A stretch of 23,764 bases of DNA from a virus, in the IMG/VR virus record IMGVR_UViG_3300045996_002109, positions 1 to 23,764 of that record; one strand, given 5' to 3'. Of this stretch, positions 1 to 23,764 are shown piece after piece; position 1 is the first letter of the stretch, and the number at the start of each line of letters is the position of its first letter. The notes below the pieces were generated by a model. The model searched no databases and had not been told where the DNA came from. It saw nothing but the letters and a program-made list of their open reading frames with translations. A program made the position numbers and the translations under genes.

Positions 1-84
1 GATGCGACGCTGGCGAGCGCAGCGTCGATGGGCGGCAGCAAGCGACAAGGGTCGCTGGCACTCAACGGTGCCGCAGCCCACTAG
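1..84 (+). CDS. C-terminal end of an upstream gene (partial)
   Basis: Frame 1 is open from the window edge to a TAG at 82-84 and gives 27 residues (DATLASAASMGG..., ending NGAAAH), small and polar like a flexible C-terminus. A rho-independent terminator follows 9 nt later, which fits the end of a transcription unit. All three plus frames are open across these bases, so the frame is chosen only by residue composition and by the terminator position. No function can be assigned. Confidence 0.4.
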   Translation, partial: DATLASAASMGGSKRQGSLALNGAAAH

Positions 85-93
85 GGCGATGAT

Positions 94-128
94 GGGCCAG
101 CCGCGCTAGTCGCGAGCTGGCCCTTTTT
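94..128 (+). terminator. Rho-independent terminator
   Basis: GGGCCAGC at 94-101 pairs perfectly with GCTGGCCC at 116-123. An inner CGCG/CGCG pairing extends the stem across a one-base bulge, and TTTTT follows at 124-128. It closes the unit ending at base 84 and separates it from the gene starting at 147. Confidence 0.85.
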
Positions 129-146
129 CATTTGGAGGAGCTGATC

Positions 147-581
147 ATGACCGAAGCTAACGGTGTAGACCGTACATTCTCACGTTTGGAGGCGGCGGCC
201 TTCCTCACCGACCTGGGCCGCAAGATCACGCCGCAGCGGCTGGCAACACGCGCCGTCGAGGGCCTGGGGCCGGCTTTCGAGAAGGACGGTCGCAACGTGG
301 TCTACAAGGAAAGCGTACTGCGCGCCTGGGTCGACAGCCCCGAGGTGGCCAACAAGGGTGGCCGGGGGAAGAAGACCAAACGCAATCCGAGCGCCGCCCT
401 GGCGGCGCGTCGCGTCGGTGACGTGCTGCGCGAGGCTCAGCAGGGCGACCGTGATCTGCGCGCCGTGCTGAAGGAGCACATCACCTTGGCCGACGCGCTG
501 ATGAGCGGGCAGGCCGGCGCCATGGTGGGCTTCCAGTTCGCCCGCAGCGTCGAGACCTTGCGCAAGCTGGTCGCGTCGTGA
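147..581 (+). CDS. Small DNA-binding protein (helix-turn-helix, MerR/excisionase-like)
   Basis: The product is 144 aa. The ATG at 147 is chosen because GGAGGAG lies at 134-140, directly after the terminator; an in-frame TTG at 132 would destroy that ribosome site. Residues about 10-60 look like a winged HTH of the phage terminase-small-subunit/excisionase type: an AAAFL helix, an ITPQRL recognition-helix candidate, then a GRNVVYKESVLRAW wing and helix. A basic linker (GGRGKKTKR) and an Ala/Leu-rich helical C-terminus follow, possibly for oligomerisation. It heads a five-gene chain with GTGA/ATGA overlaps. It could be a regulator or an alternative DNA-packaging protein; the sequence alone does not decide. 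Confidence 0.8.
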   Translation: MTEANGVDRTFSRLEAAAFLTDLGRKITPQRLATRAVEGLGPAFEKDGRNVVYKESVLRAWVDSPEVANKGGRGKKTKRNPSAALAARRVGDVLREAQQGDRDLRAVLKEHITLADALMSGQAGAMVGFQFARSVETLRKLVAS

Positions 582-817
582 AGGGCAAGCTGGAGAAGAT
601 GGGGCCGCTGGCGATGGACCACCCGCTGGCGAGCGAGCAGTCTCAGCAGGTGTGCGTCGCCTGCGGCCATCGGTTCCTGGCTGGCGACTACGTCGCGCTC
701 GTGCCGCTAGGCCCTGGCCCCGACCGTGAGGCCCGCAACAGGGCGCTGACCGGCCGACCTTACACTGCCGTGGCCGCCCCGGTGCACTGGCCTTGCGCGA
801 CGGGTGAGGATCGATGA
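578..817 (+). CDS. Small protein with a CxxC...H..C putative zinc site
   Basis: The product is 79 aa, starting at the GTG that overlaps the previous stop (GTGA), the usual translational-coupling arrangement of this cluster. A CVACGHRF knuckle (residues about 26-33) and a C-terminal HWPC (about 69-72) could bind one zinc ion. No enzyme motif is visible. Its neighbours are a DNA-binding protein upstream and a small unknown protein downstream. Confidence 0.7.
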   Translation: MKGKLEKMGPLAMDHPLASEQSQQVCVACGHRFLAGDYVALVPLGPGPDREARNRALTGRPYTAVAAPVHWPCATGEDR

Positions 818-1092
818 CCGCGCACGACCCTAGGGTTATCCATCTGCCCGTGCGGCTGCGCGACCTGATCACGGCATGCGGGCCACCGCCGCCGCACGCG
901 TTGCCCCAGGGCACGCGCATCATCAAGGTGAAGACCGAGCAGGGTGACGTGCGCCCCGTGGGCGCGCTCGGCACCGCCTGGGGCGTGGTGCATCACAAGC
1001 AACTGAAACCGCTCTGCTACATCGTGCAGTGGGACGATGCGCCCGATCTGCCCACCGCCGTCATCGATTGGAAGATCGCGAGGGCGCAGTGA
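814..1092 (+). CDS. Small phage protein of unknown function (92 aa)
   Basis: It starts at an ATG overlapping the preceding stop (ATGA). The sequence is compact with several beta-strand-like stretches (TRIIKVKTEQGDV, LCYIVQWDDAP) and a Pro-rich loop, with no known motif. It ends in KIARAQ; the next gene ends in RIARAQ, and the DNA around both stops is nearly the same (GCGCAGTGAGG), so the gene junction seems to have been duplicated. Confidence 0.7.
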   Translation: MTAHDPRVIHLPVRLRDLITACGPPPPHALPQGTRIIKVKTEQGDVRPVGALGTAWGVVHHKQLKPLCYIVQWDDAPDLPTAVIDWKIARAQ

Positions 1093-1226
1093 GGGCTGAG
1101 GAGTACCGCCACAAGCGCATGGTGCTGTTGGCCATGGTGCGCATGGCGCGTGACGGCGACGACCAGCACGCCATCAAGTACATCCAGGCGCGGCTCCTGG
1201 AGCTGCGGATTGCGAGAGCGCAGTGA
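1089..1226 (+). CDS. Short helical protein (45 aa)
   Basis: It starts with the GTG overlapping the previous stop by four bases. Its 45 residues (MRAEEYRHKRM... ending RIARAQ) look wholly alpha-helical and amphipathic, with alternating charged and hydrophobic positions. It is too short for a catalytic domain. Coupling on both sides by GTGA supports expression. An earlier in-frame ATG at 1029 would lie deep inside the preceding gene and is rejected. Confidence 0.6.
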   Translation: MRAEEYRHKRMVLLAMVRMARDGDDQHAIKYIQARLLELRIARAQ

Positions 1227-1465
1227 GGCCCGAGGCGATGAGGGGCTACACGATCTATGACAGCCCGGTGGAAGCACCGGGCCACTATGTGCTGCGGCTT
1301 TGGTACACCGCGCCCGGTGGCAAGGTGGTCCATGGTGAGGCCATCGCCACCGACCGCACCGAGAAGGCGCTGACGACCTTGCGCCGGTCGATGATCGAGA
1401 TGGGCTTGGTGCGCTTCCCTCGCTCGCCTGAGGATGACCCCTGCATCATTGAGACTTGGCTTTAG
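1223..1465 (+). CDS. Small protein of unknown function (80 aa)
   Basis: The GTG start overlaps the stop of the preceding gene (GTGA). The 80-aa product has an alternating beta pattern (GHYVLRLWYTAPGG, VVHGEAIATD) followed by a helix (EKALTTLRRSMIEM), like a small alpha/beta domain. It is last in the plus-strand chain and runs tail to tail into a minus-strand gene, with the final 20 bases overlapping. Function unknown. Confidence 0.7.
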   Translation: MRPEAMRGYTIYDSPVEAPGHYVLRLWYTAPGGKVVHGEAIATDRTEKALTTLRRSMIEMGLVRFPRSPEDDPCIIETWL

Positions 1466-1646
1466 CCAGGGCCAACAGCTCCTCATGGTAGCGCTCCTGG
1501 ACCTTGGCCAGGAGTGTCGCCCAGAAGCGAATGCGCGTTTCGTCACCGTGGGCGAAGGGCGTCGCGTCTAACTTCTCTTCGGCAAAGGTGATCAGTCCCT
1601 CAGCGAGGCCGACCAGGAACATCATCTGTTTAGGATCGTCGGTCAT
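1446..1646 (-). CDS. Small helical protein (66 aa)
   Basis: MTDDPKQMMFLVGLAEGL... is almost entirely helical, acidic at the N-terminus and basic at the end (LALAKAKSQ). Its ATG overlaps the stop of the minus-strand gene upstream (TGA at 1643-1645), so the two are translationally coupled. The 3' end overlaps the plus-strand cluster by 20 bp. No recognisable family. Confidence 0.65.
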   Translation of the reverse strand: MTDDPKQMMFLVGLAEGLITFAEEKLDATPFAHGDETRIRFWATLLAKVQERYHEELLALAKAKSQ

Positions 1647-1822
1647 TTGATTAGCGCCACGCGTAGGCCGTCAGCCTGATACTGGGCATCGTCTTTGTCC
1701 CAGGCCGGCGGCAGCATGCTGGCAAAAGATTTGGTGAACAGAGCGGGCAGCGACGGCGCTGTGACCGTGGTCGTGTAGATGACCTTGTCCTCCTTCAGCC
1801 AGTGAATGCGATAGCTGGGCAT
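1643..1822 (-). CDS. Small protein (59 aa)
   Basis: Reading the minus strand from an ATG at 1822 gives 59 residues (MPSYRIHWLKEDK... ending LRVALIK) and a TGA that overlaps the ATG of the next gene. GGGAGGC stands just upstream as a ribosome site. It has two or three beta strands and a helix and resembles many short phage proteins of no known role. An overlapping 60-aa His/Gln-rich frame on the same strand is rejected because it lacks this coupling and ribosome site. Confidence 0.7.
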   Translation of the reverse strand: MPSYRIHWLKEDKVIYTTTVTAPSLPALFTKSFASMLPPAWDKDDAQYQADGLRVALIK

Positions 1823-1919
1823 GTGTGCCTCCCTGTGCCTGAGTGTGCGTCATATATCACGGTTTGATTTTGGCCCACATCTTTCGCCCCCCTTCCGCAC
1901 CCCGCTAGCCTAGATAATG

Positions 1920-1964
1920 CCCGTAAATACGGGGTTTGACATGTGGCTGTCGATCAGATATTCC
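1920..1964 (+). promoter_or_regulatory. Probable integrase promoter with upstream palindrome
   Basis: The palindrome CCCGTA-AA-TACGGG occupies 1920-1933. A perfect -35 box TTGACA follows at 1936-1941 with weak -10 candidates (GATATT at 1957 or TATTCC at 1959). The rest of the 1823-2129 gap holds a second AAATACGGG copy (2002-2010) inside a weak AAGCC/GGCTT hairpin with T6, and two CTCACAT direct repeats. These could be arm or core sites of attP, which normally lies beside the integrase gene, but no core can be proved here. Confidence 0.5.
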
Positions 1965-2062
1965 TACTCACATCAGTGCACGTCAGCTCACATAAGCCAA
2001 CAAATACGGGCTTTTTTGAAAAGAGGCGCACACTGATTTATCATCAACTCACGGGCCTTCCA

Positions 2063-2095
2063 CCCCGTGTGCACCCCCAACCCCCCTTGCCCCCC
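2063..2095. repeat. Four C-tracts ahead of the integrase (G-quadruplex motif on the minus strand)
   Basis: C-runs of 4, 5, 6 and 6 bases lie at 2063-2066, 2074-2078, 2081-2086 and 2090-2095, with loops of 7, 2 and 3 bases. On the minus strand this is a canonical four-tract G-quadruplex pattern, about 35-65 bp before the integrase start. A short GGGTAGGGG follows on the plus strand. Confidence 0.55.
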
Positions 2096-2129
2096 TTGGG
2101 TAGGGGAGCAGCGAAAAAGGCAGCAAAAC

Positions 2130-3227
2130 ATGGCTCAGATCATTCAGAAGGGTCGCGACAAGTTCCAGATCGTGATCGACTACCGTGGCGTCCGTAAGAA
2201 GCACACGCTGATCGGCACCAAGGCCCAGGCGACCCAGTGGGGTCGCGACCGCGAAGCCGAGATCGACCAGGGCGGCAACATCAAGGCCGCGCCGGTTGGC
2301 ACGATCGGTGAGCTGGTCGAGGCCTACGAGCGCGAGATGGAGCCGATCAAGAAGTGGTCCCACACCAAGAGCTACAACCTCTTCAAGGTCAGGAAGGAAA
2401 TCGGCCACGTCGTGCTGGCGAGCTTCGATAAGCAGACCGCGATCGACTACGGCAAGCGGTTGGCCAAGACGCGCGGCCCCAACGGCGTGAAGGAGCGCCT
2501 GAACTACCTGGGCAAGGCGCTGGGCTGGGGCTTCAATCACAAGGACTACCCGCTGGCGCCGCAGATCGAGGCGCTGAGCAAGGCCATGAAGGTCATGGGC
2601 GACCTGAAGGTGGTGGGCGAGGCCCAGGCCCGCACGCGCAACCCGAGCGACGCCGAGATCGACAAGCTGATTGCCACCGCCGAGAAGATGAGCCGTGGCG
2701 GCATCGACATGCCGGCGATCCTGAACGTGCTGCGCGTGCTGCCGCTGCGCGTCGGTGAGCTGTGCCAGATCGAGTGGACCAAGCTCGATCCCCGCGAGCG
2801 CTCGGTGAAGCTGAAGCGCAAGCACCCGACCGATCCCGATTTCGTCCAGGAGGTGGCACTGCCGGTGATCGGCGGCGTCGACACCTACGAGCTGATCGCC
2901 GGCCGCGATCGGTCGCTGCCGCGCCCGTTCCCGTACAGCTCAAAGACGGTGTCGACCTACTTCTGGCTGCTGCACAAGATGGCCGGCATCGAGGACATTC
3001 ACCTGCATGACTTCCGTGCCCACGCGATCACGTGGCTGCGCCTGAACGGTCTCGACAAGATGCAGGCCAAGGCCCTGATGGGCCACAGCAAGGACAGCAA
3101 GGTGCTGGACGAAATCTACACGCGCGTGAAGCCGCGCGACGTGCACGCTGCCATCACCGAAGCCGGCATCGACACCAAGGCCCGGCGCAAGACCGGGCAG
3201 GTGGTCCCGCTGCGGGAGGCCGCATAA
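2130..3227 (+). CDS. int: Tyrosine-recombinase integrase
   Basis: The product is 365 aa, a normal phage-integrase length. The ATG at 2130 follows AAAAAGG with 9-nt spacing; an upstream in-frame start would translate the C-tract. The N-terminal third is a beta-rich DNA-binding part, then a SAM-like core-binding domain (about 70-175). The catalytic domain shows the expected residues: Arg in LPLRVGEL (about 217), Lys near VKLKRKHP, His-x-x-Arg in HDFRAHAITW (about 298-301), His in MGHSKDSK and the nucleophile Tyr in DEIYTRV (about 338). It should integrate and, with the excisionase, excise the phage. The stop overlaps the next ATG (TAATG). Confidence 0.95.
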   Translation: MAQIIQKGRDKFQIVIDYRGVRKKHTLIGTKAQATQWGRDREAEIDQGGNIKAAPVGTIGELVEAYEREMEPIKKWSHTKSYNLFKVRKEIGHVVLASFDKQTAIDYGKRLAKTRGPNGVKERLNYLGKALGWGFNHKDYPLAPQIEALSKAMKVMGDLKVVGEAQARTRNPSDAEIDKLIATAEKMSRGGIDMPAILNVLRVLPLRVGELCQIEWTKLDPRERSVKLKRKHPTDPDFVQEVALPVIGGVDTYELIAGRDRSLPRPFPYSSKTVSTYFWLLHKMAGIEDIHLHDFRAHAITWLRLNGLDKMQAKALMGHSKDSKVLDEIYTRVKPRDVHAAITEAGIDTKARRKTGQVVPLREAA

Positions 3228-3529
3228 TGGCCAAGCGTCGCAAGCGCCGCTCGCAGGCGGCTTTCGACCAGCGCCTGATGAAGGACATCCGCGCCAAGCG
3301 GGTGGCCTTCCTCAGGGAGCTGAGCGAGATGGTCAGCAACGCGGTGGGTGTTCGCATCCGCTGCAGCATCGTCGGCGGTGATGTGGTGGTGCCCAAGCCC
3401 ACCAAGCCGAAGCGGAAGAAGCCGACGCGCCGCGTGGCGCACGTGGCGGGCTACCAGGAGGAGCCGCTGGCCCAGCACCTGGAGCCCGACCAGCAGCCCG
3501 AGCTGCCCGACGATGGGGTGGGCTTCTAG
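3227..3529 (+). CDS. Small basic protein downstream of integrase
   Basis: The product is 100 aa, with its ATG overlapping the integrase stop (TAATG) and GGGAGG at 3214-3219. The N-terminus is very basic (MAKRRKRRSQ), the middle is helical then beta, a second basic patch lies at about residues 58-68 (KPKRKKPTRR), and the tail is acidic and Pro/Gln-rich. The charge pattern suggests nucleic-acid binding, but no family is recognised. Its TAG interlocks with the stop of the convergent gene in the sequence CTAG. Confidence 0.75.
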   Translation: MAKRRKRRSQAAFDQRLMKDIRAKRVAFLRELSEMVSNAVGVRIRCSIVGGDVVVPKPTKPKRKKPTRRVAHVAGYQEEPLAQHLEPDQQPELPDDGVGF

Positions 3530-3762
3530 CGGCGGTTCATCCGCCGCCTCATCCAGTCGACCACGTCTTGCTTAAAAAACAGCCGCTGTGCTCCCACCTT
3601 GGAGTACGGCGGCAAATTTTTGTCTGGCCGGTTTTGCAGCGTGCGGATGTCGACGCCGAACAGCGTCGCGAGGCCGGCCATGTTCAGCACCTCATAGCTT
3701 TCCATCAGCCGATCACGTTCGGTCCCAAGGTCGACCTTAGGGTGCTTACGCCTAGCCGGCAT
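3526..3762 (-). CDS. Excisionase/AlpA-like DNA-binding protein
   Basis: The product is 78 aa. The ATG at 3762 has GAGGAG 8 nt upstream, better than the in-frame alternative at 3789. A MerR-type winged HTH is visible: YEVLNMAGLATLFGVDIRTL (helix-turn-helix) followed by a wing and W (VGAQRLFFKQDVVDWMRRR), the layout of phage excisionases and AlpA regulators. It is the last gene of the long leftward operon and lies tail to tail with the integrase unit, so excisionase would be made in lytic growth and integrase separately. A purely regulatory role is the alternative. Confidence 0.75.
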   Translation of the reverse strand: MPARRKHPKVDLGTERDRLMESYEVLNMAGLATLFGVDIRTLQNRPDKNLPPYSKVGAQRLFFKQDVVDWMRRRMNRR

Positions 3763-3982
3763 CTGTCTTCTCCTCAAGCGGTAGGTCAAGCTGGTAGGGC
3801 TTGTAGCGCCACACGGTGTCTCGCTTCTTCCCGCGCCCGCGCTTCACTTTGGTGTTCTCGATCGCCTTCAGGCGCCGCAACCCCTGGATCGACACGGGGT
3901 GGCCCAGGGCTTCCTCGATCTCCCGCTTGGTGAAGCCGAGCGGCCAGACCTTGCGAGCGAAGGCAACGGCGTCCTCGATCAT
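3752..3982 (-). CDS. Small winged-helix-like protein (76 aa)
   Basis: The sequence has a helical N-terminus (MIEDAVAFARKVWPLGFTKR), a helix-turn-helix-like middle (REIEEALGHPVSIQGLRRL) and a basic beta-wing (KVKRGRGKKRDTVWRY), so DNA binding is likely. It starts with an ATG overlapping the upstream stop and overlaps the excisionase-like gene by 11 bp. No named family is recognised. Confidence 0.7.
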   Translation of the reverse strand: MIEDAVAFARKVWPLGFTKREIEEALGHPVSIQGLRRLKAIENTKVKRGRGKKRDTVWRYKPYQLDLPLEEKTDAG

Positions 3983-4293
3983 GGCGCTTGCTCCTTCTTC
4001 AGCGTCCAGATCACGGCCTCACGGCCGGCGTGGGTCTGGCGCACCCGGCCGCTGTCGATCACGTGCCCCATCAGCTCCAGCTCACGGCGCCTGGGGCGCT
4101 GGGTGTTGGCGGCCATCGGGATGTCGACCTGCATCTCTTCATCGGTGGCGCCGCTGCAGCCGCGTAGGTGCGCGATGATCTTGCGGTGCATCGGCCCGAT
4201 GTGGCGCTTGATCGCCGCAGCAGCGGCGATCGATGTCGGGCTGTGGGCCTGGGCAGGCGGCTCACCGCCGAAGAGGTCATATTGCTTGGCCAT
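3979..4293 (-). CDS. Winged-helix DNA-binding phage protein
   Basis: The product is 104 aa. The start MAKQYDLFGGE at 4293 is preferred over upstream in-frame codons because those would read Arg/Ser-rich antisense-like sequence and GAGG lies 9 nt before it. The DLFGGEP opening recurs in small phage and plasmid proteins. Residues 35-100 look like a winged helix: HRKIIAHLRGCSGATDEEMQ, then RRRELELMGHVIDSGRV, then a beta wing ending in EAVIWTL. Likely a regulator or replication/recombination accessory. It overlaps the upstream gene by 17 bp. Confidence 0.7.
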   Translation of the reverse strand: MAKQYDLFGGEPPAQAHSPTSIAAAAAIKRHIGPMHRKIIAHLRGCSGATDEEMQVDIPMAANTQRPRRRELELMGHVIDSGRVRQTHAGREAVIWTLKKEQAP

Positions 4294-4474
4294 CAAGCTC
4301 ATCCTCAAAGACGCGGATTTTCTGTTCCTTGCCGTCGATGAAGTAGCGCACGTCGTACTCGACGCTGGCGGTCTGAGCCCAGATGTGCACGTCGACCACG
4401 CGCGCCGCCATGTCCTCCAGCGGCCTGATGCGGACATGCGCACCAAAATCAAACCGGGGCACCGGCCACTTCAT
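4277..4474 (-). CDS. Small beta-rich protein (65 aa)
   Basis: MKWPVPRFDFGAHVRI... has a predicted run of five or six beta strands (VVDVHIWAQTASVEYDVRYFI), resembling a small SH3- or Tudor-like barrel such as occurs in phage proteins that handle hydroxylated DNA or RNA. That reading is structural inference only. The ATG at 4474 overlaps the upstream stop (TGATG) with GGAGG just before it. Confidence 0.65.
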   Translation of the reverse strand: MKWPVPRFDFGAHVRIRPLEDMAARVVDVHIWAQTASVEYDVRYFIDGKEQKIRVFEDELDGQAI

Positions 4475-4824
4475 CACCCCTCCAGGCGGGTGAGCCTCAC
4501 CCGCAGCTTGTTCACGCGCTGCTGCAGCTTGTCGATGCGTCGCGACGTGAGCTTGATCATCGTCTTCTTCGTCTCATCCATCGCCGCCGCGTAGGCGGCG
4601 ATCTTGTTCACGGCCATGCCGAGCTGATTGAATTGCTCCAGCACCGGCCAGTTGACCGGGCTGCGATCGAAGAGCGCTTCAATTTTTTCGGCCAGCTTGG
4701 TGCTGGCGATCTGGTTGCGGGCGAGCTGAGGGCCGAAGCCCATCATCTCCCGCTCCATCGTCTGCAGGGTGATCTTCATCGCCTGCACTTCCTGGGCCAG
4801 CGTCGGCTTCTTCGGCTTTCTCAT
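4474..4824 (-). CDS. Coiled-coil protein (116 aa)
   Basis: Almost entirely helical. Heptad-like stretches run through residues about 10-55 (AQEVQAMKITLQTMEREMM) and 80-116 (RIDKLQQRVNKLRVRLTRLEG). It probably forms homo-oligomers or binds a partner. It is coupled to both neighbours by 1- to 4-nt overlaps. No family recognised. Confidence 0.7.
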   Translation of the reverse strand: MRKPKKPTLAQEVQAMKITLQTMEREMMGFGPQLARNQIASTKLAEKIEALFDRSPVNWPVLEQFNQLGMAVNKIAAYAAAMDETKKTMIKLTSRRIDKLQQRVNKLRVRLTRLEG

Positions 4825-5243
4825 ACGAGCGACCCATTGCTCGGCGGCGTCGCGATCTGCTTCCCAGGCGGTGGGACGTAGCCACCGCGATGGCGAAGGT
4901 GCAGCTCCATCTTGGCGACCTTGTCTTTCAGCATGACGTTGTCGGCCTCCAGCTTCTCGACGCGTAGCTGCAGATCAGCGATCGCATCGTCATGGCCCAT
5001 GCGTCGCGGCGAGCGGAGGCGGCCGAAGTTTTCGCTGCGCGTGCGGGCGAAGGTGGGCAGCGCGATGTTCCAGCCAGGATTTGCAGCCAGGACTTCCTGG
5101 CGAACGCGATCGTCATTCCACCCGTCGTCATAGACGGCAAAGCCGTCTATGGAGCGACAGTGCTCGCTCATCATTTTGTGAATGGCGATGATCTGCGTAG
5201 TGTCGGCCACCCGTCGCTTGGGCGATGTCAGCTTGGCGGTCAT
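4821..5243 (-). CDS. Phage protein with N-terminal alpha/beta domain and C-terminal coiled coil
   Basis: The product is 140 aa. Residues 10-80 form a compact domain (QIIAIHKMMSEHCRSIDGFA, then DDRVRQEVLAANPGWNIALP) that recurs in phage recombination/replication operons without known role. Residues about 88-118 are a heptad coiled coil (AIADLQLRVEKLEADNVMLK). The ATG overlaps the NinB stop (TAATG). Possibly a partner of the coiled-coil product of the next gene. Confidence 0.7.
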   Translation of the reverse strand: MTAKLTSPKRRVADTTQIIAIHKMMSEHCRSIDGFAVYDDGWNDDRVRQEVLAANPGWNIALPTFARTRSENFGRLRSPRRMGHDDAIADLQLRVEKLEADNVMLKDKVAKMELHLRHRGGYVPPPGKQIATPPSNGSLV

Positions 5244-5653
5244 TAGTCAGCTCCTGTTGCGATGCCTCGCACCGCGCACCATGCGTCGGTGTAGTCGAGT
5301 AGATCGGACATATCGCTTTCACCCAGATCACGGCTGTAGAGGCCAAGGCTGACGCGCTCGCCTTCGATGCCAACCAGCATGCGCGGCGGCTTGCCCTTCA
5401 GCGTGTGCCAGCCCGACAGAAAAAGATCGTGCCAGCCTTGTTTGTCGTGACGCGTGCCGCCCCACGTGTAATCGGTCTGCGCGACAGCACCGCACGTCGC
5501 CCAGAAACGCGTCGCCTGCTTAATGGTGCGCGGCGGTGCGCCGATCTTGACCAGCCAGCCATCGGGCGCCTCCTGGATAAGGCGCGCGGCAGCGAGCCGA
5601 GTGTGATCGCCGCCCAGGCGCACCGTGGCGCCGTCCTTCACCGCCTCACGCAT
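5243..5653 (-). CDS. ninB: NinB/YbcN-family recombination protein
   Basis: The product is 136 aa, close to the roughly 145 aa of lambda NinB. Recognisable parts are KIGAPPRTIKQATRFWA (the family's R-x-x-x-Q...W helix), QGWHDLFLSGWHTLKG (the WK..F motif region) and LYSRDLGESDMSDLLDYTDA followed by the conserved C-terminal RGI. NinB proteins bind single-stranded DNA and act with phage recombinases or annealing proteins, which suits this operon with an exonuclease and an SSB-like protein. The ATG at 5653 overlaps the upstream stop by 8 nt; a TTG one codon earlier is possible. Confidence 0.8.
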   Translation of the reverse strand: MREAVKDGATVRLGGDHTRLAAARLIQEAPDGWLVKIGAPPRTIKQATRFWATCGAVAQTDYTWGGTRHDKQGWHDLFLSGWHTLKGKPPRMLVGIEGERVSLGLYSRDLGESDMSDLLDYTDAWCAVRGIATGAD

Positions 5654-5876
5654 CAAGCGGCTCCTTCATGCCGTGCTCCTCCAGGACGATCGGGATCATC
5701 TGGCGCACGCCCACGAGATGGAGCTGCAGGAGTTGTTCACGATCGAGGCCGCAGTGACCAGCGGCCCACTTGGCGAGGAGGAGCGCCAGGATCGCGCCCT
5801 GCACGCCAGGGTGCAGGCCGGCAAGGTGATCACCCATCTCCAGGGCCTTCGCCTTGACGGTCTCGAAATCGTTCAT
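5646..5876 (-). CDS. Small helical protein (76 aa)
   Basis: Helical with a hydrophobic centre (GVQGAILALLLAKWAAGH), probably a buried helix rather than a membrane segment since both ends are charged. It is coupled upstream by ATGA to the SSB-like gene and overlaps the NinB gene by 8 nt. No family recognised. Confidence 0.65.
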   Translation of the reverse strand: MNDFETVKAKALEMGDHLAGLHPGVQGAILALLLAKWAAGHCGLDREQLLQLHLVGVRQMIPIVLEEHGMKEPLDA

Positions 5877-6469
5877 GGCCCACCTGGAAAATCATCGGGG
5901 CCTGGGCCTGGGTCACCATCGGGCGGTGGCGGCGGCTCCTGCGGCATCTGCCGCTGGTCGACGGGCGGCTTGTTCATGATCTCGTAGGCCTGGGCGGCAG
6001 CCTGGGTCAGTACGGCGATCTCGCTGGCCGTAAACTTGCCCGAACCCATGGCGCGGCCGACCACGCCCGTCACGAAAATATGCTTGCCCTGGTCCTGTCC
6101 CACGTTGGGATTTCCTGTCGGTGGGACAGCACCACCGCCGCCCTGGTAGACGCGCGGCTGGAAGCCCGTATTTGGCCGCTGGTAGGTGTTGGCCCTGCCG
6201 TAGTCCTGGTTGGCGTTGTAGGTCCGCTGGCCTCCGTAGCCCTGCTGAGCCCCGCCCTGAGGCCCTGTCGTGGCGACGATCACCTGCTTGGGGTTGGGAC
6301 CATCGGCGCCCCAAGTCTGTTCCTTGGTGCCGATCTCGCACGACATGCCCGCGCGGAAGCTGTTCAACAGCGCGGGCGGCACCCAAATTTGCTGCCCGTT
6401 GTCGAGCACGAGGTTGCCAAACTTGCCGCCCGGCTTGGGGAAGTTCACGAAACGGATATTGACTTGCAT
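5873..6469 (-). CDS. OB-fold / single-stranded-DNA-binding-like protein
   Basis: The product is 198 aa. The ATG at 6469 overlaps the upstream stop (TGATG) with AGGAG 8 nt before. Residues 1-65 are a beta-barrel-like stretch (MQVNIRFVNFPKPGGKFGNL, then QQIWVPPALLNSF). About 70-130 is a Gly/Gln/Tyr/Asn-rich disordered linker, then a short helical region, then a Pro/Asp-rich acidic tail containing PDDFPGGP. This layout (OB domain, low-complexity linker, acidic tail) is that of SSB proteins, and the operon supports it. The tip differs from the usual DDIPF by being followed by GGP. Confidence 0.65.
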   Translation of the reverse strand: MQVNIRFVNFPKPGGKFGNLVLDNGQQIWVPPALLNSFRAGMSCEIGTKEQTWGADGPNPKQVIVATTGPQGGAQQGYGGQRTYNANQDYGRANTYQRPNTGFQPRVYQGGGGAVPPTGNPNVGQDQGKHIFVTGVVGRAMGSGKFTASEIAVLTQAAAQAYEIMNKPPVDQRQMPQEPPPPPDGDPGPGPDDFPGGP

Positions 6470-6645
6470 CACAGCATCTCCTGGCACTTGCGACATTCGG
6501 TTGGGTAGCCTGTCGGCTCAGGGAACATCCGGCCGCAGCACGTGCAGCACTCGCCGCGCTGCGACGGGCTGATGGTGGCGGCCTGTTCAGCGGCCACCTC
6601 AGCGATGATCTCGTTGATGCGCTGGTCAGACAGCGGCTTAAGCAT
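6469..6645 (-). CDS. Small four-cysteine zinc-finger protein (58 aa)
   Basis: The N-terminal half is helical (MLKPLSDQRINEIIAEVAAE); the C-terminal half has CCTCCGRMFPEP followed by CRKC, a treble-clef or DksA/TraR-like four-cysteine site. The start at 6645 overlaps the upstream stop by 8 nt; longer in-frame readings are Arg-rich and unlikely. DksA/TraR-type proteins tune RNA polymerase, but the fold is too short here to claim that. Confidence 0.7.
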   Translation of the reverse strand: MLKPLSDQRINEIIAEVAAEQAATISPSQRGECCTCCGRMFPEPTGYPTECRKCQEML

Positions 6646-6925
6646 GGCCGGCCGGTCCCGTGGTGTGCACGGTCGTGTGCGTCGGCGCATTCTTGGCCTT
6701 CTCGCTGGCCGCAGCGCACGCGGCGGACAGCTCGGCCTGGGTGCCTGGGTCAAAAGAGCCGGCGATGCTCGATACACGATCGGTCTGGCCGACCGGCCAG
6801 ATCAGGACGGCGAAGGCGTATTGCTTGCTGTCAAAGCCGTACGCACTAAGCACGTCGGCCACCCAGCGAGCGGAGGCGGTCAACACCTCGGCCAGGAAGT
6901 TGCTGGAGATGGGCTTGGCTTCCAT
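6638..6925 (-). CDS. Phage protein of unknown function (95 aa)
   Basis: MEAKPISSNFLAEVLTASAR... has a helical N-terminus, a beta segment (YAFAVLIWPVGQTD) and a disordered Thr/His-rich tail. A ribosome site (AGGTG) lies 4 nt before the ATG. It is between the zinc-finger gene and the 158-aa gene in the recombination operon. No family recognised. Confidence 0.65.
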   Translation of the reverse strand: MEAKPISSNFLAEVLTASARWVADVLSAYGFDSKQYAFAVLIWPVGQTDRVSSIAGSFDPGTQAELSAACAAASEKAKNAPTHTTVHTTGPAGHA

Positions 6926-6932
6926 CGCGCAC

Positions 6933-7409
6933 CTAGAACGTGGCGACGGTGACGACCGTCATCTTCAGATCGCGAATGCGCGCCGGCTCCAGGTACTCAG
7001 TCCGCTCCTTCACCCGCTTGTCGACCAGCTTCACGCGCTTGGCGTTGTGCGCATCGAGCAGCGACTTCATGTCGATCTCGAAAAACAGTTCCTGATCGGT
7101 GAGATCGGTGAGCTTCTGGTCGCCCTGGTAGATGACGCACTGATCGAGCGGCACGCTTTCAAACGTGTCGACAATGAAGACCTGGACAACACGGCGGGTG
7201 GTCATAGGCAGCTCCTTCTTTGGCAGCGGAAAATTCGCCTGCACCACCGGCCGCGCGGCGCGGATGTTGGCCTGCTGGTTCAGGTATTGCATGTTGGGAT
7301 CGATGGCCTGGGCGGCGTTGCTGCTGCCCTGACCAAAGACGAGCCCCTGGGCGGCATCAGCCACGTTGTGGTGCGTGTGCGCGTAGGAGCTGGCCGCCAT
7401 GGCGGGCAT
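6933..7409 (-). CDS. Two-part protein of unknown function; possible internal start
   Basis: The product is 158 aa from the ATG at 7409, just after the upstream stop. Residues 1-68 are Ala/Gln/Asn-rich and probably disordered; residues 69-158 form a beta/alpha domain (TTRRVVQVFIVDTFESV, then KSLLDAHNAKRVKLVDKRV). An internal ATG at 7205 has a strong AAGGAG 6 nt upstream while the first ATG has a weak site, so a 90-aa form may be made alone or as well. Codon use in the N-terminal part is that of real coding sequence. Confidence 0.65.
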   Translation of the reverse strand: MPAMAASSYAHTHHNVADAAQGLVFGQGSSNAAQAIDPNMQYLNQQANIRAARPVVQANFPLPKKELPMTTRRVVQVFIVDTFESVPLDQCVIYQGDQKLTDLTDQELFFEIDMKSLLDAHNAKRVKLVDKRVKERTEYLEPARIRDLKMTVVTVATF

Positions 7410-7410
7410 T

Positions 7411-7647
7411 TCACTGCTTCGCATCGACCACCTCTGCCAGCATCGACAGCAGCTCATCCTCGGTCATGCCCTTGGCCTTCAGTTGCTCCAACGCCTCGGG
7501 CGCGATCACGAGCTGCATGCCGCCCTGGCCGGTGATGGCGTCACGCATCGCCTTCTTCGCTTCGGCTTGCTCCTCGGGCGTGGTCGGAATTTCCTCGCCG
7601 GTCTCGGCGTCGATCTTGCTCACGGTGCCCGGCTTGTGTTCGGTCAC
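7411..7647 (-). CDS. Small acidic protein (78 aa)
   Basis: Helical and acidic, with a disordered start (TVSKIDAETGEEIPTTPEEQ) and a C-terminal helical pair (LEQLKAKGMTEDELLSMLAE). The ATG overlaps the stop of the nuclease gene (ATGA). Its position suggests an accessory to the exonuclease, but nothing in the sequence names it. Confidence 0.65.
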   Translation of the reverse strand: MTEHKPGTVSKIDAETGEEIPTTPEEQAEAKKAMRDAITGQGGMQLVIAPEALEQLKAKGMTEDELLSMLAEVVDAKQ

Positions 7648-8435
7648 TTCACGGCCTCCAGCGGTTTGTGATTGCGCTCACCGACCTTCAGCTCCTGCGC
7701 CTTGGCGGCCTTCACCGCCTCCATCAGCGGCGGCGAGAAGTAGAAGCTCGTGTAGTCGGGGCTGAACATCGACAGCGCGTCGTGCGCGCTGTCGACATGC
7801 GCCAGGAAGGAACGCACGGCGTTGGCGTTCTCGATCACGCTGTCATAGGCGAGGGCGGCGTCGGTCGACGTGATCTCGTAGCGCGTCCATCTCTTCGGCG
7901 TCACGTAGGTGAGGCTGAAGGGCACGCCATGGAACATGCTGTAGCAGGCGACCTGTTCAACGTGGTTGGGGTCTGGCGTGCTCGGCATGCGCCACGTGGT
8001 TTTCAGATCGGTGCCCTTGTCGGGCCACAGATAGTCGGCAAAGCCGACGATCGGCACCGAGATGCCAGGGATACGCAGCTCGATCCTGGCCTGCCGCTGC
8101 AGCGGGATCGGCAGCCCGTCGAAAGCGATGCGCGCCTGGACCAGGAAATCATGCAGGGCGGCCTGTTCCTTGACGCAGTCGTCATCGACCTGCCCCTGGG
8201 CGCGCTCTTCCCAGGCCGTATTCATGGCCTCTACAGCGGCGCCTGCCGGCTGGCCGAACACGAGTTGATCGACGCCAGCCTCCACCGCCAGCCCGCGCCA
8301 TGCCTTGGGGCCGGCGTCGTCTTTGCAGCGGAGCATGTACTTGCCAATCCAGGCGGCCGGCGCCTCGCGAAACATACGCAGGCTACTGGGGCTGAGGTGG
8401 TCGATGCCGTGCCGTTCAAAGGGGTCAGTCGCCAT
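7644..8435 (-). CDS. RecB/Cas4-type PD-(D/E)XK exonuclease
   Basis: The product is 263 aa, typical for phage RecB-like nucleases. HLSPSSLRMFREAPAAW (residues about 13-29) is the family's N-terminal helix, RGLAVEAGVD is the H/R-G-x-x-x-E helix region, and the catalytic core is GFADYLWPDKGTDLKTTW (Asp in GFAD, Asp-x-Lys in DLK, about 134-151), followed by the Q..CYS.. helix. It lacks the iron-sulphur cysteines of Cas4. It probably resects double-stranded ends for recombination with the SSB-like and NinB proteins. Its start overlaps the 54-aa gene by 11 nt. Confidence 0.8.
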   Translation of the reverse strand: MATDPFERHGIDHLSPSSLRMFREAPAAWIGKYMLRCKDDAGPKAWRGLAVEAGVDQLVFGQPAGAAVEAMNTAWEERAQGQVDDDCVKEQAALHDFLVQARIAFDGLPIPLQRQARIELRIPGISVPIVGFADYLWPDKGTDLKTTWRMPSTPDPNHVEQVACYSMFHGVPFSLTYVTPKRWTRYEITSTDAALAYDSVIENANAVRSFLAHVDSAHDALSMFSPDYTSFYFSPPLMEAVKAAKAQELKVGERNHKPLEAVK

Positions 8436-8589
8436 TGCGCCGCTCCTGCTGTTGCTCCAGGGCGGTGTTGGTGTCGTCTTCCCGGTTGGCCTCGGCCTCG
8501 GCGGCGATGATCAGATCGCCCAGGCGCGTCAGCGCCTGACCGAGGGCTGAAAATACGCTGCGTAGCTGGGTGATCTCGGTACGGTTCAA
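8425..8589 (-). CDS. Short first gene of the leftward operon (54 aa, TTG start)
   Basis: From TTG at 8589 the frame gives NRTEITQLRSVFSALGQALT..., helical with an acidic, Gln-rich end, and stops inside the start of the nuclease gene. GGAG lies 8 nt before the TTG. No ATG is available in this frame. The translational overlap and clean coding composition support it; the start codon is the uncertain point. Confidence 0.55.
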   Translation of the reverse strand: MNRTEITQLRSVFSALGQALTRLGDLIIAAEAEANREDDTNTALEQQQERRNGD

Positions 8590-8640
8590 CGCCTTCTCTC
8601 CCCAGAGATGACGCGACCCTAAAAAATCAAATGCCTATGG

Positions 8641-8674
8641 CAAGCGCGTTTTCTACGAAAATCGTAGGCGCTTG
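8641..8674. promoter_or_regulatory. Operator O1 of the leftward operon
   Basis: CTACGAAAATCGTAG at 8653-8667 is a perfect 6-3-6 palindrome, flanked by outer arms CAAGCGC (8641-8647) and GCGCTTG (8668-8674). On the minus strand it overlaps TACGAT, a -10 candidate, with TTGTGA upstream as a possible -35, so it probably controls the leftward recombination operon. Confidence 0.65.
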
Positions 8675-8710
8675 ATCTAACTCACAAAAATGACCGAAAA
8701 TGCACGAGTT

Positions 8711-8735
8711 CTCCCCTACGCATTGCGTAGGGGAG
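8711..8735. promoter_or_regulatory. Operator O2: perfect 25-bp palindrome
   Basis: The core CTACGCATTGCGTAG (8716-8730) sits in a 25-bp perfect palindrome centred on 8723, 63 bp from O1. It lies between the repressor stop and the leftward operon. It could also fold as a hairpin at the end of the repressor transcript, but no U-run follows on the minus strand, and the core recurs elsewhere without a gene end. Confidence 0.65.
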
Positions 8736-8745
8736 TTTACTCTGT

Positions 8746-9204
8746 TCAGGGGGAGGGCTGCGAAAGCGCGGCCAGCTTGCATTCAAAGCATGCGAGGGCA
8801 AGGCCACGCTCGATTGTATCCCACACGATCGGACGGCCCTGGAAACGCTCAGTGATCATCGATAGCACTGCGGCCTTCACTTCATCGGCGTCTACTGGCT
8901 TGGGTGCGCTGTCCAACATGGTGCGCACCCGAACACGATGCTGGCCGTCGATCGCCACTAAGGCGGTCTCAGGCTTGCCAATGACTACGGCCCGAGAGTG
9001 TTCAGGCAGATGGCGGTTTAGCTCTGCAACACTCCAATCTAAAAAGGCCGCCATGGGGGCGATCTCGTTGGGCTGGATGTTCCTTCTTCCCGCAATCATC
9101 TCATAAACGCGAGGCGCCGCGATGCCCAATGCCTTTGCCAAAGCTGTTGGCGTGCGCCCCAATTCTCTCAGCCGTGTCTTCAACCACGGCATTTTTTCTT
9201 TCAT
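8746..9204 (-). CDS. Phage repressor (XRE/Cro-CI HTH, no peptidase domain)
   Basis: The product is 152 aa; the ATG at 9204 has GGAG 7 nt upstream. Residues 6-62 are a classic lambda-type HTH: WLKTRLRELGRTPTALAKAL, then IAAPRVYEMIAGRRN as recognition helix, then PNEIAPMAAFLDWSVAEL. The remaining 90 residues form an unassigned beta/alpha C-terminal domain. There is no S24/LexA-type cleavage site or Ser/Lys dyad, so RecA-stimulated self-cleavage is unlikely and induction may use an antirepressor. It is divergent from cro, with palindromes on both sides. Confidence 0.85.
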   Translation of the reverse strand: MKEKMPWLKTRLRELGRTPTALAKALGIAAPRVYEMIAGRRNIQPNEIAPMAAFLDWSVAELNRHLPEHSRAVVIGKPETALVAIDGQHRVRVRTMLDSAPKPVDADEVKAAVLSMITERFQGRPIVWDTIERGLALACFECKLAALSQPSP

Positions 9205-9449
9205 CTACAAGCTCCTAACTTCCCATCACGCCATAATAGTATGCCATACGCATTGAGTAGACTAGGGGGAAAACGGGGTATGACACGAAACGTTCCCAGC
9301 AAGGAATAGTGTCAAGTGCCGTACTGAAGCCCAACGTATTGATTTGTGACATTGGGATTTCCCACACCTTACGGAAAGAGTACGGTTCCGTGCGTCGCCT
9401 GCCAGAGGGGCACCAAAATTTCGGTGGGCGATGCGTACGGAGGGGATGA
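9205..9449. promoter_or_regulatory. Repressor/cro control region
   Basis: This 245-bp divergent gap holds GCCATAATAGTATGCC (9230-9245, one mismatch from the 16-mer family) next to ATACGCATTGAGTAG (9246-9260, two mismatches from the 15-mer family). The first covers TATTAT/TACTAT, the likely -10 of the repressor promoter on the minus strand. Further right are TGACAC/GTGTCA half-sites (9281-9286 and 9310-9315) and ACGGAA/TTCCGT (9371-9391). The rightward cro promoter is not obvious by eye. Confidence 0.7.
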
Positions 9450-9677
9450 ATGGATCGCGTGATCGATCTGCCAAAAGCCGTTGAAGTATTCGGCGGGTTC
9501 TCTGAGCTTGCTCGCCGCCTCGATGTTCCACTGTCGACCTGCCATGGCTGGTATCGACGCAAGAAAATCCCGCACTGGCGCCAGCGCCAGATGATCGAGT
9601 TGGCCGCCGAGGAGAAGGTCGACATCTTCAAACGCAAGAAGAAGAGGGGTCGCCGCGATCGTCGCAAGGCGAGTTGA
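9450..9677 (+). CDS. Cro-like regulator
   Basis: The product is 75 aa, starting after GGAGGGG. It has a Cro/YdaS-type HTH: FGGFSELARRLDVPLSTCHGWYRRKKIP (GxxSxLARxLGV...VxxWxRRxxIP pattern) and a following helix (WRQRQMIELAAEEK), then a very basic tail (FKRKKKRGRRDRRK). It is the first gene of the rightward replication operon and divergent from the repressor, exactly where Cro is expected. Confidence 0.85.
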   Translation: MDRVIDLPKAVEVFGGFSELARRLDVPLSTCHGWYRRKKIPHWRQRQMIELAAEEKVDIFKRKKKRGRRDRRKAS

Positions 9678-9688
9678 CGGGGGCGACC

Positions 9689-10234
9689 ATGAGCAACGAG
9701 CCGCTGGGCATCTATGAGGAGCTGAGGGACAAGGCCGACCGCTACAGCGAGGCGGCCAGGATCAGGCGGCGCAACGCCTTTCCCCAGCACGTCACCAATG
9801 GGGCGACAGCCCAACCTTTCAATCCGTTCATGCGCGCCTTGCGCAATCGCATCAGGGCGGCGGGGCCGCCCAACGCGCAACGCAGCCGAGGCCCGCTCTG
9901 CCGGCTGCGCACGATCTGGCCCGAGGCGAAGCTGGGCTTGTCGATCGACACCGTCATCAAGGGTGTGATCGATGAAAGCTCGATCCGTCCCGAGGAGATG
10001 TTCAGCATCCACCAGACCAACCGCATCGCCCAGCCGCGACAGGTGGCGATGTACATGATCGACCGCTATTGCCCTGACTACAGCCTGCCGCAGATCGGCT
10101 TCATCTTCGGCAAGGACCACACCACGATCATTCACGGCATCGATGCCGTGCGCGTTCGGCTCCTGGACCGCCACAACTTCACCGTCGACCTAGTCCATCG
10201 CGTGCACAAGACGCTGCGCGCCGTCGCAGGCTAG
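9689..10234 (+). CDS. DnaA domain-IV protein (probable replication initiator/organiser)
   Basis: The product is 181 aa. The C-terminal 75 residues match the origin-binding domain of DnaA: QPRQVAMYMIDRYCPDYSLP, then IGFIFGKDHTTIIHGIDAV, carrying the GxDHTTxxH signature that reads DnaA boxes. There is no AAA+ ATPase domain; the N-terminal 100 residues are basic and Arg-rich. It probably binds the phage origin and recruits the primase-helicase encoded just downstream. An in-frame TTG at 9674 overlapping the cro stop is a possible alternative start. Confidence 0.85.
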   Translation: MSNEPLGIYEELRDKADRYSEAARIRRRNAFPQHVTNGATAQPFNPFMRALRNRIRAAGPPNAQRSRGPLCRLRTIWPEAKLGLSIDTVIKGVIDESSIRPEEMFSIHQTNRIAQPRQVAMYMIDRYCPDYSLPQIGFIFGKDHTTIIHGIDAVRVRLLDRHNFTVDLVHRVHKTLRAVAG

Positions 10235-10236
10235 CC

Positions 10237-10734
10237 GTGACGCGCCGCGTTTACCGCGAGCACTCGCTGCAGATCGCGGTGGCGCACATGCTTGATGTCG
10301 TGCTCGATCCCAAGCGCACATGGTGGACGGCGATCGACCACGGTGTGGGCAAGCTCGGCTTCAAAGAGGCCGGCATACGCAAAGCGCGCGGCGTGAAGCC
10401 CGGCATCCCCGACATCGTCATCATGGCGCGTGACTTCCCCTATCAGCCGATTGTCATTGGCATTGAGCTGAAGGCAGGGCGGGGCGACCTTTCAGAGGCG
10501 CAGATCGAGGTGAGAGACGAATGGCTGTCGATGGGCCATGGCGTCTACGTCGCGCGCAGTCTGGAAGAAGTTCAAGACATTCTTGTGCGCGCAAAAATCC
10601 CGATGCGTAGGCGTATGAATTTCTTCTCAAAGGGGGCCAACGATGAGCGTGCTAGCAGACCTGCGCCGCCTGGGCATCGACGTGCGAGCCGTCGCAGGAA
10701 ACCAAAAGGTTACCTGCCCTTGGTGCTCGGCTGA
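10237..10734 (+). CDS. VRR-NUC domain nuclease
   Basis: The product is 165 aa from GTG at 10237, 2 nt after the preceding stop. The PD-(D/E)XK-type VRR-NUC core is clear: EHSLQIAVAHML, then GVKPGIPDIVIM (catalytic Asp), then IGIELKAGRGDLSEAQ (E-x-K) and the closing HGVYVARSLEEV. Stand-alone VRR-NUC proteins occur in phage replication modules and probably act as structure-specific or Holliday-junction nucleases. The last 31 codons overlap the next gene in another frame and read Arg/Pro-rich, so the functional end is near residue 135. Confidence 0.85.
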   Translation: MTRRVYREHSLQIAVAHMLDVVLDPKRTWWTAIDHGVGKLGFKEAGIRKARGVKPGIPDIVIMARDFPYQPIVIGIELKAGRGDLSEAQIEVRDEWLSMGHGVYVARSLEEVQDILVRAKIPMRRRMNFFSKGANDERASRPAPPGHRRASRRRKPKGYLPLVLG

Positions 10735-10927
10735 GCGCCGCAAGAAAAACGACCCGTGTCTCAGCGTAAAAATCGAGGACGATCATGCCCGCTGGAATTG
10801 CTGGCACTGCGGTGCCAAGGGCGGAATGGGAGCTACGGGATCAGCACGCGCAAGCACTCGAAAGACGTGGCCTCAGCGTCGAGACAGCGGCGCATCTTGG
10901 CTGGCGAGCGTGCGAAGGGCCTACTGA
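10643..10927 (+). CDS. Primase zinc-binding domain (separate frame from the helicase)
   Basis: ATG at 10643 has AGGGG 7 nt upstream. The first 55 residues are a DnaG/T7 gp4-type zinc ribbon: VTCPWCSAERRKKND, then LSVKIEDDHARWNCWHCGAK (CxxC...CxxC). After that the frame becomes Arg/Ser-rich and stops at 10927, while the matching Toprim-helicase continues in the +1 frame. Shifting by one base near 10817-10820 (GGCGG) would join them without loss. Either the gene is split, the ribosome shifts, or one base is an error. Confidence 0.75.
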   Translation: MSVLADLRRLGIDVRAVAGNQKVTCPWCSAERRKKNDPCLSVKIEDDHARWNCWHCGAKGGMGATGSARASTRKTWPQRRDSGASWLASVRRAY

Positions 10928-12272
10928 CGATCTGTGGATTGCGATCCCGACGATCGACCAGGGCAAACGCGTAGGCACCAAGTACCGCACGATCAGCGGC
11001 GAAAAGCTCTTCACGCAAGAGAAGGGCACGCCGCAGATTTTGTGGAACATCGACTGTCTGCGTAACCCCGACTTCAGGAGCTTCCCGTTGCTCATCACCG
11101 AAGGTGAGCTAGACGGGCTGACGGCCATTCAGTGCGGGTTTGCCAAGACGGTCTCAGTGCCGGGCGGTGCGCCCGATCGCGACGATGAGACGATGGCGAA
11201 ATACTGGTTCTATCTGGAGCACGCCCAGGCGCTGCTGAAGGACCAGAAGCTGATCGTGCTGGCGGTCGACAACGACGCCAAGGGACAGGTGCTGCAGAAC
11301 GCGCTGGCGCAGCGCTTGGGTCGATCGCGCTGTCAGGTGCTGCAGTACCCCACGGGCAAAGACCTGAACGATGTCCTGGTCGCAGGCGGCGCCGATGCGG
11401 TGAAGCGGGTGGTCGGGTTGGCGACCTACTATCCGATCCCTGGTCTGATGCGCATGCGTGACATACCCGAGCGCCCGGTGAAGCGGGCGCTCGACACGAT
11501 GATCCCAGGCCTCGCGCCACACATGCGCATCCGCCGTGGCGACTTCATCGTGGTCACCGGCCCGCCAGGGCACGGCAAGTCGACCTTCATCAGCAACCTG
11601 ATCTGCAACATGGCATGGCACTGGAAGGCGACCACGGCGGTGGCGTCTTTCGAGCAGGCCGTGGTTCCTGATCTGCGCCGCGTGCTGCGCAGCTATCGCG
11701 CCGAGTGCCTGGAGAAGGACATGAGCGACGACCAGAGGATCGTCGCTGATGAGTGGATTGATCGCTACTTCGCCTTCCTCCAGGCCGATGAGGGCGAGGA
11801 CATGACGGTGAGCTGGTTGCTGGAGCGGTTCGCCGCCGCCCAGGTGCGCATGGGCGCCGGCATCGGCGTGATCGATCCCTGGAATGAGGTCTCGATTGTC
11901 GACAAGCCCGAGGAATGGACCACCGAGCAATACGTGAGCCAGAGCCTGCGCGTCATCAAGTCGTTCGCTCGATCGCACGACATGACGATGATCATCGTGG
12001 CGCACCCCAGGAAACTCGGCCGCGACAAGTTCGGCAAAATTCCAAAGCCCACGCTGTGGGACATTGCCGACAGCGCCGCCTGGGCCAATCGCTGCGACCT
12101 GGGGCTCGTGGTCTATCGCCAGGATGTCAAGGACACTGACGGCCTCACAGAAATTTCCGTCGAGAAAAGTCGAGACTTCTACTCACTCGGTACGCCCGGT
12201 ATGGTGACGCTGAAATGGCAACCTGAAGCCTCGCGCTTCATAACCCCAGAGTGGCAACCATGGCAGAAATGA
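10785..12272 (+). CDS. Toprim primase / DnaB-type helicase (T7 gp4-like)
   Basis: The product is 495 aa if started at ATG 10785, which has GAGG 6 nt upstream. Toprim motifs are LLITEGELDGLTA (catalytic Glu) and LIVLAVDNDAKG (DxD); the RecA-type helicase has Walker A VTGPPGHGKSTF (about 259-270), Walker B IGVIDPWNEV, and MTMIIVAHPRKLG in the sensor region. It should unwind the fork and, with a zinc domain, prime the lagging strand. The zinc domain lies upstream in another frame, so this start gives a product like the short gp4B form of T7. The first dozen residues are not family-like. Confidence 0.9.
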   Translation: MPAGIAGTAVPRAEWELRDQHAQALERRGLSVETAAHLGWRACEGPTDDLWIAIPTIDQGKRVGTKYRTISGEKLFTQEKGTPQILWNIDCLRNPDFRSFPLLITEGELDGLTAIQCGFAKTVSVPGGAPDRDDETMAKYWFYLEHAQALLKDQKLIVLAVDNDAKGQVLQNALAQRLGRSRCQVLQYPTGKDLNDVLVAGGADAVKRVVGLATYYPIPGLMRMRDIPERPVKRALDTMIPGLAPHMRIRRGDFIVVTGPPGHGKSTFISNLICNMAWHWKATTAVASFEQAVVPDLRRVLRSYRAECLEKDMSDDQRIVADEWIDRYFAFLQADEGEDMTVSWLLERFAAAQVRMGAGIGVIDPWNEVSIVDKPEEWTTEQYVSQSLRVIKSFARSHDMTMIIVAHPRKLGRDKFGKIPKPTLWDIADSAAWANRCDLGLVVYRQDVKDTDGLTEISVEKSRDFYSLGTPGMVTLKWQPEASRFITPEWQPWQK

Positions 12273-12523
12273 TCGAGGGCGGCTTTGGTGGGCGCCTCGC
12301 CCTGCGCGAAGAAGGCAAGTGGTGGGTCTGCTACTGGGCCAAGCTCGATACGATGACCGGCGCCGTGCCGGTCGCCCGCGTACGCATGAACCTTGTCGTG
12401 GAGCAGCCGCTGCTACGGCAGCAGTTTATCAATTTCTGCAAGGCCTGCTTTGACGTTGCTGCCCGTGAGGCCCTGGGCACTGATCCCGAGTGGCCGAAGC
12501 CACCGATGCCGGCGAAGGACTGA
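12260..12523 (+). CDS. Small protein of unknown function (87 aa)
   Basis: It follows the helicase with a short overlap. ATG at 12260 is preferred (GAGTGG 6 nt upstream), with GTG 12251 and ATG 12269 as alternatives. A beta-sheet-like opening (GGFGGRLALREEGKWWVCYW) is followed by a helical end (LLRQQFINFCKACFDVAARE). It is carried in the replication operon and has no recognised family. Confidence 0.65.
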   Translation: MAEMIEGGFGGRLALREEGKWWVCYWAKLDTMTGAVPVARVRMNLVVEQPLLRQQFINFCKACFDVAAREALGTDPEWPKPPMPAKD

Positions 12524-12526
12524 GCT

Positions 12527-12850
12527 ATGCCCGACTGGTTTACGGCAGGTGTGCAGATCGCCCAGAGCGTGATGCTGGGCATCTGCGGCTTCTTCCTGTT
12601 GGACGGCGTACGCACGATGAGGCGCGCCAACAAGATCATCAACGAGCAGCAGAAGCTGGCGCGCGAGCTGATGGCCTACATCAAGTTCCAGCGCGGCCTG
12701 ATCGTGGCGATGCAGGCAGGGGTGGTCAGCCCCTGGCAGCTACAGCCGATCGATCTGCGCGATCTGCCGATCGAGGTGCGCATCACGATCCTGATGGCGC
12801 TGATCGACATCGGCGTTCAGTTGCACGTGCAGCAGGAAGAGCCCAGCTAG
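12527..12850 (+). CDS. Single-pass membrane protein with coiled-coil segment
   Basis: The product is 107 aa. Residues about 8-26 (AQSVMLGICGFFLLDGV) form one membrane helix with a short outside N-terminus; a charged helical stretch (RANKIINEQQKLARELMAYI) and a second amphipathic part follow. It is last in the replication operon and may tether something to the membrane. Its TAG interlocks with the stop of the convergent SLOG gene in CTAG. Confidence 0.65.
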   Translation: MPDWFTAGVQIAQSVMLGICGFFLLDGVRTMRRANKIINEQQKLARELMAYIKFQRGLIVAMQAGVVSPWQLQPIDLRDLPIEVRITILMALIDIGVQLHVQQEEPS

Positions 12851-13278
12851 GCGCGCGGCGGCCGAAAGTCGGCGCCAGGAATTTCCGCCAGCTTGCAGCG
12901 CTTGACCATGTCGTTGGTGCCGCGCTGCCCAGGCATGGCGATGTAGTAGTCGGGATCGTACCTGTCGATCATCACCTGATTGCGTATCGGGCCTGCCGGG
13001 TTTTTCTGGCCCGGTTTCTCGTACTTTTTCCAGTCGGCTTTGACCGTGATCAGATCGACGCTGCCGTCCTGGTAGTCGGCCCAGGCGCGGCCGATCCTGT
13101 CGGCGCCAGCGGCGCCGCCCTGCAGCAGCACCATCCTCACGCCCATTTGTTCGCATTGCTGCAGCGCCGTATCGAGCAGCTCGAAAAGCCAATTCTCGTC
13201 ATCGAAGTCTCGGCCTCCCGTCAGCAAAACGACCCTGCGGTCGCGGCGTTTTCCGGCCCTTGGAATGTCTATTTTCAT
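12847..13278 (-). CDS. SLOG-superfamily protein (YspA/DUF2493-like)
   Basis: The product is 143 aa from ATG 13278. The Rossmann-like SLOG features are present: RVVLLTGGRDFDDENWLFE (first strand and G-rich loop), MVLLQGGAAGADRIGRAWA (GGAxGAD motif, about 66-80) and YYIAMPGQRGTNDMVKRC near the end (PGxxGTxDM). SLOG proteins bind nucleotides or nucleotide-derived ligands, and several work with nucleases or effector proteins in immunity. It stands alone on the minus strand between two plus-strand units, like an independently acquired gene with its own promoter. Confidence 0.8.
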   Translation of the reverse strand: MKIDIPRAGKRRDRRVVLLTGGRDFDDENWLFELLDTALQQCEQMGVRMVLLQGGAAGADRIGRAWADYQDGSVDLITVKADWKKYEKPGQKNPAGPIRNQVMIDRYDPDYYIAMPGQRGTNDMVKRCKLAEIPGADFRPPRA

Positions 13279-13427
13279 TGAACGCCATCCCACTAAGTCT
13301 AAGGAAGGCAACGCTTATTATTCCCGAGTGTAGCCTGGGGTTACTGGATGCGTAGATGTGCAAAATCGCATGCCCAACGTAACAAAAAAGCACTTGCAAG
13401 CGTTCCTGCGATCCCCTCCTTGGTCAC

Positions 13428-13494
13428 CTACCGTACATACGATTTCGGTAGACCGCGTTGACGTTATCACCCTGTCATGCCACATATGTGTGGC
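13428..13494 (+). promoter_or_regulatory. Promoter and operator of the HTH/membrane-protein pair
   Basis: CTACCG/CGGTAG arms at 13428-13433 and 13446-13451 precede a -35-like TTGACG at 13458-13463. The 16-mer GCCACATATGTGTGGC (13479-13494), with perfect 6-4-6 arms, covers the -10 position. The rest of the 13279-13628 gap holds the divergent SLOG promoter region, CCGTATTACGG at 13562 and the leader hairpin listed next; I see no gene in it. Confidence 0.6.
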
Positions 13495-13570
13495 ACCAGC
13501 CCTGGCTGGTGTGCTCTACTGTTTTGGTAGTACGGTCGACGATGAGTGTGGGACTTGTCTCCCGTATTAC

Positions 13571-13605
13571 GGCCCCACTGCACCGTCCCCCGGTGCGGTG
13601 GGGCC
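13571..13605 (+). promoter_or_regulatory. Leader hairpin (attenuator-like)
   Basis: A 15-bp stem (13571-13585 with 13591-13605, one U-G pair, loop TCCCC) lies between the promoter and the gene at 13629, 18 nt before its GAGGAG ribosome site. No plus-strand gene ends upstream, so it is part of the leader and not an ordinary terminator. TCCCT follows instead of a T-run. Confidence 0.55.
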
Positions 13606-13628
13606 TCCCTCACAGCCCAGAGGAGTGA

Positions 13629-13877
13629 ATGAAAAAAGCTAAACCGAAGCCGCACGCGGCACCGTCCCTGAGGGCGGCGGGTGAAGTTCTTTGGGGACCG
13701 CAATACAGATCGGAGATGGCGCGCGCCCTGGACGTTCATTTGCGTACGGCGATGCGTTGGGATCGCGGCGAGACCCCGGTGCCCGAAGAGGTGTGGGTGT
13801 CGCTGGTCGCCATGCTGCGCGAGCGGAAGAAGGCGATCGATGGCGTGATCGTGAAGGTCAAGGAGGAGATCGCGTGA
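13629..13877 (+). CDS. Small HTH regulator
   Basis: The product is 82 aa with GAGGAG upstream. HTH region: LWGPQYRSEMARALDVHLRT, then AMRWDRGETPVPEEVW, the GxxWxxxLARxLxVxxRTxxRWxxGxxPVPxxVW pattern of a common phage HTH family, followed by a basic helix (LRERKKAIDGVIVKVK). The protein encoded at 19310-19528 is a paralogue with the same pattern. It probably represses its own promoter. Its stop overlaps the next ATG (TGATG). Confidence 0.75.
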   Translation: MKKAKPKPHAAPSLRAAGEVLWGPQYRSEMARALDVHLRTAMRWDRGETPVPEEVWVSLVAMLRERKKAIDGVIVKVKEEIA

Positions 13878-14011
13878 TGGGTGTCCTGGAATTTTTGCTC
13901 ACGGCCTTCCTGGTTGTAGTCGGCGGCGGCATCGCGCTCGCCGTCGTGATCTACGCGATCGGTTATCCGATCTACTGGGTGAGCCAGCTCGTGAAGTGGA
14001 TGAAGAATTGA
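13877..14011 (+). CDS. 44-residue single-pass membrane protein
   Basis: ATG at 13877 overlaps the stop of the HTH gene (TGATG) with GGAGGAG upstream. One long hydrophobic helix (EFLLTAFLVVVGGGIALAVV, extending through IYAIGYPIYW) is followed by a short basic end (KWMKN). The pairing of an HTH regulator with a tiny hydrophobic peptide resembles a regulated membrane-active protein (toxin-like, holin-like or exclusion), but no family is recognised. Confidence 0.65.
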   Translation: MGVLEFLLTAFLVVVGGGIALAVVIYAIGYPIYWVSQLVKWMKN

Positions 14012-14067
14012 GCGCTGTCTAAAGCCGGGCACGCACACACCCGGCAACCCTATCAGACGCTCGATGC

Positions 14068-14095
14068 AACGGCCCCGCTCCCAGGCGGGGCCGTT
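14068..14095 (+). terminator. Bidirectional hairpin between convergent genes
   Basis: AACGGCCCCGC (14068-14078) pairs perfectly with GCGGGGCCGTT (14085-14095) across a 6-nt loop; GTCAT follows. A weaker GCCGGG/CCCGGC hairpin lies at about 14022-14044. It stands between the plus-strand gene ending at 14011 and the minus-strand gene ending at 14097, where a shared terminator is expected, though the T-tract is short. Confidence 0.65.
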
Positions 14096-14096
14096 G

Positions 14097-14291
14097 TCAT
14101 GTGGGGGCGGCCATGAACACCTGGAAGCCGCTGGCGCACCCGGCGCAGAGGTGCACGTGATCCTCGCCCTTCAGTACGATCGCCAGCCATCCCTCGGGCA
14201 CCCGCTGGTAGATCGGCTTGTTCTCCAGCGGGATGTTCTGTTCAGTGCCGCAGCGGTCGCACCTGAAGCGCGTTTCTTGCTGGGCTGTCAT
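14097..14291 (-). CDS. Small zinc-ribbon protein (64 aa)
   Basis: MTAQQETRFRCDRCGTEQNI... has CDRC near the N-terminus and CAGC near the C-terminus (about residues 11-14 and 53-56), a four-cysteine zinc ribbon enclosing a beta-rich middle (PEGWLAIVLKGEDHVHL). The ATG at 14291 overlaps the upstream stop (ATGA); longer in-frame readings are Arg-rich and rejected. Last gene of the long minus-strand series. Confidence 0.7.
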   Translation of the reverse strand: MTAQQETRFRCDRCGTEQNIPLENKPIYQRVPEGWLAIVLKGEDHVHLCAGCASGFQVFMAAPT

Positions 14292-14506
14292 CCAGGCGGC
14301 ACCGGCCGCTCGGGCAGCCAGTCGGGCGGTGGTGCGGCGTCGAAACCGCCGTAGCGCATGAAGGTGTGCTTCACGTCCGCTGCGGAGAGCTGCAGCGCCG
14401 CCAGTATCTCGGGCCACAGCATGTCATCGTAGGGCGCGGTGTGCAGGAGATCGTTGATGGCCCAGCGCAGGGCGATCACGTCTTCAGCCGGCGTGGTCAT
14501 GGCCAT
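14288..14506 (-). CDS. Small helical protein (72 aa)
   Basis: GAGGTG lies 5 nt before the ATG at 14506. It is helical (DVIALRWAINDLLHTAPYDD, LWPEILAALQLSAADVKHTF) with a Pro-rich C-terminus. The middle could be a helix-turn-helix, but the signal is weak. No family recognised. Confidence 0.65.
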   Translation of the reverse strand: MAMTTPAEDVIALRWAINDLLHTAPYDDMLWPEILAALQLSAADVKHTFMRYGGFDAAPPPDWLPERPVPPG

Positions 14507-14514
14507 GGGTCACC

Positions 14515-14730
14515 TCAGCTCGTGTAGGTGGTCGAGCCCGCCGACTTGGTCGGGGTCTCGGCTGCCGGCTTTTCGTCGGTCATGTAGGGGGCCGGCTTGT
14601 AGGGCTGGGCCTTCGCGGGATCGTACGGCTCGCTCAGCTCGTCGGCGGGATCGAAGGGGTGCTTCTTCGGGGCCTCAGGAGCTGCCGGCGCAGGCGCCGG
14701 CTTCGGGGTGGTCGTGGTCGTGGTCGCCAT
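14515..14730 (-). CDS. Disordered Thr/Pro/Ala/Lys-rich protein (71 aa)
   Basis: GGAGGG lies 6 nt before the ATG at 14730. The protein is low-complexity: a run of six Thr, then PKPAPAPAAPEAPKKHP, then acidic and Tyr/Pro repeats (ELSEPYDPAKAQPYKPAPY). No folded domain is apparent. The 14731-14849 gap holds a CCTGGC/GCCAGG hairpin and a CCTGG/CCAGG arm pair enclosing GCCGGCCGGC. Confidence 0.65.
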   Translation of the reverse strand: MATTTTTTPKPAPAPAAPEAPKKHPFDPADELSEPYDPAKAQPYKPAPYMTDEKPAAETPTKSAGSTTYTS

Positions 14731-14849
14731 GGTGTCCCTCCTGGTCGGGGTGGAAATCGTACGCTCAACGCCCCTGGCCGGCAAACGGCTGCCAGGAGCC
14801 CCGTAGTTGCCCGTACGGCGTGATCCTGGAGCCGGCCGGCCCCAGGGCC

Positions 14850-15503
14850 TCAGATCGGTACGCTGCTGCAGGAGGCCAACGGCTGGCCTGCAGCGCTGGC
14901 CGCCGTGAGGCAGTCGGCCCGGTTCCTGTAGGTGGTCGGGGTGAAGGCCGCCCTGGCCGGCTGGATGGGCGTCGGCTGTACGACCGGCCCAGGCAGGACG
15001 GCGACAGGCGGGCGGGCCGAAGGAGGCTCGTAGTCAGGCCGTACGGCGCACGGCGTGCCTGCGGTCTTCATCGCCTCATAGATCGGCTTGTGGCTGCACA
15101 GCAGCTCGCGCGAGGCCTCTTTCCAGCCGGCGTTGTACATCAGCGCGGCGAGCTGGCGGCGTTCGCAGTTGTCGCTTTCCCAGGTGGCGCCGAAGGCAAA
15201 GCCAGCGCCCAGCCAGGACGCACCGCCCGAGGCACCGACAGCGCAGACGTTGCCGCCGATGACGCTGGGCACATAGACCTGGGGCGCCGATCGCACGGTG
15301 ACATCGCTGGAGGTGAAGGTCGACGGCGTGCCGCCACCCGTGCCGATGTTGGTGGTGACGGTCGAGACGCCAGAGCCCGACAGGGCTGCGGCGCCGCTCT
15401 GTGACGCGGCGCCTGAGTTGCTGGCCGAACCGCTGTTGGCGGTCTGGCCGAAGGCGGCAGAGCTGGAGACCAGCATCAGCGCCGCCACGAGACGGACTAG
15501 CAT
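14850..15503 (-). CDS. Exported protein with conserved cysteine domain
   Basis: The product is 217 aa from ATG 15503 (AGGTG 6 nt upstream). A Sec signal peptide is clear: MLVRLVAALMLVSSSAAFGQ. A Ser/Gly/Ala/Asn/Thr low-complexity stretch follows, then a domain with Cys in NVCAVGASGG, SDNCERRQLAALMYNAGW, LLCSHKPIYEA and GTPC, a pattern I associate from memory with small exported phage proteins of unknown role; the C-terminus is Pro-rich with two more Cys. It probably acts in the periplasm or on the surface, a candidate lysogenic-conversion gene. Confidence 0.7.
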   Translation of the reverse strand: MLVRLVAALMLVSSSAAFGQTANSGSASNSGAASQSGAAALSGSGVSTVTTNIGTGGGTPSTFTSSDVTVRSAPQVYVPSVIGGNVCAVGASGGASWLGAGFAFGATWESDNCERRQLAALMYNAGWKEASRELLCSHKPIYEAMKTAGTPCAVRPDYEPPSARPPVAVLPGPVVQPTPIQPARAAFTPTTYRNRADCLTAASAAGQPLASCSSVPI

Positions 15504-15525
15504 GATTGCACCTATGGGAAGGGGA

Positions 15526-15547
15526 AGGGCCGGCTTGCGCCGGCCCT
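15526..15547 (-). terminator. Hairpin between the two exported-protein genes
   Basis: AGGGCCGGC (15526-15534) pairs with GCCGGCCCT (15539-15547) around TTGC, directly after the stop of the upstream minus-strand gene. On the minus strand TCCCCTTCCC follows, so it is a weak terminator or a transcript-stabilising hairpin that sets the ratio of the two products. Confidence 0.5.
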
Positions 15548-15552
15548 GTTGG

Positions 15553-15957
15553 TTACGGCAGCGGCGAGATGATGAAGGTGCCGAAGCTGCCGGTGCCGAC
15601 ACCGCCGCCGAACGACCCGCCGAGCGCGGTCGAGTTGGCCGTCTGCCCGGCGAGACCGAGCGAGAAGCCAGCCGAGCCAGCGTTGGTCTGGGTCTGCGAG
15701 GCGTTGGCAGCGTTGGTGGTCATGCCACCCGGCGTGGTCTGAGCGCTGCCCGTGGCGGCGCCGACCGTGGCGCTGTTGCCCGTGGTAGCACCGGCACTGA
15801 TGCCGGCCAGGATCGAGCCCTGGTTGGACTGCGAGCCCGAAGTCGTGCCGCCGATCGAGAAGGCGCCAGCATTGCCGGTGCCGATGGTGATGGACGCAGC
15901 ATTAGCTGCGCTGGCCAGCAGCATGGCGCTGAAGGCCGCAACGATAGTTTTGAACAT
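15553..15957 (-). CDS. Exported Gly/Ala/Ser/Thr/Asn-rich protein
   Basis: The product is 134 aa with a signal peptide MFKTIVAAFSAMLLASAANA and cleavage likely after ANA. The mature part is a low-complexity beta-type sequence (ITIGTGNAGAFSIGGTTSGS, then ATTGNSATVGAATGSAQTT) with no Cys and hardly any charge, like a secreted fibre or adhesin-like protein. The stretch LAGQTANSTALGG resembles the start of the mature neighbour (GQTANSGSASN). A terminator lies just upstream of its start, so its expression may depend on antitermination or a very close promoter. Confidence 0.7.
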   Translation of the reverse strand: MFKTIVAAFSAMLLASAANAASITIGTGNAGAFSIGGTTSGSQSNQGSILAGISAGATTGNSATVGAATGSAQTTPGGMTTNAANASQTQTNAGSAGFSLGLAGQTANSTALGGSFGGGVGTGSFGTFIISPLP

Positions 15958-15974
15958 TTACGGAAGCCCCACTC

Positions 15975-15998
15975 AAAAACCCGGCTGGAAATGCCGGG
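15975..15998 (-). terminator. Minus-strand terminator or attenuator ahead of the exported-protein genes
   Basis: On the minus strand CCCGGC (15998-15993) pairs with GCCGGG (15985-15980) around a 7-nt loop, followed by TTTTT (15979-15975). It stands only 17 nt before the ATG at 15957. It ends the transcript of the genes at 16111 and beyond, or attenuates a transcript that starts at about 16000-16100. Confidence 0.75.
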
Positions 15999-16021
15999 CG
16001 GTCACCAGCTTATCACAAGTG

Positions 16022-16035
16022 CGTACGGCCGTACG
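16022..16035. repeat. 14-bp perfect palindrome CGTACGGCCGTACG
   Basis: A perfect palindrome upstream of the minus-strand exported-protein unit, between the parS-like site and the terminator. Candidate operator for a promoter in this gap. Confidence 0.5.
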
Positions 16036-16077
16036 GTTCCCGTAAGGGTGGAGTGGGTGGAGCTGGGGAAGTTCCTA

Positions 16078-16093
16078 CGTTTCACGTGAAACA
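16078..16093. promoter_or_regulatory. parS-like centromere site
   Basis: CGTTTCACGTGAAACA matches the conserved bacterial chromosomal parS consensus (TGTTNCACGTGAAACA) at every position except the first, and its inner 14 bases are a perfect palindrome. CTACG (16075-16079) and CGTAG (16095-16099), the half-sites of this phage's 15-mer operator family, bracket it. It lies in the non-coding gap 15958-16110. No ParA or ParB gene is in the window, so a host ParB would be the reader. Confidence 0.65.
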
Positions 16094-16110
16094 TCGTAGT
16101 GACGCACCCG

Positions 16111-16323
16111 TCATTTTTCCTGGGGTGGCCGTAGGGCCTCGATCTCCTGAACGATGCGGTCGTGGCCCAGGCACATCCAGGCGGGATCAGCGAAGGCGTG
16201 CACGGCGAAGGCGGCCTTGGCGTGGTCGAGATCGATCGCCAGATCGCAGCACGTCGGCCAGAGGAGCTGGAGGTCGATCGCGCGGCAGCGCGCGTGCCAC
16301 TTGGCGATCAGCCAGCCGATCAT
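16111..16323 (-). CDS. Small protein of unknown function (70 aa)
   Basis: MIGWLIAKWHARCRAIDLQL... has an amphipathic N-terminal helix, two adjacent Cys (PTCCDL) and a C-terminal helix (HDRIVQEIEALRPP). The ATG overlaps the upstream stop (ATGA). The N-terminal segment is too polar to be a clear membrane helix. No family recognised. Confidence 0.65.
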   Translation of the reverse strand: MIGWLIAKWHARCRAIDLQLLWPTCCDLAIDLDHAKAAFAVHAFADPAWMCLGHDRIVQEIEALRPPQEK

Positions 16324-16613
16324 GTGAGGTGCGCCCTGGGGCCTTTCAGTCGGCCGCGCTTCTTGATCGCCGCCACGGTGGCGGCGATGCGCTGGCGCGT
16401 CTCGGGCGACAGGCCAGGGATGCTGTCGATCGACGTGCCGATCGGCTTGTGCTTCAGCTCTTCATCAAACTCCATGAGCGCGCCGCAGCTCAGGCACACC
16501 GATAGATCGCCAGGGACCGGCGCCTTGTCGTCCTTGCCGCTGGCGTCGGCGGCGTGCGTCGTGTGGTAGCCACACAGCAGGCACATCGCGTCGCGGATGC
16601 GAAACGACTTCAT
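16320..16613 (-). CDS. Zinc-ribbon protein (97 aa)
   Basis: It starts at ATG 16613 just after GGAGG. The N-terminal half contains CLLCGYHTTHA and, about 35 residues on, CLSCGALMEFDEE: two CxxC knuckles of one zinc ribbon. The C-terminal half is helical and basic (SPETRQRIAATVAAIKKRGR). Probably nucleic-acid or protein binding; function unknown. Confidence 0.7.
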   Translation of the reverse strand: MKSFRIRDAMCLLCGYHTTHAADASGKDDKAPVPGDLSVCLSCGALMEFDEELKHKPIGTSIDSIPGLSPETRQRIAATVAAIKKRGRLKGPRAHLT

Positions 16614-16620
16614 GTGCCTC

Positions 16621-16803
16621 CTAGGGCTCGACAACATAGAGCTGTTCAGGGTCGGTGGCGTCCCTGACCATGCTGCGATAGGTCTGGCGGTCCTCGGGAT
16701 CGGCGTCGGTCCAGCTCAGCCGGTTGATCTCGCCGCTGCCGAGCGGCGTGTGCTCAAAGAGCTTGATCGCCAGCAGCTCGATCAGCAGTTCACGATCGGT
16801 CAT
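16621..16803 (-). CDS. Small acidic protein (60 aa)
   Basis: GGAG lies 7 nt before the ATG at 16803. A helical start (MTDRELLIELLAIKLFEHTP) is followed by a polar part containing WTDADPEDRQTYR. Overlaps the upstream gene by 14 nt. No family recognised. Confidence 0.65.
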   Translation of the reverse strand: MTDRELLIELLAIKLFEHTPLGSGEINRLSWTDADPEDRQTYRSMVRDATDPEQLYVVEP

Positions 16804-16984
16804 GGCCTTGCTCCACCACATTCATTGCGTCGTCGCGCTCGACAACGGTCTGCAGGTTGGCGATCACCGCGTCGAGCACCTGTCGACCTTGGGCGCGCTC
16901 GTTTGACTTGAAGACGCCGAGGATGCCGTCGATGACCTGCATCGACAGCTTGTGCGCCAGTTGTTGCTTTTCCTGGTCAGTCAC
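16790..16984 (-). CDS. Small helical protein (64 aa)
   Basis: The GTG start at 16984 overlaps the upstream stop (GTGA), with GAGGGG before it. The sequence (MTDQEKQQLAHKLSMQVIDG, then VLDAVIANLQTVVERDD) looks like two long amphipathic helices, a likely dimeric bundle. Unknown function; translationally coupled on both sides. Confidence 0.65.
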   Translation of the reverse strand: MTDQEKQQLAHKLSMQVIDGILGVFKSNERAQGRQVLDAVIANLQTVVERDDAMNVVEQGHDRS

Positions 16985-17253
16985 GCGTGCCCCTCGATGT
17001 GCTCCATCACGGGGCTGGTCTCGTTTTCGAGGTGATGCGCCCACGATCTCAGCAGCTCGGCGCCGACACGGCGCAGCGATGTCACGTCGCTGATATGGGC
17101 GAAGGTGAGCGCAACGCACTCCAGCACTTCGGCCGGTGTCAGCCCGCTGTTGGCGCCGGCCTGCGTCACGTGCAGCAGCGCCTTGACCAGCGCGAATTGA
17201 GAAGGGTTGTGATGCTGATCGAGGATTTCGTCGCGAATGATGATGTCGACCAT
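16981..17253 (-). CDS. Helical protein (90 aa) behind a long structured leader
   Basis: GGAGG lies 5 nt before the ATG at 17253. All-helical composition (FALVKALLHVTQAGANSG, TPAEVLECVALTFAHISD, GAELLRSWAHHLENE). First gene of the block 17253-16111, and its leader contains the nested inverted repeat at 17274-17352. No family recognised. Confidence 0.65.
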   Translation of the reverse strand: MVDIIIRDEILDQHHNPSQFALVKALLHVTQAGANSGLTPAEVLECVALTFAHISDVTSLRRVGAELLRSWAHHLENETSPVMEHIEGHA

Positions 17254-17273
17254 GGCGGCCTCCAGGTGGGGAA

Positions 17274-17352
17274 GTCTCGGCACCGCCGCACGCGCGGGCT
17301 AGCTTAGGGGAGTGCGCGTGCTGTGGGTGGGGGAGGGAAACGGTGCCGAGAC
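17274..17352. repeat. 79-nt nested inverted repeat (cruciform / structured leader)
   Basis: GTCTCGGCACCG (17274-17285) and CGGTGCCGAGAC (17341-17352) are perfect 12-base complements. Inside them GCACGCGC (17288-17295) and GCGCGTGC (17314-17321) form a second perfect 8-bp stem. A purine-rich strand (GGGTGGGGGAGGGAAA) fills the gap on one side. It lies 20 nt upstream of the ATG at 17253, in the otherwise empty gap 17254-17421. No T-run, so not a simple terminator. Confidence 0.75.
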
Positions 17353-17421
17353 CCCACGACTTAGAATTGTTCCGTTGCGATAGCGGTATGCCTCACCTCC
17401 TTCCAGAAATTCGCGTCGCTG

Positions 17422-17937
17422 CTAGGCGAGCGCTTGATCAAATAGCGCGACAACATCGGCCTGTCGCGTGGTCTCCCAGTCGTTGAAGCGCATCACGGCG
17501 CCTTCGGGGTCGACGGTGAGCAAGTCACGGTTCCATTCGCCCGTGACTGGCGTGAAGCGAGCGAGATGCCTGAGCGCGTTGCGCTCCATCTCGAAATCGC
17601 ACACATGCCTGCCGATCACCTCGCGCACCGCGCCACGTGCGCAGTAGACGAAAGCGGGATCGCCTTCGGCTGCGAAGCGGTGATTGGGGACCTTGTCGGC
17701 GCCCTGGCCCCAGCCACGTGCCACGAGCGCACGGGCTTCGGTGAGCACACGGCGCAGCTCGTGTGACATCGGCGGCAGATCGAGCGGCCAGCCAACGGCA
17801 GGCGGTGGCCGCAGCCCTTCACGGCTCCTGCGGCAGCCGTCGCAATCGCACCGCTGCGTCGCGATGCTGAAGCTGTAAGGCGTGGGCGCCAGCACTGGCG
17901 GGTAGTAGTAGGCGACGTTGTCGTTGTCGAAAGGCAT
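17422..17937 (-). CDS. DUF6197-family protein
   Basis: The product is 171 aa with GGAGGAG just before the ATG at 17937. The first 50 residues include CDCDGCRRS. From about residue 57 the family pattern appears: HELRRVLTEARALVARGWGQ, then FVYCARGAVREVI, then RFNDWETTRQADVVALFDQA at the C-terminus (W-x-Q-G, CA-x-GA, ND...T...D/E-V-x-A-x-F). DUF6197 proteins are common in actinobacteria and phages without a known role. The N-terminal extension with cysteines is unusual. Confidence 0.75.
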   Translation of the reverse strand: MPFDNDNVAYYYPPVLAPTPYSFSIATQRCDCDGCRRSREGLRPPPAVGWPLDLPPMSHELRRVLTEARALVARGWGQGADKVPNHRFAAEGDPAFVYCARGAVREVIGRHVCDFEMERNALRHLARFTPVTGEWNRDLLTVDPEGAVMRFNDWETTRQADVVALFDQALA

Positions 17938-17952
17938 GTCAGCTCCTCCTGG

Positions 17953-18129
17953 TTAATCCTTTTCCTCCACCTTGCCATGCGCGTCGAGATGTACGACGCG
18001 TTGACCATCTGGGCGCCTGATCTCGACGCCGATCTGGCAGACCATGCCCATGCGATCACAGCGGGCGAGCAGCCCGTCGACCACCTGCTGCACGTAGTGC
18101 ATCATCATCTCATCGCTGCGGTCGACCAT
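17953..18129 (-). CDS. Small protein (58 aa)
   Basis: Read on the minus strand from ATG 18129: MVDRSDEMMMHYVQQVVDGL..., a helix, then a short beta hairpin (GVEIRRPDGQRVVHLD) and an acidic end. Overlaps the upstream gene by 20 nt and ends 15 nt before the DUF6197 gene. Its coding-type composition and position in the unbroken gene series support it. Unknown function. Confidence 0.6.
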   Translation of the reverse strand: MVDRSDEMMMHYVQQVVDGLLARCDRMGMVCQIGVEIRRPDGQRVVHLDAHGKVEEKD

Positions 18130-18331
18130 CGACTATCTCCCATTTCCATCCCTTACCTTTGCAGACGGCAACGAACGTCTCGCCGTCGAGGCCCATGAGC
18201 GCCGATCGCAAGATCGGTGCGCAGATCACGATGCGCCCGTCGATCGCGACGCAGCCAGCGCTGAACGGCTTGCCTCGATAGAGACCTTCAACGCTGATCA
18301 GTTTCTCCCCGCTCCTGGTCTTCGCCAGCAT
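18110..18331 (-). CDS. Small beta-rich protein (73 aa)
   Basis: The ATG at 18331 follows GAGGAGGAG, a strong site that also encodes the acidic tail of the upstream gene, so the overlap is 44 nt. The sequence (KLISVEGLYRGKPFSAGCVA, then GRIVICAPILRSALMG, then WKWEIVD) suggests a small barrel. No family recognised. Confidence 0.65.
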   Translation of the reverse strand: MLAKTRSGEKLISVEGLYRGKPFSAGCVAIDGRIVICAPILRSALMGLDGETFVAVCKGKGWKWEIVDGRPQR

Positions 18332-18638
18332 CGGGCTCCTCCTCTTCATCGACGCGCACCTCCAGCGCCTCAACGATCACCTGGGCGATGCGATCGGAGG
18401 AGGCGAGCAGCCAGCGCTCCATGCGGGTGGCGGTCTCAAACACGTGGTCAAGATGCAGCTCGCGCATGTTCTTTCCCTCTAGCTTGTATTGCTGGTAGAG
18501 CGCGCCGTCCTGCACGGTGTTGATGTCGTGGTACTTCAGCGCGAGGTGCAGCGCGATCGAAGCGATGCCGTGCGCTGGCGCGATCTTCAGATCGCCAGCG
18601 TGCTGCTGAATTTCCTGGAATGGATTGGTGTCAGTCAT
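18288..18638 (-). CDS. Helical protein with acidic tail (116 aa)
   Basis: MTDTNPFQEIQQHAGDLKIA... has several helices (IASIALHLALKYHDINTV, ATRMERWLLASSDRIAQVIV) and a disordered acidic C-terminus (RVDEEEEPDAGEDQE). Overlaps genes on both sides; its ribosome site is weak, consistent with coupling to the gene ending at 18631. Unknown function. Confidence 0.65.
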   Translation of the reverse strand: MTDTNPFQEIQQHAGDLKIAPAHGIASIALHLALKYHDINTVQDGALYQQYKLEGKNMRELHLDHVFETATRMERWLLASSDRIAQVIVEALEVRVDEEEEPDAGEDQERGETDQR

Positions 18639-18858
18639 CGGCCAGCCCCTGGTCGCAGATTTTAGCGATGCCGTTCAGGATGTGTCGCGCCCAGCCGGCA
18701 TGCAGGGCGCCCATGTCGATGCCAGCATCCTTCAGAGCGCCGGCAGCGGCGTGCATCTGGGCCTCGGTCAACGGCGTGAACACCGTCACTGGGTAGGCCT
18801 GAGCCCATTGCTTGATCTGCAGAAGCGCCTCCTCCATGCGCTCCTCGCGATCACTCAC
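18631..18858 (-). CDS. Helical protein (75 aa)
   Basis: The GTG at 18858 overlaps the upstream stop (GTGA); ATG 18837 with GAGGAG before it is an alternative giving 68 aa. Helical throughout (MEEALLQIKQWAQAYPV, LTEAQMHAAAGALKDAG, ARHILNGIAKICDQG). Longer in-frame readings are Arg-rich antisense-like and rejected. Unknown function. Confidence 0.65.
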   Translation of the reverse strand: MSDREERMEEALLQIKQWAQAYPVTVFTPLTEAQMHAAAGALKDAGIDMGALHAGWARHILNGIAKICDQGLADD

Positions 18859-19121
18859 GCGTCGGCGCCTTCGCCAACGGGCTCCTCGGGGTGGTGCTCG
18901 GGCTCTTCGGGCGGCAGCGGGGGAGCGTCGATGCGCTCGATCTTGCGCCAGGAGTTCCAGCCGGCGATCACGTTGCCGTTGCTCATGAGGGTCAGCACGC
19001 CGTCGTCGGCGTTCCAGCCGCTCGCCTCGATGTCGGTGTAGCTGTCGTCGGTGGTGACGCGCCACCACTTGGCGGCCGGCTTCTTGGGGGATGATTTTTT
19101 CGGTGCCTTGGCCTTGGCCAT
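18855..19121 (-). CDS. Small protein with a WW-like beta domain (88 aa)
   Basis: The ATG at 19121 has GGGAG 6 nt upstream. A Lys/Ala/Pro-rich N-terminus (MAKAKAPKKSSPKKPAAK) is followed by a three- or four-strand sheet (WWRVTTDDSYTDIEASGWNA, then GVLTLMSNGNVIAGWNSWRK), then a Pro/Glu/His-rich tail. The Lys-rich start suggests nucleic-acid contact. Its leader is the hexamer repeat array. Confidence 0.65.
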   Translation of the reverse strand: MAKAKAPKKSSPKKPAAKWWRVTTDDSYTDIEASGWNADDGVLTLMSNGNVIAGWNSWRKIERIDAPPLPPEEPEHHPEEPVGEGADA

Positions 19122-19130
19122 CGTACTCTC

Positions 19131-19288
19131 CCTACGTGGACGTAGACGCAGGCGTACGATAGCCAACGTGAACGTAGGCGTCTACGCATAACGTAGACGC
19201 CAACGCGCAACGTGGACGTAGGCGTAGATGTGGGTGGTCTGAACGTGAACGTGGGCGCAGATGTAGACGGCGAACGTAGGCGTAGGGC
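19131..19288. repeat. Degenerate hexamer array (RRCGTR) with embedded 23-bp palindrome
   Basis: About twenty imperfect copies of a 6-bp unit like GACGTA, AACGTG or GGCGTA fill the gap between genes at 19121 and 19310. Longer repeats such as AACGTGGACGTAGGCGTAG recur near 19165, 19209, 19242 and 19272. Within it CTACGCATAACGTAG (19182-19196) extends to perfect 9-bp arms (19178-19200) and belongs to the operator family seen around the repressor. Frames through the array give only dipeptide-like repeats (DV, NV, GV) and are not genes. Confidence 0.75.
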
Positions 19289-19309
19289 ACCGGGCCTGGA
19301 CGCCGCCGC

Positions 19310-19528
19310 TCACCGTGAACGTGACTGCAGCTCACCTAGCAGCGCGGCAGATCGGAGCTGCATCAGCCGATGCAGCCGTTCCCAAACACCGCGCGGGACC
19401 GGCATGCGATCGGCCGCCCAGCGGCGTACGGTCCGCTCGTTCACGTCGAGCAGACGCGCAAGCGCTTGCATCCAGAGCGGCCCGCATAGGGCCGCCCCAG
19501 TTGCGCAAAGTAATTCACCGTCACTCAT
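19310..19528 (-). CDS. Small HTH regulator, paralogue of the one at 13629
   Basis: The product is 72 aa. The HTH LCGPLWMQALARLLDVNERT and VRRWAADRMPVPRGVWERL follows the same GxxWxxxLARxLxVxxRTxRRWxxxxxPVPxxVW pattern as the 13629-13877 product. The ATG overlaps the upstream stop (ATGA). It may read the palindromes in the array directly downstream. Confidence 0.75.
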   Translation of the reverse strand: MSDGELLCATGAALCGPLWMQALARLLDVNERTVRRWAADRMPVPRGVWERLHRLMQLRSAALLGELQSRSR

Positions 19529-19965
19529 GCGAGGTACAATAGGCCATCGTCGCCCGCGTATAGGTCGACATTGCGATGACGGCAGGCCTTGCTAAGAGCC
19601 TCGCCAACGTCGCCCAGGCCGCTATCCCAAAAACCCGTGCCATGACCGTTGCGCGTGTACCAGAAATCACGGCCTGCAGCGGCAGCATCGTACGGGCCGC
19701 AACGGCCCGCTAGCGTGGTCGCGGCAAGCTCATACGCCTTGGCCAGCAATGCCGATTGCTCGGCCTGGAACCGCGCGCAATCGGCCATGATGGCCGCCAG
19801 CGTGCAAGGTGCCAGATCACTGACCGTGGCGTGTTCCAGCTCGGGATTATCGCCATGACAGTCAGTGAAAAATATTGCCTCTACATAGCCTTGCGTAAAG
19901 GCGTCTAGGGTGGCGAATGTGCGCGACCCCTCAGGGCCGCCAGTGTCCAGAATAAATTCAGGCAT
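19525..19965 (-). CDS. Conserved-looking phage protein (146 aa)
   Basis: GAGGTG lies 3 nt before the ATG at 19965. Helical middle (CTLAAIMADCARFQAEQSAL), then an aromatic/Gly segment RDFWYTRNGHGTGFWDSGLG and a C-terminal VDLYAGDDGLLYL. I recall similar FW.TRNGHG.GFWDR.. segments in phage and plasmid proteins with no known role. It follows structured leader 1. Seven residues are Cys or His in the N-terminal half, but no clear metal site. Confidence 0.7.
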   Translation of the reverse strand: MPEFILDTGGPEGSRTFATLDAFTQGYVEAIFFTDCHGDNPELEHATVSDLAPCTLAAIMADCARFQAEQSALLAKAYELAATTLAGRCGPYDAAAAGRDFWYTRNGHGTGFWDSGLGDVGEALSKACRHRNVDLYAGDDGLLYLA

Positions 19966-19981
19966 GTCACCTCACATAGCC

Positions 19982-20041
19982 GGGCATGATTGCCCCTGCA
20001 ACGCCTTAGGCCCGCGTACGGGTTTCAAACCGTAGCGGGCC
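19982..20041 (-). promoter_or_regulatory. Structured leader 1
   Basis: On plus coordinates: GGGC-N6-GCCC mini-hairpin (19982-19995), CTGCAACGCCTTA (19996-20008), then a 33-nt hairpin (20009-20041) of 7 bp, one bulged base, 5 bp and an 8-nt loop. As minus-strand RNA the hairpin comes first, ending 43 nt before the ATG at 19965. The arm sequence GTAGCGGGCCTA also occurs a second time at 20052-20063, so an alternative pairing is possible. Leader 2 has the same design. Confidence 0.7.
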
Positions 20042-20060
20042 TATTGTTTGCGTAGCGGGC

Positions 20061-20330
20061 CTAATAGCGGCGCGTTTGGCTGCTATAGGGGCCTGGAATG
20101 CTTTGGCCTAGTGGCCACGTGCACCCCGTCGAATAGCAGTGATTGCGGTCCCCGATGTGGCCAGCCTCACCTGGAAATAGCGTGTTTTCGTACCATTCCA
20201 GATCACTGGCATACTGTGGCGCGTAGTATGTGCCATCGTCGCGCCGCACGCGCGCCCAGGCTGGCACATGGTCCATAGTGTAGCGGTGCACATACTGGCT
20301 GCAGGCCTGTCGAAATGTTGGGCGCGTCAT
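20061..20330 (-). CDS. Small phage protein (89 aa)
   Basis: MTRPTFRQACSQYVHRYTMD..., helical at first, then aromatic-rich (DDGTYYAPQYASDLEWYENT) and ending in a Cys-containing loop (NHCYSTGCTWPLG). It starts 3 nt after the upstream stop. Its TAG lies in the repeated GTAGCGGGCCTA element. No family recognised. Confidence 0.65.
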   Translation of the reverse strand: MTRPTFRQACSQYVHRYTMDHVPAWARVRRDDGTYYAPQYASDLEWYENTLFPGEAGHIGDRNHCYSTGCTWPLGQSIPGPYSSQTRRY

Positions 20331-20333
20331 GGC

Positions 20334-20645
20334 CTAGCACTCCTCCTCTGCCGATTGCGTAAGGTATTCCTCTTCGGTCAGGCCCGAAAAGAAAAGATAT
20401 TCCCCGTTGCCGATGTCCAGATTGAAATGCGCAGAGCTGGAACCGTGGCGCGCGATGAAGCGCCACAAGCGACGGATTTTCACATCATCGAAACGGCATG
20501 CTGGCGCATCCAGCATGCGCAAGTATTCGCGGATGGTGGCGGCCAGATCGGCACGGGTTGCCATCTCATGGGCGCCGAAGTGTGAGTTAGGCATATATCC
20601 CGGCATGCCGCTGTAAATGGCGTAGCGGGCGACGTTGCGTGACAT
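20334..20645 (-). CDS. Small phage protein (103 aa)
   Basis: MSRNVARYAIYSGMPGYMPN... begins with a Gly/Tyr/Pro-rich part, then helices (ATRADLAATIREYLRMLDAP), then FDDVKIRRLWRFIARHG and a beta end (EYLFFSGLTEEEYL). It follows structured leader 2 and is coupled to the gene at 20061-20330. No family recognised. Confidence 0.65.
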   Translation of the reverse strand: MSRNVARYAIYSGMPGYMPNSHFGAHEMATRADLAATIREYLRMLDAPACRFDDVKIRRLWRFIARHGSSSAHFNLDIGNGEYLFFSGLTEEEYLTQSAEEEC

Positions 20646-20666
20646 AGGGTCATTTCCCTTTCTAGG

Positions 20667-20728
20667 TGGCGTGATTGCCAGCCTGCAACGCCTTAGGGCC
20701 GCTACGCGTCTTTAACCGCGTGCGGCCC
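20667..20728 (-). promoter_or_regulatory. Structured leader 2
   Basis: On plus coordinates: TGGC-N6-GCCA mini-hairpin (20667-20680), CTGCAACGCCTTA (20683-20695, identical to leader 1) and a 33-nt hairpin (20696-20728): arms GGGCCGC/GCGGCCC, bulged T, ACGCG/CGCGT, loop TCTTTAAC. Leader 1 uses GGCCCGC/GCGGGCC, bulged G and TACGG/CCGTA, so most pairs differ while pairing is kept. The hairpin ends 50 nt before the ATG at 20645. Confidence 0.7.
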
Positions 20729-20747
20729 TGTCGGGATGGTGGCTGCC

Positions 20748-20807
20748 CTACCTAGACGTTAGCAAGGCAAAGGAGAGTGCCAAAACGATGATTGTGCCCC
20801 AGATCAT
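20748..20807 (-). CDS. 19-residue hydrophobic peptide
   Basis: ATG at 20807 overlaps the stop of the gene upstream (ATGA). The peptide MIWGTIIVLALSFALLTSR is one membrane-spanning stretch with a basic end. So short a frame could arise by chance, but the coupling and the small membrane proteins upstream make it credible. Confidence 0.4.
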   Translation of the reverse strand: MIWGTIIVLALSFALLTSR

Positions 20808-20926
20808 TTGCGTCGCCTCTTCGGTCTAGCGTTGTATCTGTCGATTGCGTAGCAGCCTGCCAGTATGGCCGCGAACACTGGCGACAGCATGGCCGCCAGC
20901 ATGATGGCCTCAGTTAGAGCGAACAT
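20804..20926 (-). CDS. 40-residue single-pass membrane protein
   Basis: ATG at 20926 is 2 nt after the upstream stop. MFALTEAIMLAAMLSPVFAA plus ILAGC is a membrane helix, followed by a very basic tail (DRYNARPKRRRK) that should stay in the cytoplasm. Second of three consecutive small membrane genes. Confidence 0.55.
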   Translation of the reverse strand: MFALTEAIMLAAMLSPVFAAILAGCYAIDRYNARPKRRRK

Positions 20927-20928
20927 GG

Positions 20929-21159
20929 TTACAGCGGCGGGTTGCGGTCAGTACGATACGCAATGCGCAGACGCATTGCCGCGTATTCATCGCCGCGCGT
21001 GAAATAGCCGGGCCGCTCTTTCAGCATCACCCTGGCGAAACCGGCCCGCGTGCGGGCCTTTTTGCCTTCAAAGTCTTTGCGGCAGCCTGTCGAATGCTCC
21101 CACATAACGTGCATCATGATCACAACGGAAATGGCCTCAACGGCAGCAACTGGCAACAT
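20929..21159 (-). CDS. Small membrane-anchored protein (76 aa)
   Basis: GGAG lies 6 nt before the ATG at 21159. Hydrophobic N-terminus MLPVAAVEAISVVIMMHVMW (one membrane helix), then a basic cytoplasmic part (KDFEGKKARTRAGFARVM, RLRIAYRTDR). First gene of the minus-strand unit controlled from the divergent gap 21160-21363. Function unknown. Confidence 0.65.
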   Translation of the reverse strand: MLPVAAVEAISVVIMMHVMWEHSTGCRKDFEGKKARTRAGFARVMLKERPGYFTRGDEYAAMRLRIAYRTDRNPPL

Positions 21160-21191
21160 TTCAACTCCTATGCCGGGCCTAATTGCCCAAT

Positions 21192-21207
21192 GCCACACAT
21201 ATATGGC
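21192..21207. promoter_or_regulatory. 16-mer operator at the divergent accessory promoters (left)
   Basis: GCCACACATATATGGC, extended to AATGCCA/TGGCATT arms (21189-21210). On the minus strand it covers the -10 position of a TTGCAA-N17 promoter for the small membrane-protein unit. Member of the GCCAYA-N4-TRTGGC family. Confidence 0.6.
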
Positions 21208-21283
21208 ATTGCCGTTTGACCGTTGCAAGCGAATTGCCGCTAAGTATTTAAGAAAACATTAGGGAATTTTCGGGATATGGGCT

Positions 21284-21319
21284 TGCCATACAATGATGGC
21301 ATGCCATATAACCATGGCA
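21284..21319. promoter_or_regulatory. Tandem 16-mer operators and promoter of the rightward accessory unit
   Basis: GCCATACAATGATGGC (21285-21300) and GCCATATAACCATGGC (21303-21318) abut with centres 18 bp apart; each has one arm mismatch. TACAAT at 21289-21294, a good -10, lies inside the first site. A GGGGC/GCCCC mini-hairpin (21321-21335) and GGAGG follow before the gene at 21364. Confidence 0.65.
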
Positions 21320-21363
21320 CGGGGCATTCCGCCCCAATGACAGGGCATAGGAGGCCCTACACA

Positions 21364-21573
21364 ATGACCAAGTCAGTCAACCTGCAGCATCGGCATTTTG
21401 TGTTGATTGCTGAAACCATCGCGGCTCTGCCCGATACCTGCAATCGTTCCGTTGTGGCGATTGCCTTTGCTGACAAGCTCGCCAGCACTAACCCGCGCTT
21501 TGACCGTGGCCGCTTCCTGGCGTGCGCCATGGGGCAGCCTTCCACGGGCCGTGATTGCACGGGGGAGCGCTAG
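21364..21573 (+). CDS. Small conserved-looking phage protein (69 aa)
   Basis: The ATG at 21364 has GGAGG 9 nt upstream; earlier in-frame codons fall in the operators. MTKSVNLQHRHFVLIAETIA... then FADKLASTNPRFDRGRFLAC, a pattern (FAxxLAxTNPxFDxxRFxxAC) I recall from many small phage and plasmid proteins of unknown role. First of three plus-strand accessory genes. Confidence 0.7.
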   Translation: MTKSVNLQHRHFVLIAETIAALPDTCNRSVVAIAFADKLASTNPRFDRGRFLACAMGQPSTGRDCTGER

Positions 21574-21576
21574 ACC

Positions 21577-22071
21577 ATGGCAAAGCATTGGAGCCCGATG
21601 GCCAACAATGGCCAAGGCGCGTGGGAGCGGCAGGCCGCTACCGCGACCCTGCAGAGCTTGCGCCAGCCTGCCAAGTATTGGGTAGTCAGTGACGCGCAAC
21701 TGAAGCGCGATCTGGCAGGCCGTACCTTGCGCGATGTGTACCGCGACAATCGCGCGGGCCGTGGCGCCGCATCGGTCAAGTATGTGCCGCGCTATGACAG
21801 CCAATATGTGCAACTGTCATCTGGCGGCCTCTATGGTCGCCCGCAATTCGGCCCTGGCAGTGACGGCGGCCTTTTCGGCCCGCGCAAGCTCACCCTACGG
21901 GATGAGTATTTGGCAGAGTGTGCCGCGCGCGGTCATACTCCACACCCCGCGAGCTTAGACCCTGATCATCCGCGCAACTGTCACCGCGAAAAGGCGCCCA
22001 GGCGAGATATTGCCTTTGTGCATTCCGTTCCCACCCCTGCAACTGACTGGCCGATGAAAGAGGCAGCCTGA
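21577..22071 (+). CDS. Basic protein of unknown function (164 aa)
   Basis: It starts 3 nt after the previous stop, with GGGGGAG upstream. A helical, Gln/Arg-rich N-terminus (QAATATLQSLRQPAKYW) is followed by a Gly/Tyr-rich stretch (YDSQYVQLSSGGLYGRPQFG) and a C-terminal part with several His and one Cys (ARGHTPHPAS, PRNCHREKAP). No family recognised. Confidence 0.65.
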   Translation: MAKHWSPMANNGQGAWERQAATATLQSLRQPAKYWVVSDAQLKRDLAGRTLRDVYRDNRAGRGAASVKYVPRYDSQYVQLSSGGLYGRPQFGPGSDGGLFGPRKLTLRDEYLAECAARGHTPHPASLDPDHPRNCHREKAPRRDIAFVHSVPTPATDWPMKEAA

Positions 22072-22073
22072 TC

Positions 22074-22643
22074 ATGGTCACGCAAGCTATCCACGTTCGT
22101 TTCGCCGGCCCTACTGATTTCAGAGGCTCGCGCTACATCGCCAAGTGTCAGGCAGGCCGCAAAGTGTGGCACTCTGACCACGCGCTAAACCCGTCACAGA
22201 ATGCACGCAAGGCCGCCGAGGCCTTGCGCGATCACCTGCAATGGAACACCGCGCGCCATGGCGACATGGCAGGCGGTGCAATGCCTGATGGTTCCTACGT
22301 TTTCGTTTTCGTGGAACGGTCAGAGCTTGGCGCGGCCCTGGCCGATCTGGTCGACAAGGCGACCACGGTTAGCGCTCGCTGGTCTAGCGGTGATCTGGCT
22401 GGGGCCGTTCGCGAGCTGGACAAGGCCGCCGAGAATGGCGCCGCTGCCCTGGTCGCGGCGCGCGTGAAAGGTGATCTAGTCGACCGTTGCCTAGCCAGTG
22501 TGGCGCGCATGCTGCCTTGGCTTGGCAAGATGATTGCCGATGGTGGTCACCTGCAGGCCGTCCTGCCAAACGATGCAGAGGCCGCCATGCGGCAAGCCCA
22601 GGCTCTACTAGATGACGCCAGATCACGCGGTTATCTGCCATAA
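22074..22643 (+). CDS. Two-domain accessory protein (189 aa)
   Basis: Residues 1-75 are a beta/alpha domain (AIHVRFAGPTDFRGSRYIAK, then WHSDHALNPSQNARKAAEAL) of a type I recall from mobile elements (GPT..RGSR..A..QAG...DHAL), followed by YVFVFVE. Residues 80-189 are helical (LADLVDKATTVSARW, AVRELDKAAENGAAALVAAR). The last codons and stop lie inside a 16-mer operator-like palindrome and the terminator. Confidence 0.65.
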   Translation: MVTQAIHVRFAGPTDFRGSRYIAKCQAGRKVWHSDHALNPSQNARKAAEALRDHLQWNTARHGDMAGGAMPDGSYVFVFVERSELGAALADLVDKATTVSARWSSGDLAGAVRELDKAAENGAAALVAARVKGDLVDRCLASVARMLPWLGKMIADGGHLQAVLPNDAEAAMRQAQALLDDARSRGYLP

Positions 22644-22668
22644 CCCTATGGCGTGATCAGGTTTTTTT
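22621..22668 (+). terminator. Terminator of the accessory unit, overlapping a palindrome
   Basis: GATCACGC (22621-22628) pairs with GCGTGATC (22651-22658), enclosing GGTTAT/ATAACC; AGG and seven T follow (22662-22668). The 16-mer GCCATAACCCTATGGC (22637-22652) sits inside it, so a bound regulator and the terminator would compete for the same DNA. Confidence 0.8.
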
Positions 22669-22696
22669 ATACGGGCCGCCAGTGTGCGGCCCGTAT
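22669..22696 (+). terminator. Second strong hairpin
   Basis: ATACGGGCCGC (22669-22679) pairs perfectly with GCGGCCCGTAT (22686-22696) across 6 nt; GCCTTTT follows. It may back up the first terminator. The GGCCCGTAT arm is also complementary to ATACGGGCC at 22930-22938. Confidence 0.65.
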
Positions 22697-23037
22697 GCCT
22701 TTTGGGGTATCGCCTGCCATAATCGTATGGCTGCCTGAACGGTGATAGTACACAAAACGGAATTGACGCGAAATTTTCGTTCGTGCACTCTTTCTTTCCT
22801 GGCCGCGATAGGGTGCCACAGCGGCCAGCAACCTTGCACCTCCACAAAGCCCACAAGCGAGCGTAGCGCCAAGCGAAGCGAGCGCTTGGGATGGTGCAGC
22901 CATAAGCGACACTGTCGATTATAGAGAGAATACGGGCCTACGCTCGCGCTTCGGCCCTGAAAGCCCATCCCATGCGCACGGCGGCCCCTCAGGCCTGGCT
23001 AATGGTCACCGCTAGTAACTAGGGCACAAATTATTAG
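22697..23037. other. Non-coding or small-ORF regulatory region before terminase
   Basis: No clear gene. It holds the palindromes GCCATAATCGTATGGC (22716-22731) and CGACACTGTCG (22907-22917), the latter beside a TATAAT on the minus strand (22918-22923), and a CCAAGCG/CGCTTGG hairpin near 22870-22890. Three overlapping minus-strand frames (for example the one with FRVNSVLCTITVQAAIRLWQ) have a composition I associate, from memory only, with the overlapping Ash/Icd-like frames of P4-type immunity regions. Not called as genes. Confidence 0.4.
22716..22731. promoter_or_regulatory. 16-mer palindrome GCCATAATCGTATGGC
   Basis: Perfect 6-4-6 arms, same family as the sites at 9230, 13479, 21192, 21285, 21303 and 22637. 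It lies 79 bp from the copy inside the terminator. Confidence 0.6.
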
Positions 23038-23068
23038 TTGATTGCATTACGCACCATCGTATGGTGCG
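23038..23068 (+). promoter_or_regulatory. Terminase promoter with overlapping palindrome
   Basis: TTGATT (23038-23043), a 16-bp spacer and TATGGT (23060-23065) form a plausible promoter. CGCACCAT (23050-23057) and ATGGTGCG (23061-23068) are perfect 8-base arms around CGT and cover the -10, so a bound protein would block transcription of the terminase gene. Confidence 0.55.
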
Positions 23069-23101
23069 GGCCTGTCACAGTACGGGATGCGTAATTGTCC
23101 C

Positions 23102-23557
23102 ATGGCCAAAGCCACCAAGCCCAAGCCCAATGGCCTATCGCTCAAACAATCGCGGTTCGCGCGTGAATACGCGCGCCATGGCAATGGCACCAAGGCTGCC
23201 AAGGTTGCCGGCTATCGTGGGAGCGATGTCGCCTTAGGCGTCATGGCGCATGACAACCTAAGGAAGCCTAAGGTTGCATCTGCAATTGATCAGGAATTGA
23301 AAGCGATTGAGCGGGATTTCTCGCCCGATAGGGTGCGGCGTCGGCTCGACAGCATCAGCCACGCGGCGGAACGCGATGGTCAGTACGGGCCTGCAGTCAG
23401 AGCCGAGGAATTGCTAGGCAAGGCCGCTGGGATGTGGATTGACCAGAGCCTGCAGTTGACTGGCGTTCTCTCTGACAGTCACGTTGCTGCCCTGGTCGCA
23501 GGTGCAAAGCAGCGCCAATTGCAACCCGTCGACAATCGGGATAGCGACGATGACTAG
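23102..23557 (+). CDS. terS: Terminase small subunit
   Basis: The product is 151 aa from ATG 23102 (weak ribosome site). Residues about 11-60 match the Terminase_2 family: LSLKQSRFAREYARHGNGTK, AAKVAGYRGSDVALGVMAHD, then NLRKPKVASAIDQEL, the DNA-recognising HTH. The rest is helical (about 75-125, oligomerisation) with an acidic tail (DNRDSDDD). It selects phage DNA for packaging and loads the large subunit, which is not in the window. It marks the start of the packaging genes, or of a packaging-hijack module. Confidence 0.85.
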   Translation: MAKATKPKPNGLSLKQSRFAREYARHGNGTKAAKVAGYRGSDVALGVMAHDNLRKPKVASAIDQELKAIERDFSPDRVRRRLDSISHAAERDGQYGPAVRAEELLGKAAGMWIDQSLQLTGVLSDSHVAALVAGAKQRQLQPVDNRDSDDD

Positions 23558-23558
23558 G

Positions 23559-23579
23559 TTGCACCCCGATTGCACCCCG
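23559..23579. repeat. Direct repeat TTGCACCCCG x2 after terS
   Basis: Two copies (23559-23568 and 23570-23579), 11 bp apart, about one helical turn, directly after the terS stop. Position and phasing would suit a terminase recognition (pac/cos) element, but nothing proves it. Confidence 0.35.
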
Positions 23580-23632
23580 CTACTGCGACAGAACGCACAT
23601 ATCTATGGCGTATGGATGTGGCTAGAAACCAC

Positions 23633-23647
23633 GTACGCATTGCGTAG
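23633..23647. promoter_or_regulatory. 15-mer operator copy near the right end
   Basis: GTACGCATTGCGTAG differs from operator O2 only in the first base; TACGCATTGCGTA is a perfect 13-bp palindrome. It ends 9 nt before the ATG at 23657. Confidence 0.6.
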
Positions 23648-23656
23648 GGCAATGTC

Positions 23657-23764
23657 ATGAGGAAAGGAGGCAAGCAACACGCTGGAGACGCTGGACGCAT
23701 AGCGCAAGGCCTGGACGTGATCACGCGCGAGCGTAGGGCAGAGGCCGAAGGCGACGCGCTAGAG
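23657..23764 (+). CDS. Start of an unidentified gene (partial at the window edge)
   Basis: From ATG 23657 the frame is open for 36 codons to the edge (MRKGGKQHAGDAGRIAQGLD...), basic then helical and acidic. It is not the start of a recognisable large terminase. The ribosome site is weak. The frame would continue without a break into frame 1 of the left edge. Confidence 0.4.
   Translation, partial: MRKGGKQHAGDAGRIAQGLDVITRERRAEAEGDALE

Follow-up and report, generated by a model that had tools for sequence, protein, structure and literature searches.

In phage T7, processing hairpins (RNase III sites) of varied sequence are situated between co-transcribed genes, shortly before the start codons. 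In the Cluster K mycobacteriophages, the SAS/ESAS elements, in which a short conserved sequence is combined with an upstream inverted repeat, are present in many copies (PMC3203893), and similar repeats are found in Cluster EF Microbacterium phages (PMC7302621). The ESAS arms are alike in sequence at different sites, and SigA-like promoter hexamers occur within them (PMC11373665); because of these two properties, the ESAS are probably DNA sites or operators. The put RNA of phage HK022 is composed of two stem-loops within approximately 70 nt, with a bulge, and its copies differ in sequence; one put site is situated near each early promoter (PMC9378689).

The hairpins described here were identified in a 23.8-kb phage fragment from IMG/VR (G+C content 62.7%), the whole of which is referred to below as the window. 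These CCUNAGGC hairpins resemble the T7 sites in that they vary in sequence and occupy the gap between co-directional phage genes, but they differ in their shorter duplex, single bulge and fixed 3′-flank. Like SAS/ESAS, they are found in many copies, in intergenic gaps ahead of the start codons of non-structural genes (PMC3203893, PMC7302621). In contrast to ESAS, their arms vary while pairing is kept, and no promoter-like site was seen in the two leaders of the window. The SAS 13-mer itself (GGGATAGGAGCCC, approximately 3–9 nt from the start codon) is absent at both of the window junctions, and a covariance model of the family (R3, described below) found no member in TM4 or Adephagia (best E value 0.32). 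The likeness to put is one of shape: tandem stem-loops with a bulge, which are predicted in many copies although not in every one, a length of approximately 70 nt and sequence-divergent copies. Unlike put, the CCUNAGGC family is situated at several junctions per operon, its loop is often a GNRA tetraloop and it carries the CCUNAGGC flank. No description of this hairpin family was found in the accessible literature. A search against the 4227 families of Rfam 15 left the window unmatched, and the regions around the window element and in L047, L084 and L086 remained so even at an E value of 0.5.

The two hairpins of the window

The window encodes an integrase (2067–3227), a primase/helicase (10785–12272) and a small terminase subunit (23042–23557). 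Both hairpins are located within an operon on the minus strand, the small genes of which have no known function. Copy 1 (20009–20041, minus strand; GGCCCGC-TACGG-TTTGAAAC-CCGTA-(C bulge)-GCGGGCC) begins 19 nt past the stop codon of an 89 aa gene (20061–20330, minus strand), relatives of which occur in L044 and L047, two records that likewise bear intercistronic hairpin arrays. Downstream of copy 1 is a 146 aa gene assigned to PHROG 1915 (19525–19965, minus strand). Copy 2 (20696–20728, minus strand; GGGCCGC-ACGCG-GTTAAAGA-CGCGT-(A bulge)-GCGGCCC) is followed by a 103 aa gene with weak similarity to Rhodobacter phages (20334–20645, minus strand). The nearby minus-strand junctions without the element are those at which the genes overlap or almost touch.

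The coordinates given for these hairpins in the original prediction are exact, and each hairpin has an 8-nt loop on an inner stem of 5 bp, which a single bulged base separates from an outer stem of 7 bp. These are the only two perfect Watson–Crick hairpins of that architecture in the window, and none was present in 100 shuffled windows. When the minus (transcript) strand was folded, copy 1 gave –27.7 kcal/mol (z –3.2) and copy 2 gave –32.6 kcal/mol (z –3.7). Start codons had been placed 43–50 nt beyond the hairpins, and this too is correct: the ATG at 19965 is 43 nt from copy 1 and that at 20645 is 50 nt from copy 2, for which an alternative ATG at 20653 would be 42 nt away. Neither hairpin is accompanied by a T-run, and a terminator scan flags neither.

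The differences between the arms of the two copies had been interpreted as compensatory changes. It is apparent that the arms do differ and do pair, but a gapped alignment reveals that most of the difference is a shift in the register of the bulge by one base. With gaps allowed, the stems are approximately three-quarters identical, and the single clean double change is that of an outer pair from C-G to G-C. The covariation between the two copies was over-read, and a selected structure would remain a weak proposition if it were drawn from the two window copies alone. The second arm copy described for leader 1 is also real; it is situated at 20052–20063 and begins in the upstream stop codon (20061–20063). 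The alternative fold that it allows is thermodynamically possible (116 nt) and is not conserved. Since leader 1 is the only one with the extra arm copy, which is missing in leader 2 and in the homologous leaders of the related phages L070 and L080, the suggestion of a switch between folds is unsupported.

A 13-mer shared by the two copies adjoins both hairpins, as predicted, and has exactly two exact occurrences; the shared block is in fact longer, comprising CCTAAGGCGTTGCAGG, then GGCAATCA and GCC. The conserved 3′-flank is TAAGGCGTTGCAGGGG in copy 1 (19993–20008, minus strand) and TAAGGCGTTGCAGGCT in copy 2 (20680–20695, minus strand). The flank probably leads into a second small hairpin, GGGCA-ATCA-TGCCC in copy 1 (19982–19995, minus strand), which is weak when taken alone (z –0.3), and TGGC-AATCAC-GCCA in copy 2 (20667–20680, minus strand; z –2.9), in which the outer pair is U-A in place of the G-C of copy 1. 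The evidence that these sequences form hairpins in the RNA (GGGCA-AUCA-UGCCC and UGGC-AAUCAC-GCCA) is modest.

Homologues in related phages and covariation of the stems

In IMG/VR, exact searches with the window 15-mer or with the second-hairpin block produced nothing beyond chance matches, and in 84,980 species genomes there was no match at all. A blastn search for the element among phages and plasmids found nothing, and in the named phages, plasmids and bacterial genomes searched the element was not found. Homologues of gene 19525–19965 obtained by direct protein search (32–54% identity) have no such hairpin ahead of them. The route that worked was a search with gene 22074–22643, which led to L070 and L071, followed by a search for the hairpin-plus-flank pattern. 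L070 and L071 are two records of one sister phage, which has ten genes in common with the window and a small terminase that is 68% identical. Between two genes of L070 is the sequence GGCCCGC-ACGC-GAAA-GCGT-A-GCGGGCC-TAAGGC, which has the same design as the window hairpins.

Eleven IMG/VR stretches matched the pattern of outer stem and flank, and among these were six different phages with an inner stem. Although no inner stem was demanded by the pattern, one of 4 bp or more was present in 6 of 10 matches, compared with a mean of 0.6 (maximum 4) when the interiors were shuffled; given these unrequested inner stems, the hairpin matches are not an artefact of the search pattern. The matches in L077, L081, L083 and L087 are without an inner stem and were regarded as chance. 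L080 shares approximately seven genes with the window, and its hairpin precedes the homologue of gene 19525–19965, the same slot as that of copy 1. L086, which has the small terminase in common with the window (56%), contains two copies that differ in their inner stems; a further candidate in that record (3240–3275) was rejected as an intrinsic terminator belonging to the opposite strand. The outer stems of the L047 copies are quite different, and after them comes the same flank, which reads TAAGGCATTAGGAGG in the best copy. The TAAGGC of the copy 1 flank is common to the homologues in L070, L082, L084, L085, L086 and L047. The count is approximately 16 copies in 8 phages, two of which (L070 and L080) are syntenic relatives of the window phage, with one to four copies per phage record: four each in L084 and L047/L048, two each in the window and L086, and one each in L070/L071, L080, L085 and L082.

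A covariance model, R2, was built from four copies (L070, both from L086, and L084), with the window copies excluded. With filters off, its two best matches in the window were the hairpins of copy 1, at 39.4 bits, and copy 2, at 35.8 bits (E values of 4e–7 and 2e–6), the next best match having 16.4 bits. R2 also recovered three further copies in L084 as well as copies in L047. The model was then rebuilt from 15 matches as R3, in which one row is the doubtful L077. When R3 was run on 50 whole phage records, 10 of them gave matches, three of which (L077, L081 and L083, without an inner stem) were treated as chance; the other 40, among which were three named phages, gave none.

The alignment of 15 rows, 14 of them distinct, had been fitted to the structure, and the doubtful L077 is among its rows. 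In it, 95.3% of cells are paired and 8 of the 11 pairs change on both sides. Its covariation score of 0.414 compares with 0.075 (sd 0.028) in shuffles, none of 500 of which reached it, and with 0.02–0.06 when the structure was slid along the alignment. The four non-window copies, aligned without gaps by MAFFT, gave a score of 0.530 versus 0.130 when shuffled. In L047 the outer stem itself covaries (GGCGGG/CCCGCC, GGCGAG/CTCGCC and GCGCGG/CCGCGC).

Further homologues with covarying stems were what the original prediction of a new structured RNA hinged upon, their absence having been named as refuting it; since related phages do carry such homologues, with strong covariation in the stems, the structured-RNA reading is supported. 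The window hairpins are thus very probably copies of an intercistronic structured RNA family carried in the operons of related phages. On the transcript strand, the consensus runs from a stop codon through a spacer of approximately 20–30 nt to a GC-rich outer stem of 6–8 bp and a single bulge of one base, which in most cases is in the 3′-arm. The inner stem, of 3–6 bp, differs in sequence in nearly every copy and is closed by a loop that is often a GNRA tetraloop. The CCUNAGGC flank comes next, often with a second short hairpin after it, and then a ribosome-binding site and a start codon, the latter approximately 75–90 nt from where the hairpin begins.

The second small hairpin, ahead of the ribosome-binding site, is predicted in many copies but not in all; its sequence is conserved only inside sub-groups, and it is not evident in L082 and in one L086 copy. 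The L080 counterpart of the copy 1 second hairpin, GGGC-AATAGG-GCCC, is situated ahead of the same gene. The second hairpin is clearest in L047, where a form with an invariant TTGCCG loop and a tail (AACCGAGAGG) is found at seven gene junctions. The arms of these TTGCCG-loop hairpins (L047:536–3718) covary, with all five of the counted pairs changing on both sides, and the tail precedes the start codon.

Two side observations are recorded here. Gene 20929–21228 of the window (minus strand) corresponds to gene 3928–4158 of L070 (plus strand), and it flanks a conserved divergent region on one side in the window and on the other side in L070; the gene has, therefore, moved between the two operons. 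A strong hairpin is also present at 22669–22696 of the window (ATACGGGCCGCCAGTGTGCGGCCCGTAT), preceded by TTTTTTT and approximately 25 nt past the stop codon of gene 22074–22643 (plus strand); it is a weak model match only (16.4 bits; 10.8 bits).

Placement between genes and possible function

The hairpin begins 18–33 nt past a stop codon (of an open frame of at least 45 codons on the same strand) in 14 of the 16 copies. The exceptions are L082, in which the stop codon is 53 nt before the hairpin, and window copy 2, before which the listed small gene 20804–20926 ends at 75 nt and a shorter open frame ends at 23 nt. From the first base of the hairpin to the next start codon the distance is 62–92 nt (14 copies, with the start assigned by frame length), and the hairpins are always oriented with the genes. 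The leader position that was originally proposed is therefore supported, the spacing to both codons being near constant. A regulatory role would be inferred from position only. A ribosome that finishes at the stop codon leaves the hairpin uncovered, and the next ribosome-binding site lies beyond the element, a spacing that suits processing, translation control, antitermination or termination alike.

On the transcript strand, the hairpin-1 stems (chosen by eye) contain four G-U pairs and no A-C pairs, an argument that favours RNA with few pairs behind it; read on the opposite strand, the four would be mismatched. The odd G-U pairs, the free variation of the arms and the fixed orientation are the reasons for favouring RNA over a DNA cruciform. 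The hairpin would presumably be transcribed and act within the polycistronic mRNA. In a plausible, if tentative, mechanism, and the one preferred here, the hairpins would act after transcription to separate the cistrons. Hairpin 1 might be a cleavage, exonuclease-stop or protein-binding site, and each downstream gene would thereby gain a protected 5′-end and be set individually for translation. This proposal is modelled, by analogy, on the T7 processing sites between early genes; the duplex of hairpin 1, at 9–13 bp, is short for an RNase III site, and this counts against it.

It is also possible that a phage or host protein binds the hairpins and co-regulates the translation of several genes. 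Processive antitermination like that of the HK022 put RNA, in which two nascent stem-loops bind RNA polymerase and carry it past terminators, would account for two stem-loops within approximately 70 nt, the first of them bulged, and for several copies per phage that are alike in shape and different in sequence; it is unlikely, however, given copies at several within-operon junctions, up to four per phage, as opposed to one put per early promoter in HK022. A GC-rich hairpin approximately 20 nt past a stop codon is in the usual place for a terminator, and a terminator or attenuator without a U-tract (e.g. factor-dependent) might follow each gene. Against this, no copy has a U-run, the stem is followed by a conserved sequence, CCUNAGGC, the scan flagged no window hairpin, and full termination in mid-operon would need internal promoters, of which none was seen in the window leaders; this explanation is likewise improbable.

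More doubtful still is a DNA element, i.e. an operator, cruciform or recombination site flanking exchangeable genes. The hairpins are palindromic, the phages are mosaic, and the hairpins are still at the junctions although gene 20929–21228 has switched strands relative to L070. But the arms vary almost freely as long as they pair, a freedom incompatible with recognition by a sequence-specific DNA protein, and the gene-directed orientation, the G-U pairs on the transcript strand and the near-constant spacing to stop and start codons are further points against it. Finally, the two hairpins might be alike by descent from a local duplication, their match being due to chance or template switching and not to selection for an RNA structure. 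The window copies by themselves yield a single clean double change, and they align approximately as well when one is flipped as when both are read directly, but in the copies of seven other phages the fold is preserved although the stems, inner as well as outer, take many different sequences, so that this explanation is refuted in the main and has very little probability.

Three other candidates were considered and dropped. The bulged palindrome suggested an integron attC site or an IS200/IS605 end; no attC box pair flanks the hairpins, and both copies have the same flank on the same side. The CCUAAG sequence together with GAAA loops suggested a GAAA tetraloop receptor (CCUAAG with UAUGG), of which the UAUGG half is missing.

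The early and accessory operons of phages contain many small genes of unknown function, and how levels are set gene by gene in them is poorly known. A covarying RNA module at gene junctions would be a concrete and testable answer, and the model can be searched in other phages; natural hairpins of diverse sequence could also be insulators between genes in synthetic operons. A speculative and rather doubtful extension is that RNA-level regulons have been built independently by several phage groups, each with a hairpin of fixed shape at most operon junctions and one trans-acting protein, which would set the processing or translation of all such genes together. At least three such designs are seen here, namely the CCUNAGGC hairpins, the TCAACAG/ATTGAACGCCAC family and the UUGCCG-loop hairpins of L047.

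Parallel hairpin families and other repeats

A second intercistronic family, TGAC-N2-TCAACAG / ATTGAACGCCAC, with arms that covary, was observed in L044 (229–3893), L058, L060, L064 and L068. Approximately eleven copies are present in L044, eight in L060 and one each in L064 and L068. The order of the module is TGAC-N2-TCAACAG, covarying hairpin, CGATTGAACGCCAC, ribosome-binding site and start codon, and in the cases looked at the initial TGA is a stop codon. Covariation is strong, with 7 of 17 pairs changing on both sides. This family is like that of the window in its succession of stop codon, constant flank, covarying hairpin, ribosome-binding site and start codon, and the L044 operon holds the relative of the 89 aa gene of the window; its constant sequences, in contrast, differ from those of the window family. 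A model of the L044-type family (R1), run with filters off, gave no match at either window hairpin, and R2 and R3 did not find the L044-type family. As R1 misses the window copies, the two families are considered alike in design, and no relationship is inferred.

Several further repeats were noted. In Rhodobacter phage RcSalem (L034), near-identical intergenic repeats with a hairpin (CGGCCGCGCTTCCCTTGATAGGGGCGCGGCCG) at 10820–10960 and 12259–12400 adjoin a homologue of window gene 20334–20645. Multi-copy boxes (GCGCGGAGCGCTCGC) are found at 589, 2703, 2957 and 3182 in Bradyrhizobium phage BDU-MI-1 (L033), and a short repeat (CCTATGCGAGAAA) is present in multiple copies in Caulobacter phage CcrSC (L021). 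Within the window, degenerate direct repeats (ACGTGGACGTAGACGCAG and variants) are clustered in a gap of the minus-strand operon at 19134–19330, and L070 has a similar run at approximately 2600–2650. Just 5′ of an ATG, sequences close to the SAS GGGATAGGAGCCC occur in the window (GGGCATAGGAGGCCC; 21343–21357, plus strand) and in L070 (GGGCAATAGGAGGCCC; 4244–4259, plus strand); at these sites the Shine–Dalgarno core is in the loop of a possible small hairpin.
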